Shown here: in pieces, positions 1 through 54,028 of the stretch
Position numbering within the stretch: the stretch's first letter is position 1
How the letters are laid out: each line of letters starts with the position of its first letter
DNA from: a virus
Strand: one strand, 5' to 3'
DNA: 54,028 nt
Virus record (IMG/VR): IMGVR_UViG_3300017605_000242
Span: 1 to 54,028 of that record
Translations under genes and position numbers: made by a program
Notes under the pieces: generated by a model
What the model was told of the DNA's origin: nothing
Seen by the model: only the letters and a program-made list of their open reading frames with translations
The model's database searches: none

Positions 1-159
1 ACTAGGGTATTGTTCTTCTTGTAGGGCAAAACGAACCGAGAAGCAAGCGGGAACCGGGATCACAAGAAGATTGAAAACTCAATAGGGCTAGGCGAAGCGG
101 CACACGCTAAGAAACAGTTGCTAGGGTACACGGCAGGCGTGAGGCTCATAAGACCTAGG

Positions 160-376
160 AGCGATTGTAGGTTCTCAAGCTGAAAGAACCTTCACACGAA
201 GTACGGCAGGTAGCGTTGCGAAGCCACCCAACCGTTAAGGTCACGCTAGTTGATGGTGATCGGCTGTAGGTCCGAAAGTCCCTACGGCTTGGCAAGTGCG
301 GGTAACGCGAATGGTCAGACAGGCTGGTTAAGATGCCAGACACGCTGAAGATTGGTTCAACTCCGATCCCTGCCAC
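160..376 (+). ncRNA. Structured RNA leader, copy 1, with tRNA-like 3' end
   Basis: Non-coding stretch directly upstream of the first DUF932 gene. Visible helices: AGGTTCT 169-175 with AGAACCT 185-191; GGCAGG 205-210 with CCTGCC 369-374 (long-range closing helix); GGTCA 239-243 with TGATC 257-261; GCTGTAGG 263-270 with CCTACGGC 281-288; TGCG 297-300 with CGCG 306-309; CTGG 324-327 with CCAG 336-339; GATTGG 350-355 with CCGATC 363-368 closing a TTCAACT loop. The last hairpin is a canonical T-arm (T54 T55 C56 A57 A58) and runs straight into the closing helix, giving a 12-bp acceptor/T stack followed by an unpaired A375, as in tRNA. The same helices, with compensatory changes, recur at 53457-53657, which is strong evidence for a conserved RNA fold. 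Function unknown. Conserved sequence continues upstream to about position 8. Confidence 0.8.
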
Positions 377-427
377 GCAAGACAGGCCGCACAAGCGGCC
401 ACTCGATCCCTTGGAAGGGGAAAACAA

Positions 428-1495
428 ATGTCCGCAGAGACGATGACCTGGCTCCGTAACAACATCCGCATTGGCTACACCAGCCAAGACGGTCCCGCAT
501 GGTGGGCCGCTGAGAACCACATGACTGACGGTTCGCACTTCAGCGGGCCGGTTCCGATCGAAGAGATTCGTAAGGTTCTCTCGGTTCCGCTGGTGGAAGC
601 CAGTCAGGTTCAGGCCATCTACACTGGTGCGAACGGTGAGTCAAGCATCGCCACCAACAGCAACATGAAGGGCATCGTTCGTCAGGACACTGGCCACCTG
701 ATCAAGGTCTTCAGTTCCGGCTACCGTATCCACGGATACACTGAGTTCCTTCTTAACAAGGCCGCTCGTGTGCTTGACACGCACTCGTCAGACCTTACCG
801 CCAAGAGCGTTGGCCTTCTTCGCAATGGCGCTCAGGCTTGGCTTCAGATCAGGCTGAGCGATTCCTTCGAGGTTGGCGGATTCGGGTATGTCCCGTTCCT
901 GACCGCAGCCACCAGCGCTGATGGTTCCCTGGCTTCTCAGTGGGGCATCGGCTTTGACGCCGCTGTGTGTGACAACACGCTGAGCGCCGCTCTTCTTGGC
1001 GCTCTGTTCACGAAGAAGCTCAAGCACACGGCCAACAGCGACACAGCGGAGACTGACAAGGCCATCCGCGAAGCGCTGAACATCCTGTTCACTAGCTCTG
1101 ACGCTTTCAGCCAGTCCGCTGAGATGCTGATGAGCCTTCCCGTCACTGAGGCTCAGTGGAACGAGTTCCTGAACGAGACTGTTCCGGTTCCCGAAGTCAA
1201 GGAAGGCAAGCGCGGAAGCCGTGGCGCTACGATCGCCACGAACAAGCGCGCTGAGCTGACTGACCTTTACTTCACTGACGCCAAGGCCGCGCCGTGGAAC
1301 GGTACGGCGTTCGGAGTCTTCCAGGCCGTCAACACCTGGCAGACGTGGAACGGCGTTGTTCGTGGCGCTGACGGTGGCCGCGTGGAGCGCTACCACTCCA
1401 ACATGATCGATGGCACCACGGAAGCGCGCGACACTGACACGCTGAACGTGCTTGGCCGCGTGCTTGGCCGTGACCTTCTGAAGGTCGGTGCCTGA
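428..1495 (+). CDS. DUF932 family phage/plasmid-like protein, copy 1
   Basis: 355 residues starting MSAETMTWLRNN, with a strong ribosome site (GGAAGGGG) nine bases before the ATG. The N-terminal motifs (W-WAAENH-TDGSHFSGPVP, then GESSIATNSNMKGI and SGYRIHGY) match what I know of the DUF932 / TIGR03299 family, which is widespread in phages and plasmids, is expressed early and has no settled biochemical role. The gene sits immediately behind the structured RNA leader and is followed by a perfect 11-bp hairpin, so it looks like its own transcription unit. A near-identical second copy begins at 53706. Family assignment is fairly sure; function is unknown. Confidence 0.85.
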   Translation: MSAETMTWLRNNIRIGYTSQDGPAWWAAENHMTDGSHFSGPVPIEEIRKVLSVPLVEASQVQAIYTGANGESSIATNSNMKGIVRQDTGHLIKVFSSGYRIHGYTEFLLNKAARVLDTHSSDLTAKSVGLLRNGAQAWLQIRLSDSFEVGGFGYVPFLTAATSADGSLASQWGIGFDAAVCDNTLSAALLGALFTKKLKHTANSDTAETDKAIREALNILFTSSDAFSQSAEMLMSLPVTEAQWNEFLNETVPVPEVKEGKRGSRGATIATNKRAELTDLYFTDAKAAPWNGTAFGVFQAVNTWQTWNGVVRGADGGRVERYHSNMIDGTTEARDTDTLNVLGRVLGRDLLKVGA

Positions 1496-1509
1496 CCTAC
1501 CCGCTAGAC

Positions 1510-1537
1510 GGCCAGCCAGGAATACGCCTGGCTGGCC
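1510..1537 (+). terminator. Hairpin after DUF932 gene
   Basis: Perfect 11-bp stem GGCCAGCCAGG / CCTGGCTGGCC with hexaloop AATACG, starting 14 bases after the DUF932 stop and followed by TTCC. It has no long T-run, which is common for actinobacterial terminators. The same AATACG loop caps another 10-bp stem at 1890-1915. Confidence 0.6.
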
Positions 1538-1560
1538 TTCCAACCCTGAAGGGAACAGAA

Positions 1561-1872
1561 GTGAAGTACATCGTAGACATCAGCGGTGCGGAAGATTCCA
1601 ACTACCCTAGCGTTATCCGTAGCGCTCTGGAAGGTGGCCTTCCGTTCAGTCTCTACGTCAACAGCGTGGAACGGTTCGATCCTGAGAACCTGACCGCTCT
1701 TCGTTCCATCCCGGCAATCAAGCGCATCCGTACCCTTCTGGGTACTAGCTTGGTTGATTCCAAGTTCCTGACCGATACGGCCAAGGCTCTTGGCTCTTCA
1801 CGGTGGGGCAACGTGGTTATCACCTATGACCACGTTACCGATATGTTCACCGTGGCCGATCATCGGCCGTAA
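1561..1872 (+). CDS. Hypothetical protein, 103 aa
   Basis: Starts with GTG behind GAAGGGAACAGAA, a good ribosome site. The product (MKYIVDISGAEDSNYPS...) is a soluble, mixed alpha/beta-looking protein with no cysteines or membrane segments. I do not recognise the family. It lies between the DUF932 gene and a tRNA-like hairpin cluster and is probably read through from the DUF932 promoter past the 1510 hairpin. Confidence 0.7.
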   Translation: MKYIVDISGAEDSNYPSVIRSALEGGLPFSLYVNSVERFDPENLTALRSIPAIKRIRTLLGTSLVDSKFLTDTAKALGSSRWGNVVITYDHVTDMFTVADHRP

Positions 1873-1874
1873 CA

Positions 1875-1940
1875 GGATCACATGGTGAAGCCAGCGCGGA
1901 ATACGCCGCGCTGGCTGAAGGTTCGATTCCTTCTGATTCG
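1875..1940 (+). ncRNA. Possible minimal tRNA-like RNA element
   Basis: Four nested or adjacent features: GGATCA 1875-1880 can pair with TGATTC 1934-1939 (one G:U); GCCAGCGCGG 1890-1899 pairs perfectly with CCGCGCTGGC 1906-1915 around loop AATACG; then GAAGG TTCGATT CCTTC 1917-1933 is a perfect T-arm adjoining the closing helix. There is no D-arm or seven-base anticodon loop, so it is not an ordinary tRNA. It may simply be a terminator next to a chance T-arm, but its similarity in layout to the element at 2907 makes it worth listing. Confidence 0.35.
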
Positions 1941-1943
1941 CGC

Positions 1944-1972
1944 TTGACATCCTGCCCGATGCATGAGACGAT
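1944..1972 (+). promoter_or_regulatory. Candidate sigma-70-type promoter
   Basis: Perfect -35 TTGACA (1944-1949) followed after 17 bases by GACGAT, a weak -10 that keeps only the central A and final T. It lies in the 127-base gap after the hairpin cluster and about 28 bases before the small gene at 2000, a plausible place for a new start of transcription. Confidence 0.4.
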
Positions 1973-1999
1973 AACTACAGTGGAAGAGATGTGCCCATT

Positions 2000-2140
2000 A
2001 TGGACCCGAACGAGACTCTGAGGCTGGCGCGCGAAGCGCTGGCCGCTGGCCGTAGGCGTGAAGCCGCGCGCCATTACGCCAACCTGGCCGCGTGGATCGA
2101 GCGCGGAGGATTCGAGCCTGATTGGAACCACGATGCTTGA
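2000..2140 (+). CDS. Small hypothetical protein, 46 aa
   Basis: ATG preceded by GGAAGAG with normal spacing. The product (MDPNETLRLAREALAAGRR..., ending EPDWNHDA) is charged, alanine-rich and predicted to form two helices with an HYANLAAWIERGG segment. It resembles the many tiny actinophage proteins of unknown role. Its stop codon overlaps the start of the next gene by eight bases, which suggests translational coupling. Confidence 0.6.
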   Translation: MDPNETLRLAREALAAGRRREAARHYANLAAWIERGGFEPDWNHDA

Positions 2141-2360
2141 CCGACGCACCAGCCGCGAAGTGCTGGCCACAGCCGTACAAGACGCCTACATAGTGCTTCA
2201 GGAGACGCCAGACGCGCCGATGTTCGTTCCCGCCGCTGAGCGTCTAGCCCGTAAGCTTCTTCAGCTTGACGAGTACCTGAGCCAGCTTGACGCACAAGTC
2301 AAGACGGCCACGCCACCAAGCTACCGGGCCGCGCCAAGCTGGTATCGGCCAGAGCCGTAA
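2133..2360 (+). CDS. Hypothetical protein, 75 aa
   Basis: I place the start at ATG 2133 (MLDRRTSREVLATAVQDAY) because it overlaps the previous stop, as is usual in this operon; a start at 2058 in the same frame would run over most of the upstream gene. The product is largely helical (LARKLLQLDEYLSQLDAQVK) with a proline-rich tail. Family not recognised. Confidence 0.6.
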   Translation: MLDRRTSREVLATAVQDAYIVLQETPDAPMFVPAAERLARKLLQLDEYLSQLDAQVKTATPPSYRAAPSWYRPEP

Positions 2361-2389
2361 ATGTCAGACCAACCTGTTAGGCTGATCTC

Positions 2390-2554
2390 ATGAAAGAGAT
2401 GAAGACCAACATCCCGTGTGATCCTGACACAGAGGATTGTTCACGGCGTGAATGGCACGCTATCCTGTGGGCTTGCTGTTTTGAAGCTCACTACTTCGCT
2501 GAGCGCGAAGCAATCGTAACCGAGTCAACCGAAGGGAAGACCACAGATGACTGA
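2390..2554 (+). CDS. Small hypothetical protein, 54 aa
   Basis: ATG at 2390, or a second ATG in frame at 2399; neither has a strong ribosome site. The product contains C-D-P-D-T-E-D-C and a WACCFEAHYFAE segment, four cysteines in all, so a small metal-binding or disulfide fold is possible. The stop overlaps the ATG of the next gene by eight bases. Function unknown. Confidence 0.5.
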   Translation: MKEMKTNIPCDPDTEDCSRREWHAILWACCFEAHYFAEREAIVTESTEGKTTDD

Positions 2555-2777
2555 AGCCAACTACACAGTCAAGCGGGAAGGCGATTCAACGCTTCACGGA
2601 GGATTCAACGTTGATGACTTCGCTGATCCGTTTGAAGCCTTCCTAGAAGCGCGCCACGCCGCGCTGAAGGTCAGCAAGACCAGCCTTGGTCACAAGGTCG
2701 GTGTCTTCTACAACGAAGGCAAGAGCCACGCTCGTGTTGGCTTTGCCCTGAGTGGTGAATGGAAGTGGCGCGGATGA
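2547..2777 (+). CDS. Hypothetical protein, 76 aa
   Basis: Strong ribosome site GAAGGGAAG before ATG 2547. The product (MTEANYTVKREGDSTLHGGF...) ends in a beta-rich KSHARVGFALSGEWKWRG segment. No recognised domain. It overlaps both neighbours (eight bases upstream, four bases ATGA downstream), so it is part of a coupled set of small genes. Confidence 0.65.
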   Translation: MTEANYTVKREGDSTLHGGFNVDDFADPFEAFLEARHAALKVSKTSLGHKVGVFYNEGKSHARVGFALSGEWKWRG

Positions 2778-2896
2778 GTACAGTTCACCTGGCTCTGAGC
2801 ATCGTTCAGATGCTCTGTGCTGGCTTCCAGATCGGTTGGTTCCTGGCGTACCGACGCGCCAGGAAAACCGCTCAGCGTGCTTCTCAGAGCCGCTGA
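2774..2896 (+). CDS. Small one-helix membrane protein, 40 aa
   Basis: ATGA overlap with the previous stop. Residues about 5-25 (HLALSIVQMLCAGFQIGWFL) form a single hydrophobic helix, followed by a basic tail (RRARKTAQRASQSR), consistent with a small inner-membrane protein with the tail in the cytoplasm. Role unknown. It ends 10 bases before the tmRNA-like RNA at 2907. Confidence 0.55.
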   Translation: MSTVHLALSIVQMLCAGFQIGWFLAYRRARKTAQRASQSR

Positions 2897-2906
2897 GCCC
2901 TAGTCA

Positions 2907-2995
2907 GGGGTTGAAGGGCTTCGACGGTAGCGAACGGCCAGGCTCACGCCTGGCCTAGTAGCTAGCGGACACCAGTTCGATTCTGGTCAACTCCA
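2907..2995 (+). ncRNA. tmRNA-like RNA: tRNA-like domain only
   Basis: 89-nt RNA. Acceptor stem 2907-2913 (GGGGTTG) pairs with 2988-2994 (CAACTCC), with a G:U at the third pair (2909:2992) and A2995 as discriminator; G3:U70 with A73 are the alanyl-tRNA synthetase identity elements of tRNA-Ala and tmRNA. GGCTTCGACGG at 2917-2927 matches the D-loop region of tmRNA. GGAC 2967-2970 precedes a perfect T-arm ACCAG TTCGATT CTGGT (2971-2987), as in tmRNA. Between them are a short TAGC/GCTA helix (2928-2931 with 2961-2964) and an 8-bp hairpin (2936-2943 with 2948-2955, loop TCAC) where a normal tmRNA has over 250 nt of tag frame and pseudoknots. CCA is not encoded (CTTA follows). No even seven-base anticodon loop can form, so it is not a plain tRNA. 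Confidence 0.75.
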
Positions 2996-3043
2996 CTTAG
3001 TCATAATTACACATCAGGTAACTAGGAAATTCGAGGTAAGACG

Positions 3044-3217
3044 ATGTTCGATGTAAGGAATCACCCTGGCTTCGGCCATGGCCTACGGCCAGGCACCACG
3101 GAAGATATCAACTGTCCTTCGTGCAAGCGTGAGAAGGCCGCTGGCGTGGTGCCAGACATCACCAAGGCTGGTGAGGCTTGGAAGCCCGCCACCGATCGGA
3201 AGGGAAGCAATGGCTGA
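3044..3217 (+). CDS. Small hypothetical protein, 57 aa, CxxC motif
   Basis: Start at ATG 3044 behind GAGGTAAG, a strong site. The product (MFDVRNHPGFGHGLRPGTT...) contains one CPSC pair near residue 24, half of a zinc-ribbon, and may dimerise or be a simple structural fold. Overlaps the next gene by eight bases. Not recognised. Confidence 0.6.
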   Translation: MFDVRNHPGFGHGLRPGTTEDINCPSCKREKAAGVVPDITKAGEAWKPATDRKGSNG

Positions 3218-3446
3218 GATCAAGGCGTTTACACCTGATGGCCGTTACATGATCACGGCCACGGGAACGCAAGACAGGCCAGACATCACCGTTCACAACT
3301 GGTCTGAAGAGGCTGGCACATTCGGTGACTTCATTCCCGTGGTCACGGTTCAGAGCGCCGAAGAGCTGAGCCGCCACGTGGACACTAAGAACGTGGTTCA
3401 GTTCATAGTGCCTGACTTCCCGCCAGACGAAGAGGTAAGCGCGTGA
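3210..3446 (+). CDS. Hypothetical protein, 78 aa
   Basis: ATG 3210 with GGAAGGGAAGC just upstream is preferred over an in-frame start at 3078, which lacks a site and would overlap the upstream gene. The product (MAEIKAFTPDGRYMITATG...) looks like a small beta-rich protein, with an acidic C-terminus (FPPDEEVSA). Family unknown. Confidence 0.65.
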   Translation: MAEIKAFTPDGRYMITATGTQDRPDITVHNWSEEAGTFGDFIPVVTVQSAEELSRHVDTKNVVQFIVPDFPPDEEVSA

Positions 3447-3532
3447 AACGAGACATCACAGACCCTATCTACCGGGCCAGGCTTATATTCCACATCAGGC
3501 TATGGGCCAGGATGAGAGGCTGTTCAGCGTGA
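3443..3532 (+). CDS. Tiny hypothetical protein, 29 aa
   Basis: GTG 3443 behind GAGGTAAGC, in a 4-base GTGA overlap with the preceding stop. The product (MKRDITDPIYRARLIFHIRL...) is a basic amphipathic helix. It ends in another GTGA overlap with the next gene. It is short enough that only the tight coupling and ribosome site argue that it is real. Confidence 0.45.
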   Translation: MKRDITDPIYRARLIFHIRLWARMRGCSA

Positions 3533-3738
3533 GTAAGTGCCTTCGTGAGTCATACATCTTCGATGCGCTCTTCGATGCCTGGCGCTCTACGGTGACAGGC
3601 CATCGGGTAGCCAATGGCGATTGGTCAAAGCCAGTGCCGCAAACCAGAAGCCTGCCCATCTGGCCGTATTGGTTCTTGGAACACATTCACCGATGGGTGG
3701 CCAGGCGTAACAACCCAGACAGGATGATGGGCCGATGA
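3529..3738 (+). CDS. Hypothetical protein, 69 aa
   Basis: GTG 3529 is chosen because it forms the GTGA overlap seen repeatedly here; ATG 3502 in frame would add nine residues. The product has a tryptophan-rich C-terminal half (LPIWPYWFLEHIHRWVARR) and is basic. Not recognised. Confidence 0.55.
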   Translation: MSKCLRESYIFDALFDAWRSTVTGHRVANGDWSKPVPQTRSLPIWPYWFLEHIHRWVARRNNPDRMMGR

Positions 3739-3821
3739 TCCACAACCTGATCAAGTGTGGCCTATGTCACATCTATCATTGCTCGTGCGAGCATCCACGC
3801 AACCGCCAGCCGTCTTCGTGA
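3735..3821 (+). CDS. Tiny cysteine/histidine-rich protein, 28 aa
   Basis: ATGA overlap with the previous stop. The 28-residue product contains C-x2-C, then H-x3-H-x-x-C-x-C and CEH, an unusually dense set of possible zinc ligands (CGLCHIYHCSCEH). It could be a one-zinc knuckle. Followed directly by a hairpin at 3828-3852. Confidence 0.45.
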   Translation: MIHNLIKCGLCHIYHCSCEHPRNRQPSS

Positions 3822-3827
3822 ATGTCG

Positions 3828-3852
3828 GTGGCTTCGGGTAGACTGAAGCCAC
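3828..3852 (+). terminator. Intergenic hairpin
   Basis: 8-bp perfect stem GTGGCTTC / GAAGCCAC with a 9-base loop, in the 63-base gap before the gene at 3885. No T-run, so it may be an mRNA processing or attenuation element rather than a true terminator. Confidence 0.4.
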
Positions 3853-3884
3853 AGGCATTCGGAACACGGAAGGGAACAAAGACA

Positions 3885-4127
3885 ATGGGAATCCTGGTAG
3901 CAATCGAGACAGATTATGAAAATCTTCCGATGCTTATCAACCACCTTCGGGAAGCTCAGGCTGAGTCTGACGAAGCCAAGGCTGAGTCTCCTGAAGACTA
4001 CCCTGATGGGTTGCTCAGGCTTGAGTCCGTTCACGTCTCCATCGGAGCAACCGTGGCGGGAATACTCTACCCATCAGCCGACGCTTACAAGATCGTACCG
4101 CTACCCAATGAGAGGCAAAGTCAGTGA
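3885..4127 (+). CDS. Hypothetical protein, 80 aa
   Basis: ATG 3885 has GGAAGGGAAC upstream; the longer in-frame start at 3822 would cover the hairpin. The product (MGILVAIETDYENLPMLINHL...) has an acidic helical middle (REAQAESDEAKAESPEDY) and a beta-like C-terminus. Overlaps the next GTG by four bases. Unknown function. Confidence 0.6.
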   Translation: MGILVAIETDYENLPMLINHLREAQAESDEAKAESPEDYPDGLLRLESVHVSIGATVAGILYPSADAYKIVPLPNERQSQ

Positions 4128-4399
4128 CTACCAAGCACAACACCAAGCATCCGCTTCGTGGCCGCAGCCGTTACCCGCTGAGGCTGGCCGCTCGTGGCCT
4201 GGCCAAGAGCCCGCGCATGGAAGACGTGGAAGTTCTTCAGCGTAGGCAAGAGCGCCGCGAAGAAGAGACAGGCCATCCCTGGTTTGTCGCTGTGTCCTAT
4301 CGGCTCGAAGGGACAGACGAACTGTCGCCAGTGCTGGCTGAGGCTGGCCAGCGTCTTCTGTCTGACATCTTCAGCGCACAGGAAGGCGAAGACCAGTGA
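4124..4399 (+). CDS. Hypothetical basic protein, 91 aa
   Basis: GTGA overlap with the previous gene. The N-terminal third is very basic (HNTKHPLRGRSRYPLRLAAR), the middle is helical and charged (QRRQERREEE), and the end is acidic. Possibly nucleic-acid binding by composition only. Coupled by GTGA to the sigma factor gene that follows. Confidence 0.6.
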   Translation: MTTKHNTKHPLRGRSRYPLRLAARGLAKSPRMEDVEVLQRRQERREEETGHPWFVAVSYRLEGTDELSPVLAEAGQRLLSDIFSAQEGEDQ

Positions 4400-5016
4400 C
4401 TACCGCAACCACTGAGCTGATCGAAGGTAAGACGCCAGATCAGATCATAGCCGCCTACCACAAGTGGCTATTCAAGACCGCTAGCCAGATGATGCCCGCT
4501 GATTCTCCTGACCTAGAAGACCTGGTTCAGGAAGGCCGCATAGCTATGTGGCTGGCGCTCAAGTCCTACACACGGGACAAGGGTTCACTTCCCGCGTGGC
4601 TGACGCTGAAGGCCAAGTATCGGATGATCGAGATCGTGAAGGGCAAGCGGGCCACTGGCGCGCCAAGCCGTCTTCACGGCCGGAATCCGGCCACAGAACT
4701 TCAGCGAACCACGCTGAGCCTTGACGCTGAGCGTGGTGACGGTGTGACGCTGGCTGACCTGATCAGCGTTGACCCTATCGCGCTTGACGCCGCTGAACTG
4801 GCGTATCACCAAGACGAGATCGCCAGGGCCATCATGGAACTTCCCGACGCACAGCGCCGCTACGTTATCGCCAGGTTCTTTGAAGCGATGACAGGCCGTG
4901 AGATGCAAGAAGCTGGCGTGTTCAACTACGAGCCTTCGGCTCTGTGGACTAGCCAGAAGAACGGTGCCCGTAAGAAGCTAGCCGCCGCGCTGGCTCATCT
5001 CGATCAGGTGGCGTGA
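4396..5016 (+). CDS. Phage-encoded sigma-70-like factor
   Basis: 206 residues. Residues about 38-85 (DLEDLVQEGRIAMWLALKSY, then an AWLTLKAKYRMIEIVKGKR stretch) look like sigma region 2 (core binding and -10 recognition), and residues about 140-200 contain a PDAQRRYVIARFF...GREMQEAG helix-turn-helix-like stretch in the place of region 4. Length fits a minimal ECF- or phage-type sigma. It is the largest gene in this early-looking cluster and may redirect host RNA polymerase to phage promoters; the CAGGTCAGAG repeats could be part of its targets, but that is inference. GTG start in a GTGA overlap. Confidence 0.7.
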   Translation: MTTATTELIEGKTPDQIIAAYHKWLFKTASQMMPADSPDLEDLVQEGRIAMWLALKSYTRDKGSLPAWLTLKAKYRMIEIVKGKRATGAPSRLHGRNPATELQRTTLSLDAERGDGVTLADLISVDPIALDAAELAYHQDEIARAIMELPDAQRRYVIARFFEAMTGREMQEAGVFNYEPSALWTSQKNGARKKLAAALAHLDQVA

Positions 5017-5017
5017 C

Positions 5018-5335
5018 GTGAACACACGGGAAACGCTGGCGGAAGTCAACAGGCTAGCCACTGAGCGTGGCTGGCCTGAAGGCTCACCGCTCGAAGTCAT
5101 GCTTCTCAATCTGCTGACCGCGCGTGAAGACGCACGAGCCAGCCTGAGAAGCCACCTGGCCGCGCTACGCCGTGACGTAGACAGGCTAGACAAGATGCTG
5201 AACAACCCTTCACCGATCCTTAACACGCTTGGTGAGCTTCAGGGAAGGCCAGCAATGGTAGAAGCGTATGTAGGCTCAATGGCCAGCGCTGAAGCCGCGC
5301 TTCGGTTGTTCCTTGAAACATTCCCGAAGGACTAG
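5018..5335 (+). CDS. Hypothetical helical protein, 105 aa
   Basis: GTG 5018, one base after the sigma factor stop. The middle (ARASLRSHLAALRRDVDRLD) is a strong coiled-coil candidate. It could be a partner of the sigma factor because of position, but nothing in the sequence proves it. Confidence 0.65.
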   Translation: MNTRETLAEVNRLATERGWPEGSPLEVMLLNLLTAREDARASLRSHLAALRRDVDRLDKMLNNPSPILNTLGELQGRPAMVEAYVGSMASAEAALRLFLETFPKD

Positions 5336-5340
5336 CCGCC

Positions 5341-5580
5341 ATGCCGAACGCTCTATTCTGTTTCCACTCTTACGGGAAGTGGGGCAAGCTCACCAAAGGC
5401 AAGAAGAGCCGCACGTGTAAGAAGTGCAAGAAGCGCCAGACAAAGAACGCTTCATCGTTCGATCAGCTCTTTTGCTGGCACCACTACCAAGGTGGCAAGC
5501 GCGGGAAGCTGAAGGTTCCCACGTGCGTCAAGTGCGGGAAGACGAAGCAAATTCGTAAGCTCGCACCACAGAAGGCATAA
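5341..5580 (+). CDS. Tandem zinc-ribbon protein, 79 aa
   Basis: Two repeats of about 35 residues: FCFHSYGKW...TCKKCKK and FCWHHYQGGK...TCVKCGK. Each offers C-x-H/C-x2-H plus C-x2-C as zinc ligands, so two small zinc ribbons are expected. Lysine-rich overall, likely to bind nucleic acid. Followed by a perfect 10-bp hairpin. Confidence 0.7.
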   Translation: MPNALFCFHSYGKWGKLTKGKKSRTCKKCKKRQTKNASSFDQLFCWHHYQGGKRGKLKVPTCVKCGKTKQIRKLAPQKA

Positions 5581-5587
5581 CCAGAAC

Positions 5588-5613
5588 GAGCCACGGCAAC
5601 AGGGCCGTGGCTC
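5588..5613 (+). terminator. Intergenic hairpin
   Basis: Perfect 10-bp stem GAGCCACGGC / GCCGTGGCTC with loop AACAGG, seven bases after the zinc-ribbon gene stop. No T-run; may terminate partly or stabilise the 3' end of the upstream message. Confidence 0.5.
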
Positions 5614-5635
5614 ACCAAGTAGGAAGACAACTCCG

Positions 5636-6007
5636 ATGTCATCGAGTCATGTTGAGAAGGCCAGGAAGGTTGCCAGCCTGAAGCCTGCCCGCGTGGGCAA
5701 CGCTCTGGTTGAAGTGATCTTGTACGAAGACGTAATCGTTCAGCGCCGATTCAGTGGGTTCAGGAAGTCAGCCGATGACTTCCCGCTAGCTGGCGCTCAC
5801 GTGTCTGTGGTTGATGACACGTCAGGAATCGGCAACCGTCACCACCTGGTTACCACAACGATCAAGTGGCCTGATGGAACTGAGCTGACACACGTGCTTG
5901 AGTCAACTGGTGGCTCTGGCCGTAAGCTCTACACGGAGTGCCAGAACTTCGCTTCACTCGTCAACCAGCGTGCCAGCATGGCCAGCGCGCTTGGCGAAGC
6001 CGCCTGA
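5636..6007 (+). CDS. Hypothetical protein, 123 aa
   Basis: ATG 5636, with TAGGAAGACAACTCC upstream. The product (MSSSHVEKARKVASLKPARV...) looks like a single soluble alpha/beta domain (VEVILYEDVIVQRRF; HLVTTTIKWPDGTELTHV). Last gene of the left + strand block, followed by a clear terminator. Not recognised. Confidence 0.7.
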   Translation: MSSSHVEKARKVASLKPARVGNALVEVILYEDVIVQRRFSGFRKSADDFPLAGAHVSVVDDTSGIGNRHHLVTTTIKWPDGTELTHVLESTGGSGRKLYTECQNFASLVNQRASMASALGEAA

Positions 6008-6025
6008 GAACCACGTAGAAGCATC

Positions 6026-6061
6026 ATAGCCCGGTAGCCTTACGGCTTACCGGGCTATTTT
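6026..6061 (+). terminator. Rho-independent terminator between convergent operons
   Basis: GC-rich hairpin ATAGCCCGGTA-GCC-TTAC-GGC-TTACCGGGCTAT followed by ATTTTG on the + strand. It ends the left + strand block and faces the end of the late operon, so it probably works for both directions. Confidence 0.8.
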
Positions 6062-6194
6062 GCGTTGTGCCCTTAGAATCGATCTGAGCGCGTTTCAGGG
6101 CTATTCTGTCAGGGCCAGGTAACGTGTCCAGAGCCCTTAGATTCTAGTGAGTTAATGCTGGTCACAGCGTCGGATTCAGGCACCTAGGCCAGTG

Positions 6195-7235
6195 TCAGGC
6201 GAAAACCCAGAAGGTTGCACCCTTGATCTTGTCAGTAGGCTTCACGGTGCCAGCCGCCAGGCCGTCAACGTAGGCCGTAGCCGCCGCGTCAAGGTGGCCA
6301 TAGTGCTTCACCGTGTTGGACACGAGCGAAGCCACGTCAGTACCCGCCACGTTCTTAGCGAAGTCAGCCAGCGAATACATACCGCCAGCCGTCCAAGCCT
6401 GCCACGTCTTCGAGCCAGACGGATTCTTATCTAGCTCAAGCCACGTCTTCGGGCCGACCACGCCGTCAGAGGTTAGCTTGTGAGCCGTCTGGAATGCCTT
6501 CACAGCCGTCAGCGTGCCGTTACCGAACTGGCCGTCTTCAGCCACCTTCGCACCCCACACGTTCAGACGCTTCTGAAGATACGTCACGGCATCACCAGAC
6601 GCGCCGAAACTGAGAACCTGATCTTCTGGCTTCATGGGAACAACATCCTTACCGATAACTAGCGCTTTGAACTGATCGAGCGTGCCACGGTAGGCGTTGA
6701 AGTCCACGCGCTGACCGCTGAACGGGAACGAGCTTGAGAACTGCCACACGGCCACAGTGAGCCCGCCAAAGGCATTCCAATTGATGCTCGTGTCACTGTA
6801 TGACGTGTAAGCCGACTGGACATTAGCCAGGCCACGGTTGGCGATAGGTGCCAGTGAAGGGCTTCCGATCTTCAGCCAATACCACTTCGGCAGGTAGACC
6901 AGGTTCACGATTCCGCCTAGCGCGCGGAAACGATCGATGAACGCCACGGCATCGGCAACGCCAGGCATAGAGCCCGTGGTCTGTTCCCAATCGAGCATGA
7001 TAGGCGTCTTGCCTACCTTGGCGAAGCAATGATCAGCCTGAGCCGCACCATTGCCCGCGTGCAAGAAGTGATAACCAAAGAAGAACACGTTATGACGCGC
7101 CGCTTCAGCCTGATGGGTGGCATAGGTCGAATCGTTCCATCCCGTGCCTTCGGTAGCCTTGGCACATACGGCAACCGTACCCGCCAGGCTGATGTTGCCC
7201 TGAAAAGAGCTGATGTCAGGGTAAAAAATCGTCAT
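6195..7235 (-). CDS. Endolysin: GH25 muramidase plus peptidoglycan-binding domain
   Basis: 346 residues, last gene of the late operon. The N-terminal domain is a GH25 lysozyme fold: D7 in YPDISSFQG, and the MLDWEQ strand supplying D82 and E84 as catalytic acids. Residues about 205-270 (LSFGASGDAVTYLQKRL...DGVVGPKTWLEL) form a PG_binding_1 repeat that anchors the enzyme to the wall. The C-terminal ~70 residues are of unknown type. It hydrolyses the MurNAc-GlcNAc bond at lysis. Ribosome site GGAAGG lies before the ATG. No signal peptide, so it needs the holin for release. Confidence 0.92.
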   Translation of the reverse strand: MTIFYPDISSFQGNISLAGTVAVCAKATEGTGWNDSTYATHQAEAARHNVFFFGYHFLHAGNGAAQADHCFAKVGKTPIMLDWEQTTGSMPGVADAVAFIDRFRALGGIVNLVYLPKWYWLKIGSPSLAPIANRGLANVQSAYTSYSDTSINWNAFGGLTVAVWQFSSSFPFSGQRVDFNAYRGTLDQFKALVIGKDVVPMKPEDQVLSFGASGDAVTYLQKRLNVWGAKVAEDGQFGNGTLTAVKAFQTAHKLTSDGVVGPKTWLELDKNPSGSKTWQAWTAGGMYSLADFAKNVAGTDVASLVSNTVKHYGHLDAAATAYVDGLAAGTVKPTDKIKGATFWVFA

Positions 7236-7312
7236 CAGGATAAGCCTTCCGTCTTGTTACTTGAGTGGTGAGCGCCACCACTGGTGAGCCGCAGCAATGG
7301 CGCTCACCTTTG

Positions 7313-8218
7313 CTAGTTCTGTCCCTTGTCCTTCAGCCAGGCTCGAAGAGCCGTAGCCAGGTAAGCCCGTGGGCTGAAGCTGTTCAGGTAGCGCTTAGCC
7401 GCCTTCACCAACGCCACTTCGGCAGGATCAAGCACCACAGGGCCAGGTGGCGTAGGGCCGTCAGGGAAGGGGTTAGGCTGGCCAGTCAGCGCCGCGAACT
7501 GAGCGCCAAACGCCTTCTTATCGATGCCAGCCACCGTGACGCCGGTAGCCGCGTTGACCCAATCGGAATCAATCAGGCACCACGCTTCAGAGACGTACTT
7601 AGCCCAGAAGGCATAAGTCATCTTCTGGATTGCACCCCACGTGTAGACGTACAGGTAATTGCTGTCATAGCCAACCACCAAGACGCAATGCCCGCCTTCG
7701 ATCGGTGAGCCGCTGACCACATCCCATGGCTTGCCAGCGTTGAACTGATCCATAGCCGATGCTGGGAAGCTGAAGCCGATATCTACCGCGCCGAATTCGG
7801 CAACCGCCAGCTTGACATCAGCCAGGTTGTGAACATCGATCTGAGCGAAGGCCGCGATCGTGTGGCCGCTGAATCCGACCTTCCGAAGATCGTTCAATCC
7901 GTCCTGAAGGATCGTACCCTGATCGGAATTCGGGTCACTGGGATTGAATCCCGTGATGCGCGAGTAAGCCGCCAGCGCTTCGGCCGTGGTTACCTGAAGT
8001 TCGGTGCCCTGGCCGATGAAGGTCTGTTGCTCTACCACGTGGCCGCTGGCCGCTTCTACGCAATCGCCATACTGGTCATTACCGAGCATACCGATTGACG
8101 GAATTGAACTGTAGTCCACGCTGGCTGGCGCAACCGCGCCAGGTGCCCTGAACATACGGAAGTAGAGCCGTGCCTTGGCAGGATCGTTAGGCTTCAAGCC
8201 AGGGTGAAACGTCACCAT
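7313..8218 (-). CDS. Papain-like cysteine peptidase, lysis cassette
   Basis: 301 residues. The motif GNDQYGDCVEAA gives a likely catalytic C53, and EGGHCVLVVGYDS gives H177, followed by a Y-W-G strand (YVYTWG), the order typical of C1/C39-type papain folds. The C-terminal third is proline-rich with a helical tail. Proteins of this type are common in actinophages next to the endolysin and are assumed to cleave peptide cross-links or assist host entry; the substrate is not known here. Well-placed ribosome site AAGGG. Confidence 0.75.
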   Translation of the reverse strand: MVTFHPGLKPNDPAKARLYFRMFRAPGAVAPASVDYSSIPSIGMLGNDQYGDCVEAASGHVVEQQTFIGQGTELQVTTAEALAAYSRITGFNPSDPNSDQGTILQDGLNDLRKVGFSGHTIAAFAQIDVHNLADVKLAVAEFGAVDIGFSFPASAMDQFNAGKPWDVVSGSPIEGGHCVLVVGYDSNYLYVYTWGAIQKMTYAFWAKYVSEAWCLIDSDWVNAATGVTVAGIDKKAFGAQFAALTGQPNPFPDGPTPPGPVVLDPAEVALVKAAKRYLNSFSPRAYLATALRAWLKDKGQN

Positions 8219-8532
8219 CGTGATAACCCTTCATTCGGTATCTTGTTAACTGTGCCAGCGGCTACGCACGCTTCATAGCCTTGGCGAGCCAGCTTGGTTA
8301 TGTTCCTGTGTGCCTTCTCAACTGGAAGGCCGCGTGACAGTTCATACATAACACGGTGAATGGAGTAGTGGCACGAGTCACAGACGTTGGCCATATTGCC
8401 AGGCACGGTAGCGCCGCCAGCCTCTTGAGGCTGTATGTGGTGCCACACGAACCTGAGTGGCTGAGGATTGTGAGCCGTAGTCACCTGACACGATGTGGCC
8501 TTGACGCCGTGAAGCTCAGTTAGAGCCGTCAT
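8212..8532 (-). CDS. HNH endonuclease
   Basis: 106 residues. The core WHHIQPQEAGGATVPGN...CDSCHYSIH has the paired histidines, the conserved N and the C-x2-C/H expected of an HNH nuclease. Overlaps the peptidase gene by seven bases and the holin gene by 17. It could be a free-standing homing-type nuclease lodged in the lysis cassette. Confidence 0.75.
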   Translation of the reverse strand: MTALTELHGVKATSCQVTTAHNPQPLRFVWHHIQPQEAGGATVPGNMANVCDSCHYSIHRVMYELSRGLPVEKAHRNITKLARQGYEACVAAGTVNKIPNEGLSRW

Positions 8533-8785
8533 GCTTGATCACCGCTGGCTCTTCGAGCGCCACAGGCTTGATCTGAACGTCAAGCTTGTTCAGGGGAACC
8601 ACGTTCCCGCGCACAATCAGGCCAAGGAACACAGCCGCCATGCTCGTGTATGCCACAAGCTGATCAGCCGTCACGTGGAATCCGAAGTGAGCCGCCATAG
8701 CCACGCCTACGTTGACCAGAGCCGCCACCAGTGCCGGATTGGTCTTCAGCATGTAGGCCGCAGCCTGGTAGATACGAGTCAGCAT
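8516..8785 (-). CDS. Probable holin, 89 aa
   Basis: Two hydrophobic helices (residues about 17-35, ALVAALVNVGVAMAAHFGF, and 43-60, VAYTSMAAVFLGLIVRG) with a short loop and a charged, acidic C-terminal tail. Size, topology and place beside the endolysin genes fit a small class II-type holin, which forms membrane lesions that release the endolysin. Confidence 0.75.
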   Translation of the reverse strand: MLTRIYQAAAYMLKTNPALVAALVNVGVAMAAHFGFHVTADQLVAYTSMAAVFLGLIVRGNVVPLNKLDVQIKPVALEEPAVIKHDGSN

Positions 8786-9162
8786 AATTGCCCATCTTCC
8801 TTCTTAATCACTGGCTTAGGGCCAGACCCTAGCTCGATTGTCTTGAGCTGTGCTTCAAGACGTACCTTGGCTATCTGAAGCTCAATGACTTCAGCCCTGA
8901 GCTGAACATTGGATGCCCGTAGCTGGCCTAGTTGCTCGTCAAGTTCCCTGATCTGAACGCGAAGCCCTTCAACGTGGCCTTCGAGCACTTCAAGAGCTGA
9001 TTCGTAGATGTTCTTGGCACGCTCGTAAGCCTCAGCATCAACATCAGCCTTCTTGGCTTGCTCAGTGGCCTTAGCAGCACGCGAAGCGCCAAGGTAGGAA
9101 CCATAACCAACTACCAGCGCCAAGACCGCTAGAAGTATCTCAACGATCTGACTGTCAGTCAT
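8779..9162 (-). CDS. One-helix membrane protein with long coiled coil, lysis cassette
   Basis: 127 residues: an N-terminal hydrophobic helix (residues 7-25, VEILLAVLALVVGYGSYLG) followed by about 75 residues of heptad-like coiled coil (VEGLRVQIRELDEQLGQLRA...). The layout recalls spanin-like or holin-modulating proteins of actinophages. Overlaps the holin start by seven bases. Confidence 0.65.
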   Translation of the reverse strand: MTDSQIVEILLAVLALVVGYGSYLGASRAAKATEQAKKADVDAEAYERAKNIYESALEVLEGHVEGLRVQIRELDEQLGQLRASNVQLRAEVIELQIAKVRLEAQLKTIELGSGPKPVIKKEDGQLC

Positions 9163-9575
9163 AACTCACCTTCGCTTGGCTCAGTTACGCGCTCACGCCT
9201 CTTCTCTGGCCAGGATGAAACAACTACTACGGTGGCCGCAAAAGCCGCCCATATGACAACTGATATCCAGGCACGCGGTACGGTCCCGAATATCCATATG
9301 TTCAGCCAAGCCGCCGCCCATGCGGCTTTAACCGTAGCCGCTAGTGCGTAGTGAATCCGATCGTGAATGGCGAAGACGCCAGTCAGCAGGATCAGGCCAG
9401 TAACAAGCCAGATGATCGCCCACACAGGAACAGGGAACCACAGGTCAATACTTACGGTTGGGCCAGGTTCGATGAAGAGGCTGTATCCGTAAAGCCCATC
9501 GAGCAAAGCCAGGAACAACAGGAATGCGCCACGGTGGCCGCACCTGTAAACCACCTTCCAGAAATTCCGCTTCAT
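9159..9575 (-). CDS. Polytopic membrane protein, 138 aa
   Basis: Four predicted membrane helices (about residues 16-33, 47-68, 80-95, 100-122) with a charged C-terminus. It shares a 4-base overlap with the coiled-coil protein. It may act with the holin in lysis; no family recognised. Confidence 0.65.
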   Translation of the reverse strand: MKRNFWKVVYRCGHRGAFLLFLALLDGLYGYSLFIEPGPTVSIDLWFPVPVWAIIWLVTGLILLTGVFAIHDRIHYALAATVKAAWAAAWLNIWIFGTVPRAWISVVIWAAFAATVVVVSSWPEKRRERVTEPSEGEL

Positions 9576-9576
9576 C

Positions 9577-10119
9577 TCAGCTAATCCCTTGCCACATCAC
9601 GATCAGGCTTGGCGTGCCGTTAGCCACGCGCGTTGTCATGTTCGCACCTGAATTCTGGAAGGCGTGAGCCGTGAAGAATTCACCTGACTGAAGGAACATC
9701 GTTCCCGTTACTGATCGGCAACTCTCGATCGAGCTAGCCGCGCGTGCCTGATAATCCCACCTTCGGGTTGTGCTGTTGTTACTCAGCCATACCGAAGTCT
9801 GAAGAGTGTTCACCGTTGAGCCGTTGCTGTTGAAGGTGATGTTGTACCAGAATTGGTAAGTCCCTTCCCGCTGAGCGTAGATGTTGCTGACAGGCGTGCC
9901 GCTCATAGCCATGTTGTCATCATCTTGAGTGATGACATCCCACGTGATCGTTGTGTTAGTTCCCGTGGCTACGGTCTGTGAAGCGCTGGCTGTAAGCACA
10001 GTCAGCGGCCGACGCAACAGCACAGTGAACTGATCACGGATACGCCTGTTCAGCGTGGCCGCGTCTAGCGTGTCTCCCACTTGCCACGTCTCAGGTGGCA
10101 ACCAGTCAGGCGTTGGCAT
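9577..10119 (-). CDS. Tail tip protein, C1q/TNF-like fold, paralogue A
   Basis: 180 residues. The N-terminus (PPETWQVGDTLDAATLNRRI) is a tail-attachment type motif; the remainder (TVATGTNTTITWDV..., YAQREGTYQFWYNITF..., FFTAHAFQNSGA) is a beta-sandwich pattern like C1q. Two related proteins precede it in the operon. Likely a receptor-binding or tail-tip decoration protein on the virion. Confidence 0.7.
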   Translation of the reverse strand: MPTPDWLPPETWQVGDTLDAATLNRRIRDQFTVLLRRPLTVLTASASQTVATGTNTTITWDVITQDDDNMAMSGTPVSNIYAQREGTYQFWYNITFNSNGSTVNTLQTSVWLSNNSTTRRWDYQARAASSIESCRSVTGTMFLQSGEFFTAHAFQNSGANMTTRVANGTPSLIVMWQGIS

Positions 10120-10128
10120 TGGCTCACA

Positions 10129-11265
10129 TCACTTCGTGTAGCTGATGACTAGGTAAGGCTTCCCGCCCTGAGTGGCACCATAGGAATAGCCGTAGTAAGT
10201 AAGGCTCGTGGAAGGGCCAGGGCCGAAGGCCATTCCCGTGATAATCCCGTTCTGGAATGCCCACCCTTCCCAGTTGTTTTTACCGAAGTCAATTGAGTAG
10301 TTACCGCCAGCCGCACAGCTACCGCGTGACTTCTGATTCTCGAATACGTTGTTCGTATTCCACGTTGAAGGCTTGGACGTATAGTTATGCGCTCCAACGA
10401 TAGCCGTCATGCCAGAGTTGTAATAGGAATGAGCAACCTTAAAGTGGAACACCACTCGTATGTTGGTCGCACCCTTCAAGTCTCGTTCAATCTGGCCGTA
10501 GTTGAAGCCCACGAGCGAACGAGTGTTGCCACGGTTATTGTCATACCTGCCTTGGAAGCAATAAGCCGAATCGTCCCATGTGACGGTGTTGTCACCATCA
10601 TAGGTACGTGACCACGTGGCGTAATACGTCTTCGTGAAATTGGAAGTTGTGGTTCCCGTTGGTGGCTTGCTAGGTGGTGGCTTCGGGTTGCTCGTCACTG
10701 GCGCGCCACCAGAGTACGTCACATCAAGACTGGCCGCGCTCAGAAGCCTTACCGCCATGCGCGGGGCATTGTAGGGGTTGGCGCTGGCACCACAGGCCAG
10801 GGCCGCACCTGAGTTCTGGAAACACATACCAGTGATGATGTCACCAGTATTCAGCGCCACCAGAGCTGAGCACGTCTGGTTGGCCGGGTTATCCGCTGGT
10901 GCGTTGTTCGTGGATGCAACCCAGTTGCCATTAATGGTGATGTGGCCTGAGCGGATACCGCCAGCCGTGGAAGTGTTAAAGTTCATCTGATACTGAATAG
11001 CGTAAACACCTGGCCGACGCGCCACAAGGTTTGTGCTTGGTGACGTGAACATGCCGTCAGTATCGATGATCTCTGTATCCCACGTGATCGTTGCCTGAGC
11101 GCTATCAGCTATCGACTGAGAAGCGTTACGCATGACGATTGTCAGCGGTGCATACGCCAGGAACTTCTGAACATCCCTGACATTCTTGTTCAGGAAGTCA
11201 GCCGAGACAAACGAACCAGCGTCCCACGTATCCAGCGTTGGCGTTGGGATAACCAATCCGGCCAT
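10129..11265 (-). CDS. Tail tip protein, C1q-like plus extra C-terminal domain, paralogue B
   Basis: 378 residues. Residues 1-180 repeat the pattern of its neighbours (DTWDAGSFVSADFLNKNV; RRPGVYAIQYQMNF; GMCFQNSGAA). A PPPSKPPTG linker joins a second ~165-residue beta-rich domain (TKTYYATWSRTYDGDNTV...). The extra domain is the best candidate for a host-receptor binding module. Confidence 0.7.
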   Translation of the reverse strand: MAGLVIPTPTLDTWDAGSFVSADFLNKNVRDVQKFLAYAPLTIVMRNASQSIADSAQATITWDTEIIDTDGMFTSPSTNLVARRPGVYAIQYQMNFNTSTAGGIRSGHITINGNWVASTNNAPADNPANQTCSALVALNTGDIITGMCFQNSGAALACGASANPYNAPRMAVRLLSAASLDVTYSGGAPVTSNPKPPPSKPPTGTTTSNFTKTYYATWSRTYDGDNTVTWDDSAYCFQGRYDNNRGNTRSLVGFNYGQIERDLKGATNIRVVFHFKVAHSYYNSGMTAIVGAHNYTSKPSTWNTNNVFENQKSRGSCAAGGNYSIDFGKNNWEGWAFQNGIITGMAFGPGPSTSLTYYGYSYGATQGGKPYLVISYTK

Positions 11266-11807
11266 CAGACACCACGCCTTCTGAGAACTGACAAAGTGGG
11301 CAAGAAGAAGCTTTGGCTGAAGGACTGTGCCGCTGAGGCATTGTGAGTAACCACAAGCTCTATGTAATCGTTGGCCGCGAAGAGGATAAGAGCCGAAGGA
11401 GACACATCAAGGAAGCCAAGAACGGCATTGCTCGTGACGCTCGATCCGTTGTAAAGCGTTGTGCCGTTGATTCGGAAGCCCGCTGTATAGGTGGCCACCA
11501 GTGTTGAGTTAACCTCAGCGCTAGCGGTGCATTCATACCAGCCAGGCGTTCGTACCGTGATGCGCGAAGGGTTGACAGAAGACCACATAGGCGTTGCCGG
11601 GTCTTCCGTATCGAAGTTCAGCGTATCCATCGTGATCACGGTCAGAACGTTCTGTGTGACAGACTGGCTACCGCTGGCGCGCCGAATGCTGGCCGTGGGA
11701 GGGTTCATCATCAACAGCGCCGCGTTCCTAACCTCCGTATTGAAGTTGGCATCGTTCAGCGCCGTGACGCCATCAACCCACGTTATCGGTGTCTGGTCAG
11801 TAGGCAT
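11265..11807 (-). CDS. Tail tip protein, C1q-like fold, paralogue C
   Basis: 180 residues with the same N-terminal pattern (TWVDGVTALNDANFNTEVRN) and a beta-sandwich containing VRTPGWYECTASAEV and YIELVVTHNAS. Its stop and the next start overlap by one base. First of the three tandem paralogues after the large minor tail protein. Confidence 0.7.
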   Translation of the reverse strand: MPTDQTPITWVDGVTALNDANFNTEVRNAALLMMNPPTASIRRASGSQSVTQNVLTVITMDTLNFDTEDPATPMWSSVNPSRITVRTPGWYECTASAEVNSTLVATYTAGFRINGTTLYNGSSVTSNAVLGFLDVSPSALILFAANDYIELVVTHNASAAQSFSQSFFLPTLSVLRRRGV

Positions 11808-11810
11808 AGC

Positions 11811-14800
11811 TCACCACGCAACCACTGACGCGCCGCATACGCCGCGCGTGGAATCGTTCAGGACACAGAAGGGAATGGCCGTGGAAGTATCAAAGGTCAG
11901 TCCCCACGAATCGGGAGTGATATTGATCTCAAAGCCTTCAATGAACAGATCGATCGTTGTCACTTGCTCACTGGTAGACAAGCCCTGAATACGGATCATC
12001 TTCCAGATGTCAATCAAGAGCACGTTTGCCCAGTCTTGCATAAGCAAGCCTTCAAGCTGAACTTCATCACAGCGCGGATTGCCTTCAGAATAGAAGGCCA
12101 GAACATACGTGGCGTAGTTCAGAGCGTCAGCCGTGCTGGCAAGGATCGTGTCAATAGGCTTGCTGTGCAAGCCATGAAGAGCCTTGCTCACAAAGTCTGT
12201 GAGCTGAACCACAGCGCCGGTAGACAAGAGCTTGATCTGAGGATTATTCACCAGCAAGGCATCATCAGTGACCTTCTGGAATGAGCCGTCATCAACTTCA
12301 AAACCCTGAACCGTGATCAGCGGAGTAGTGGTGATTTGTTTCACGTCACGAGACTGAAACTTGATCGAGCCATTACCACCGATGTAGAAGGTTCCGCCTT
12401 CGCTCTTAGCCGCCAGGCGTAGAGCTTCCTGAAGGCTCGTCTCATCAGGCATGTGACGCGCCGCCACGGTGTCTGTCTCGTCAAGGTCTTCAAGGTCTTG
12501 GCCAGTCCAGTCAGTAAGCCGACCCATGCGGTTGTCTATCGTGTCACCAGCGAAGCCCGTAGTTCCGGCCGTGTTGATGTCACCGATCGTGTCAGCGTCA
12601 AGAACCTGGTCAAAGAAGGCCGCATGTGAATAGGTTCCGCCAGTTATGTAAGCCTGAGTTGCCTGACTACCAACAGCCGCCATCGTCATTGTGGGGAACG
12701 CTGAGAGAAGCGTAGCGCTCGAAGCCGTGGCTTGCTGAACGCCGTCAATATACAGCGTCACTACGAGTTGCCCGCCAGTGAGCTGATAGGTTGCCGCCAG
12801 GCAATGCGTCTTGCCATCGAAGTAACCAGCGTTCTTCTGAGCCTTGACGTAAACCGAAGTTGCCTCACTACCGATCGAAGCGTCAGCATACAGGTTGGTA
12901 TTAGGCGTTCCCGCTATTTGCAACAGGCACCTAGGATTAATGCCGAACGTGGAGTCTTGTACCGAAGCGATGCTTCGGACAGTAGCCGCTGAATCTGTTG
13001 AATTCCAGAACAGGCATATCGTCACTGACGTTTCATTCACCAGCGGATTGACAAGCACAGACCGAAGACCGATCCCGTTTGATCGGTCCACAGGTGCCAG
13101 GATAACCGCGCTCGATCCATCTACAGCCGGGCCAGTTCCCTGAGCCCAGTTGATAGCGCCGCCAGTACCAAGCTGAACAGGAACAAGCGCATCCTGAACA
13201 ACGTCAGCAGAGTTGGCCGCTTGCTGTTGCTGGCCGGTTCCGTTGGCTTGCTCGTCAAGCTTGTAATACGCGATGGGATTCTGAGCCATGATTGTCTCAC
13301 TCACGGCTGAGCCCACAGGAATGTTGGCCAAGACCTTCTGTCGGTCAGTGGCCGCGTAGCGGCTAAGAGTCAGTTCACCGTGGTATTCAGTAGTCCACGA
13401 ATCGGTGAGCCCGGTAAACAGCGCTTCCCAGTTTCCGCCTTGCTGCCAGGTGCCCAGTGAGCCCTGAACAAACTCGAATGCACCCATCTGAACCGTGACG
13501 TTGCCAGGGCCAGTGTTAGTAGCTGGCGCTAGCGCCAGCGTATGCATGGTTGCTGCCTTAGAAGAGCTGTTGGCCGTGAAGACCTTTGAGCCGTAGGTTC
13601 CCGCCACCTGTGGCGTACCGAAGTCGGTTACTATTCCAGTTGGACTATTACCACCAGTGCGGTAGACAACGTTCCTGACCTGTTCACCACCTGGCGCACC
13701 CCACGAAGTTGTGACGCCAGACACGTCAAAGGCCGCGCTCACAATCAGGCAACTGGCCAGCGTGGTTGTCACGTTAGGCGTTGTGTGAGTGGCGCGGAAG
13801 ACAGTTTCAGTCGTCTCAGCTATCTGGTGGATAAGGGTTGTCGGGTGAACGTGGCTGTAGTTGGTCAGCAAGACCTGAATTCCAGCCTTCGTGGTGCCCG
13901 TGCTGAAGGTGTACTTCTTGCCAGCATCGGTGGCCAGAAGGGTACGCCGGTAAAGCCAGGTCTTGCCCTTCGAGTCAGCCCACGAGTTTACAGCCGTCCA
14001 ATCAGCGTGAGCCGTTACGGTGGCAGATGCGTTGTTAACTCGCACCCATGCCAGGCACACATCACTGACAAGCGCGTTGGTCGGGATGATGACGCTACGG
14101 CTCGTGCCGTAGTTGGTGGTTTGCTGATCGCCACCGTTCCAAGTAATCGTTCGTACCGCTGGCGCAACTAGAGTCTGGCTGACGATGCCCATACGAGCCG
14201 TCACCGCGTTGGCTGGCGAAGTGGCCGTGACGCTCACAGCCTGATAGCTCGTGGTTAGCGTTGTGCTGGCCGCTGAGTCACTATCGCTGATGTAGGCACC
14301 GTTCATGTCATACCAGCGGATACGAGCCTTCACAGCGAAACTGATTCCCGTGGCCGCTGTGTCACCCTTGACCTGAAGCCTGGCGCTGTAGCTCGTGGAA
14401 GGCTTGACGTAGATCGGTTCAGCATCGTCAGGAATCCGGTTCGGTGCCTGGCCTACGCCAGTAAGAACCTGAACGCCTGTGGTATCGAGCACGCCAGTAG
14501 ACCACACCAAGTCAGCCGTCTGGCCTGAAGGTGGCGTAGCCACCGATTCAACGATGAACGTGTCAACGCTAATCCAGAAGCCAGTTGAAGAAGCGTTCTT
14601 CGTGCCAGTCACCTTGATAGTTACCGTGTGCTGTGCTGGTGCCAGGCCGCTGACCTGAAACAGCGTATTCCCGTAAGTGCGCGTAGCGTTGTATAGGTCC
14701 ACATTGGTTGGCGTGCCACCGTCAACCGACACAGCCGCGATACCGTGGTCAGAGAACTTCTCACCAGTCCACGTGAATTTAGTTCCCGTGAAGGTGAAGG

Positions 14801-15308
14801 TTGCCAGCGCGTTTGTGGTATTAGACTCGAAGCACTGGCCGTTGGAATCGTTTACATCTATCCGCGTGTTCCACGCTGGCGCATAATCAGCCGCGTCTTC
14901 TTCAAGCGTCACAGCCGCGATCGTGGTATCAATGCCCAGTGATCCCTGATCAGGCTGGAATCCGCCAGTATCGTTGGCCAGCGATTGAACGTCACTGAGC
15001 ATGTTAGCCGTGGTTGTAGGCACATTCGGCCAGCGGATACGAAGCCGCGAAGGAACGTCAATCAGAACCTTACCTAGGAACGGCTGACCAGCCTTGTCAT
15101 TGTTAAACGTCCCTAGCGAATTATCCAGCGCCAGACCTAGCGTGGCTGGTGACACGTCATCGAATACGTTCTGACGCCGCTTGCTGACCTTGATGCCTTC
15201 CTGAAGCTCGATGTAATCCGTTAGGTTCGTCCACACCAAGCCATCGTCAAGGCTCGTGAATGCCACTTCAAAGATGTGGTCAGGCCGTGGCAGGATTGGC
15301 GTACTCAT
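11811..15308 (-). CDS. Large minor tail protein with LamG-like domain
   Basis: 1165 residues. The N-terminus (PDHIFEVAFTSLDDGLVWTN) and the C-terminal region (GFEVDDGSFQKVTDDALLVNN...) match minor tail proteins of the baseplate/hub type. A middle section of about 200 residues near 700-880 (VNETSVTICLFWNSTDSAAT..., YIDGVQQATASSATLLSAF) reads as a concanavalin-like LamG domain that may bind sugars. Starts in an ATGA overlap with the tape measure gene, the usual order in siphoviruses. Confidence 0.8.
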   Translation of the reverse strand: MSTPILPRPDHIFEVAFTSLDDGLVWTNLTDYIELQEGIKVSKRRQNVFDDVSPATLGLALDNSLGTFNNDKAGQPFLGKVLIDVPSRLRIRWPNVPTTTANMLSDVQSLANDTGGFQPDQGSLGIDTTIAAVTLEEDAADYAPAWNTRIDVNDSNGQCFESNTTNALATFTFTGTKFTWTGEKFSDHGIAAVSVDGGTPTNVDLYNATRTYGNTLFQVSGLAPAQHTVTIKVTGTKNASSTGFWISVDTFIVESVATPPSGQTADLVWSTGVLDTTGVQVLTGVGQAPNRIPDDAEPIYVKPSTSYSARLQVKGDTAATGISFAVKARIRWYDMNGAYISDSDSAASTTLTTSYQAVSVTATSPANAVTARMGIVSQTLVAPAVRTITWNGGDQQTTNYGTSRSVIIPTNALVSDVCLAWVRVNNASATVTAHADWTAVNSWADSKGKTWLYRRTLLATDAGKKYTFSTGTTKAGIQVLLTNYSHVHPTTLIHQIAETTETVFRATHTTPNVTTTLASCLIVSAAFDVSGVTTSWGAPGGEQVRNVVYRTGGNSPTGIVTDFGTPQVAGTYGSKVFTANSSSKAATMHTLALAPATNTGPGNVTVQMGAFEFVQGSLGTWQQGGNWEALFTGLTDSWTTEYHGELTLSRYAATDRQKVLANIPVGSAVSETIMAQNPIAYYKLDEQANGTGQQQQAANSADVVQDALVPVQLGTGGAINWAQGTGPAVDGSSAVILAPVDRSNGIGLRSVLVNPLVNETSVTICLFWNSTDSAATVRSIASVQDSTFGINPRCLLQIAGTPNTNLYADASIGSEATSVYVKAQKNAGYFDGKTHCLAATYQLTGGQLVVTLYIDGVQQATASSATLLSAFPTMTMAAVGSQATQAYITGGTYSHAAFFDQVLDADTIGDINTAGTTGFAGDTIDNRMGRLTDWTGQDLEDLDETDTVAARHMPDETSLQEALRLAAKSEGGTFYIGGNGSIKFQSRDVKQITTTPLITVQGFEVDDGSFQKVTDDALLVNNPQIKLLSTGAVVQLTDFVSKALHGLHSKPIDTILASTADALNYATYVLAFYSEGNPRCDEVQLEGLLMQDWANVLLIDIWKMIRIQGLSTSEQVTTIDLFIEGFEINITPDSWGLTFDTSTAIPFCVLNDSTRGVCGASVVAW

Positions 15309-17920
15309 GAAGTCCTTCCACCCTTGCCCTTGAAGGCCGCTAGTGCATCGCTGACTTCACGGCCGATCTCTTGCTTCGTTGCCAGAGCATGACCACGGAT
15401 AACAACGTCACCAGTCCAGATGAGGGTTGTTCCGCCAGCACCAGCCGCGCTGACCTGATTACCGGGAACCACGCCTTCACCACCACGGAAGTAAAGAAGC
15501 TCACGGCCACGCTCACCAACCCATGCCCAACCACGCCGCGCGTTGCTGGTGCCCTTTGCATAACCACCTGGCCGCGCCAATGCGGCAAGGCTTCCGTAAG
15601 TGTGCAAAGCGTAATTCAGGCCAGCATAAATATTGGCCAATGGGTCAAGAATTCCACGGCTTCGGAATGGTCCCGCATAAGCCGCGAAAGTTTGCGGGAT
15701 TGTTTGCATCAACCCTTGGCTTGGATATCCGGCCTTAGCGTTGCTGTCCCAAAGATTAATGGCCGCTGGATTGCCGCCAGATTCCTGATTCATACGCCTT
15801 AGCACAAGGCCAAGATATGACTGAGGCTGGCCAAGCATGGCCAGAACTTGAGACACCAAGCCCGCCCAACGCTGAACGCCAGAGCCGCCACCACCACCGA
15901 ATAGACGGCCGAAGAAGCCACCGATCTTCCCGCCAAGGGAACCAAGCGCGCGAAGAGCCTTACCGGGAAGCCTGGCCAGGTTGACTAGTCCCTTACCGAT
16001 CAGCGCGCCAAGCGCTGAAGGAAGCGAACCAAACACCTTCAGAATGAAGTCCTTCGGATTCCTGCTAAGAACACCCTTGATAAGCCCGCCTACCAGGTGG
16101 CCACCCAATTCAGCCATGATCGTTGAAGGTGAATGGATTCCGAAGAGTCCCTTAATAGCGCCAACGATCGGGTCAAAGATGTTGTTCTTGACCCACGAGC
16201 CGACGCTACGCAAAGCGCCAGTGATACCGCTGAACAGACCAGAGATGAGCTGACCGCCAATGCCAGTCAGCAGACGGCCGACATTACCGATAGCGCCAAG
16301 GATTCGGCCAGGCAAGCCACGGAAGAACGATACAACCGCGTTGAAGGCGTTAGCCGCCGTGTTCTTGATGTTATCCCAATGGCGGATGATGATCAGAGCC
16401 GCCAGGCCGATAGGGCCAGTGAGAATAGCCAGCAACAGCGGCCAATGGGTCTTAATCCAGTTAAGGGCCGCAGATACAGCGCCAGTAACCGCGTTGAAGC
16501 CAGTCTTCACCGCGTTGACGATGGCATTCACAACCGCCAAGGTTGTGTTCTTAATGGCATTCCAGACGCCTATGACGATGTTCCTGAAGGTGGCGCTGTG
16601 CGTCCAAGCCCACGCGAAGGCCGCGCCAAGAGCAAGAAGGGCCACAACCACGATGCCAATAGGGTTGGCGTTCAGGGCAACGTTCAGAGCCCACTGAGCC
16701 ACCGTCATAAGCCGCGTGGCAATAGCTACCACTCGTGCAACCGCGAAGTAGATAGCCAGCGCGATTCTCATTGAGTTCATGGCCAGCGTGACCACAGCAA
16801 CAGCCACAGCCAAGCTCTGAAACAGCGTCTTGTTGTCCCTGATGAAGCCAGAGACAGACTTCAGGGCAGGGCCGACCACACCACCTAGCAAGGCACCAAG
16901 AAGCCGCAGAGACGTTATCAGGACGGCCGGAATCAGAGCCGCCAAGCCCTTAGCGAAGGGTGCGATAACAGGCCATATGTTCTGGAAGGTAGCGCCAAGG
17001 TCACGAACGAATGAGCCAAGCTGGCGGAAGGTTCCGCCAAACGTGGTCTTGATGAAGTTCAGGGCCGTCTTGAGCCCGCCACCACCACTCATCAGGTTCG
17101 TGAGCACGCCAAGGCTCGACTTGATGAAGGGAATAGCTGGCGCTACAAGCTGGCCAAGCCGCTTGTTAGCCACGTCTACGAAGTTGCTGAAGATACCAGT
17201 CAGGCTATGGCTCTGAGCCGCCATCAGCCCGCCAAAGGCCGTGGTTGCACCAGCCGCGCCGCGCGTTCCCTTCTCAATACCCTGAAGCAACTTAGGAATG
17301 GCCACCGAAGACTGAACAACACCCTTGGTGATCATCTCTTGCATTTGCTTCGTGGTAACGCCGTATTCGTTGGCAAGGATACGAAGCGCGGGAACGCCAG
17401 ACTCCGTGAGCTGAAGAATCTCATCAGACTGAACACGTGTCTTGGCTTGCATCTGGCCAATGGCCGTGGTGATACGGTCAACGCCTTCAGAGCCGATACC
17501 AAGGCCAGCCGCAGCGTCACCAATGGCCGTCAAGTCGGGTATCACATCCTTAGATGAGATACCGAACGCGATCATACGCTGTGACGCCGTGACTAGCTCA
17601 GGGAAGTTGAACGGAGTCTTGGCCGCGAATGCCTGAAGGGTATTAAGGAAGGCACCAGCCTTCTGAGCTGAGCCGAGCATGGTTGTAAAACCGATCTTGG
17701 CTTGCTCAAGCTGTGCGTTGTACTTGATGCCAGCGGCTAGCGCGTTACCACCACCCCAAATAGCCGCTGTTGCGCCACCGACCTTCAGGGCTGTTCCGGC
17801 AATAGCACCAAACGCACCCTTGATACGTCCTGAATCGGATTCAACATTATCGCCAGCCTTCTTGCTGACTGACGACAATTGGTCCTTACCGAGCAAGACG
17901 TAAACGAGCGTGCGACTCAT
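15305..17920 (-). CDS. Tape measure protein with SLT lytic transglycosylase domain
   Basis: 871 residues, the largest helical protein here. The N-terminal part (NAQLEQAKIGFTTMLGSAQK...GISSKDVIPDLTAIGDAAAGL) is the TP901/tape-measure N-terminal type; the middle has long hydrophobic repeats; residues about 700-790 carry an SLT-like lysozyme fold (MNQESGGNPAAINLWDSNA, then GLMQTIPQTFAAY) with E as the likely catalytic acid. It sets tail length and opens the wall during DNA entry. It overlaps the frameshifted chaperone frame by 35 bases. Confidence 0.9.
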   Translation of the reverse strand: MSRTLVYVLLGKDQLSSVSKKAGDNVESDSGRIKGAFGAIAGTALKVGGATAAIWGGGNALAAGIKYNAQLEQAKIGFTTMLGSAQKAGAFLNTLQAFAAKTPFNFPELVTASQRMIAFGISSKDVIPDLTAIGDAAAGLGIGSEGVDRITTAIGQMQAKTRVQSDEILQLTESGVPALRILANEYGVTTKQMQEMITKGVVQSSVAIPKLLQGIEKGTRGAAGATTAFGGLMAAQSHSLTGIFSNFVDVANKRLGQLVAPAIPFIKSSLGVLTNLMSGGGGLKTALNFIKTTFGGTFRQLGSFVRDLGATFQNIWPVIAPFAKGLAALIPAVLITSLRLLGALLGGVVGPALKSVSGFIRDNKTLFQSLAVAVAVVTLAMNSMRIALAIYFAVARVVAIATRLMTVAQWALNVALNANPIGIVVVALLALGAAFAWAWTHSATFRNIVIGVWNAIKNTTLAVVNAIVNAVKTGFNAVTGAVSAALNWIKTHWPLLLAILTGPIGLAALIIIRHWDNIKNTAANAFNAVVSFFRGLPGRILGAIGNVGRLLTGIGGQLISGLFSGITGALRSVGSWVKNNIFDPIVGAIKGLFGIHSPSTIMAELGGHLVGGLIKGVLSRNPKDFILKVFGSLPSALGALIGKGLVNLARLPGKALRALGSLGGKIGGFFGRLFGGGGGSGVQRWAGLVSQVLAMLGQPQSYLGLVLRRMNQESGGNPAAINLWDSNAKAGYPSQGLMQTIPQTFAAYAGPFRSRGILDPLANIYAGLNYALHTYGSLAALARPGGYAKGTSNARRGWAWVGERGRELLYFRGGEGVVPGNQVSAAGAGGTTLIWTGDVVIRGHALATKQEIGREVSDALAAFKGKGGRTS

Positions 17921-18466
17921 TCTTACTTGCCTCCGTCTTGGCCTTTGCTCGTTCCCTATCCACCTGAAGTGTCATAGGAACGAAGTCTTCTAGGGTGAGT
18001 TCCCATATGTCTACCGCGTTGATTCCGAAGACAGACCAGAAGTCAGCGTAGTAAGACTGTATCTGTGCTGTTAGCCCGCCCTTCTTATCAGGCCATAGCC
18101 AGTCTTCTAGTGTTTTGGGCCGCTCGATACCCTGGCTAGCTCAGCTTCACGTTCAGCCGCAGCAATAGCCGCCTTCTCTTCTTCTGTCTCGATCATCTCG
18201 AAGTCGTCAAAGTCCACGTCAACGTCATCAAGCGCGATATTGATTTTATCGCGCTTGTGAAGGATACAGATAAGCGCCGCTAGCGCATCTGGATCGCCAG
18301 TATCGCCAGCCGCCGCGAATTCAGCGGCCGACAGACCAGTCAGAGCCTTGATCATTCGGAGTTCCTTCAGACGAGCGCCAGTAAACAGCCACTCGTGGGG
18401 AACGCCACAGTTCAGACAGTCCTTTATTCGGATGATGGGCATGATTGGCTCACAATCTACGTTCAA
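17886..18466 (-). CDS. Tail assembly chaperone, -1 frameshift product (gpGT type)
   Basis: Joins the 119-residue upstream frame to a downstream frame through a -1 slip. The heptamer C CCA AAA (18113-18119, - strand) lies in the zero frame just before CAC TAG. Slipping gives ...GPK-TLEDWLWPDKKGGL and continues about 73 codons to TAA at 17886-17888, inside the tape measure start. Position directly before the tape measure gene and slippery sequence of X XXY YYZ form match the conserved siphovirus arrangement. The downstream frame has no start codon with a ribosome site. Confidence 0.8.
18107..18466 (-). CDS. Tail assembly chaperone (gpG type), unshifted product
   Basis: 119 residues ending at TAG 18107. 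Contains a PIIRIKDCLNCGVPHEW start and an acidic stretch (DVDVDFDDFEMIETEEEK). It binds the tape measure protein during tail assembly by analogy with lambda gpG. The true start may be ATG at residue 9 (MPIIRIKDCLN), which avoids the 17-base overlap with the previous gene. Confidence 0.75.
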   Translation of the reverse strand: MNVDCEPIMPIIRIKDCLNCGVPHEWLFTGARLKELRMIKALTGLSAAEFAAAGDTGDPDALAALICILHKRDKINIALDDVDVDFDDFEMIETEEEKAAIAAAEREAELARVSSGPKH

Positions 18467-18914
18467 ACTTGGTTAGAACGCCTTCAATGGCTCGTGTCAC
18501 TGAAGGTTCGTACTTGTCTAGCGTCTTCTTGAAGAATGGATGTGCTTCCTGTGTGACTATCGGATCGTGACCATAGGTCGGATGCTCCCATGGAATTTCA
18601 CCTTCTAGCGCTCGTGCAAGATTGCTCTTCCCGCCCTTCGGAATCGCTACGATCGCCACCAAGACCTGACGCTGACTCAGCTTGAGCTTCCGCGTGATGG
18701 CGTTGGCTATGGCCGTCCTGAGCGAATCAACCTTGGTACGCCTACGCTGTGACGGAAGCCTACGCGCCGCCTGGCGCGCCGCTGGCTGAAGAGGCTGAGT
18801 GGCCGCGCGCATCTCACGCCTGAGATCAGGCATGACATCAGAGCCCTTCAGCCTCTTGACGATAGCCTGTGACTGAGCCGTCATCTGGATAGTAGCGAAT
18901 TCGTTTCGTGCCAT
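18450..18914 (-). CDS. Tail/neck component, HK97 gp10-like
   Basis: 154 residues, basic N-terminal helices (MPDLRREMRAATQPLQPAAR) and a C-terminal ...PWEHPTYGHDPIVTQEAHPFF...VTRAIEGVL segment reminiscent of the HK97 gp10 / minor capsid family. Unusually it follows the tail tube gene rather than preceding it. Assignment is moderate. Confidence 0.55.
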   Translation of the reverse strand: MARNEFATIQMTAQSQAIVKRLKGSDVMPDLRREMRAATQPLQPAARQAARRLPSQRRRTKVDSLRTAIANAITRKLKLSQRQVLVAIVAIPKGGKSNLARALEGEIPWEHPTYGHDPIVTQEAHPFFKKTLDKYEPSVTRAIEGVLTKFERRL

Positions 18915-18933
18915 GAATCCGCCAATCCGGCTA

Positions 18934-19974
18934 TCACCAAGCCGTGCTATCCGTGCTGATAAGAGTTACCTGACACGCTGGGTCAACGCCGTTGGAATAC
19001 ACGGTGAATTCACCAGACACAGACACAAGGTCAGGGCCGCTCACTTCGGCAGGTGCCTTGGTGATCTTGGCCGCTGGAATGATGATATCCATCGTGTAGA
19101 AGCTAGCGCCGATGGCCGGGCCGGTAGACGTACACTGAAGCGCCACCGTGCTACCAGTCCTGAAAGCGGTATCCCACGTAACCGAGTCATACTCACCTTC
19201 AAAAGCACCACTGAGGCTGAAGAAGTCATTTTCTAGCTGTTCCTTCTTCACGCCAGCATTGCCAAGCCCGTATCGCTCATTGGCAAGAGAAGCCTTGCCG
19301 GATAGCGTCAGCTTCGTGACAACAGAAGGAACGGTAACGCCACCAGAAATAGACGTGACACCAGCCGAAGTGGAAGGCGTGCCACCAGTGTTGAACAGGT
19401 TGACGTGAGAGAAGTTCCACGCCAGGTTACCAGTCGGGTAAGACGCCGTAGACAAAGCGGGAACGCCGTCTTCATCCCATCCATCGATTGTCATCGAGAG
19501 AAGAGACAGGCTGTTATCCGCCAACGTCAAATCCCAGTCAGTCACCTTACAGCCACGGTAAGTCAGAGCCTTAATCGTGCCTGTGCCAGGTTCAGGCTTG
19601 CCAACCTGGCTGGTAAATGACAAACCGCGAAGCCCGCCAGGTACGTGAACCTGCTTATACGCCGTACCGCTGATAAGCGTGGGGTTGGACAAGCCGCCCT
19701 GAGAACCAAGGATGTGCTTCATCCACCAGCCGAATCCCTTCATCATGATGGGAATCTCTACCTTGCCGGTAGCGCTCTTACGAGCAATACCAGCCTGGCT
19801 GATGTCCTTGAAGCGCTGGCCTGCCATCAGGCCAGAACCTTCAATATAGGACGGATCGAACGCCAATCCAGCGCTGTTGAACGGGAAGAACTGAGTAACA
19901 GGCGTGACCTGAGTACCGACTGTCGTTTCAGTCTTCGTACCGAACTGTGCATCAAGACCTGAGCCGGTAGCCAT
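18934..19974 (-). CDS. Major tail tube protein
   Basis: 346 residues, starting MATGSGLDAQFGTKTETTVG, a typical start for siphovirus tail tube proteins of the phage_TTP type, with repeating beta strands (GKVEIPIMMKGFGWWMKHIL; DWDLTLADNSLSLLSMTIDG). Placed between the connector genes and the tail chaperones. It polymerises into the tail tube. Confidence 0.85.
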   Translation of the reverse strand: MATGSGLDAQFGTKTETTVGTQVTPVTQFFPFNSAGLAFDPSYIEGSGLMAGQRFKDISQAGIARKSATGKVEIPIMMKGFGWWMKHILGSQGGLSNPTLISGTAYKQVHVPGGLRGLSFTSQVGKPEPGTGTIKALTYRGCKVTDWDLTLADNSLSLLSMTIDGWDEDGVPALSTASYPTGNLAWNFSHVNLFNTGGTPSTSAGVTSISGGVTVPSVVTKLTLSGKASLANERYGLGNAGVKKEQLENDFFSLSGAFEGEYDSVTWDTAFRTGSTVALQCTSTGPAIGASFYTMDIIIPAAKITKAPAEVSGPDLVSVSGEFTVYSNGVDPACQVTLISTDSTAW

Positions 19975-19988
19975 TTAGCTCATTCCCC

Positions 19989-20180
19989 TTACTTGTCTTC
20001 TGTCTTCTTGGAAGCCTTCGGAGTGTCAGCACGAAGCCAATGCTCTTCAGGCCACTCACTCAGATCAGCCAGTTCATCAGGAACACTGATCGATTCATCC
20101 TTGGCTACGGTCCCGACTTCGGTCCCTGCCACCGATACCCTGACTTCAGCGTATGGGCCAAGATACTTGTAAAGAGCCAC
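19989..20180 (-). CDS. Small hypothetical protein, 63 aa
   Basis: GTG start at 20180 is chosen for the AAGAAGGGAATCACC ribosome site and because it leaves no overlap with the gene upstream; a longer frame to 20249 exists. The product (MALYKYLGPYAEVRVSVAGT...) is a short beta-rich unit with a charged tail, often seen before the tail tube gene in actinophages. Confidence 0.65.
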   Translation of the reverse strand: MALYKYLGPYAEVRVSVAGTEVGTVAKDESISVPDELADLSEWPEEHWLRADTPKASKKTEDK

Positions 20181-20193
20181 GGTGATTCCCTTC

Positions 20194-20655
20194 TTATGTG
20201 AGCCGTGCCTGAGCTGTGATAACGAAGTGCGCCACAACCACAGCGCCACCAGCCACGGGCCGTGAATCGAGCGCTGTTATCTCAGATACCAGAGCGTTGT
20301 ATGTCTCAGCGGTTGGGTGAAGGCCAATGCTGTCAAAGGCATTCTGAGCCGCAGCCAGAGCCAGGCCACGGGCCGCGCCAACCGTGGAAGCCTTGCCCAC
20401 AGCGCAACAGGGAATCTGAAGGTCTTCGTCCCTGGCCTTCTGGCCAAGTCCCTTCCATTCCTGTTGCATCGAAGCCGCGCTAGTTGGCGCTTGCTCTTCA
20501 TCAAGCCACGGCTCTTCACCACCGATAACCACAAACTGACTGGCGCTACGGCTTGGCCGCTTCGAGATCGGGCCATCAAATACCGGGTACGTTTGCGCGG
20601 TATCCAGAGCGGTTGCAATGGCCGTGATAACATCCCCTACGGCTGTTAGCTTCAT
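20194..20655 (-). CDS. Probable tail terminator protein
   Basis: 153 residues (MKLTAVGDVITAIATALDTA..., then AQNAFDSIGLHPTAETYNA and VAGGAVVVAHFVITAQARLT). The helix-strand pattern and position between head-tail connector and tail tube fit the tail terminator (lambda gpU-like) family. One-base overlap with the preceding gene. Confidence 0.6.
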   Translation of the reverse strand: MKLTAVGDVITAIATALDTAQTYPVFDGPISKRPSRSASQFVVIGGEEPWLDEEQAPTSAASMQQEWKGLGQKARDEDLQIPCCAVGKASTVGAARGLALAAAQNAFDSIGLHPTAETYNALVSEITALDSRPVAGGAVVVAHFVITAQARLT

Positions 20656-21476
20656 CAGGCAAACCCTGGCATCTCATAAGGCTCAAGAAGGCTCTTGGCG
20701 TGGGGCGGAAGATCGTAGTTAACAAGTGCCTCTTCCCACCTGGCGGTTGCGTCCATTCCTGGCTCCATCATGTCAACTCCATAGGGCCGCTGATTAGCCC
20801 AGAAGTCAAAGATTGCCTCTTTGGCCGCTAGCTGAATCGACACAGGGATAACCCTTCGGCCAGCCGTATAGGTGGCCTTCCACGGTCCCCACCAGAAGGG
20901 AAGAAGGTCAGCCGCCTGAACCGTAGCCGAATCGGGATACACAATGAGCTGAGCCGCGTTCCATACCGGGCCACCAGGAAACACAGAGCTGATCACCGTG
21001 ACTGAATTCTCATCAGGTAGCGGGCCGTTCTTCAGCCTGATAACCATGGCATCTGAGCCAGGCTGGCGCTCGTTCGTGAATGTGCGGATAACGCACGTCC
21101 CTACGATGCCTTCAATCTTCTCAGTTATAGCCGCCATAACGTGACGCAACACATCATCTCGCGTTGTGTCAGTCTCACCGATGTAAAGCCGCGCTTCGTC
21201 CACTCCAACCACCGAACGGAAGACGTTCACGGGAACGTAATCCGTCTTGCTCGTCACAGGTGACGTGGTGACGGCTTGGAACTTGTGAAGCCCTTCCTGA
21301 GCAAACGTGTAGTCAGTGTGGAATGTGCCCGTAGAATCCGCCACGATTGACGGTGTGGCCGTGGTCTGATCAGGAAGGGTTACCGTAACGACCTTGGTTA
21401 CAGGATCGGTTAGAACGCCGCTCAAGTCCTTTACCGTAAACGGGAAGCGGTAACTTGAGCCCACTTCATAACTCAT
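20655..21476 (-). CDS. Head-tail connector with Ig-like N-terminus
   Basis: 273 residues. Residues 1-85 look like an immunoglobulin-type beta domain (YRFPFTVKDLSGVLTDPVTK...). Residues about 95-260 (VDEARLYIGETDTTRDDVLR...TEKIEGIVGTCVIR, then YTAGRRVIPVSIQLAAKEAI) match the HK97 gp6-like connector pattern. The fusion of a surface-type Ig domain to the connector is slightly unusual. Confidence 0.75.
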   Translation of the reverse strand: MSYEVGSSYRFPFTVKDLSGVLTDPVTKVVTVTLPDQTTATPSIVADSTGTFHTDYTFAQEGLHKFQAVTTSPVTSKTDYVPVNVFRSVVGVDEARLYIGETDTTRDDVLRHVMAAITEKIEGIVGTCVIRTFTNERQPGSDAMVIRLKNGPLPDENSVTVISSVFPGGPVWNAAQLIVYPDSATVQAADLLPFWWGPWKATYTAGRRVIPVSIQLAAKEAIFDFWANQRPYGVDMMEPGMDATARWEEALVNYDLPPHAKSLLEPYEMPGFA

Positions 21477-21504
21477 GACGAGTTAGCCGCCTTCCGCGTG
21501 GTGA

Positions 21505-21768
21505 TCAGGACGGCTTAGAGCTAGCGCGTGGCCTGCCAGGGCCGCGCTTCGGTTCCGTCTTCGTCTCTTCGGCCGTGTGCTTGATAGGCTCGTGGCGCTC
21601 AGGAACAGCTTCCTTCTTGGCCTTCGGCTTATCAAGCTCGTCAGGATCAATTCCCTGAGCCCGTAGCGCTAGGTCAACTTCGTTCAGCTTGGCCTGATCA
21701 GCGCCAGCGTCCTTCAGATAAGCGTGCTGGCGCTTGAGCGCCGCCAGGTGCGCGCCATCTTCCGCCAT
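21505..21768 (-). CDS. Small head-associated protein with AT-hook-like tail
   Basis: 87 residues; helical N-terminus (LAALKRQHAYLKDAGADQ) and a lysine/glutamate-rich C-terminus ending KRGPGRPRASSKPS, in which GRPR resembles an AT-hook. Common in the head module of actinophages; role unknown. Confidence 0.6.
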   Translation of the reverse strand: MAEDGAHLAALKRQHAYLKDAGADQAKLNEVDLALRAQGIDPDELDKPKAKKEAVPERHEPIKHTAEETKTEPKRGPGRPRASSKPS

Positions 21769-22280
21769 CAGAGAATCACCGCATCCGCAGTAGTGACAGT
21801 CACGTTGGTGTTAACCGTCATGTTGAACCGAAGGAACTTGACCTTCTGGTGTGGCCTAACCACCTTCTGAACCGTGGTGGCCGTGGTGATCACGAATGTG
21901 GACTGTCCCCACGTGTCAGGCGTGGCAATGTCCGCGTAATCAATGCTGAACCACGTGGAGTTATCCAGTGAGCCCTGAATAGCAAACGTGGCCGTAGGCG
22001 TAGCGCCAACGGTTGTGGTGATCCGAATCAGAATCGGATTATTGACTACTTCCTTGGCCAGGGTGATCACCGTAGAAGGCGTGTTGCCAGTCAGTGAAGA
22101 GCCCATCGAAGAGCCAGCCGCATAATCGTTGACAAGGGCAGGGTTGCCACCAGCCATCGTAAGGAACTGGCTTGTCTGATTGATCTGAGCCGCAGTAAGA
22201 GCCTGAATAGCCGCGCCACCAGCGCTCTTATTCTTGGCGTTCCTGAGCCTCAGAAGGTTTAGCCATTCGGGTCCAGTCAT
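21768..22280 (-). CDS. Possible capsid decoration protein, 170 aa
   Basis: Helical N-terminus (MTGPEWLNLLRLRNAKNK) then beta-rich repeats of threonine and valine (NPILIRITTTVGATPTATFA; KFLRFNMTVNTNVTVTTADA). The composition and location right after the capsid gene suggest a head decoration or fibre protein. One-base overlap with the next gene. Confidence 0.5.
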   Translation of the reverse strand: MTGPEWLNLLRLRNAKNKSAGGAAIQALTAAQINQTSQFLTMAGGNPALVNDYAAGSSMGSSLTGNTPSTVITLAKEVVNNPILIRITTTVGATPTATFAIQGSLDNSTWFSIDYADIATPDTWGQSTFVITTATTVQKVVRPHQKVKFLRFNMTVNTNVTVTTADAVIL

Positions 22281-22359
22281 CGTTTTGTGCCTTCCTGGCG
22301 TGGTGGCCAGGCCAGTTTAAGAGCTGACCTGGCGCACCAAACCATCTTGAGAATCAGGA

Positions 22360-23796
22360 TCAGCCAGGGAATACCGGAGTGGTAAGCCCAGAGCCAGTGA
22401 GCTTCTGAATAGCGCCGGTATAGCGCTGGAAGGTGTAGGCGTAGTAACCATACACAACCAGAAGCACGCCAAGCGCCGTAGCGTTAGGCTGTTCAGCCCT
22501 GATGAATGCCGGGGCATTCGGGTCTTCCCACAGGTGGCATTCGCGCTGAGGCACGACGATAACCAAGTCCTGAGTACCGCCAACGTTGGTCGGGATGTTG
22601 TTATCAACCACAACACCAAGACCATTCGGCAGATATCCGCGAAGTCCCTGAGCGTAACCCATCGAAGTACCCTGACCAGTCGTCATGACAGGGATGTTCG
22701 GGAAGTTCACCATCGGGTAAGTGTTGGACATCTGAGCGCTGAGCCAGTACCAGCGCCGTGAGTGCATCACGACGTGGGAAGGCTCACCCATGGCCAGAAG
22801 GTTAGCTTCCACGTTGGAAGCCGCACCCTGAACCTGGCCGTAGAGCTGAGCGCCGGTAGGCGTGGCCTGAGTCCACGTAATCGCGTTGGCAACGTTCACC
22901 AGACCAGTAGTTGCCTGGTTGATGAGCTGGTTGTCAAGGTCGGTCACGTACCGAGAGAACAAGTCCTGAAGAACGGTGTCTTCAATTCCGGTTCCACGAT
23001 CAATCGCCTGACGAGACACGTTCTGGAAGCCAGCCGCCGTCTGAACGGGAATGGTCAGAAGAGTGTCATCAAGGCTCTGAGTGGGCACAGTCGCAAGTTC
23101 AGCCGACTGAAGGCCAGCACTGGCAGGCGTGGTAACACGCGAGATGTTGACCGACATACCGTCAGCGGGTAGCGGATGCTTGTTCGTAGCCGCGTCAGCG
23201 AAGGGCCGAAGGTTGGCTACGGCAGGTGCCACCATGTCAACGAGATACTGAGGCACAACCAGACCAGACCAGTTGGCCGTTGTGGTATCGCCAGCCGCAC
23301 GAGTGAGGTACTGAGCCCTTTCAACGCGCTCTTCGTTCATGTGCTGACTCAGCCGGGTAGCCGCGTGAACGTCGTTGTAAAGGAACTGGCGCGCCACATC
23401 CTGAAGGAAGGTCTTACCAGTCGGATCGGTGTCAGGCCGATAAGTGCGCTCTTCGCGTCCGATCGAAGCCTGAGCGGTACGCCGCTGAGGATTCGGGACA
23501 GAAGCCGCACGAGTAGGAAGCGTGTCACCAGCGTGAGCGTCAAATTCCTTCTCTTCAGCTTCGAGCCGAACCACGTTGGCCAGCTTGTCACGAATACCGG
23601 ATTCCTGAGCCTTGGCCAGGTCGATATTGTCAAAGAGCTTGGAAGTCCTATCGCGCTCTTCCTCGCTCAGCTCAGCCCGCCCTTCCTGGGAAGCGGTATC
23701 GTGGATAAGCTGAATCTCAGCCCGTGCCTTCCGCTGACGCTGAATAGAGGCTTCGAGTTCAACTTCAACCCTAGCCCGTAGTTCCTGAACATTCAT
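22360..23796 (-). CDS. Major capsid protein, HK97 fold
   Basis: 478 residues. Residues 1-110 form a coiled-coil delta/scaffold domain (QRQRKARAEIQLIHDTASQE...) that the protease would remove. The mature part has the HK97 pattern: AQYLTRAAGDTTTANWSGLV, N-arm to E-loop, then VVMHSRRWYWLSAQMSNTYP and a C-terminal beta stretch (GYYAYTFQRYTGAIQKLTG). Follows the protease gene as expected. Confidence 0.93.
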   Translation of the reverse strand: MNVQELRARVEVELEASIQRQRKARAEIQLIHDTASQEGRAELSEEERDRTSKLFDNIDLAKAQESGIRDKLANVVRLEAEEKEFDAHAGDTLPTRAASVPNPQRRTAQASIGREERTYRPDTDPTGKTFLQDVARQFLYNDVHAATRLSQHMNEERVERAQYLTRAAGDTTTANWSGLVVPQYLVDMVAPAVANLRPFADAATNKHPLPADGMSVNISRVTTPASAGLQSAELATVPTQSLDDTLLTIPVQTAAGFQNVSRQAIDRGTGIEDTVLQDLFSRYVTDLDNQLINQATTGLVNVANAITWTQATPTGAQLYGQVQGAASNVEANLLAMGEPSHVVMHSRRWYWLSAQMSNTYPMVNFPNIPVMTTGQGTSMGYAQGLRGYLPNGLGVVVDNNIPTNVGGTQDLVIVVPQRECHLWEDPNAPAFIRAEQPNATALGVLLVVYGYYAYTFQRYTGAIQKLTGSGLTTPVFPG

Positions 23797-23897
23797 CGTG
23801 AATGTCCTTCCTTTGCTTGAAACGGTTGTTGGTTTACGCTTCTCAAAGCCTCAGCGTCAGGCTGGTTGCTACTTCATCCGCAGTAGCCGCGTGAGTA

Positions 23898-25082
23898 TTA
23901 CCGTGAATCGCCAGTTATTTCAATGTGAGCTAGCCTCTGAGCCAGAAGCTTGACTTCACTAACCGCGCCACTGGCGCGCGTGGTTTGCTTGCTCGATGGC
24001 TTACGTTCGGCCGAATCCATATCGTCAGGATCGGTAGCGCCAAGAGCGTCTAGCAACTCATCAACGGTTGCTTCGCCAGCGTGTAGAAGGTCGATTGCTT
24101 GCTGAACTTCAGGCGTCTGGCTGGCGTAGTCCAGTGCATCAAGAATCGCGCTCATACTGTCAAGCGTTGCGTCAACAGCCTTGGCCAACTCCGCTGGCAT
24201 CTCATCAGGATCAGTGGTAGCGCGCTGAGCCTGAGCCCTGGCCGTCTTGTCATCTTCGCCAGTCTCGTCAACGATGACCCAATCACTGAAGTCAAGATCA
24301 GGGAACGCCGCGCTGATCTCTTCATCCGTCTTGCCTTCAGCACGCATAGCCTGAGCACGGGCCACAGATGCCCTGTGGAGCGCGCTAGCCGCGTCCCTGA
24401 AGCGCCGTGAAGACTTGTCCGCTAGCTTGCCAGCCGCGAAGGCGTAGACGCCGTTCAGCGCTTCCTGAGCGTCAGCCAGGGCACCAGCGGGAAGTTCACG
24501 AAGCTCACGGATGATGTCAGACGCTCGTGAGCCAATCGACGTGTAGGGGTTGGCACCGTAGTTAACAGCGGAAACGTCTCCACGATCGATATCGATCTTC
24601 GTAAGCGTGAGCTGTGTGTAGTCATCATTCCAGCTAATACCGTTGTCATCGATCATGAATGCAAAGCTCATCTCAGTGATCAGCTTGTCATTTACGGCCG
24701 AAGACAGTTCCCTAGCGTCCATACGCTCAGCGTTCAGAAGCGCCACCATGTGAAGGCCGTTTACATCCTTCTCAAGCGTGAGAGTGCCGTTCGTGGTGCG
24801 TGCCATCGTCAGGCCACGGTGATTGGTCAGGAAGACCACATCAGGGCCGCGTGCCAAACTCTCATCAAGAGCTGTGCCCGATATCTGCTCTGTGTACTCA
24901 CCAAACATGTCATACATCTTGTAAGGCTTATTGAACACAGTGGCGTAACCATCAAACTCGAAGAAGTTCTTACCGTCACGCTGAACTAGCTTCGAGCGAA
25001 GCTGACTATCAAAGTGAATGGCCATACGGCCACGGCCATTAGGCACACCAGCCGACGCGCGCTGAGCGCGGATGTCTGTCAT
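23898..25082 (-). CDS. Prohead protease (HK97/U35 type) with long C-terminal extension
   Basis: 394 residues. The first ~195 residues are the peptidase: FDGYATVFNKPYKMYDMFGE, VFLTNHRGLTMART with the catalytic histidine, and LITEMSFAFMIDD with the serine. The remaining 200 residues are acidic and helical (ELREL, PDLDFSDWVIVDETGEDDK), perhaps a scaffold-like domain fused to the protease. The enzyme matures the capsid. ATGA-type overlap with the portal gene. Confidence 0.88.
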   Translation of the reverse strand: MTDIRAQRASAGVPNGRGRMAIHFDSQLRSKLVQRDGKNFFEFDGYATVFNKPYKMYDMFGEYTEQISGTALDESLARGPDVVFLTNHRGLTMARTTNGTLTLEKDVNGLHMVALLNAERMDARELSSAVNDKLITEMSFAFMIDDNGISWNDDYTQLTLTKIDIDRGDVSAVNYGANPYTSIGSRASDIIRELRELPAGALADAQEALNGVYAFAAGKLADKSSRRFRDAASALHRASVARAQAMRAEGKTDEEISAAFPDLDFSDWVIVDETGEDDKTARAQAQRATTDPDEMPAELAKAVDATLDSMSAILDALDYASQTPEVQQAIDLLHAGEATVDELLDALGATDPDDMDSAERKPSSKQTTRASGAVSEVKLLAQRLAHIEITGDSR

Positions 25083-26416
25083 TTGGGAGTTCCTTCCGTG
25101 GGCTGTGGCGCTTCTGGCGCTGGTGCCTGTGGCGCTGGCGCTGGCTTAATGCTGGCCACAGTAACCGCGATAGGCTCACCCTTCGTGTCAAGCGGTCCAA
25201 GGCTCGTGAGCGGAGTAGAACCACGCCGGTTCAGGCCAAGCTCATCAAACTCTTGAATCTGGCTCTGAGTGAACGGAGTCCTGTTATCCAGAAGCCTTGC
25301 TTCGGACGGTGCCAGGGTGCGCGAATCGATCTGAGTCTGAATCATCTGAGCCCGCGTCTGTGGGTCCATTCGCAAGAGCGCATCTGTGTTCATCTTCACA
25401 AAGCGTGGCCGTGGTAGAAGCTGGCTGAAGGCCAGTTCACGCCTGGCGATAGCCGGGCCAAGATGCATGATCAGGAATTGAAGGTTCCGCTGAGTGATGT
25501 TGGCATAAGTAACGTTCTGGCCACTTACAGCCGCGTCAATCAGATCGGCGGGAACACCAAAGAACCTGGCCACGTCAACATGGCTGTAGTTCTGTGCTTC
25601 CATCCAATCGGCCGAAGCCGACTGAGCCTGAAGAAGGTCATATTCCCAGTCATTGCCGTGAACAAAAGGCTCATCAGCCGCACGTGAAGCCCGCCAAGCC
25701 TCTTTGACCGTGAGTGCTTCACGCTGATTCAGCTTCTTAGCCGTGTTCTTCAGCCTGGCTCGTGGCGTAGCGCCACCGACAAACCAGTCAGTTGCAAATT
25801 GCTGAACAGACTGATACTGGCCAAGAACGTAAGCCGCGTGAGCCACAGGTGACAGGCCAAGGTCAAGACCGCTGACCGTGTATTGCTTCTCATGCCACAC
25901 ATCGTCAGGGCTGTAAAGCTGGCCAGCAATACGGTACTTGTATAGCTTGCCGTCACGGTAGACCAGTGAACAATGAGCTGACGGATACAGATCAATTACC
26001 GAAGGGTAGTTATCAACCGCGTTGCGCTCAAGAATCAGGCCAATCGAATTCCCAGTTCGGTCAAGCTCGATCTGACTCGAATAGCGCCATTCCATGAAGC
26101 CAGGTGATTGCATGAAAGGTGACAATCCAGCATCGATCTGGATTGTCTCACCGTTCAGAACCACCTTACGGAATCCGTCAATCGGAAGAGTGGACATAAG
26201 GTCAGCGCGAAGGCGAAGAGCCGCCCAGACCGCGCTATTCCGCATGGCCGTGTTAGCGTCAACGTACGGATAGCCTGAGCTTCCGCCAGTTGTGCGCCGT
26301 GGGATTAGGTCTGTCGGGTAGCTGATTCCCCAATACCGGAGATTGGGCCGCAGCAAAGCGCGCACACGATCAGAAATTGATACCCGCATCGCGTAGCGCC
26401 GCCTTCCCGGTATCAT
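25079..26416 (-). CDS. Portal protein, HK97 family
   Basis: 445 residues with the SPP1/HK97 portal landmarks: AVWAALRLRADLMSTLPIDG, ELDRTGNSIGLILERN, SPDDVWHEKQYTVSGLDLGL, and FFGVPADLIDAAVSGQNVTY. It ends in a proline/alanine tail. Forms the dodecameric DNA gate. Overlaps terminase by 47 bases. Confidence 0.92.
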   Translation of the reverse strand: MIPGRRRYAMRVSISDRVRALLRPNLRYWGISYPTDLIPRRTTGGSSGYPYVDANTAMRNSAVWAALRLRADLMSTLPIDGFRKVVLNGETIQIDAGLSPFMQSPGFMEWRYSSQIELDRTGNSIGLILERNAVDNYPSVIDLYPSAHCSLVYRDGKLYKYRIAGQLYSPDDVWHEKQYTVSGLDLGLSPVAHAAYVLGQYQSVQQFATDWFVGGATPRARLKNTAKKLNQREALTVKEAWRASRAADEPFVHGNDWEYDLLQAQSASADWMEAQNYSHVDVARFFGVPADLIDAAVSGQNVTYANITQRNLQFLIMHLGPAIARRELAFSQLLPRPRFVKMNTDALLRMDPQTRAQMIQTQIDSRTLAPSEARLLDNRTPFTQSQIQEFDELGLNRRGSTPLTSLGPLDTKGEPIAVTVASIKPAPAPQAPAPEAPQPTEGTPK

Positions 26417-28025
26417 CGATCAGTTCTTCGTCATAAAGCCGCCTGAGATCATCAGGGCCATAGACGCCAATCCGGTATAGCCGCTTAATCTCAGCTAGAT
26501 CGAAGTGAACCGATTCGGTAGCGTCATAATCCTCTTCCACGCCAAACCTCAGATATCCGTAATAGGCGAAGGCCGCTGACATCGTTGGTGACTGGTCAAC
26601 CGCGCTGTTAAGCCGATCGAATGCCCATGATTCGCTGAGCTTACGCTTGTCCACAGCGGCCAGGGCCGCGCGTAGGTTGCTCTGGTTGTAGTGCCTGATC
26701 AGATCATCCCTGAAGCCGTCATAGAACTGGCCTGACGCTTCCGCCACTTGCTGAGCGCCGATTGTCTCAAGCGGTATGCCCGCACGTTCTAGCTCAGTGA
26801 TCACGGTGTTAGTGGCCGCGCGCTTGTCTATGATCCAAACCTTCGGTTGCCACTTCGTGTTAATGGCCTGAACACGATCCACAAGCCATTTGGTGCCTTC
26901 CCGATGCTCGATCACCTGAACGCCTATGAAGCCGTCTGGCCTCTTACCGCAAACGCTGATAGCCGCTGAGCTTCGGTCAGGTGCCACTTCGATAGCGAAG
27001 ACTGGTGCCATCACACGTGGTGGCTGGTCTGTCTTGTCCGCTGTGGCTTCAAACCACTTCTTAGTGATCACAAGCCAGGCGTCTAGTGGTGCCGGGTAAA
27101 CGCCTACACCTAGAATTTCCTTCTCAAACTGGTACTTGGACAAGCCTTCGCGCTCAGCTTCGATAGCATCTGGTGAGCGCCGAATGTTGTAAGAAGGATT
27201 AGCCCTGGCTACGGCAATCTCTGAATCAGGATCATCGTGTTCAGTACAGAATGCCGTACAATCCTCTTCGTGCCAGTTGATAGACCATTCGGCAAAGTAA
27301 AGCCTGCCAGGTGGCCGCTCACCGTTGGCCGCAGCCACGCCACGCCTACGCACAAGCGCTAGCTGTTCCGAGTGAGCTTCGCCAGCCGATCCCGCGTAGA
27401 AGACCTGTGGGTTAGGCCGCGCACCGAGCGCGGGAAGGCTTGAGCCAACCTGAGCCGTCTTCAGCGTCATGTCTTCGTCATACGCCAGGAAGTCACCAGT
27501 AAAGCCACGGCCAGAGCTTCCCGTTCGGGCTATGAAGATCAGCCGCGAAGACTCTTGCCTGAGAACCTGATTCCCGCCAGCGCCAAGGATCACCGTAGGG
27601 CCAGGCTTGAGCTGTATGAATTCACGGCCATAGGCTGAGCTGTGACGGATTACCTTACGGCTCAGATCAGGCGTGTTGCTGATAAGTGACCAGACGCGCT
27701 GATAATGCTCAGAAGCCGTCTTGTGCTCGTGAGCCGTGTGAATAAGTAGCCGATCCGTTCGGATCATGTATAGGCCAGCTATTTCACGAGCCTCAAGAAT
27801 CGAGCCCTTACCATTCTGACGGCTTACCAGAACCTTGACTTCAAACGCGCTCCATTTACCGTCTTCACGAAGACCCATGGAATTGATGAGCACGCGCTGT
27901 TGCCACGGATCGAGATCAAGGCCAGCGTAAGAAGCTAGCTGAATAGCGTCTTCACCACGGGAACTAACGAAAGTGGGTATTGACTCGATGCGCGGAATCT
28001 GGAAGCCGATTAGCTTATCAGCCAT
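26370..28025 (-). CDS. terL: Terminase large subunit
   Basis: 551 residues. Walker A-like VSRQNGKGSI at about 67-76, Walker B region DFLAYDEDMTLK at about 178-189, and a C-terminal nuclease domain with VFAIEVAPDRSSAAISVCGK and KVWIIDKRAAT acidic positions. It cuts and pumps DNA into the prohead together with the small subunit encoded four bases upstream. Confidence 0.93.
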   Translation of the reverse strand: MADKLIGFQIPRIESIPTFVSSRGEDAIQLASYAGLDLDPWQQRVLINSMGLREDGKWSAFEVKVLVSRQNGKGSILEAREIAGLYMIRTDRLLIHTAHEHKTASEHYQRVWSLISNTPDLSRKVIRHSSAYGREFIQLKPGPTVILGAGGNQVLRQESSRLIFIARTGSSGRGFTGDFLAYDEDMTLKTAQVGSSLPALGARPNPQVFYAGSAGEAHSEQLALVRRRGVAAANGERPPGRLYFAEWSINWHEEDCTAFCTEHDDPDSEIAVARANPSYNIRRSPDAIEAEREGLSKYQFEKEILGVGVYPAPLDAWLVITKKWFEATADKTDQPPRVMAPVFAIEVAPDRSSAAISVCGKRPDGFIGVQVIEHREGTKWLVDRVQAINTKWQPKVWIIDKRAATNTVITELERAGIPLETIGAQQVAEASGQFYDGFRDDLIRHYNQSNLRAALAAVDKRKLSESWAFDRLNSAVDQSPTMSAAFAYYGYLRFGVEEDYDATESVHFDLAEIKRLYRIGVYGPDDLRRLYDEELIDDTGKAALRDAGINF

Positions 28026-28028
28026 CGG

Positions 28029-28277
28029 TTACCCATCTATCAGTTTGTCAATTCCGCTCTTGTTTTCCTGTTCACGCGGTTGTGTGTTCACGTCTTCAAG
28101 AGCCTGACGCAATTGTGCGCTAATCGCACCCAAACTACGATCATCCACGCCTTTATCAAGGCGTTGCGCCAGAAGAATCGAGATCAATTCTGGTGCTGTC
28201 TTAGGCTCTTCTACGCCAAGACGCCTGAGTGTTTCCCTAACGCCGTCTTCGATCGAAGGGCCGTCTGTTCCGGCCAT
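28029..28277 (-). CDS. Probable small terminase subunit, 82 aa
   Basis: Helical protein (GVRETLRRLGVEEPKTAPEL, SLGAISAQLRQALEDVNTQ) immediately before terL. Short for a terminase small subunit, but many actinophages encode an equally short protein here. Assigned from position and helical content. Confidence 0.55.
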   Translation of the reverse strand: MAGTDGPSIEDGVRETLRRLGVEEPKTAPELISILLAQRLDKGVDDRSLGAISAQLRQALEDVNTQPREQENKSGIDKLIDG

Positions 28278-28280
28278 GGC

Positions 28281-28415
28281 TCAGAATCGGCCAGTAAGAG
28301 CGCAAACGAGCAACACGACGATGATCAGGATCAGTACCCACCAGAGCGCGTGGAACGCGAAGCCGAAGCCGCCGAAGAGCAAGAGAAGCAAGAGCAAGAC
28401 GATTAGCAACAGCAT
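28281..28415 (-). CDS. Very hydrophobic mini-protein, 44 aa
   Basis: Starts at ATG 28415, stops TGA at 28281. Almost entirely hydrophobic: a leucine run, a GGFGFAFHALWW turn, and a second helix (LILIIVVLLVCAL). It resembles small hydrophobic proteins common in Streptomyces chromosomes. It sits between an endonuclease and the small terminase gene. Confidence 0.6.
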   Translation of the reverse strand: MLLLIVLLLLLLLFGGFGFAFHALWWVLILIIVVLLVCALTGRF

Positions 28416-28419
28416 TGGA

Positions 28420-28707
28420 TTAGTCACCCTTCGGCAAGATGTCAGTTCGCTTCAGATACTCGATGGCCTTCAGGAGAAGGTTCACATCGTCATACGCAAA
28501 GCCAAGCAATGTATTACAGGTGCCGTGAAGAACGCCGCGATCACAGAGCCCGCAAGCTTGAGCAACAGGCATGTTGCAACAGTCGTGATCGTGATCAAGA
28601 AACGATTCTTCAAAGTCCAGCGGAAGGCCGCAGAGTGAGCACTTCCCGCCCTGAATCTTCCAGAGCTTCAGCTTCCTGACCTTGACGGGAAGCCTACGGT
28701 TGCGCAT
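28420..28707 (-). CDS. Endonuclease VII-like HNH nuclease
   Basis: 95 residues: CSLCGLPL...FLDHDHDCCN...CDRGVLHGTCNTLLGF, the zinc C-x2-C pairs and DHDH/ VLHGxCN signature of the recombination endonuclease VII family. Likely resolves branched DNA before packaging, consistent with its place next to the terminases. Overlaps the upstream membrane protein gene by 40 bases. Confidence 0.85.
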   Translation of the reverse strand: MRNRRLPVKVRKLKLWKIQGGKCSLCGLPLDFEESFLDHDHDCCNMPVAQACGLCDRGVLHGTCNTLLGFAYDDVNLLLKAIEYLKRTDILPKGD

Positions 28708-29135
28708 AACATCACATCCGCGTCTGTGCTCTTATTCTCACGCTGGCCGGGCCGCCTTACTCGTGGCCAGGTGGCCGCGTAGAAACACATAAGGGCAATG
28801 CCAACCCAGCTCATAGCCGCCGTCCACCCAAAGGGATTAGCCCAGAATACGGCCAGCAAACCCGCCCAGAAGAACGCCACGGCAACGCTGGTTGCATAAG
28901 GAACCTTTGACCAGCGGAAGATGATTCCAAGGAAGGCGATTAGCGCCGCGCCGATGAACATATACCCGAATAGGTGAACGGGAAGATCAAGCGCGTTATT
29001 GAAGGTTGGCTCGTATCCGGCCAGAAGGCCAGCGCCGTAGAACAGCGCCGTAATGGCGAAGATCAGTAGCAAGCCGCTACGCCGTCCAACGTGGCTCACC
29101 ACGTAGTCTCGTAGCCGCCTCAGTCGTGTTTTCAC
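28668..29135 (-). CDS. Membrane protein, 155 aa, four helices
   Basis: GTG start with GAGAGG upstream. Helices around residues 19-40, 52-72, 80-98 and 103-120, basic N-terminus and C-terminus. Function unknown. A 7-bp hairpin (29152-29169, GACGTGTGTACGTC core) lies just before the ribosome site. Confidence 0.65.
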   Translation of the reverse strand: MKTRLRRLRDYVVSHVGRRSGLLLIFAITALFYGAGLLAGYEPTFNNALDLPVHLFGYMFIGAALIAFLGIIFRWSKVPYATSVAVAFFWAGLLAVFWANPFGWTAAMSWVGIALMCFYAATWPRVRRPGQRENKSTDADVMLCATVGFPSRSGS

Positions 29136-29281
29136 GCTTCAGCCTCTCAGGAGACGTGTGTACGTCTCTAAGTCGGTGAGCGTGGCGCTCAGGGCCGTAC
29201 AAGGTGTGATCTGTGGTCACTATGGGTCTATAGAAAATCAGGTCACGACGCGGCGGTGTTGAGCTGGCCATCCTAAAGATG

Positions 29282-29318
29282 CAGGTCAGAGGCTTGGAAG
29301 AGTTTCCGCAGGTCAGAG
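29282..29318 (+). promoter_or_regulatory. Two CAGGTCAGAG motifs
   Basis: Direct copies of CAGGTCAGAG at 29282-29291 and 29309-29318, 27 bases apart, in the gap between the HNH gene and the downstream membrane protein gene. The second has the extended form TTTCCGCAGGTCAGAGC shared with 53199-53215. Confidence 0.5.
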
Positions 29319-29331
29319 CGCTGTGGAGTCC

Positions 29332-29616
29332 CTACCACTGTGGGAGTCTTCTACGTTGCTGACCGTTACGCCGCTTAGGTGATCGATTCCCTATCCTGCC
29401 ACCATGCCTAGAGTTACAGGAATTATGCGATAGTTTTCTAGGGGAATTAGCGCCACCTTTAACCACTGGTATCACGTGGTCAAGGTCTAGTCTCTGCCAT
29501 CGGTACATAGGACGGCCACACCTGAAGCACGGTGTACCATTCACCATGTTAGCCTTGGCTTCGGCTCGTTCCTTTTGCCAGGCGTAAGTATTCCTTATGT
29601 CACCTGGCTTAGCCAT
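29332..29616 (-). CDS. HNH endonuclease, packaging-associated
   Basis: 94 residues: CFRCGRPM...LDLDHVIPVVKGGANS...LSHNSCNSRHGG, a complete HNH motif with zinc cysteines, and a very basic C-terminus. HNH proteins next to terminase genes assist DNA packaging in many siphoviruses, so that role is likely here. Confidence 0.82.
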   Translation of the reverse strand: MAKPGDIRNTYAWQKERAEAKANMVNGTPCFRCGRPMYRWQRLDLDHVIPVVKGGANSPRKLSHNSCNSRHGGRIGNRSPKRRNGQQRRRLPQW

Positions 29617-29623
29617 GGCCTGT

Positions 29624-30025
29624 CTATGCCTTACGGTAGAGCAACACCAACGCCGTACCGAACTGTGCTAGCGCCGCATCTGTGGTAATGGGTGGGGTTG
29701 TGTTCCCGCTGTAGGCATTACGTACATCCTGAGCCTGAACGAAGAACAGATGTCCCTGGCCATCAGATACTACGAACGCTTCAACAGTTGGCTGGCCTGT
29801 CACTGACCACACATCACCTTCAACAGGTGGCCAGTTGGCAGGCAAAGCCTGTGTTACCTGAATCCGTGGATCGTTCAGCGGAAGCCAGAATTCAAAGGTG
29901 TTGCCTGAGCCATCATCAGCCAATCGGAACAGGGCTGATGTGTTACCAGGATTCAGCGCTATCACTGTGGCATTGGGAAGGTTGATGGTGCAATGACTAC
30001 CAACCGAAGGAACTACAGCCATCAA
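29624..30025 (-). CDS. Hypothetical beta-rich protein, 133 aa
   Basis: Product MMAVVPSVGSHCTINLPNAT..., mostly beta strands (GNTFEFWLPLNDPRIQVTQ; EAFVVSDGQGHLFFVQAQDV). Overlaps the NlpC-like gene by four bases. Possibly a virion component; not recognised. Confidence 0.6.
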   Translation of the reverse strand: MMAVVPSVGSHCTINLPNATVIALNPGNTSALFRLADDGSGNTFEFWLPLNDPRIQVTQALPANWPPVEGDVWSVTGQPTVEAFVVSDGQGHLFFVQAQDVRNAYSGNTTPPITTDAALAQFGTALVLLYRKA

Positions 30026-30540
30026 CGCCTACCCTGAAGCAACATGTAGAGATCACCTGGCGTGACATAGCCAGGCCAACGGCCATCATTGAACAGGTGA
30101 ACGCCAGCGTCCTGATAGCACTGGTCTACAAGCTGGCTACAGATCATCCGCTTTGAGCTGGCAACGTAGCTCTTCAGTGCCGGGCCATGCGGAAGATGAA
30201 GAGTATGAGCCGCAATGGCGAAGTAATCCGCAGCGGAGTAAGGCGTACCCACATAGCCGATGGCCGCAGAGCGGATAGCCGCTCGATCAGGCTCGTTCAG
30301 GCTGAAGTGTCCAGAAGACCACAAGACGGCCGAAGGGTTGTAGTGGAAGTTTGTCCGCGTAGCTCCACGTGGCTCAGCTTCTACGATCTCACCATTACCG
30401 ATATAGACGAAGGCGTGTTCATAGTCAGCGTAACCGTCACCGTTAAGCCACTGGCCTAGACGGATCAGCTTCCCGCCACGGCCAGAGATCGTGACAAGGC
30501 CGAAGTCACCAGTCTTCACTGTTGACGGAACTTCGCTCAT
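30022..30540 (-). CDS. NlpC/P60-like (permuted, YiiX type) peptidase
   Basis: 172 residues. Order of motifs is GDFGLVTI..., YEHAFVYIGNGEIVEAEP, then C-terminal MICSQLVDQCYQDAGV, which puts the histidine before the cysteine as in permuted NlpC/P60 proteins of the YiiX/DUF830 kind. Such proteins hydrolyse wall peptides or amide bonds; its place far from the lysis cassette suggests a virion or host-modifying role. Confidence 0.7.
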   Translation of the reverse strand: MSEVPSTVKTGDFGLVTISGRGGKLIRLGQWLNGDGYADYEHAFVYIGNGEIVEAEPRGATRTNFHYNPSAVLWSSGHFSLNEPDRAAIRSAAIGYVGTPYSAADYFAIAAHTLHLPHGPALKSYVASSKRMICSQLVDQCYQDAGVHLFNDGRWPGYVTPGDLYMLLQGRR

Positions 30541-30788
30541 AGTGACCTAACCTCATAACCGTTGCTCACGAAGCTGAATTGATTCTCTCTGAAGTGATGA
30601 TCACAGAAGTAGAGCGGAAGCGTGATATAACCCTTTGGCACGAGCACGAGCCACATTGCATCGGCAACGTGGCACTTGTCACACTTCTGATCCGTGGAGT
30701 TTGTCAGAAGCGTATCGCCTGGCTGTTTCGTGGGTTGTGATGGTTTGGTCTGGCGATTCGGTGGACCGAACATGCCCATCGCTGGCAT
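30537..30788 (-). CDS. DUF7455-like zinc protein, 83 aa
   Basis: Proline/threonine-rich N-terminus, then CDKCHVADAMWLVL...LYFCDHHFREN. The C-x2-C plus C-x2-H arrangement and the FCxHHxREN ending match a small zinc-binding family common in actinobacteria and their phages. Start uncertain because the frame overlaps the previous gene by 110 bases; the conserved part begins only near residue 35. Confidence 0.6.
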   Translation of the reverse strand: MPAMGMFGPPNRQTKPSQPTKQPGDTLLTNSTDQKCDKCHVADAMWLVLVPKGYITLPLYFCDHHFRENQFSFVSNGYEVRSL

Positions 30789-30957
30789 CTTCCACCGTCC
30801 CTAGGAAGTCGCTAATCTCGATGCCCTGAATCTTGATCATGGGATTAACCATCGGACTAGTCCAGCCAGTAGAGACGTGACCAAACTTCCTAGCCGCTTC
30901 TACGAATTCCATCAGGACGTTAGAAGGCGAATCCGTCTGAATCATGATCACAGCCAT
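30679..30957 (-). CDS. Hypothetical protein, 92 aa
   Basis: First protein gene of the late operon after the tRNAs, with AAGGGAACTTAG just before the ATG. Product MAVIMIQTDSPSNVLMEFVE... has an N-terminal beta-alpha pattern and a charged end. The 110-base overlap with the DUF7455-like gene is unusually long, so one of the two starts may be wrong. Confidence 0.55.
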   Translation of the reverse strand: MAVIMIQTDSPSNVLMEFVEAARKFGHVSTGWTSPMVNPMIKIQGIEISDFLGTVEDASDGHVRSTESPDQTITTHETARRYASDKLHGSEV

Positions 30958-30971
30958 CTAAGTTCCCTTCG

Positions 30972-31044
30972 CTGGCTAGACTGGAATCGAACCAGTAACC
31001 CGCACCTTAACAGGGTGACGCTCTGCCTATTGAGCTACTAGCCA
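30972..31044 (-). tRNA. tRNA-Asn(GUU)
   Basis: 73 nt, - strand. Perfect 7-bp acceptor TGGCTAG / CTAGCCA with G73; D-stem GCTC/GAGC; anticodon loop CTGTTAA giving GUU; T-arm ACTGG TTCGATT CCAGT. The top pair of the anticodon stem is T:C. CCA is not encoded (CGA follows). Confidence 0.92.
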
Positions 31045-31123
31045 CCGTGGTTTACCAGATTATGCCACTGAATCCGCTTCGCAAGCTTTTGCATCGGTAT
31101 GTGGTCTTAATCTGGCTAAGTTG

Positions 31124-31188
31124 TGTCCATTGGCGCTAGCATCCCAATACTCAGGCTTTTGGCCGTCACAGCGTCGGACCAATGGACA
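31124..31188. repeat. 10-bp inverted repeat around a 45-base spacer
   Basis: TGTCCATTGG at 31124-31133 and its exact complement CCAATGGACA at 31179-31188, between the two tRNAs. On the - strand transcript it could fold between tRNA-Met and tRNA-Asn and may guide processing, or it may be an operator pair. Confidence 0.6.
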
Positions 31189-31197
31189 AATGAAGGC

Positions 31198-31218
31198 GAA
31201 TTGTCTTCATGACAATTC
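31198..31218. repeat. Palindrome GAATTGTC / GACAATTC
   Basis: 8-bp perfect inverted repeat with loop TTCAT, five bases from the 3' end of tRNA-Met. Its half-site AATTGTC recurs in the palindrome at 31618-31637. Confidence 0.6.
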
Positions 31219-31223
31219 ACTAG

Positions 31224-31297
31224 TAGCGGAGACGGGATTTGAACCCGTGGCCTCTGGATTATGAGTCCAGCGATCTACCGAACTGATCTACTCCGCG
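31224..31297 (-). tRNA. tRNA-Met(CAU), elongator type
   Basis: 74 nt, - strand. Anticodon arm CTGGA CTCATAA TCCAG (CAU); D-arm GATC...GATC; T-arm ACGGG TTCAAAT CCCGT; six good acceptor pairs with C1:U72 unpaired at the end; A73. The anticodon stem lacks the three G:C pairs of initiator tRNA, so elongator Met (or Ile2 with modified C34) is likelier. CCA not encoded (CTA). Confidence 0.88.
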
Positions 31298-31617
31298 TCG
31301 GCTCTGGCTGAACCCCTACAGCCAGGGTTAGAGCGCAATCAGCGGCCAGTGATCCACACCAGCCAGGGTTTGCTGTGTCTGGCCTTATACGAGCTATTAC
31401 CAGAACTGGTTAATCACTGTGGTCAGTGTCTCGTTACCGCTCTTTAACGGTGCGGCTTACCGCTAGCTGGCGAAGGTCAGACCTGAATAGCGCTGAAGCT
31501 GATTCTGAAGGACTGACGTTTGGATTGTCAGCCAGTCTGAAGGATCAATGCCAGCTAAGTTGTGTAGTTGTCAGGTTGTTGAATTGAAGTTGTCAAGCTG
31601 AATTTGTTAGCTTAGAA

Positions 31618-31637
31618 GACAATTTTTAGAAATTGTC
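31618..31637. repeat. Palindrome GACAATTT / AAATTGTC
   Basis: Perfect 8-bp arms separated by TTAG. Shares the AATTGTC half with 31198-31218 and sits among scattered TTGTCA copies, so it is a likely operator. Confidence 0.6.
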
Positions 31638-31655
31638 GCTCTAGTTGTCAGAAGT

Positions 31656-31675
31656 TAGTTAACACCTGTTAACTA
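31656..31675. promoter_or_regulatory. 20-bp palindromic operator TAGTTAACA-CC-TGTTAACTA
   Basis: Perfect 9-bp arms around a CC centre. The length, two-base centre and GTTAAC core are typical of binding sites for dimeric helix-turn-helix repressors. No matching repressor gene is recognised in the window. Confidence 0.65.
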
Positions 31676-31698
31676 TCTTGTTTGTGCAGGTCGTGTAA

Positions 31699-31720
31699 GA
31701 GAATCGCGTTAGCGATTCTC
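31699..31720. terminator. Hairpin GAGAATCGC / GCGATTCTC
   Basis: Perfect 9-bp stem with loop GTTA. No T-run on either side, so it might be an RNA-processing hairpin or an operator rather than a terminator. Confidence 0.4.
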
Positions 31721-31762
31721 GCTTAGTTGGCTTTAACCTTAACTAACACACACAGTTACCTT

Positions 31763-31790
31763 AACCACTACGCTTACGCTACGTGGTTTT
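31763..31790 (+). terminator. Possible terminator hairpin
   Basis: AACCAC and GTGGTT arms with a partly paired middle (CGC-TTAC-GC) followed by TTTT. The 3x3 internal mismatch weakens the case. Confidence 0.35.
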
Positions 31791-31886
31791 ACTAAGCTAA
31801 CTTTGAAGCGTTGTAGGAGGGTTAACCTGTAGGGTGATATACCTACCCTGTACTTCTATGTCAGCTAGCGAATCGAATAATTCCAG

Positions 31887-31902
31887 TGTGATGTTGCTCA
31901 CA
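31887..31902. promoter_or_regulatory. CRP/GlxR-like site TGTGATGTTGCTCACA
   Basis: Perfect TGTGA-N6-TCACA, 129 bases upstream of the first early gene. One of five such sites, all in non-coding DNA; the second lies 54 bases downstream, about five helical turns. Confidence 0.7.
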
Positions 31903-31940
31903 AATTAAGTTACTGGCAAGTACCCACAGGTCAGAGCTTG

Positions 31941-31956
31941 TGTGATCTACGTCACA
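31941..31956. promoter_or_regulatory. CRP/GlxR-like site TGTGATCTACGTCACA
   Basis: Perfect TGTGA-N6-TCACA immediately after a CAGGTCAGAG motif (31927-31936) and 60 bases before the start of the first early gene, a normal distance for an activator or repressor site at its promoter. Confidence 0.72.
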
Positions 31957-32015
31957 TTGTAAGGATTGAGTGCCTTGACGACTTCAAGGCACCAACCAAG
32001 ACGAAGGGATTCATC

Positions 32016-32285
32016 ATGGCTGAATTCACAGTCAGTGATCAGGCCAAGGTTCTTCGGGCCATGGCAAAGCTAGGAACAGCCTTCATCAACGTGAAGCGCC
32101 ATTGCCCTTCGTGTGAAGGATGGGCTGACGCTGGCATGGTTCCCGTGCTTGGCCTAGCCCGCTGGTATGAAGGCGAATCGATTCAAGACGCCTTGCCTGA
32201 GCTGAGCGCCACAGCGCGCGAAGTCTTGCTCAGTGACCTGTGTGAAGTGTGTCAGGCTGACATCTTCACAGAAGAGGGTATGTAA
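32016..32285 (+). CDS. Zinc-binding hypothetical protein, 89 aa
   Basis: First gene of the right operon. ATG 32016 follows ACGAAGGGATTCATC; an upstream in-frame start at 31938 would cover the CRP-like site. Product has CPSCEGWADAG near residue 31 and CEVCQADIF near 76, a pair of C-x2-C knuckles expected to share one zinc. Unknown role, but its first position suggests immediate-early expression. Confidence 0.7.
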   Translation: MAEFTVSDQAKVLRAMAKLGTAFINVKRHCPSCEGWADAGMVPVLGLARWYEGESIQDALPELSATAREVLLSDLCEVCQADIFTEEGM

Positions 32286-32344
32286 ACAGTCCTACGCTCA
32301 CAGACCTTGAAGCAAGACCGATCAGCCAAACGGAGGTTAACACC

Positions 32345-32620
32345 ATGTCTCGAATCGTGATTCAGGCCGATGGCCTGGCCAACTCGATTCCGCTGAGCGC
32401 TAGCGTTCCTGGCGTTTGGATGGGAACGAGCCGCGCCGATCTCATGAAGGCCATCTTCAGCCTTGCCGCTGAGAAGGGCTTCAGCGTGGATGTGGAAGGC
32501 CAGCACTGGCCTACGCCAGAGGCAACGCCTGAAGTCATGAGGCTGGCTTCAAACAAGCTCAGCCGTGGACACAAGCCCGCCAGCCTACGCCGTAGGCATG
32601 GCCGACTGATCGGAGCGTGA
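32345..32620 (+). CDS. Hypothetical basic protein, 91 aa
   Basis: CGGAGGTTAACACC before the ATG is a strong ribosome site. Product starts MSRIVIQADGLANSIPLSAS and ends in a very basic LSRGHKPASLRRRHGRLIGA tail that suggests nucleic-acid binding. Not recognised. Confidence 0.65.
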   Translation: MSRIVIQADGLANSIPLSASVPGVWMGTSRADLMKAIFSLAAEKGFSVDVEGQHWPTPEATPEVMRLASNKLSRGHKPASLRRRHGRLIGA

Positions 32621-32624
32621 ACCG

Positions 32625-33101
32625 ATGTCTGAAGAGTCCTTTGATCTTGACCTGATCACACAGCCAGTCCGAAGGCCACGGAACCTGACGCTTCCGTTCC
32701 TGACCAACAGGCTTTACCGCGTCATCAAGTGGGCCACCACGTCAACTGATCCTGACCAGCAAACGGGACCAAAGGACTTGGAAGAGACTACTTCGCTCGA
32801 TGAAGCCAACATCGTTAGCTCAGAGCAAGTGGTTCGCCAGTTCGATTACAGCGAAGGCCAGATCGTTGAAGGCGAACGCCTTCATACGCCTGTGCTCGAT
32901 ATCGACGTTCCCGCGCTACTCGTGGATTCTTCCACGCCAGGCAAGCATCACCTGTATTTTGATGTTCCGATGACGTGGGGCCATTATCTTGAGCTTCTTG
33001 ACGTAATGGCCAAGGTGGGCATTCTTGAGCCTGGCTATGTCAGTGCTTCCCGTGCTCGTGGATTCACAGCCGTTCGTCTCCCGTGGATTCGTAAGGACTA
33101 A
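32625..33101 (+). CDS. Hypothetical protein, 158 aa
   Basis: Starts four bases after the previous stop. N-terminal ~90 residues are acidic and low in structure; the C-terminal half (DVPALLVDSSTPGKHHLYFD, YLELLDVMAKVGILEPGYVS) looks like a compact winged or alpha/beta domain. It immediately precedes the FtsK-like gene and may be its accessory protein. Confidence 0.6.
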   Translation: MSEESFDLDLITQPVRRPRNLTLPFLTNRLYRVIKWATTSTDPDQQTGPKDLEETTSLDEANIVSSEQVVRQFDYSEGQIVEGERLHTPVLDIDVPALLVDSSTPGKHHLYFDVPMTWGHYLELLDVMAKVGILEPGYVSASRARGFTAVRLPWIRKD

Positions 33102-33105
33102 GCCA

Positions 33106-34947
33106 ATGGGCCATGCCATTCTGATTATCATAGGGCTAGGCATAGCCGTCTTTGCGTTCCTGTTCCTACGCAACATAGCACATCACAAGATGTTCAGGCG
33201 TGGTTGGGCAATCTTCATCTGGCGTTTCATGTCTGGCGCTCACTGGGATGGCAATCCGCAAACTGACGCTGGCTGGAAGCGTAAGGGCACCAAGGCACTG
33301 ACCAAGACCGGATACGCGCCGAAGTATTACTTCTGGCCGCGCTGGAAGCGCGCTCTACTCCGATGCACGATGGTGCTTTGCCCGCCACCTGCCCTGGCCG
33401 GATTCTTCTTGGATTCAGCTCTTACCGTCAGCGCTCTGTCAGTAGCCTTCTCTGGTGGTATTGTGTGGTTCGGATTCAAGATGGTTGCCCGCATCCACAG
33501 GCGTTCTGTGGCTCGTGACTGGCTTCAGCCGCTACATGCCCGAATCGCACCTTTGGCAGGTGTGCCACTGAGCGTGGCACCTTCAAGCTGGCTCAGCCTC
33601 ACCAAGGAACGGGATAGGGCTGTTCTTGAGCTACCTGAATCCTTCAATGATTCAGAGCCAGCGCGTGAGCGCTTGCTTGCCCGTGCCTCAGAAGCTCTTG
33701 GCATGGAAGAGCCAGACTTTACGTGGATGCTCGAAGGCAAACATCAGCGCTTGATGCTCGAAGCGTCAGCGCCGCCACCTAACCTGGTCAATCTTGGCCA
33801 TGTGTGGCGCTACGTCAAGGAATCAGAGCCAGACGCGCTGATTATGGGATTGGGCAAGAAGGCTCTTCCTGTTGACATCAGCCTTCACCTTGATTCACCG
33901 CATGTTGGCGCTTCCTTCGGTGCTGGTGGCGGTAAATCCACACTGGCTCGATTCGTGGCCGCTCAAGCCCTGTATAAGGGCTCAATCGTCATATTCCTTG
34001 ACATCAAGCGAATCAGCCACACGTGGGCCAGGGGTTTGCCCAACGTTATTTACGCTGACACACCTGAGCTGATTCACGAAGCTTTGGTGTGGCTTGGCAC
34101 TGAGCTTGACAGACGTAACGAAGTCGCGCTTGTCAGCGCTGACGTAGAAGGCGAAGTTACAGAGGCAAACGTTGGCGCTCGAATCGTCATCGTGGCTGAA
34201 GAGCTGAACCTTACAGCCAACAGGCTGAAGTCTTATTGGCTCAATGAGCTGAACGGAACTGGCCAGTCACCAGCCATCGTGTGCCTTCAGGACGTGGCTT
34301 TTGCTGGCCGTCAGGTTCTCATGAACATCTTCTTCATCGGCCAGATGTTGACCGCTCGTGCCGTTGGCGGTAACAACGCTGGTGGTGAGGCACGAGAGAA
34401 CATAGGCGTTCGGATGCTGGCCAGGTACACCAAGAAGAATTGGCAAATGCTGGTGCCTGAGCATCCTATGCCACTGGTCAGTGACGTAATCGGCCGTATT
34501 CAGGTGGTGGCTTCTGGCAAGGTGCGTGAGTGCCAGGTGCCTATCATCCGTGGCCAGGAAGCTAAGGATATGGCGACTTCAGGTACGATCGCCAAGCTTC
34601 CTAACACTGTTCCCACAATCCTTCTAAATCCTTACGCCAGTCTCAGGCCAGGTCTGGCTAAGCCTAGGACAGACCAGGATAATGACACAATTCCTACCGC
34701 TGAAGTAGAGATTGTCCCTGAGACGCCAGAGCTTGTCACAGGTGATGTCTCAGTTATGCCGTCCCTGACGCTGACCGAGATAATCGATCAGCATCTATTC
34801 CCGAACATCTCGCTTGCCGCGATCAGGAAGGCCAGGCAACGTGACCCCACGTTCCCGCAACCGCTACCTGAGCCGCGTGGGCTGAGCCATGTTTACGATC
34901 TTGGCCAGGTGGCTGAGTGGTATCAGATGAAGTACGGAGGTAAGTAA
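33106..34947 (+). CDS. FtsK/SpoIIIE/TraB-like membrane DNA translocase
   Basis: 613 residues from ATG 33106 (AAGGA upstream); longer in-frame starts overlap the previous gene. Membrane helices at about 3-20 and 95-123; Walker A GAGGGKSTLA at 272-281; Walker B-type RIVIVAEELN at about 359-368; a long ATPase domain; and a C-terminal DNA-binding region (TEIIDQHLFPNISLAAIRKA). This is the architecture of Streptomyces plasmid transfer ATPases and related FtsK proteins. In a phage it may move DNA or anchor replication at the membrane; the true role is unknown. Confidence 0.82.
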   Translation: MGHAILIIIGLGIAVFAFLFLRNIAHHKMFRRGWAIFIWRFMSGAHWDGNPQTDAGWKRKGTKALTKTGYAPKYYFWPRWKRALLRCTMVLCPPPALAGFFLDSALTVSALSVAFSGGIVWFGFKMVARIHRRSVARDWLQPLHARIAPLAGVPLSVAPSSWLSLTKERDRAVLELPESFNDSEPARERLLARASEALGMEEPDFTWMLEGKHQRLMLEASAPPPNLVNLGHVWRYVKESEPDALIMGLGKKALPVDISLHLDSPHVGASFGAGGGKSTLARFVAAQALYKGSIVIFLDIKRISHTWARGLPNVIYADTPELIHEALVWLGTELDRRNEVALVSADVEGEVTEANVGARIVIVAEELNLTANRLKSYWLNELNGTGQSPAIVCLQDVAFAGRQVLMNIFFIGQMLTARAVGGNNAGGEARENIGVRMLARYTKKNWQMLVPEHPMPLVSDVIGRIQVVASGKVRECQVPIIRGQEAKDMATSGTIAKLPNTVPTILLNPYASLRPGLAKPRTDQDNDTIPTAEVEIVPETPELVTGDVSVMPSLTLTEIIDQHLFPNISLAAIRKARQRDPTFPQPLPEPRGLSHVYDLGQVAEWYQMKYGGK

Positions 34948-35475
34948 GTGTTCTTCTACCTAGGCATAGGCATATCGCCTATCGTGCTGATCGTGCTTGG
35001 CGTGGTCTTCATCCTGAGCCTTCACATTCAAGCCGCCGCTGTGCTCAGCACACTGGTAACGATCGCCATCATCCTTGGCGCTACCAGCGTGGTAACAGCC
35101 GCGATCATCTGTTATACCCACTACAAGATGAGCCCTAGCCGCGCTGTGAAGGCCGCTAGGCCAGCCGTGGCCTTCGCTGAAGGCGTGGCTCAGATCAGCG
35201 CTGAAGAGCGCGCACAGGCCGTCATGAACGCCGCTAGGGCTATGGGCTTCGAGCTTGACCCGTGGCAAGAGAAGGTCTTGGCCGCAGCCTACGCAACAGA
35301 CCAGCCGCTAGGGCTTCCGCTGTATCAGCGTCAGCCAGCGCCAGCCTGGCGCATCGAGCCAGTAGAGCTGACGCAAGAAGAGCGCATCGAAGCCGCCGCG
35401 CGATACATGGCCAAGCGCTACGGTGAAGCCGCTTCGCTCAGCGAACTTGAGCACGGAGGTACTGAGCATGAGTGA
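34948..35475 (+). CDS. Two-helix membrane protein, 175 aa
   Basis: GTG start directly abutting the FtsK-like stop. Two hydrophobic helices (about 6-28 and 32-55) and a cytoplasmic helical tail (SAEERAQAVMNAARAMGFEL...). Its coupling to the translocase gene recalls the Spd-type spread proteins beside Tra in Streptomyces plasmids, but I see no specific motif. Overlaps the polymerase start by eight bases. Confidence 0.6.
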   Translation: MFFYLGIGISPIVLIVLGVVFILSLHIQAAAVLSTLVTIAIILGATSVVTAAIICYTHYKMSPSRAVKAARPAVAFAEGVAQISAEERAQAVMNAARAMGFELDPWQEKVLAAAYATDQPLGLPLYQRQPAPAWRIEPVELTQEERIEAAARYMAKRYGEAASLSELEHGGTEHE

Positions 35476-37213
35476 GCCGATAGGCTTCGATCTTGAAACA
35501 GCCGACGCTTCACAGCTCTTCGCCATGCGCGAAGGCTTCATTAAGCTGGCTGGCTTCACAGCTTCACCTGGCGTTGGCTACACGGCTGATATGCAAGAGC
35601 TGATTCAGCTTCTTAACGCCGCTCCATACGTCTACGGTCACGGCATCTTCACCTTTGACCTTCTGGCGCTGGCCTACGGCCACGCTAGCCCGCAATGGTG
35701 GGATGAGATCACTAAGAAGGCGATTGACACAGAACTACTCGATCGCCTTGATTACCCGCCTATGGCTCGTGACACTGGCGGAAGCATCGATAGATACGAT
35801 CTTGATCACGTGGCTGAGCGCCGTGGGGTTGCCGGTAAGACTGGCTCTATCGCTGAGATAGCGAAGAAACACGGTGGCTTCGCCAACATCCCGATTGACG
35901 ATGCTGAATATCGTGAATACCTGGCAGGTGATGTAAACGCTATCCGTGGCATCATCGGTCAACTGCCATTCAAGGGCAACGCCTACGCCAGGCGTGAGCA
36001 CACCATAGCCGGATTGAATGGCCGTATGACGCTGAACGGATTCCGCGTTGATGTTCCGCTACTTGAAGAGCGTATTTCACAAGGCGAAGAGAACAAGCGT
36101 CTAGCCATCAGGATTCTGGCGGAAGACTTCGATCTTCCGCTAGGCCGCTTCAACTGGTCAGGCAAAGGCAATGACAAGGTAGAGACGTGGGAAGAGTTCG
36201 ATTCACCGCTATCTACGCTCGAAGGCCGTAAGTGGCTGATTGAAGTGTGGCGCGCGTTCAACGTCGTTAACCCTCCGATCACCGATGGCGGAAGGCTGAG
36301 CACGAAGGCCGCTGACCTTCGGCCAATCGCTGACTCTGGTCTTGTGCATCCTGATCTTCGGTACATCCTGAACCTGATGATCGAGATCACGACAACCCGC
36401 ACCATTTACCAGACCATTGCTGACCACATGGTTGATGGCCGCGTTCATCCGCTGATCGTGATGCGCCAGGCTTCAGGCCGATCGAGCGTCACAAGCCCTG
36501 GCCTGACGGTTATGGGCAAGCGTGGTGGTAGGCATCGTGAGCGTGACGTTCTTCTTCCTGAACCTGGCCAGGTTCTTATCAGCGCTGACCTGAATCAGGT
36601 AGACATGCGCGGTGTTGCTGGCCACGCACAAGACCAGAACTACATCAGGCTCTTCGAGCCAGGGAAGGACGTTCACACAGAGCACGCCGTGATGATCTTC
36701 GGTGATGCTCAGTTCCGTGGAGAAGCCAAGGCCATTGGCCACGGTGCCAACTACGGCCAGTCAGCCAAGACGCTGATTGACAAGGGCCACAATCCTGAAC
36801 GAGTTCACGCCTTCTTCCAGCGCCGAAGCGAAGAGTTCCCGCGTCTGATGGAGTGGACAGACGAAGTTAGGGAACAGGCCAAGGCTGGCCAGTTCCTTGA
36901 AACAGGCTTCGGCCGTTACATGCGGGCCGATCCTAGGCGTTACTACACACAGGCACCTGCCTTGATGGGCCAGGGCACAGCCGCAGAGATTCTGAAGGAA
37001 TGCGAGCTTAGGCTTATGCGGGCCGCACCTGAGTTCAGGGACTACCTGAAGCTCACGGTTCATGATGAGCTGTTGGCCAGTGTTCCCGTGGAACACGTGA
37101 AGGACGCTCAGCGCGAACTACGCCGCGCGATGACGTGGGAATGGCGCGGAGTGCCGATCTTGTGTGACGTGTCAGAGCCAGGTGAGAATTGGGGCCAGGT
37201 GAGTGCAAAATGA
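35468..37213 (+). CDS. DNA polymerase I family (PolA-type) with 3'-5' exonuclease
   Basis: 581 residues. N-terminal exonuclease: FDLET (D8, E10), GHGIFTFD (D64), YLAGD (D155). Polymerase motif A ISADLNQVDMR (D374), motif B RGEAKAIGHGANYGQ (K421, Y429), motif C VHDELLASVP (D533). No 5'-3' nuclease domain. ATG 35468 lies in an eight-base overlap with the upstream gene. The main replicative polymerase of the phage. Confidence 0.92.
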   Translation: MSEPIGFDLETADASQLFAMREGFIKLAGFTASPGVGYTADMQELIQLLNAAPYVYGHGIFTFDLLALAYGHASPQWWDEITKKAIDTELLDRLDYPPMARDTGGSIDRYDLDHVAERRGVAGKTGSIAEIAKKHGGFANIPIDDAEYREYLAGDVNAIRGIIGQLPFKGNAYARREHTIAGLNGRMTLNGFRVDVPLLEERISQGEENKRLAIRILAEDFDLPLGRFNWSGKGNDKVETWEEFDSPLSTLEGRKWLIEVWRAFNVVNPPITDGGRLSTKAADLRPIADSGLVHPDLRYILNLMIEITTTRTIYQTIADHMVDGRVHPLIVMRQASGRSSVTSPGLTVMGKRGGRHRERDVLLPEPGQVLISADLNQVDMRGVAGHAQDQNYIRLFEPGKDVHTEHAVMIFGDAQFRGEAKAIGHGANYGQSAKTLIDKGHNPERVHAFFQRRSEEFPRLMEWTDEVREQAKAGQFLETGFGRYMRADPRRYYTQAPALMGQGTAAEILKECELRLMRAAPEFRDYLKLTVHDELLASVPVEHVKDAQRELRRAMTWEWRGVPILCDVSEPGENWGQVSAK

Positions 37214-37785
37214 GCAGCTATGAAAACCGTGAATCGTGGCTTGCCGCCGCTGTGGAAGAGCTACGGCCATGGTTTAAAGAGATCAATGTAAATCTTCCTG
37301 ACGCCATCAGGGTAGCGTGTGGATGGAGTAAGCGAAGCGGTAAGGGTATTGGCTGGTGCTGGAAGTCAAAGGCCAGCCGTGACGGTACGTCAGAGATTCT
37401 TGTCTCACCTGAGCTTGAAGACCCTATTGCCGTGCTCGAAGTGCTCGTTCACGAGCTTATTCACGCCAGCGACGATGGCGAATCAGAGCACAAAGGCGAA
37501 TTCAAGGTTCGTGCTCTGGCCATGGGTCTTGAAGGCAAGATGACCGCTACCCGCGCTGGCACTGTGCTAAGGGCCAGGCTAGCCGACTTGAAGGATAGGC
37601 TAGGGCCGTATCCTCACGCGAAGATCAATCCTGCTATGGCCGCGATCAAACCGCAGACAACCAGGATGCTCAAGCTCACGTGTCCCGATGACGGATACAC
37701 GGTGAGAACAACTCAGAAGTGGATAGACGTAGGTCTTCCCGCTTGTCCCTGTGGGGCACAGATGGAACTGGCAACCGCGCCGTAA
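37210..37785 (+). CDS. SprT-like zinc metalloprotease
   Basis: 191 residues. HELIHASDDGESEHKGEF gives the H81-E82-x2-H85 active site and H94; the C-terminal CPDDGYTVRT...CPCG is a zinc ribbon, as in SprT/Spartan-type proteins. Spartan proteases clear DNA-protein cross-links, so a role in phage replication is plausible. ATGA overlap with the polymerase. Confidence 0.82.
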   Translation: MSSYENRESWLAAAVEELRPWFKEINVNLPDAIRVACGWSKRSGKGIGWCWKSKASRDGTSEILVSPELEDPIAVLEVLVHELIHASDDGESEHKGEFKVRALAMGLEGKMTATRAGTVLRARLADLKDRLGPYPHAKINPAMAAIKPQTTRMLKLTCPDDGYTVRTTQKWIDVGLPACPCGAQMELATAP

Positions 37786-37801
37786 GAAGGGAACTGTAAT
37801 C

Positions 37802-38212
37802 ATGTTCAAAGAGCTAGCCGTAGACATCACCGTTCTGTCTGACCGCAACGCCACCGTTGCTCAGGCTGAGATGCTGAGTCTGTGTGACGCTCAGGTTATG
37901 CCCGAAGCCGTGGCCACGGCCACAGGATCGAGCAAGCGTGAGCCTGGCGATATCTACAACGAAGGTATCGCTGTGAAGCTGGCTGTTGCCCGCGCTCTGA
38001 CCAAGCTGAGCCGTCAGCTCACGTCAGAGGCTCGTGACATGGTGGCCAAGGCTGAGGCTGAGGCTGAAGAGCGTAGGGCCAGGCTGGCAGAGCGCCAGAT
38101 GGCTGAGGCACTAGCGGCCGATCCCTTCGCCAACCTGGCCAGCTACCTTCGTCAGTGGCTTGGCCTTCCTGACACCATGCCCATTGAGATCATCGATCTT
38201 GACGCGCTCTGA
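37802..38212 (+). CDS. Hypothetical protein with helical middle, 136 aa
   Basis: ATG 37802 behind GAAGGGAAC; an in-frame start at 37751 overlaps the metalloprotease. Residues 75-105 (EARDMVAKAEAEAEERRARL) are a strong coiled coil; the C-terminus (LRQWLGLPDTMPIEIIDLDA) looks like a peptide-docking tail. Unknown function. Confidence 0.65.
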   Translation: MFKELAVDITVLSDRNATVAQAEMLSLCDAQVMPEAVATATGSSKREPGDIYNEGIAVKLAVARALTKLSRQLTSEARDMVAKAEAEAEERRARLAERQMAEALAADPFANLASYLRQWLGLPDTMPIEIIDLDAL

Positions 38213-38301
38213 TGGCCAACATCCTGAACGGCAAGTGTACTTGCCCTGAGTTCTGGCGTGGCCAGCGGGAACGGCCAAGGTGCGTGGTTCACGATCGTTA
38301 G
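38212..38301 (+). CDS. Tiny cysteine-containing protein, 29 aa
   Basis: ATG overlapping the previous stop by one base (TGATG). Product MANILNGKCTCPEFWRGQRE RPRCVVHDR holds C-x-C plus C...H, a possible zinc site. Overlaps the next gene heavily, so confidence is limited. Confidence 0.4.
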   Translation: MANILNGKCTCPEFWRGQRERPRCVVHDR

Positions 38302-38662
38302 GCTTCTGGTAGATGATGAGTTCAGACGTGTTGTTAAATCAATGCGTCTGGCTCACATCCCTGATGACACGATAGCTACCGCGCTGGGTATCAGCGCACA
38401 GACTTTGAAGCGTTACTTCGGAAGGTGGTTCCTGATGGAAGGCAAGCAAGTGCCGTTGAAGATTAACGGCGTGGTGGTGGGAACAGCCACCGTCAAGGAA
38501 GAGACGAACGATCATATAATCGTTCAGTGCCGTATCACTGTGCCTATGCCAGTGCGCTACGCGCTTCCGCCTGGCTCTTCCTTCAGCTTCCAGCTTCCCG
38601 GTATCGAAGGCGTAGACCTTGACCTAGAAAGGTGGGAACATGAAGGCGGGGCAACCCGCTAA
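38258..38662 (+). CDS. Helix-turn-helix protein, up to 134 aa
   Basis: Residues about 25-55 (VKSMRLAHIPDDTIATALGI then SAQTLKRYFG) form a clear helix-turn-helix; the second half (VPLKINGVVVGTATVKEETN) is a beta domain. GTG 38258 gives the longest frame; ATG 38341 (MRLAHIPDD) is another possible start that keeps the helix-turn-helix. A small transcription regulator candidate within the early operon. Confidence 0.6.
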   Translation: MASGNGQGAWFTIVRLLVDDEFRRVVKSMRLAHIPDDTIATALGISAQTLKRYFGRWFLMEGKQVPLKINGVVVGTATVKEETNDHIIVQCRITVPMPVRYALPPGSSFSFQLPGIEGVDLDLERWEHEGGATR

Positions 38663-38754
38663 TGGTTACCATCGTCACAACCGTGATCTGGGTCTTCCTA
38701 GTCTTGGCGCTCTTGTGGGGCATCAAGAAGGCGTATCGGAGGATATTCAGATGA
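38662..38754 (+). CDS. One-helix membrane mini-protein, 30 aa
   Basis: ATG 38662 overlapping the previous TAA by one base. Hydrophobic helix (VTTVIWVFLVLALLWGI) followed by KKAYRRIFR. First of three consecutive overlapping membrane mini-proteins. Confidence 0.5.
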   Translation: MVTIVTTVIWVFLVLALLWGIKKAYRRIFR

Positions 38755-38861
38755 TCTTCATCGGACTACTTGAGTGGATCGCTATCCTGGCCGTCACCTA
38801 TGGCCTGTCTGGCGATTGGGTCAACACGTTCATGATCTGGCTGGCGGAAGAGCTGAGCTAA
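38751..38861 (+). CDS. One-helix membrane mini-protein, 36 aa
   Basis: ATGA overlap with the upstream gene; GGAGG ribosome site 38739-38743. Product MIFIGLLEWIAILAVTYGLS... with an acidic end (WLAEELS). Stop and next start share the A of TAATG. Confidence 0.55.
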   Translation: MIFIGLLEWIAILAVTYGLSGDWVNTFMIWLAEELS

Positions 38862-38980
38862 TGCCACTCGATCAAGCCTTGCTGTGGATCATGTATGGTG
38901 GCCTGTCTTGCATCGTGCTTCTTCTGATCGTGGCAGGCTACGAGCACTTCAACGGGCCGAAGGGTGGCCACCGTGGCTAG
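38861..38980 (+). CDS. One-helix membrane mini-protein, 39 aa
   Basis: Product MPLDQALLWIMYGGLSCIVL... carries one helix (LLWIMYGGLSCIVLLLIVAG) and a short basic tail. GGAAGAG ribosome site upstream. Third of the trio. Confidence 0.55.
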   Translation: MPLDQALLWIMYGGLSCIVLLLIVAGYEHFNGPKGGHRG

Positions 38981-39275
38981 ATCACAAACCATCTGGGTTG
39001 TTACCAACCCTAACAAGGTGGCCGCGTCAGGGCCGCTGGCTACCTTCACCGTGAAGCACGAGTGTGCATCGTGGCTCGATAGACACTTCACAGGTGGGCT
39101 GAGGCTGTGGCGCTGTGATGACAACCCTTCTGATTATGCCGAAGGTGCCACGGTCACAGAAGTAGATGTAGAAGCCTTCAGGGCTGAGATGCAAGCCAGG
39201 GAAGAGCGCGCGATAGCGCGTGAAGACAGATGGCGTGACCTGTGGGCACCAAAGCCTGATCCGTTCGGAGCGTAG
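38973..39275 (+). CDS. Hypothetical protein, 100 aa
   Basis: GTG 38973, eight bases after GAAGGG, is preferred over GTG 38964. Product MARSQTIWVVTNPNKVAASG... is a compact alpha/beta start with a long charged helix at the end (EAFRAEMQAREERAIARED). Unknown. Confidence 0.6.
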   Translation: MARSQTIWVVTNPNKVAASGPLATFTVKHECASWLDRHFTGGLRLWRCDDNPSDYAEGATVTEVDVEAFRAEMQAREERAIAREDRWRDLWAPKPDPFGA

Positions 39276-39278
39276 ATC

Positions 39279-39668
39279 ATGTGGGACGTGAGCCGCGTAG
39301 CTGACGAAGACCTAGAAGCCGTGCTAGGTGGCTTCTACGGTTACCAGTCGCCATTTGCTGAGTGGACGCCACGAAGCACGGGAAGTAACAGCGCGACTGA
39401 GTATCAGCTAGCCATAGCCAGTGACGCTCACTACCAATGGCAGGCCGCGCGGAAGAACTTTGAATCAACTGGTGAGCGTGGCCAGCTTGACCTGATGTTG
39501 GCTTGTGTGACGATGGCTAATCCGCCATCGTCCAACCTGCCCATAGCGCCGCTCTACGATCCTGAGACTTACCAAGCCGCTGAGCCTGAGTCAGTAGGCT
39601 TCAGAATCATCATGTGGACAATCGTCATACTAACCCTGATTGTGGTGAGTCACATTGTATTCCCCTAG
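39279..39668 (+). CDS. C-terminally membrane-anchored protein, 129 aa
   Basis: Soluble helical N-terminal part (MWDVSRVADEDLEAVLGGFY...) and a single C-terminal membrane helix (IIMWTIVILTLIVVSHIVF) ending at the stop, i.e. a tail-anchored protein. Overlaps the ATPase gene by 14 bases. Confidence 0.65.
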   Translation: MWDVSRVADEDLEAVLGGFYGYQSPFAEWTPRSTGSNSATEYQLAIASDAHYQWQAARKNFESTGERGQLDLMLACVTMANPPSSNLPIAPLYDPETYQAAEPESVGFRIIMWTIVILTLIVVSHIVFP

Positions 39669-40476
39669 GCGATTCAAGCGCCGCGTAGGCAACATCGGCC
39701 GTAAGCTACCTGATCCCTTCGCTTCGCTGAGCCGTGAAGGGATTCACTTCAGGCGTGGCGCTGTGAGTATGATTGCGGGAACGCCTGGCTCATTCAAGAG
39801 CGTTCTAGCTCTTAACATGGTGGTGAAGTGGGCTGACCAAGGGATTAAGGTTCTCTACTTCAGCGCTGACGCTGATGAGTTCACGGTTGTACGCCGCTTC
39901 GCTGGCATCCTGACCAACGATGACGCACAGCGGGTAGAAGCACGCATGACGCGCCACGATACCGGAGACTACGAAGACCAGTTTTCCCGCCACCTGAGCG
40001 GAGTGGAATTCGAGTATGAAGGCTTCGATGAATTCAGCATCGTGGTTCAGCGCGTGAAGGCATTTGAAGCCGTTTACGGTGAGTTCCCTGACGTGCTGGT
40101 GATTGACAACCTGATTGACTTCGTATCCTCACCGATGGCGTGGGATGAGATGCAAATTCTCATCAAGGCTCTTGACGCCTTGTCCAAAGAGATCAAGTGT
40201 CACATCCTGATTCTTCACCACGCGAAGCTACCTGACCAGAATCCCAATGCGCGGAATCCAAGGCCGCTCGATCAGCCGCCAGGTGATCATGAGATTCAGG
40301 GTAAGGTGACACAGTTCCCGCGTCTGGTGCTGACGATGGCCGCTGACAGTCTTCATGCCAACCTGGCCTGTGTTAAGAACACTAACGGGCCGCAATACAG
40401 GAACGCCAGCCGAACCATACCGATCACGATCCTTCCGAGTATGCGTGTCATCGAGCCCTACCGCGCTGGCCGCTAG
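39655..40476 (+). CDS. RecA/DnaB-like ATPase (probable replicative helicase)
   Basis: 273 residues. Walker A AGTPGSFKSV at about 41-50; Walker B DVLVIDNLID near 141; ILILHHAKLPD and a final RLVLTMAADSLHANLACVKN stretch fit the RecA-fold of phage DnaB-type or AAA_25 proteins. No N-terminal DnaB domain. TTG 39655 is a poor start; GTG at 39763, just before the Walker A, is possible but would remove a strand. Confidence 0.78.
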   Translation: MYSPRRFKRRVGNIGRKLPDPFASLSREGIHFRRGAVSMIAGTPGSFKSVLALNMVVKWADQGIKVLYFSADADEFTVVRRFAGILTNDDAQRVEARMTRHDTGDYEDQFSRHLSGVEFEYEGFDEFSIVVQRVKAFEAVYGEFPDVLVIDNLIDFVSSPMAWDEMQILIKALDALSKEIKCHILILHHAKLPDQNPNARNPRPLDQPPGDHEIQGKVTQFPRLVLTMAADSLHANLACVKNTNGPQYRNASRTIPITILPSMRVIEPYRAGR

Positions 40477-40493
40477 CTCGAAGACCTTCAGTT

Positions 40494-40829
40494 ATGCCAT
40501 ACGCAAAGGTGAACGGTGAGACATCGGCCAGGGAACGGCTGAGCCGTAAGCTACGAGACAACGCCTACAGAGCGCGCCAAGCTGGCGTCTACGTGGAGAC
40601 TGTCACGATAGCTCAGGCTGAAGCCGCTGGCTTGCTGGCTATGGATCGCTGTTACTACTGTAACTGTGATCTTACTGGCCGCATCTACGCTCTTGAGCAC
40701 AAGACGCCGCTGTGCCTAGGCGGGCCGCACATCCTGAGCAACCTGACCAAGGCTTGTGAAGAGTGCAACGAAGACAAGCACATTCAAGACGAACTTGAGT
40801 ATCTAGCCAGATTGGATCGTGTGTCATGA
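40494..40829 (+). CDS. HNH endonuclease, 111 aa
   Basis: CYYCNCDLTGRIYALEHKTP LCLGGPHILSNL...CEECNEDK: zinc C-x2-C pairs, H of the first strand, N of the helix and a final acidic/helical piece. A third HNH protein in the window, here inside the replication operon. Overlaps the next gene by four bases (ATGA). Confidence 0.82.
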   Translation: MPYAKVNGETSARERLSRKLRDNAYRARQAGVYVETVTIAQAEAAGLLAMDRCYYCNCDLTGRIYALEHKTPLCLGGPHILSNLTKACEECNEDKHIQDELEYLARLDRVS

Positions 40830-41062
40830 CCGCTTACGAGTTCCGTGGGTTCATCGTGAACCTGATCCTTGGTGGCCTGGCCTTCTCAGCCATTTACCTT
40901 CTGGCTGGTCATGCTGGCTTGCCTGTGTGGGGATGGGTCTTGATCGGTATCGGACTGGCCTTCATCTTCCCGTTGCCGCCAGCCGACTTCAAGCGCCGCC
41001 CTGTAGAAGACAGGAAGGTTCCGGTTCCCGACAATGAGAAGGGCATGGTTAAGAGTTCATGA
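40826..41062 (+). CDS. Two-helix membrane protein, 78 aa
   Basis: Helices at about 8-28 and 33-50 and a polar tail (RRPVEDRKVPVPDNEKGMVK). ATGA overlaps on both sides. Function unknown. Confidence 0.6.
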   Translation: MTAYEFRGFIVNLILGGLAFSAIYLLAGHAGLPVWGWVLIGIGLAFIFPLPPADFKRRPVEDRKVPVPDNEKGMVKSS

Positions 41063-41916
41063 CCGCTCCACAGTACGCACAAGACACGGACAATGGCCGT
41101 TACTACTTCCATCCTGGCGATAAGCGTTCGGTGCCTTCGATCACCAACGTTAAGAGCGTGAAGAACTTCAAGGCCGCTGGTGCTGTGGCCGCGAAGGAAT
41201 GCGCTACCTACGCCAGCAAGAATCGAGCCATGCTTGCCACGTTGGATGAGCAAGACGCTTGGTCCCTTGTGAAGGGTGCGCCGTACCGTCCTGACGCCGC
41301 GAAGAACATTGCCAGCAAGAATGGCGATATCGTTCACGGCTGGATTGACGAGCATATCGGGGGCAACGTGGTTGACCCGATGGTGTATATCGATATCAAC
41401 ACAGGTGAAGAGAAGCCTTCCAACCCTACGGCTCGTGGCATGTGGCGCGCGTTCCTTGACTTTGAAGCTCACTACCAGCCTGAGTGGTTCATGAGTGAGT
41501 TCACGGTATGGAACGATACCGTTGGTTACGCTGGCACGATGGATTGGGCCGCGTGGATTAACGGTAACCTGATCCTGGCTGATAACAAGTCGGGTAAGGC
41601 CGCGTATCCTGACATGGCTCTTCAGTTGGCCGCTGGCGGATTCGCTGAATTCATCCTGAAGCCTGACGGTTCAGAGATCGAAGTTCCGAAGTTCGATCGG
41701 TACGGCATTCTTCACGTCAGGCCGCAGTATTGGGAACTGATCCCCGTGGCTCACGTCCCTGAGTGGTGGGAAGCCTTCAAGGCTCTGAAGCTGGTCTTTG
41801 ACACCACGCTTGAGCTTGAAGACAAGACTCTTCTCTATGCTCAGAAGCACCAGGTAAGGGCACCAGCGAAGACGCCTAAGCCGCGTGATCCCCGTAAGGG
41901 CCGAACGGCCAGCTAG
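41059..41916 (+). CDS. Cas4/RecB-like PD-(D/E)XK nuclease
   Basis: 285 residues. VGYAGTMDWAAWINGNLILADNKS contains the D of motif II and D-x-K of motif III, followed by YPDMALQLAAGGFAEF, the QhxxY-like helix of this superfamily; ARGMWRAFLDFEAHYQPEWF is the usual upstream helix. Likely a single-strand exonuclease that acts in replication or recombination. Confidence 0.8.
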   Translation: MTAPQYAQDTDNGRYYFHPGDKRSVPSITNVKSVKNFKAAGAVAAKECATYASKNRAMLATLDEQDAWSLVKGAPYRPDAAKNIASKNGDIVHGWIDEHIGGNVVDPMVYIDINTGEEKPSNPTARGMWRAFLDFEAHYQPEWFMSEFTVWNDTVGYAGTMDWAAWINGNLILADNKSGKAAYPDMALQLAAGGFAEFILKPDGSEIEVPKFDRYGILHVRPQYWELIPVAHVPEWWEAFKALKLVFDTTLELEDKTLLYAQKHQVRAPAKTPKPRDPRKGRTAS

Positions 41917-41929
41917 GCGACTTTGAATC

Positions 41930-42100
41930 ATGGCAATTGATACGCACGAAGACCGCACGCCAGCCGAAGCAACGGCTGACTTCCTGGCTGAGCTTGAGAC
42001 TGAGCTTAGTGAGCGAACGGAGTTCAGCACCAACCATCGAGCCGCCATCATCGTTAGCGCCGCTCCAACTGTGGCCGCTTACTATCTGAAGGGACTGTAA
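41930..42100 (+). CDS. Small hypothetical protein, 56 aa
   Basis: ATG 41930 after a 13-base gap. Product MAIDTHEDRTPAEATADFLA... is acidic and helical with a hydrophobic end (AIIVSAAPTVAAYYLKGL). Not recognised. Confidence 0.55.
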   Translation: MAIDTHEDRTPAEATADFLAELETELSERTEFSTNHRAAIIVSAAPTVAAYYLKGL

Positions 42101-42104
42101 CCAC

Positions 42105-42611
42105 ATGCTCACTGACGAAGAGATCGCATACATGTTCAGGCGTGCCGCTGATGTGCTCGAAGGCGTAGCCGATCCTTCCTACGAAGACGAGCCAGGGCCG
42201 TATGATGACGCGCCGCCGCCTGACGAGCCACAAGACGGTGATCCGTGGGCCGATGACTCACAGCCGCGTGGCCGCGCTCAGAGCCGCCCACAGGGCCGCT
42301 CAGCGCCGCGTGGCGGTACTCAGGGCCGTTCGTCTCAGCCGCGTTCTGGTGGCCAGGCTACTGACCGTGCCAGGCATCGCGCTTCGCGCGCCGCTACTGA
42401 CATCCCTGAGTCTGGTGAGTACGAAGACGAGCGCGGGAAGTCGTGGGTCTTCGGCAAGCGCAATGCACCAGAGTGCAACTGTCACATGGTGGCCGCTTAC
42501 GTCACTGGTGAAAAGCAGAATGGCGACCTTTGGCACGCATGGGGTTGCCCGAAGGGCTTCAGCCAGACCGCGTGGCGTGACAAGTGCGACCTTTGGGAGT
42601 TCACGCGATGA
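42105..42611 (+). CDS. Protein with disordered Arg/Gly/Pro/Ser-rich middle and Cys end, 168 aa
   Basis: Helical start (MLTDEEIAYMFRRAADVLEG), then an ~80-residue low-complexity part rich in R, G, Q, S and P (GRAQSRPQGRSAPRGGTQGR), and a folded end with CNCHMVAAYVTG and CPKGF...CDLWEF. The disordered basic part resembles nucleic-acid binding linkers; the position next to the nuclease fits a DNA-handling role. Confidence 0.6.
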   Translation: MLTDEEIAYMFRRAADVLEGVADPSYEDEPGPYDDAPPPDEPQDGDPWADDSQPRGRAQSRPQGRSAPRGGTQGRSSQPRSGGQATDRARHRASRAATDIPESGEYEDERGKSWVFGKRNAPECNCHMVAAYVTGEKQNGDLWHAWGCPKGFSQTAWRDKCDLWEFTR

Positions 42612-42781
42612 ACGCTCTTCTGGCCGCTGGCCTTCTCCTGATCGCCTTCCTGACCGTGCTTGGCATCCTGTCAGTGGTGGTTAGTCCTTCCACCAGTAAC
42701 GGCCAAGCGCTTTATCTCACAGTCGTTGGATGCCTGATGGTGTTCATCGAGTGTGCATCTGGCGTAGTCCTGTTGGGCTGA
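42608..42781 (+). CDS. Two-helix membrane protein, 57 aa
   Basis: ATGA overlap. Helices at about 4-26 (LLAAGLLLIAFLTVLGILSV) and 37-56. No polar domain. Unknown. Confidence 0.55.
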   Translation: MNALLAAGLLLIAFLTVLGILSVVVSPSTSNGQALYLTVVGCLMVFIECASGVVLLG

Positions 42782-42786
42782 GTCAG

Positions 42787-43197
42787 ATGAACGTGAGCCG
42801 TTCGTGTGCCCGATGCTCAAATAAGCTGACGAAGAACCGTGTAGCAAAGCGTAAGCGCTATTGCTTCAAGTGTGAAGTCATCAATAAGCGTGAGCAAAGG
42901 GCTAGGGCACACGAAGGCCGCGTGATCAAGACCTATGGCCTTCGGCCAGGTGAATATCAGCTCTTGCTTGATGCACAAGGCGGGAAGTGTCCAGTCAAGG
43001 GTTGCCGTGCTAACGGCCGGACAAAGTTCCTGGCCGTGGAGCATGACCACAAGCTAGGGTTTACACGCCTGGCTGTGCGTGGCCTGATGTGCTCTATGCA
43101 TAACAACTGGATTGGCCGCGCTGGTGATGATCCCGAAGTTTTCGATTCAATAGCCGCATACCTCCGTAATCCGCCAGCTAGGGAAGTGCTGAAGTGA
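42787..43197 (+). CDS. Endonuclease VII-like nuclease, second copy
   Basis: 136 residues. An N-terminal zinc knuckle (CARCSNKL...CFKC) and the catalytic part CPVKGCRANGR...AVEHDHKLG...VRGLMCSMHNNWIG, the EndoVII pattern. Sequence differs clearly from the gene at 28420. It may resolve replication intermediates while the other acts in packaging. Confidence 0.82.
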   Translation: MNVSRSCARCSNKLTKNRVAKRKRYCFKCEVINKREQRARAHEGRVIKTYGLRPGEYQLLLDAQGGKCPVKGCRANGRTKFLAVEHDHKLGFTRLAVRGLMCSMHNNWIGRAGDDPEVFDSIAAYLRNPPAREVLK

Positions 43198-43421
43198 GCG
43201 TTGTAAGAGTCTGGAAGGACAAGCGGGAACCGTTGTCTTGGCGTCACTTCGTGGTGGCCGCTTACTGGTCAATCACAGTCATACCGATGGTGTTCCTGAT
43301 CGCCTGTGCCGCGCTCTTTGAGAAGTCTGACGAGTTCCTAGGCAAGCTCAGGCGTTGGGCCAATCCTGGCCTGAACACGAGCTACGGAAGGATTCAACGT
43401 TATGAGCCGCCTAGTAAGTAA
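43194..43421 (+). CDS. One-helix membrane protein, 75 aa
   Basis: GTGA overlap. Basic N-terminus, one helix (VAAYWSITVIPMVFLIACAA), and a basic C-terminal tail. Unknown. Confidence 0.55.
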   Translation: MSVVRVWKDKREPLSWRHFVVAAYWSITVIPMVFLIACAALFEKSDEFLGKLRRWANPGLNTSYGRIQRYEPPSK

Positions 43422-43641
43422 CGAGATCACAACTACACTCGATATGGTCAATAGTACCTATATGGGCCGCGCTCGTGCTCTTGAGCGTGGCCTTGACTAC
43501 GCTTTGGCCAAGGTGCCTGACGCTGAGTTCGTCACCATCAGGGTTTACAAGTGGGTAGAAGATGAGCCTACCGGAACAGAACCAGGCTCAGAGACTTCAG
43601 AACTGAACCAAGACGAAGGGACAGAACACGATGGATGTTAA
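43402..43641 (+). CDS. Hypothetical protein, 79 aa
   Basis: Product MSRLVSNEITTTLDMVNSTY..., helical then one strand (EFVTIRVYKWVEDE), with an acidic disordered end. Overlaps neighbours by 20 and 11 bases. Not recognised. Confidence 0.55.
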   Translation: MSRLVSNEITTTLDMVNSTYMGRARALERGLDYALAKVPDAEFVTIRVYKWVEDEPTGTEPGSETSELNQDEGTEHDGC

Positions 43642-43945
43642 GGATGCATTCGGCCAGCTAATCGAGTGCGGAGACACAGTGGTTTACTGTGTCCGTTCTG
43701 GCTCAACTCAGATCATGAACATGGCTGAGGTTACCGAGATCACAACCCAGACGCCGCGTTGGGAAGGTGACGATAGGTCCAACGATCCACTGGTGATCGG
43801 TGAGTGGCTTCAGGGAACGCACTACTGGTCAGAGCATCGGGTCAAGGGTGAACAGGTGCGTCTGATTCAGCCTGACAACATGGTTGTGATCAGGAAGGCC
43901 AGCACTGAGCGTCACCCTGAGTGGGAAGCGTGCCGCCGTGGCTGA
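43631..43945 (+). CDS. Hypothetical beta-rich protein, 104 aa
   Basis: CGDTVVYCVRSGSTQIMNMA...EVTEI resembles a small SH3-like barrel (IECGDTVVY, HRVKGEQVRLIQPDNMVVI) seen in phage hypothetical proteins. GAAGGGAC ribosome site. No certain family. Confidence 0.6.
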   Translation: MDVKDAFGQLIECGDTVVYCVRSGSTQIMNMAEVTEITTQTPRWEGDDRSNDPLVIGEWLQGTHYWSEHRVKGEQVRLIQPDNMVVIRKASTERHPEWEACRRG

Positions 43946-44171
43946 CACAAGTAACACGGTGGCCATGTTCATTGATGGGCCGCGTCACGGAGTGGTGTTC
44001 TGTGCTATGGCGTGGATGGGATTGTCTGTGCTCTTCCCTGTTCCCGCTGAAGTGAACTTGATCGAGCCAGCCAACCCTGATCCGTTCCCTGAGTGGCCGA
44101 AGACCGCTCAGTATGACTATTGGGGCCGCATGGGTAACGTAACGGTCTACAAATTCAAGGAAGTGAAGTAA
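43938..44171 (+). CDS. Hypothetical protein, 77 aa
   Basis: GTG start, eight-base overlap. Product MADTSNTVAMFIDGPRHGVV... ending YDYWGRMGNVTVYKFKEVK. The FIDGPRHG and Y-K-F ending occur in several small actinophage proteins; function unknown. Confidence 0.6.
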   Translation: MADTSNTVAMFIDGPRHGVVFCAMAWMGLSVLFPVPAEVNLIEPANPDPFPEWPKTAQYDYWGRMGNVTVYKFKEVK

Positions 44172-44977
44172 TGGCCAGCAAGCGAACCAGGAAGCGCGCA
44201 ATCGTCACAGCGATTCCGCTACTACTGGTCAACATCGTGGCCTTCGGTGGCCAGTATGCCTACATCCACGAGCATGTGAACTGGCTGACGCCAGGTCAGG
44301 TGATCTTTGCCCTGGCTCTTGAATCGGTGGCTCTGTTCCTTGCGTATATGGCTGGTCAGGCTCTTACTTCTGGTGACTCAGCCTATGGTCTTCGCATCGC
44401 TAGCTACGTCTTCGGTCTGGCTATCGGATTCATGAACTATTCGCACTATGCCGGGCCAGGCATGACGCCAACCTTTGAAGCCGTGGCCACTGGCCTGATG
44501 TCTGTGGCTAGCCCGTGGCTGTGGGGCATCTACTCACGCCGTCAGAGCCGAGACATCCTGAAGGCCAGAAGGCTTCTACCTGACCGCGCTGTGAAGCTTG
44601 GCTTCCTTCGGTGGGCCATGTGGCCTGGCCGCTCGTGGTTCGTCTTCAGGCGTGCTGTGTGGCTTGGCGTGAACGAGCCTGACCAAGCCCTGACGCTGTG
44701 GGAAGCACAAGAGGCTGAGCTAGCCCTAGAAGCCGCTCAGATCGAGCCTGAGCCCGTGCCAGAGATTGAGCCACCGAAGACACACCAAGCCCTGAGCATG
44801 GCTCAGAGCAAGGCTGAGGCTGTGCGTATCGCCTTCGCTGAGCTAGGCGAAGCCGTAGGTTCGGCCGTGGTGGCTCAGTGGTTGGGTGAACACGGTTGGG
44901 ACGTGACGCCTTCGAGCGTCCGAACGGTGAAGACACGGATGAAGTCAGATGCAATGTCCCAACTGCCAGGAAGCTGA
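44171..44977 (+). CDS. DUF2637-like membrane protein with C-terminal winged helix
   Basis: 268 residues. Four membrane helices in the first 120 residues, a basic juxtamembrane part, an E/P-rich linker (EPEPVPEIEPP) and a C-terminal VAQWLGEHGWDVTPSSVRTVK domain that reads as a winged helix. The arrangement resembles DUF2637-containing proteins of Streptomyces plasmids and integrative elements. It may tether DNA to the membrane. Overlaps both neighbours. Confidence 0.65.
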   Translation: MASKRTRKRAIVTAIPLLLVNIVAFGGQYAYIHEHVNWLTPGQVIFALALESVALFLAYMAGQALTSGDSAYGLRIASYVFGLAIGFMNYSHYAGPGMTPTFEAVATGLMSVASPWLWGIYSRRQSRDILKARRLLPDRAVKLGFLRWAMWPGRSWFVFRRAVWLGVNEPDQALTLWEAQEAELALEAAQIEPEPVPEIEPPKTHQALSMAQSKAEAVRIAFAELGEAVGSAVVAQWLGEHGWDVTPSSVRTVKTRMKSDAMSQLPGS

Positions 44978-45194
44978 TCTTGAGCCCTACGGCTCTAAGT
45001 GGCGCTGTGCTAACCCTAAGTGCCGGTTCATCCTGCCTTGCTGTGAAACAGACTGTGAAGCTCGCTTAGCTCGTAGACCTTCAGGTAAGCACACACGAAC
45101 GGAGTACGAAGGTGACACACCAGACCAGAAGCCAAGCCAGCCTGACGCCACCGAAGGGCCGACCCACGCGAAGCCGCGCGGATGCCCGCGCTAG
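44949..45194 (+). CDS. Zinc-ribbon protein, 81 aa
   Basis: MQCPNCQEADLEPYGSKWRC ANPKCRFILPCCETDCEARL: a C-x2-C...C-x4-C ribbon followed by CCETDC. The rest is disordered. Overlaps the preceding gene by 29 bases. Confidence 0.6.
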   Translation: MQCPNCQEADLEPYGSKWRCANPKCRFILPCCETDCEARLARRPSGKHTRTEYEGDTPDQKPSQPDATEGPTHAKPRGCPR

Positions 45195-45279
45195 GAACAG
45201 GGCCGCTAGGCTCTGCCCGAACTGCCACTTCGCTAGCTGTGGATGGATCAAGCCATGCCCGAATCCGACGCGCCAGAGC
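45112..45279 (+). CDS. Possible small zinc protein, 55 aa
   Basis: GTG 45112 eight bases after GGAG. Product is basic (THQTRSQASLTPPKGRPTRS...) and ends with CPNCHFASCGWIKPCPN, four cysteines and one histidine. It overlaps both neighbours, but the cysteine pattern and ribosome site support it. Confidence 0.45.
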
Positions 45280-45614
45280 TGACGGTAGCTGACGTAATCC
45301 GCCACTACTTCCCAGACTGGCAAGTGCCAGAAGGCCACGTAGGCTGGCGGAAGATGAAGTGTCCCTTCCACGATGACAAGACCGCTAGCGCTGGCATCAA
45401 CGAAGGACTGAACGCCTTCAACTGCCTGGCGTGTCCCTACGCTGGAAGCCCTATCAGCCTGATCATGCGTAAGGAATCAATCGGAAGGGAAGAAGCAATT
45501 GAATTCGCGCGATCGGTACTTGGCACGAGCGTCACGAGAGTACAACGATCAGTTTCTAAATCCAGCCAACGCCGACCATTGGGCCGTGAGCGCTGGAAGG
45601 ACATACTTGGCTAA
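45243..45614 (+). CDS. DNA primase, CHC2 zinc-binding part
   Basis: 123 residues. C40-P-F-H43 and C61-L-A-C64 are the CHC2 zinc ligands, within a VIRHYFPDWQVPEGHVGWRK and FNCLACPYAGSPISLIM context typical of DnaG N-termini. After EEAIEFARSVLG the sequence becomes unlike a primase, while the overlapping +1 frame continues with primase-like sequence. Together with the next gene it makes a two-part primase. Confidence 0.85.
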   Translation: MDQAMPESDAPELTVADVIRHYFPDWQVPEGHVGWRKMKCPFHDDKTASAGINEGLNAFNCLACPYAGSPISLIMRKESIGREEAIEFARSVLGTSVTRVQRSVSKSSQRRPLGRERWKDILG

Positions 45615-46212
45615 CCATGGCATTGAAGCCTTCAGCATTGCTCAGGCTTACATGCTTGGCGTGGTTATCGAACCGTTGCCAGGTGATCACATCTTCCAAG
45701 ATATGCTCGTGTTCCCCTACATAACGCCAGCGCGTGTTAAGGGTTTGAAGTTCAGGCGTCTGACGCCTGACACAGATGGCCGTGGCAAGAACCTGGTTCA
45801 TGATGGCCAGGAACTACGCCTATACAACGTGCAAGCCTACTTTGATGCTGACATGACCATTGGCATAGCCGAAGGCGAAGCTGACGCCATATGCGCCACA
45901 GAGCGTCTTGGTATCCCGACTATCGGAATCCCTGGCTCTGAAGCGTGGAAGAAGCACAGCGGTATCTGGGCATCACTCTTCAAGAACTTTCAGAACGTGC
46001 TGGTATTCACCGATGGTGACAAGGTGAACAGCCAGACTGGCCTACGGCCAGGCGAAGAACTAGGGAAACAGATTGCTAGTTCCCTTGGCTGGCGTGCTCG
46101 TGTCATCAGGTGCCCTGAAGGCGAAGACGTGAGTTCGATGGTGGCCGCTGGCCGCGCTGAAGAGCTTGAAGCGCAATGGTCAGCCGATGACGAAGACGGA
46201 GAAGACGACTGA
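45499..46212 (+). CDS. DNA primase, Toprim catalytic part
   Basis: 237 residues. GIAEGEADAICATERLG holds the Toprim glutamate and VLVFTDGDKVN the D-x-D; LANHGIEAFSIAQAYMLGVV is the usual linker helix. Starts at a TTG inside the upstream gene, 116 bases before its end, in the +1 frame relative to it. Could be translated by coupling or as a +1 frameshift fusion. Confidence 0.85.
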   Translation: MNSRDRYLARASREYNDQFLNPANADHWAVSAGRTYLANHGIEAFSIAQAYMLGVVIEPLPGDHIFQDMLVFPYITPARVKGLKFRRLTPDTDGRGKNLVHDGQELRLYNVQAYFDADMTIGIAEGEADAICATERLGIPTIGIPGSEAWKKHSGIWASLFKNFQNVLVFTDGDKVNSQTGLRPGEELGKQIASSLGWRARVIRCPEGEDVSSMVAAGRAEELEAQWSADDEDGEDD

Positions 46213-46412
46213 TGGCAACGATGGTGAACGGTGCGCCGATCGAGTGGGAAGGCTACCAGTACGCTCGTGTGCATCGTGGGAAGATCGTAGAGACAGGCAA
46301 CCTTGATTGCCTGAAGGCACGCAAGAAGGCTCTTGGTCTTCCCGGTAAGATCAGGTTCAGAGCGTTGTATGTTACCGAGTGGTGGCCAGTCTCGGAGACT
46401 TCTAAGGCATGA
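46212..46412 (+). CDS. Hypothetical protein, 66 aa
   Basis: Product MATMVNGAPIEWEGYQYARV... one-base overlap with primase. A small beta-hairpin-rich basic protein. Unknown. Confidence 0.6.
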   Translation: MATMVNGAPIEWEGYQYARVHRGKIVETGNLDCLKARKKALGLPGKIRFRALYVTEWWPVSETSKA

Positions 46413-46576
46413 GTCATCTAATGACAGATGGTAGGCAATGCGGCCGAAGGGACGGCCACACTGGCAACCACAAGTCATCAGCGGCTAAGCGGGCCGCACA
46501 AGCCCGCTACAAGAAAACAGCTAAGGGCATGTTGACAGATGCCCGCTACGAAGCCACACGAAGAGGTAACAGGTGA
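46409..46576 (+). CDS. Small very basic protein, 55 aa
   Basis: ATGA overlap. MSHLMTDGRQCGRRDGHTGN HKSSAAKRAAQARYKKTAKG; about a quarter K/R, predicted to bind DNA or RNA by charge. GTGA overlap with the next gene. Confidence 0.55.
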   Translation: MSHLMTDGRQCGRRDGHTGNHKSSAAKRAAQARYKKTAKGMLTDARYEATRRGNR

Positions 46577-46773
46577 AAGCGCTAACAGAGCTTGAAGTTC
46601 AGAAGGCCGCTATCCTGAAGGCCGCACGAACGGCCATTAGGCTGAAGCACAGCCTTGCCGCTGACGCTGAGCTAGCGGATAAGCTTCCTAAGCTGGAAGA
46701 CCGAATCAATCGAGCGCTGGCCGCTGGCCAGCCTCTTGAGATCACCCTTGGAAGCGTGCTCGATGAAGCTTAG
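46573..46773 (+). CDS. Helical hypothetical protein, 66 aa
   Basis: GTG start. MKALTELEVQKAAILKAART..., almost entirely helical, amphipathic, possibly a dimer. Overlaps the exonuclease start by 11 bases. Confidence 0.55.
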   Translation: MKALTELEVQKAAILKAARTAIRLKHSLAADAELADKLPKLEDRINRALAAGQPLEITLGSVLDEA

Positions 46774-47317
46774 TCTGAAACCTGCCCGAATTCTTGACTT
46801 CGATACTGAGTCAAGGCCGCTTAGCTGGATTGGGCCAGACTTCACCACGTCAGAGCTGACCGCGATAGCCGCCAGCTTCGGGCTAGACGAGCCTGTTCAG
46901 GTGTGGCTTCTTGGCCGTACCGATCCCGTTTACATGCTTCAGATGTTCAGGCGTATGTGGGACGAAGCCGATATCGTCACTGGCCACTACATCAGGAACC
47001 ACGATCTACCGCGCATCAACGCGATGATGGCTGAGTTCGGACTTCCCGCGCTTGATGCCAAGCTGACGATTGACACCAAGAATGATCTCGTCAAGATTCA
47101 AGGCGTGAGCAAGAGCCAGCAAAACCTGTCAGAGATGCTTGGTATCGAAGCGCCGAAGGTGGGCATGAGTCAGAACGCCTGGCGCGCCGCTAACAGGCTT
47201 GAGCGCGTTGACCTTACCCGCGCTCGTGTCATCGGTGATGTGCGCCAGCACCAAGCGCTACGGCTCAAGCTCAATGAGCTTGGCTGGCTGAATCCGCCTC
47301 AGCTCTGGGAACCGTAA
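46763..47317 (+). CDS. DEDD-type 3'-5' exonuclease
   Basis: 184 residues from ATG 46763 (the longer frame from 46736 lies within the upstream gene). ILDFDTES (motif I, D-x-E), TGHYIRNHDLPRINAM (motif II), KLTIDTKNDLVKIQG and RVIGDVRQHQALRLK (motif III D) give the DnaQ-like set. It duplicates the exonuclease activity already present at the N-terminus of the polymerase, so it may proofread, degrade host DNA, or process ends. Confidence 0.8.
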   Translation: MKLSLKPARILDFDTESRPLSWIGPDFTTSELTAIAASFGLDEPVQVWLLGRTDPVYMLQMFRRMWDEADIVTGHYIRNHDLPRINAMMAEFGLPALDAKLTIDTKNDLVKIQGVSKSQQNLSEMLGIEAPKVGMSQNAWRAANRLERVDLTRARVIGDVRQHQALRLKLNELGWLNPPQLWEP

Positions 47318-47757
47318 TGATTTGGGGCCAGACTGGCACGCGCAAAGGTGCCACGCATCTTCAGATAGCGTCAGTTGGCTGGCTCTGGTCACGGTATCCG
47401 ATCACAGAACTTCACACAGGAGATTGCATAGGCGTTGATGAACAGCTCTATCATCTGGGCCGCGCGTTTGGCGCTCACATAGAGATTCATCCGCCACGCA
47501 ATTACAAGTACCGTGCCTTTGTCGGTGATCACCTAGACCACTGGTGGCAGGAACAGACTTACACTCAAAGAGATCAGGAGATTGTTCACGAAGGTGACGC
47601 GCTGGTTGGTTGCCCGCGTGGGATTAAGGAAGAGTTCAGCCATAGCGGTACGTGGAACACTATTCGCTATGCTCGATCCCTTCAGCGTCCCATTGCGATC
47701 GTGTGGCCGAACGGCCACATCAGCTACGAGCACTGGACTTTGGAGCGTGTCACATGA
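47317..47757 (+). CDS. SLOG/DUF2493-type Rossmann protein
   Basis: 146 residues: ITELHTGDCIGVDEQLYHLG RAFGAHIEIHPP is the G-D-x-G-x-D nucleotide-binding signature of the SLOG superfamily, followed by GDALVGCPRG. SLOG proteins bind or make nucleotide-derived ligands. Lies upstream of the nucleotide-metabolism genes. Confidence 0.75.
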   Translation: MIWGQTGTRKGATHLQIASVGWLWSRYPITELHTGDCIGVDEQLYHLGRAFGAHIEIHPPRNYKYRAFVGDHLDHWWQEQTYTQRDQEIVHEGDALVGCPRGIKEEFSHSGTWNTIRYARSLQRPIAIVWPNGHISYEHWTLERVT

Positions 47758-48035
47758 GGATAGAAGGGTATGGCGGAAGGCCAGGGTTTGCCACGAATGA
47801 TCTTAGCGTTCTAAACGGCTTGCTATTCGATGGCGTGTCAACCGTGATGGAAGAGCGCCGATGCGCTAACAGCAAGTGCGGACGCTACTTCAAGCCGCGC
47901 GCCGATGGTGACGACTATTGCTCTGAGCCATGTGAATTCGATTCCAACCCAAAGTTTCGTCCTAACAGGTCTTCACCCAACCTGAGCAAGGCTGTTCTGA
48001 ACTACGAGCGTCAAAGGAAGGCACACAGTGATTAA
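47754..48035 (+). CDS. Zinc-knuckle protein, 93 aa
   Basis: ATG 47754 in an ATGA overlap. RRCANSKCGRYFKPRADGDDYCSEPC is cut here into its key residues: C37, C42, C56 and C60 approximately, a treble-clef-like zinc site. Basic C-terminus. Unknown role. Confidence 0.6.
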   Translation: MRIEGYGGRPGFATNDLSVLNGLLFDGVSTVMEERRCANSKCGRYFKPRADGDDYCSEPCEFDSNPKFRPNRSSPNLSKAVLNYERQRKAHSD

Positions 48036-48420
48036 CATCAGCCAGCACGTTGAAAGCGTGGTTAAGGATCAGCTAGCGAAGGCTTGTGCCAGGCTTGGCG
48101 TAGACAAGTCTGAAGTTGGCTACGCCATCGGTGGCCACGGCCAGCTAACCATTCTGGTGATGCCAGGTGGCCAGCAACTAGCGCCAGCGTGGGTTTTGCT
48201 TCTCACGCTCAGGCACAAGCTGTTGGGCCGTGAGCCGATAGCCGGTAGCCTTCCGATCCCTGGCGTGTTGCCTTCGGATGCCGACTTTAGGACTGTTGTA
48301 GACCGTGTTCTAGGCGAGATACACCAAGCCCGTGAAGACGACTTCAACGGCAAGGCACCTGGTGACGGCCGGATTGATCCATCACAGGTGATCGAGATAC
48401 CGAAGGGCAGGCAAGCGTGA
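48028..48420 (+). CDS. Hypothetical protein, 130 aa
   Basis: GTG start. MINISQHVESVVKDQLAKAC..., an alpha/beta fold with GYAIGGHGQLTILVMPGG and a helical second half. Not recognised. GTGA overlap with the next gene. Confidence 0.6.
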   Translation: MINISQHVESVVKDQLAKACARLGVDKSEVGYAIGGHGQLTILVMPGGQQLAPAWVLLLTLRHKLLGREPIAGSLPIPGVLPSDADFRTVVDRVLGEIHQAREDDFNGKAPGDGRIDPSQVIEIPKGRQA

Positions 48421-48782
48421 ATCGTGACTTCGTTACGAAGGATTCTGGCCAGCGCCAGGCTTACGGCTCTGGCATGGTTCGTGACGTGAACACGGATAAG
48501 CCCGCGTTCGATCTGATACAGCCAATTGGCGTGGCCTTTGAAGATCAGATGCTCACACGGTGGGCCAACCTAATGACTCGTGGCGCTAAGAAGTACGGCG
48601 TTCGGAATTGGGAAAAGGCTAGAACCTGGCGTGAGTGGGCCAGGTTCCGTGGCTCAGCCCTTCGTCACTTCATGCAATGGTATGCGGGTATGGACGATGA
48701 AGACCACGCCGCAGCCGTGTTCTTCAACATCACCGCAGCCGAATACGTGGAGATTCGCAAGGAATATGAGGCTAACTCATGA
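48417..48782 (+). CDS. DUF5664-like dATP/dGTP diphosphohydrolase
   Basis: 121 residues: RWANLMTRGAKKYGVRNWEK ... FRGSALRHFMQWYAGMDDEDHAAAVFFN matches the helical MazG-like pattern (GAKKYG-RNW, RH-WY-G-D-D-H-A-A--FN). Such enzymes hydrolyse purine dNTPs. Next to a DUF4406 protein and ThyX, so it belongs to a nucleotide-pool module. Confidence 0.78.
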   Translation: MNRDFVTKDSGQRQAYGSGMVRDVNTDKPAFDLIQPIGVAFEDQMLTRWANLMTRGAKKYGVRNWEKARTWREWARFRGSALRHFMQWYAGMDDEDHAAAVFFNITAAEYVEIRKEYEANS

Positions 48783-49183
48783 GGCTTTATATTGGTGGCC
48801 AGATGCGCGGATTGGAAGACTTCGGTCACGCGCTCTTTGACGAAGCCGAAGAGGTAATCAGGGCCATGGGCTGTGAGTGCTTCAATCCTGCCCGTTACGA
48901 TCGTGAACACGAAGTCAAAGGCGAAGACATCAGGCTTGGCCTGGCCGCTGACATGGCGTGGATTCTGGCTCACAGCCAGGGCATGATTGCTCTTGAGAAC
49001 TGGCGTAATTCGGCAGGTGCGAAGGCTGAGATCACCCTTCACCACGCGCTAGGCTTGCCCGTGTGGGAACTTCCCGACTTCGTTAGGTTCGGTATCCAAG
49101 GGCCGAAGATTCCGCCTCTGGTGCCCGTTCAGGTGCGTCTTCGGTGGGACGCTCACGGGAACGCTGACTTGGAAGTTGTCTGA
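48779..49183 (+). CDS. DUF4406-type nucleoside deoxyribosyltransferase-like protein
   Basis: 134 residues: MRLYIGGQMRGLEDFGHALF..., CFNPARYDRE, LAADMAWILAHSQGMIALEN, SAGAKAEITLHHALGLPVWE are the successive motifs of the DUF4406/nucleoside 2-deoxyribosyltransferase fold. ATGA overlap with the gene before it. Confidence 0.8.
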   Translation: MRLYIGGQMRGLEDFGHALFDEAEEVIRAMGCECFNPARYDREHEVKGEDIRLGLAADMAWILAHSQGMIALENWRNSAGAKAEITLHHALGLPVWELPDFVRFGIQGPKIPPLVPVQVRLRWDAHGNADLEVV

Positions 49184-49911
49184 TGGGAACCTATCCAGAC
49201 CTTGACCTGTGCTCACACTGTGGCAATCAGCTTCCCTTTGGGATGCTGTGCCCGAAGTGCGCGCTTGAGCTGAGCCACATAAGGCCGCTACTGGTGAAGT
49301 TCCCGCTTCACGATGACATCGGAACTGTTGAGCTTCTTGACTGGCTTGGTGGTGATCTCACCATCGTGAACGCCGCTCGTGTGTCCCTTCAGAAGCACAG
49401 CGAAGTATTGGCCATGCGTGATAAGAAGCTGATCACGTACCTGATGACGAATCGCCACGGCTCACCCTTTGAACACGTGGTGTTCACCTTCCGAGTCAAA
49501 GCGCCGCTGTTCATTGTCCAGCAATGGGAACGGCATCGTATGGCCAGCTACAACGAAGAGTCAGGCCGCTGGTCAGAGATGCATGAAGAGTTCTACAACC
49601 CTTCCTTCGCAATGACGCCGCTGTTCCGTGAATACGAAGATGCTTCACGGGAAGCTTACGAGCGGTATCAGCGTCTTCTGGCCGCTGGTGAGCCGAAGGA
49701 ACGAGCGCGAATCGTGCTGACGCTGGCGCTTTACAAGACGTTCTATTTCACGGTGAATGCCCGGTCACTGATGAACTTCATGAGTCTTCGCAACTCGCTA
49801 GAAGCACAGTCAGAGATCATGGCCTATGCCATGGCGGTTGAAGAGTTCTTCACCGATGTGTTGCCTGTGACTCACAAGGCGTTTGAAGCCAATGGAAGGC
49901 TGGTGCCATGA
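49183..49911 (+). CDS. thyX: Flavin-dependent thymidylate synthase with N-terminal zinc ribbon
   Basis: 242 residues. The ThyX motif RHRMASYNEESGRW (RHR at 117-119) and NAARVSLQKHSE, HGSPFEHVVFTFRVKAPLFI and the C-terminal RNSLEAQSEIMAYAMAVEE are diagnostic. It makes dTMP from dUMP with FAD and folate. Residues 10-26 add a C-x2-C...C-x2-C ribbon that is absent from ordinary ThyX proteins, perhaps a fused neighbouring mini-protein. Confidence 0.92.
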   Translation: MGTYPDLDLCSHCGNQLPFGMLCPKCALELSHIRPLLVKFPLHDDIGTVELLDWLGGDLTIVNAARVSLQKHSEVLAMRDKKLITYLMTNRHGSPFEHVVFTFRVKAPLFIVQQWERHRMASYNEESGRWSEMHEEFYNPSFAMTPLFREYEDASREAYERYQRLLAAGEPKERARIVLTLALYKTFYFTVNARSLMNFMSLRNSLEAQSEIMAYAMAVEEFFTDVLPVTHKAFEANGRLVP

Positions 49912-50099
49912 ACGATCAGGAAGAGCGCGCACTTCGCGCGCTCGATACTGCCACAGCCAACCTTGGCAAACTTGGCTCTTCCACGAACGTAGGCAAGCGT
50001 AACGGCATTGAAGCCGTCTACGGCCAGGCGTATCAGATGTGCGTCAGGCTTGGCCTACGGCCACAGCTACGCGCCAAGTACAGAAGGGTTCAGTCATGA
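49908..50099 (+). CDS. Hypothetical protein, 63 aa
   Basis: ATGA overlap with thyX. MNDQEERALRALDTATANLG... helical and basic at the end (LRPQLRAKYRRVQS). Unknown. Confidence 0.6.
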   Translation: MNDQEERALRALDTATANLGKLGSSTNVGKRNGIEAVYGQAYQMCVRLGLRPQLRAKYRRVQS

Positions 50100-50485
50100 G
50101 TGCCAGCTTCCTGTTTCCACAGCCGCGCGGAAGCGTGGAGCGTCTTCCGAAGTGGGCAATCGAGTACATCGGAAGCCTGAAGATGGCGCTCGATCAAGTT
50201 CACAAGGAACTTGACCGCGTGAGCAAGGCTCACCCTGGCTCGAATCTCATGCTTGACGGTAAGGTCGGTTATCCGGCCGTCAGCCTTCCTGATTCCGCTA
50301 CGGTTCAGTTCTACCTTGGCAAGGATCGTGAAGACTACCGAGACTTGATCGAAGTTCACCACAACCGCAATCAGGCCAGTGGCCGTGATCGTGTCTCACT
50401 CGAAGTCACAGCTTACGGTGGCCAACTGTGCGTGCTTCCGCGTGTGTCTAACGGCATTGCGCTTATGCTTCAGGGTAGGGACTGA
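50096..50485 (+). CDS. Hypothetical protein, 129 aa
   Basis: ATG 50096 in an ATGA overlap, with AGAAGGG upstream; an in-frame start at 50039 overlaps the previous gene. Beta-rich C-terminal half (YRDLIEVHHNRNQASGRDRV). Unknown. Confidence 0.6.
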   Translation: MSASFLFPQPRGSVERLPKWAIEYIGSLKMALDQVHKELDRVSKAHPGSNLMLDGKVGYPAVSLPDSATVQFYLGKDREDYRDLIEVHHNRNQASGRDRVSLEVTAYGGQLCVLPRVSNGIALMLQGRD

Positions 50486-50811
50486 TGGCCAGGGCTTCGA
50501 GTGAGCCGCCCTTCTGGGCCGCTGAGACATTCGATCTGTTCAACCAGTTTGGTTACACAGGGATAACGCCAGCCTTCAAGGTGTTTGATTCCGTAACCTT
50601 TAGCATCATGCTTCAGCCGCTCGATGAATGCTCGGAATACAAGCCTTGCCGTGAAGCACTCTTGAGACGAGCCGCTGAGGCTATCGCCTTCGCTGAAGAG
50701 CGATTCACGGTGAAAGAGTTTGAATTCAAGATGACGTTCAGTTCTGGCTACCCGCTGGAAGCCAAGCTTGAGCTGACTATCACGGATAAGAAGGGTGACG
50801 AACAATCATGA
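50485..50811 (+). CDS. Hypothetical protein, 108 aa
   Basis: One-base overlap. Helical middle (EALLRRAAEAIAFAEERFTV) and a beta C-terminus (FEFKMTFSSGYPLEAKLELT). Not recognised. Confidence 0.6.
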   Translation: MARASSEPPFWAAETFDLFNQFGYTGITPAFKVFDSVTFSIMLQPLDECSEYKPCREALLRRAAEAIAFAEERFTVKEFEFKMTFSSGYPLEAKLELTITDKKGDEQS

Positions 50812-51014
50812 TCTGTATCCCTTGCACTCGTGGCGGTATCCTCACCACAACCGCGCGCAACGCCGCTGAAGAGGCTCAAGCCGTCCTGATCAAGAACGCC
50901 GCTGAGCTTCACGCTCAGTGCCGTGGCGGTACGTGGTGCGATTGCCAGCACAAGACCAACCCAACTGGTGAGCTGAACATGGCGCTGATCGAAGACACCA
51001 ATGCAACTGGTTAG
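50808..51014 (+). CDS. Small cysteine-containing protein, 68 aa
   Basis: ATGA overlap. MICIPCTRGGILTTTARNAA...CRGGTWCDCQHKTNP: C-x2-C plus C-x4-C-x-C-x-H may bind zinc. Typical DUF-type actinophage mini-protein. Confidence 0.6.
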   Translation: MICIPCTRGGILTTTARNAAEEAQAVLIKNAAELHAQCRGGTWCDCQHKTNPTGELNMALIEDTNATG

Positions 51015-51183
51015 GATCGAGCCGCGCTGTTGCCTGTGTGGAGCAAGCCAGGCTGAAGCCAGGCTTGAGCAAGAGCCACTGAGTCAAGAGATCGTGTGTA
51101 CTGATCCGATCGGTTGTGTATGCCGATTCCTACTCATACTAAAGAGCGTTGATGATGGAGACAAGCCAAGCCCTGTGGCCTGA
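51001..51183 (+). CDS. Small zinc-binding protein, 60 aa
   Basis: RCCLCGASQAEARLEQEPLS ... IVCTDPIGCVCRFLL: five or six cysteines in C-x2-C pairs. Overlaps both neighbours. Confidence 0.55.
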   Translation: MQLVRIEPRCCLCGASQAEARLEQEPLSQEIVCTDPIGCVCRFLLILKSVDDGDKPSPVA

Positions 51184-51421
51184 TACTGGTGACGTTCAGA
51201 ACTACCATTGCTGGAATTGTGGCAAGCTGGCCAAGCTTGCTAGTGGTGGCTCAACTCGCATGTATTGCGCTGACTGTGATGTTGCGTGGTCTGTCCGTTT
51301 CGGTCACAGTGACCAGACTGAGCGCGGATTCAAGACGCTACGGGACAAGGCTTTGTCTACCGCTCAGAGCGTGCCGCTCGTTGACTTCACGAGTGAAGAC
51401 GCACCAAGCGCACCAGCGTAA
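51152..51421 (+). CDS. Zinc-ribbon protein, 89 aa
   Basis: ATG 51152 or 51155, with AAAGAG upstream. NYHCWNCGKLAKLASGGSTR MYCADCDVAWSVRFG is a classical C-x2-C...C-x2-C ribbon. Tail disordered. Confidence 0.65.
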   Translation: MMETSQALWPDTGDVQNYHCWNCGKLAKLASGGSTRMYCADCDVAWSVRFGHSDQTERGFKTLRDKALSTAQSVPLVDFTSEDAPSAPA

Positions 51422-51433
51422 GAAGGGGTTCAG

Positions 51434-51643
51434 ATGGCTAACGTTCATGGTGCTGGCACCACGCTTCGCCAACACGGTAATGACGGTTGGGCTAGCGTGA
51501 CCGAACAGCCGAACGGCTCAGTTGAAGTGATCATCAACGGCAACCTGAGCGTAGTTCAGAACCTTCTGATCATGGTGAACGGAAGGGAAGTGGTGGTTCC
51601 GAGTGGAGATTTACGGATTCGATCGGAAGGCCAAGGTTCCTGA
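51434..51643 (+). CDS. Hypothetical protein, 69 aa
   Basis: GAAGGGGTTCAG before ATG 51434 is a good site. Beta-rich repeats (GSVEVIINGNLSVVQNLLIM, VNGREVVVPSGDLRI). Unknown. Confidence 0.6.
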   Translation: MANVHGAGTTLRQHGNDGWASVTEQPNGSVEVIINGNLSVVQNLLIMVNGREVVVPSGDLRIRSEGQGS

Positions 51644-52019
51644 GCTACCAGGATCGAAGGCCAAGCTGTGCATCACCTGTGAAGCGTGGTTTGCCGCCTT
51701 CGGCAAGCAACGCCGCTGTGATCGGTGCGTGCCGAACGCTGAGCGCCAGCGTAGGGCACAACAGCGCCACTACACACAACCACAAGCCGTGGTTCCGAAG
51801 AGCCGCCAGAAGCGCGCACAGACGCCGCTAGGCGTATCCCTGTGCCGTGAGCTGGCTTACGAGCTAGCCGCCGTAATCGACTCTGGCCAGAAGGCCAGGC
51901 CGAAGGCTGACATCGGACTAACCAAGCCGATGACGCGCGCTGAGGCTTACAGGTACACCAAAAGGAACGTGGCTCTGGGTCTTCAGGGCCGCTGTGATCT
52001 TGAAAGGTACGCCGCGTGA
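51603..52019 (+). CDS. Zinc-finger, basic protein, 138 aa
   Basis: GTG 51603. LCITCEAWFAAFGKQRRCDR C gives C-x2-C...C-x2-C; then an Arg/Gln-rich basic stretch (NAERQRRAQQRHYTQPQAVV) and a helical C-terminus. Probably binds nucleic acid. Confidence 0.6.
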   Translation: MEIYGFDRKAKVPELPGSKAKLCITCEAWFAAFGKQRRCDRCVPNAERQRRAQQRHYTQPQAVVPKSRQKRAQTPLGVSLCRELAYELAAVIDSGQKARPKADIGLTKPMTRAEAYRYTKRNVALGLQGRCDLERYAA

Positions 52020-52207
52020 CTCACCGTGGACGAATCAGCAAAGACACATCTGATGGCCGCTGGGCCGCTGTGTGTGATTGTTCTACGGTCTGGCACTTCT
52101 CACGGTGGCATGACGCCATCAACGTTGTGACTCACCATGTGCGCCAGGCCAGGAAGGGCCAGGCACTAGGCGTAGGCTTCAGCCTACCGAAGGGACATAC
52201 GTCATGA
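52016..52207 (+). CDS. Hypothetical protein, 63 aa
   Basis: GTGA overlap. Two-stranded start (GRISKDTSDGRWAAVCDCST VWHFSRW) and a helix with paired histidines (VVTHHVRQARKGQ). Unknown. Confidence 0.55.
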   Translation: MTHRGRISKDTSDGRWAAVCDCSTVWHFSRWHDAINVVTHHVRQARKGQALGVGFSLPKGHTS

Positions 52208-52347
52208 CCGTAGCCGAACTGATAGCAGAGCTTCAGGGCAAGCCACCGACCTATGAAGTCGTGAAGGCTGGTGAACCTGGCGCTGTTCACGAAGCCGTCA
52301 CGGTTCACGGTGATGGTGAGCTGAAGGGCTTCGTCAAGCTCTACTGA
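52204..52347 (+). CDS. Small hypothetical protein, 47 aa
   Basis: ATG 52204, GAAGGGAC ribosome site, 4-base overlap. MTVAELIAELQGKPPTYEVV... is the pattern of small phage proteins with one helix and a beta-hairpin. Last gene of the right operon before a strong terminator. Confidence 0.65.
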   Translation: MTVAELIAELQGKPPTYEVVKAGEPGAVHEAVTVHGDGELKGFVKLY

Positions 52348-52358
52348 TTGAGCAAGCG

Positions 52359-52394
52359 AAACGAGCCCGCACCTGAGAAGGTAGCGGGCCGTTT
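52359..52394 (+). terminator. Strong terminator of the right operon
   Basis: GCCCGC-ACCT-gaga-AGGT-a-GCGGGC stem extended by AAACG and CGTTT, followed by GCATTCTT. Long, GC-rich and right after the last gene. Confidence 0.8.
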
Positions 52395-52404
52395 GCATTC
52401 TTAG

Positions 52405-52433
52405 TTGACACCAGCCGCGCCAGCGTGTAGGTT
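52405..52433 (+). promoter_or_regulatory. Sigma-70/HrdB-type promoter
   Basis: TTGACA 52405-52410, exactly 17 bases, then TAGGTT 52428-52433: a perfect -35 with a good actinobacterial -10 (TANNNT). It points into the 1.3-kb gene-free region and the second RNA leader/DUF932 gene. Confidence 0.75.
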
Positions 52434-52512
52434 TGGTCTTAACAGAGAGTGCGCCAGCACAGAGCGATCGGGCCAAGGCCACGGGGCGGGGGCCGGAACC
52501 TGCCCTGAAAAT

Positions 52513-52820
52513 TGTCTACCAGGTAAGTAGGAAGTTCGGAGCTTACTTCCAACCGAACGGCACAATCCCTACAATCTTGGTCGGGTTTGGTAGGTTCAAT
52601 TCCCTAGCGGGAAGGTAGACAACTGAACAACCAGTCAAATTCCTATCGAGCCGGTAGGCTTTAGTGTGACTCAGATCACATGTGACGTGGATCACAGTTC
52701 CCTACTACTCCGATAGGAAACGTATCCTACCAATCCAGTAGACATCTGCGAATCCTCTGAATCCTACCAAAGCGATAGACAACTGAACGATCAGTCAGAC
52801 TCCCTACTGCCTTGGTCGGG
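52513..52820. repeat. Array of ~20-bp semi-palindromic repeats
   Basis: Related units read TCCTAYC-N4-6-GRTAGR or variants: CTACCAGGTAAGTAGG (52517-52532), TCCCTACAATCTTGGTCGGG (52566-52585), TCCCTAGCGGGAAGGTAGAC (52601-52620), TCCTATCGAGCCGGTAGGCT (52641-52660), CCCTACTACTCCGATAGG (52700-52717), TCCTACCAATCCAGTAGAC (52725-52743), TCCTACCAAAGCGATAGAC (52762-52780), TCCCTACTGCCTTGGTCGGG (52801-52820). A related spacer, AACTGAAC-N3-CAGTCA, separates units at 52621 and 52781, so a repeat-spacer-repeat block is itself duplicated. Looks like a multi-site operator. Confidence 0.7.
52665..52696. promoter_or_regulatory. Two abutting CRP/GlxR-like sites
   Basis: TGTGACTCAGATCACA (52665-52680) is followed with no gap by TGTGACGTGGATCACA (52681-52696). 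Both have perfect TGTGA/TCACA arms. They lie inside the repeat array. Confidence 0.72.
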
Positions 52821-53071
52821 AATATCGAACGCCTGATCGAGCTAACACATTGTGTAGCCAGATGTCACAGAAACGTGAATAGCCCTGTATGGCTCTGAGA
52901 AGGCCGTAGACGGCTCGAAGGGCCACTTAGGTACTATCCGACCAACCACCTTCCGTTAGGGATTTTCCCAGGTCAGAGCATGTTTTATGTTAGCCTTGCT
53001 AACCAGTAACTTACGTTCGATAGAAACTTGCCATGTTCGATTGACATGCTGGCTGAAGTGTGCCTACGCGC

Positions 53072-53108
53072 GTGAGCGCGCGTGTGAGCGCACACGCTCA
53101 CGTGAGCG
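53072..53108. repeat. GTGAGCG repeats and hairpin
   Basis: GTGAGCG occurs at 53072, 53084 and 53102, and inverted (CGCTCAC) at 53095-53101. The 53084/53095 pair forms a perfect 7-bp stem with loop CACA. Confidence 0.55.
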
Positions 53109-53133
53109 CGGGTAGGTAAGGACGGCCAGGGCA

Positions 53134-53149
53134 TGTGATGTAGGTCACA
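53134..53149. promoter_or_regulatory. CRP/GlxR-like site TGTGATGTAGGTCACA
   Basis: Perfect TGTGA-N6-TCACA about 110 bases before the conserved part of RNA leader copy 2, next to an A/T-tailed hairpin. Confidence 0.7.
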
Positions 53150-53172
53150 AAAAGATTCTTGAGATTCTTTTT
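53149..53172. terminator. Bidirectional terminator-like hairpin
   Basis: AAAAAGA (53149-53155) and TCTTTTT (53166-53172) around a 10-base middle; T-run on both strands. Confidence 0.45.
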
Positions 53173-53176
53173 AAGC

Positions 53177-53214
53177 CTCTGACCTGGCCTTATGCACGTT
53201 TGCGCAGGTCAGAG
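53177..53214. repeat. Inverted pair of CAGGTCAGAG motifs
   Basis: CTCTGACCTG at 53177-53186 and CAGGTCAGAG at 53205-53214, perfect 10-bp arms 18 bases apart. Same motif as at 29282, 29309, 31927 and 52969. It lies about 28 bases upstream of the conserved start of RNA leader copy 2. Confidence 0.6.
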
Positions 53215-53456
53215 CCCACTTGCGTAACTGCCAGATCGGAGTATTGTTCTTGGTGTAGGGCAAAACAGAACAGCGAAGCCGCCAGGCAGACGCCAGCGAA
53301 GCTCAGTTAGAGGCTCGTGGGTATGGCCGGGAAGCTCGCAAAACTCAATAGGGTCAGGTGGGGCGCGGAAGCGCTGAACGTAAACCGGCACACGCTAAGA
53401 AACAGATGCTAGATCACACGGCAGGCGTGAGGGTTGTAAATCCTGAGAGCGATTCC

Positions 53457-53657
53457 AGATTCTCAAGCTGAAAGAATCTGACACACGGTGAGTAACGTTG
53501 CAAAGCCAACCAACCGTTAAGGTAGTGCTACTGGAAGGCTACCGGCTGTAGGTCCGAAAGTCCCTACGGCTTGGCAAGCGCGGGTAACGTGAAGGGTGAG
53601 ACAGGCTGGTTAAGATGCCAGACACGCTCAAGCTTGGTTCAACTCCAAGCCTCACCA
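53457..53657 (+). ncRNA. Structured RNA leader, copy 2, with tRNA-like 3' end
   Basis: Same fold as 160-376 with compensatory changes: AGATTCT 53457-53463 with AGAATCT 53473-53479; GGTGAG 53487-53492 with CTCACC 53651-53656; GGTAG 53521-53525 with CTACC 53539-53543; CGCG 53579-53582 with CGTG 53588-53591; GCTTGG 53632-53637 with CCAAGC 53645-53650 around the identical loop TTCAACT. The central GCTGTAGG...CCTACGGC hairpin and its loop are unchanged between copies. A53657 is the unpaired discriminator-like base. Leads into the second DUF932 gene. Confidence 0.8.
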
Positions 53658-53705
53658 CGCAAAACGCCACACTGGCTACGCACCCAATGAAAGAGGGTAT
53701 GCAAA

Positions 53706-54028
53706 ATGTCCGCAGAGACGATGGAATGGCTACGGAACAACATTCGCATTGGCTACACCAGCCAAGACGGTCCCGCATGGTGGGCTGCTGAGAACCACAT
53801 GACCGATGGTTCGCACTTCAGCGGGCCGGTTCCGATCGAAGAGATTCGTAAGGTTCTCTCGGTTCCGCTGGTGGAAGCCAGTCAGGTTCAGGCTATCTAC
53901 ACTGGTGCTAACGGTGAGTCAAGCATCGCCACCAACAGCAACATGAAGGGCATCGTTCGTCAGGACACTGGCCACCTGATCAAGGTCTTCAGTTCCGGCT
54001 ACCGTATCCACGGATACACTGAGTTCCT
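53706..54028 (+). CDS. DUF932 family protein, copy 2 (cut by window end)
   Basis: 107 codons present, ATG 53706 behind GAGGGTATGCAAA. The protein matches copy 1 at all but one visible residue (TMEWL instead of TMTWL). At DNA level the first ~210 bases show scattered silent changes, while the last 119 bases are identical to 632-750. The rest lies outside the window. Confidence 0.85.
   Translation, partial: MSAETMEWLRNNIRIGYTSQDGPAWWAAENHMTDGSHFSGPVPIEEIRKVLSVPLVEASQVQAIYTGANGESSIATNSNMKGIVRQDTGHLIKVFSSGYRIHGYTEF

Follow-up and report, generated by a model that had tools for sequence, protein, structure and literature searches.

The window analysed here, an IMG/VR virus record of 54,028 bases taken at its full length, raises the question of what kind of RNA lies in front of its two DUF932 genes. 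The record encodes a portal, a terminase, a tape measure protein and a DNA polymerase A, for which the polymerase of Actinoplanes phage phiAsp2 is the best relative (39%), and the virus is, judging from its sequence, probably an actinophage. Two copies of a leader RNA, at 203-380 and 53485-53662, are 85% identical, and each precedes one DUF932 gene (ATG at 428, with PF06067 E 2e-26, and at 53706), where the earlier note had placed them. Compared without gaps (95-191 plus 203-383 against the second copy), they differ in 43 of 278 columns. The coding copies at 426-725 and 53704-54003 are 96% identical, compared with 85% for the RNA leaders, which would fit either a recent gene conversion or an assembly that ended within a repeat, and it is probable that the record is incomplete. 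The predicted fold of the DUF932 protein (pLDDT 82) had no significant match in the PDB (best E 0.008, TM about 0.2), and for that reason no mechanism was drawn from the protein. Only two true tRNA genes in the window pass RF00005 (30972-31044 and 31224-31297). The leader RNAs and the genes behind them comprise the following parts.

105 to 163, plus strand: upstream structured arm, CGCT (105-108) pairing with AGCG (160-163), with an inner CACG/CGTG hairpin
169 to 191, plus strand: hairpin AGGTTCT/AGAACCT with loop CAAGCTGAA; compensatory pair 171-189
205 to 210, plus strand: 5' strand of the acceptor-like helix, GGCAGG, pairing with 369-374; three compensatory pairs
213 to 308, plus strand: structured insert closed by GCGTTGC (213-219) and GTAACGC (302-308); three compensatory pairs, none broken
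315 to 348, plus strand: D-arm-like stem TCAG/CTGA with an inner GGC-TGGTTAAGAT-GCC (322-337) bearing a D-loop-like GG; compensatory pair 316-347
350 to 368, plus strand: T-arm GATTGG-TTCAACT-CCGATC with canonical T-loop; one compensatory and one one-sided change
369 to 374, plus strand: 3' strand of the acceptor-like helix, CCTGCC, stacked directly on the T-stem (6+6 = 12 bp)
375 to 377, plus strand: unpaired A-C-G 3' of the acceptor (tRNA positions 73-75)
385 to 400, plus strand: hairpin GGCCGC-ACAA-GCGGCC in the leader, separating the element from the Shine-Dalgarno sequence
413 to 420, plus strand: Shine-Dalgarno-like sequence GGAAGGGG
428 to 1495, plus strand: DUF932 gene, 355 amino acids (PF06067 E 2e-26; phrog_1221 E 1e-61)
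53457 to 53479, plus strand: copy 2 hairpin AGATTCT/AGAATCT
53487 to 53656, plus strand: copy 2 acceptor, GGTGAG (53487-53492) pairing with CTCACC (53651-53656) and enclosing insert, D-arm-like stem and T-arm
53632 to 53650, plus strand: copy 2 T-arm GCTTGG-TTCAACT-CCAAGC
53657 to 53659, plus strand: copy 2 unpaired A-C-G
53706 to 54028, plus strand: second DUF932 gene, truncated by the end of the record, 96% identical to 428-725

Comparison of the two copies over a structure of 53 pairs reveals nine compensatory pairs, three one-sided changes and no broken pair. When the differences were redistributed among positions carrying the same base in 20,000 rounds, double changes averaged 0.56 and nine were never reached; the structure is thus real, in agreement with the selection for structure claimed in the earlier note. 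The acceptor-like helix 205-210/369-374 carries three of the compensations, while a structure-free control of 60 column shuffles reached two at best. Thermodynamic stability is unremarkable (z of -0.9 and -1.8 for the two copies), and the case for the fold rests on covariation, not on folding energy.

Four of the five covarying helices proposed in that note were retained, but the fifth, TGCG/CGCG, is incompatible with the better supported pairing 213-219/302-308 (GCGTTGC/GTAACGC), which carries a G-C to A-T compensation and takes its place. One covarying helix was added to them, at 315-318/345-348, where TCAG/CTGA becomes TGAG/CTCA. The 12-bp acceptor/T stack (6+6), the T-loop TTCAACT and the unpaired A are present in both copies, just as had been described. 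The conserved structure begins further upstream, at about 105, making the RNA larger than the interval 160-376; the arm at 105-163 is kept in both copies and shows two double changes in the two-sequence consensus fold. Within the insert, whose structure is known from the two copies alone, helices pair 228-230 with 290-292, 239-244 with 256-261 and 262-270 with 281-289, and the minimum free energy folds of the two copies agree in this part (213-308). The D-arm-like region has an alternative pairing (CTGGT/GCCAG), and GGTTAAGATGCC is met elsewhere in tRNA D-arms. For copy 1 the long-range acceptor pairing is the sole option; in copy 2 GGTGAG is present twice (53487 and 53594), giving two possible acceptors.

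A match to a known class in Rfam would have removed the novelty suggested by the earlier note. In Rfam 15, neither DUF932 leader reached the gathering score of any family, and matches at E up to 10 did not exceed chance; this holds for the tRNA (RF00005), tmRNA (RF00023) and mascRNA-menRNA (RF01684) models. A freshwater-2 match at 385-430 was dismissed as chance-level (19.5 bits against a gathering score of 49.9). Searching 50,697 phage records with the window RNA by blastn returned zero matches, exact-pattern scans of IMG/VR for the insert and for conserved parts of the RNA found nothing, and the insert had no further instance in the phage and IMG/VR searches run, which may have lacked GenBank and IMG/VR records close to the window. 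The pattern GGTTAAGATGCC..GGTTCRA was found in 21 stretches, which were set aside: those spaced 40-42 nt are of tRNA type and mostly overlap called tRNA genes where checked, and those with two other spacings resemble coding sequence. With regard to Y RNA and YrlA, no TROVE (Ro60) protein was matched among the ten window proteins scanned.

Relatives of the leader were also sought through the protein. A single-protein DUF932 scan of IMG/VR found no homologues, and a scan with a DUF932 alignment yielded 59 loci. On the DUF932 loci of other phages, a covariance model built from the two window copies (R1) did not turn up the large RNA a second time. It returned two short matches, each made up of the T-arm end and A-C-G, in which acceptor and T-arm nearly adjoin, and the reading of those loci that these matches prompted led to the recognition of a much smaller element.

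This mini element, about 42-46 nt in size, is composed of an acceptor of 5-6 bp, a linker of about 11 nt with a D-loop-like GG, a T-arm with canonical loop and an unpaired A-C-G/A, and is followed by a hairpin, a Shine-Dalgarno sequence and a start codon; one example reads GTCCCG-aagggtataa-CCGTGG-ttcaact-CCACGG-CGGGAC-acg. It lies directly upstream of genes in many actinophages and AT-rich prophages, and 241 distinct copies were collected. In the Mycobacterium phages Cuke, Send513 and Indlulamithi such elements lie about 50 nt before start codons. A first descriptor, with essentially zero background in shuffled genomes, identified copies other than tRNAs, ten of them in Indlulamithi and six in Cuke, on the coding strand throughout; its fixed 6-bp acceptor misses the 5+7 bp type, and it was later relaxed.

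The elements occupy a large share of the gaps between annotated genes. Across six annotated phages, 57 of 80 intergenic gaps hold one, as against 0 of 1,600 shuffled gaps. Among gaps of at least 55 nt in four of them, the counts were 13 of 15 for Indlulamithi, 11 of 14 for Cuke, 8 of 14 for Fowlmouth and 10 of 16 for MrMiyagi (together 42/59, with 0/1,180 in shuffles), and the Streptomyces phages Endor1 (8/12) and Zemlya (7/9) contributed 15 of 21 gaps, with 0 of 420 in shuffles. As a control inside genes, 7 of 592 windows of 120 nt hold an element. The distance from the acceptor 3' end to the start codon has a median of 46 nt. Among 42 mycobacteriophage leaders, all have a Shine-Dalgarno-like motif, 38 have a hairpin of at least 6 bp between element and Shine-Dalgarno sequence (shuffled mean 6.7), and 32 of the 42 elements share the A-C-G trinucleotide of the window RNA.

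A covariance model of the mini element (R2) matched 15 times in Send513, 11 in Indlulamithi, 10 in Cuke, 10 in Fowlmouth (some partial), 9 in Endor1 and 7 in Zemlya, and gave a strong match in a phage that shares 39% identity with the window phage in its DUF932 protein. phiAsp2 has at least one element, with a linker of about 45 nt. Two linker/loop patterns retrieved 94 and 65 stretches from IMG/VR, the first set ranging in GC content from 0.26 to 0.56. DNA resembling two element-bearing Streptomyces phage regions is present in 109 and 130 GenBank records, figures that count similarity of the region and not elements. Matches of the linker pattern in bacterial genomes are mostly chance (6 of 47 paired), and the real ones are Flavobacteriia/Bacteroidia contigs, probably prophages. 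Ten AT-rich IMG/VR contigs carry elements before genes, several with 2-4 near-identical copies of the form TCCCA-AACGGTTTTTT-GGAGYGG-TTCGATT-CCRCTCC-TGGGA-ACAA. This AT-rich type also occurs in Chryseobacterium, Elizabethkingia and Flavobacteriaceae genome contigs, and the element is therefore not limited to actinophages. When Rfam 15 was applied to ten mini-element loci, L255 and L376, only true tRNAs reached gathering score, and no prior description of such phage elements was found in Rfam 15 or in the mainly open-access literature searched; as far as we could find in these sources, the family of tRNA mimics is previously undescribed.

The pairing of the mini elements was assessed on picks made by linker and loop sequence alone, with no acceptor demanded. 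An acceptor of at least 5 bp is formed in 47 of 61 distinct picks, compared with 2.7% when the 5' flank of another pick is substituted, and for a second linker type it is paired in 40 of 48. In an alignment of 69 sequences, 93.7% of cells are paired, against 52.3% after shuffling and at most 50.7% in slid registers, double-change cells number 342, compared with 98, and the covariation score is 0.99, compared with 0.17; these rows were selected with a pairing rule, which makes the alignment table alone partly circular, whereas neither the gap test nor the flank swap has this weakness. The acceptor/T stack measures 11-12 bp in nearly all elements even as its division between T-stem and acceptor shifts (7+5, 6+6, 6+5 and 5+7), so what is conserved is a length, as of a ruler, and not a sequence.

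Linker and T-loop also vary in concert. In the linker subtype xxxGGCAGNCA, the N (linker base 9) and the final base of the T-loop (60) combine as A-T in 91 rows, G-C in 10, C-G in 7 and T-A in 2, with G-T in 4 and other combinations in 2; these 110 Watson-Crick pairs among 116 compare with a shuffled maximum of 91 in 20,000. Nineteen of the 20 rows with a differing loop base stay matched, and no other linker position of this subtype tracks the T-loop changes. The base after the GG is likewise associated with loop base 59 (C with G 116 times, T with T 102 and T with C 9). This covariation of linker and loop bases indicates that the linker contacts the T-loop in the manner of a tRNA elbow. The linker GG was demanded in some collections; it was not in the gap test, where it recurs. 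In a pattern-selected set, position -1 is mostly A (75 of 107), and the acceptor is followed by A in 82 of 107 and then C in 89 of 107. Bacterial pre-tRNAs usually have U at -1.

The window leaders share most of this anatomy. Both copies have the 11-12 bp acceptor/T stack with a contiguous 3' strand (6+6), a T-loop of the form TTCRANN and A-C after the acceptor (TTCAACT, ACG), and the layout of hairpin (385-400), Shine-Dalgarno sequence (413-420) and ATG (428) is that of the mini elements. The GG within TGGTTAAGAT lies in a D-loop-like context, as does the linker GG of the mini elements, and GGT with loop base C is also found in mini elements of Cuke and Indlulamithi. What sets the leaders apart is the linker: in place of about 11 nt with a GG they have an insert of 139 nt, with the GG inside the D-arm-like stem. 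Since this insert separates acceptor from T-arm, R2 is blind to the window leaders and scores neither as a member, its best hit covering nothing but the copy 2 T-arm (E 0.9). Long linkers also precede DUF932 genes elsewhere (64 nt in Cuke, about 80 nt in Fowlmouth and MrMiyagi). We read the window RNA as a putative mini element, the most elaborate of them, enlarged by a folded insert of 139 nt; it may instead be convergent with the mini elements rather than related to them.

Two further tRNA-like elements were identified in the window by descriptor match.

1875 to 1939, plus strand: tRNA-like element with acceptor GGATCA/TGATTC and T-arm GAAGG-TTCGATT-CCTTC
2907 to 2995, plus strand: tmRNA/tRNA-like element with GGGGTTG/CAACTCC (7 bp) and T-arm ACCAG-TTCGATT-CTGGT (5 bp)

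The element at 1875-1939 sits in the gap after the gene at 1561-1872, has a hairpin in its linker and is weaker than the others. That at 2907-2995 scores 24.0 bits with the tRNA model (gathering 29) and 19.8 bits with tmRNA_permuted. Because both lie in early gaps, the phage seems to use several tRNA-like elements. The tmRNA-like ends of 2907-2995, GGGGTTGAAGGGCTTCGACGG and CGGACACCAGTTCGATTCTGGTCAACTCCA, enclose about 40 nt with a hairpin and no tag reading frame. On the plus strand at 1875-1975, a sigma-70-like promoter (TTGACA near 1946, GATAAC near 1970) follows right after the first element. Gene-end hairpins with a shared loop, CCAGCCAGG-AATACG-CCTGGCTGG and CCAGCGCGG-AATACG-CCGCGCTGG, occur at 1515-1545 and 1890-1916 and are terminator-like without a U run.

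What could such elements do? The earlier note had offered an RNase P/Z processing site, a regulator of DUF932 or a new phage RNA class. The last is favoured by the wider evidence, and the decisive factor is not DUF932 itself: in other phages, genes of this family mostly lack such an RNA upstream, and the tRNA-like element precedes many genes unrelated to DUF932. The same evidence favours the processing-site option, with cleavage itself a prediction. We think it reasonably likely that the elements are RNase P sites that split polycistronic phage mRNA and leave a structured 5' end on the downstream gene. Host RNase P would take the tRNA mimic in the leader for a precursor tRNA, measure a fixed distance along the acceptor/T stack from the elbow formed by the T-loop and the two D-loop G's, and cut directly 5' of the acceptor, that is, before G205 and before G53487. 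The cut would separate the upstream message from the downstream gene in the polycistronic transcript, and the downstream mRNA would then begin with a base-paired, 5'-monophosphorylated, tRNA-like end, followed by the hairpin and the Shine-Dalgarno sequence; such an end should shield the mRNA from 5'-end-dependent decay. In the window, where the linker would have expanded into a folded domain, that domain may tune cleavage or serve as a binding site for a ligand or a protein.

RNase P RNA reads the bases that follow the acceptor (A, C) in a pre-tRNA. The enzyme holds the elbow in a clamp and works as a ruler of fixed length (PMC4919913); in mascRNA, an elbow built from the T-arm and two conserved G's is crucial for recognition by RNase P (PMC11693755), and bacterial RNase P cuts a 24-nt minihelix in vitro (PMC6614837). 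The anatomy of the elements favours RNase P because the 11-12 bp ruler, the GG/T-loop elbow and the 3' A-C are features that this enzyme uses. Counting against it are the predominance of A, not U, at position -1, the alternative acceptor strand of copy 2, and the order of parts in the window RNA (acceptor, insert, D-arm-like stem, T-arm), which differs from that of tRNA.

Other readings account for part of these observations. RNase Z, alone or with RNase P, might cut after the unpaired A, freeing a small RNA as in mascRNA and leaving an mRNA that starts with C-G and the hairpin. CCA is not encoded, as in RNase Z substrates, and a hairpin directly downstream would cap the new 5' end, but the A is mostly followed by C, and C74 is generally unfavourable for RNase Z; we regard this as somewhat unlikely. 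Viral tRNA mimics with stabilising or factor-recruiting roles exist, and the phage structures might stay uncut, stabilising the mRNA or tuning translation by recruiting EF-Tu, an aminoacyl-tRNA synthetase or the ribosome. Their position, always right before Shine-Dalgarno sequence and start codon and with a second hairpin, would suit such a role. The mini form, however, has neither an encoded CCA end nor an anticodon arm, and ruler, elbow and A-C match the needs of RNase P (PMC4919913), which renders it unlikely that the mimics act uncut.

We similarly give a low probability to the window RNA being an unrelated phage RNA, riboswitch-like or trans-acting, that has a tRNA-like end and controls DUF932 specifically. 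Both window copies precede DUF932, the DUF932 linkers of Cuke, Fowlmouth and MrMiyagi are among the longest, and the insert is conserved and specific; set against this, other DUF932 genes lack the RNA, and the layout of 12-bp stack, TTCAACT, A-C-G, hairpin and Shine-Dalgarno sequence is the one that mini elements have ahead of genes of other kinds. An origin from degenerate tRNA genes, or from attachment sites derived from tRNAs, is highly improbable: attP sites and decaying tRNA genes do contain T-arm and acceptor halves, but a genome has 10-15 copies of the element, all with covarying stems of their own and at a fixed position before a gene, they have no anticodon arm, and decay would break pairs rather than compensate them. 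Attachment-site, terminator and pseudo-tRNA readings were rejected on copy number, position and compensation.

Among the known systems that come close are mascRNA/menRNA (RF01684), which form the tRNA-like ends of MALAT1 and NEAT1: like the mini elements, these RNAs have a reduced D region and two G's that make the T-arm elbow, and RNase P cuts mascRNA on its 5' side, splitting a longer transcript (PMC11693755). Two mini elements are weakly similar to RF01684 (23.0 and 22.3 bits against a gathering score of 42.5). In contrast with the phage elements, which are intergenic mRNA leaders in many copies per genome, mascRNA belongs to the 3' ends of human nuclear lncRNAs, and it retains an anticodon-like stem where mini elements have only the 11-nt linker. 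tmRNA (RF00023, RF04321), which is also processed by RNase P, has an acceptor and a T-arm, and a large insert separates the acceptor strand from the T-arm; two other mini elements resemble it weakly in Rfam, and tmRNA-like ends are seen in the window at 2907-2995. The phage elements differ from it in having neither tag reading frame nor encoded CCA, and the window DUF932 leader in its D-arm-like stem 3' of the insert. Since both mascRNA-menRNA and tmRNA are RNase P substrates, these weak resemblances support the RNase P reading. Minihelix substrates show that a short acceptor-type helix suffices for bacterial RNase P in vitro (PMC6614837); they are designed molecules, whereas the phage elements are natural and add an elbow.

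Further tRNA-like genes were observed in phage Mildred21 (NC_042008), at about 73760, 85024, 86434, 91423, 93269, 94914 and 112902, where ARAGORN missed them; some are annotated as tRNA and others are not. Their order is acceptor, immediate anticodon arm (e.g. CTGG-CTACGAA-CCAG), GG-bearing D-loop-like stretch and T-arm, and they look like D-armless or permuted tRNAs. A Ro RNA-binding protein gene (80769-82421) lies among many tRNA genes in the same phage.

In animal mitochondria, polycistronic RNA is cut by RNase P and RNase Z at tRNA folds that lie between the genes. The proposed phage marks are alike in being tRNA folds placed between genes as cut marks, and differ in that the mitochondrial ones are functional tRNAs whereas those of the bacterial viruses are anticodon-less mimics. 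We put forward, tentatively, that many phages of several host phyla may punctuate polycistronic mRNAs with a dedicated class of minimal tRNA mimics, depending on host RNase P for gene expression, and that one such mark in the window may have gained a large folded domain, possibly acting as a switch over the cut. The elements fill 57 of the 80 gaps tested, that is, stretches of roughly 80-100 nt between small genes that annotators have left blank. If the proposal is true, they would represent an independent viral counterpart of mitochondrial tRNA punctuation, and at 42-46 nt would rank with the smallest substrates that RNase P has in nature, while still having a clear elbow. Furthermore, if phages carry at least ten RNase P sites per genome, RNase P would be a central processing enzyme of phage gene expression.
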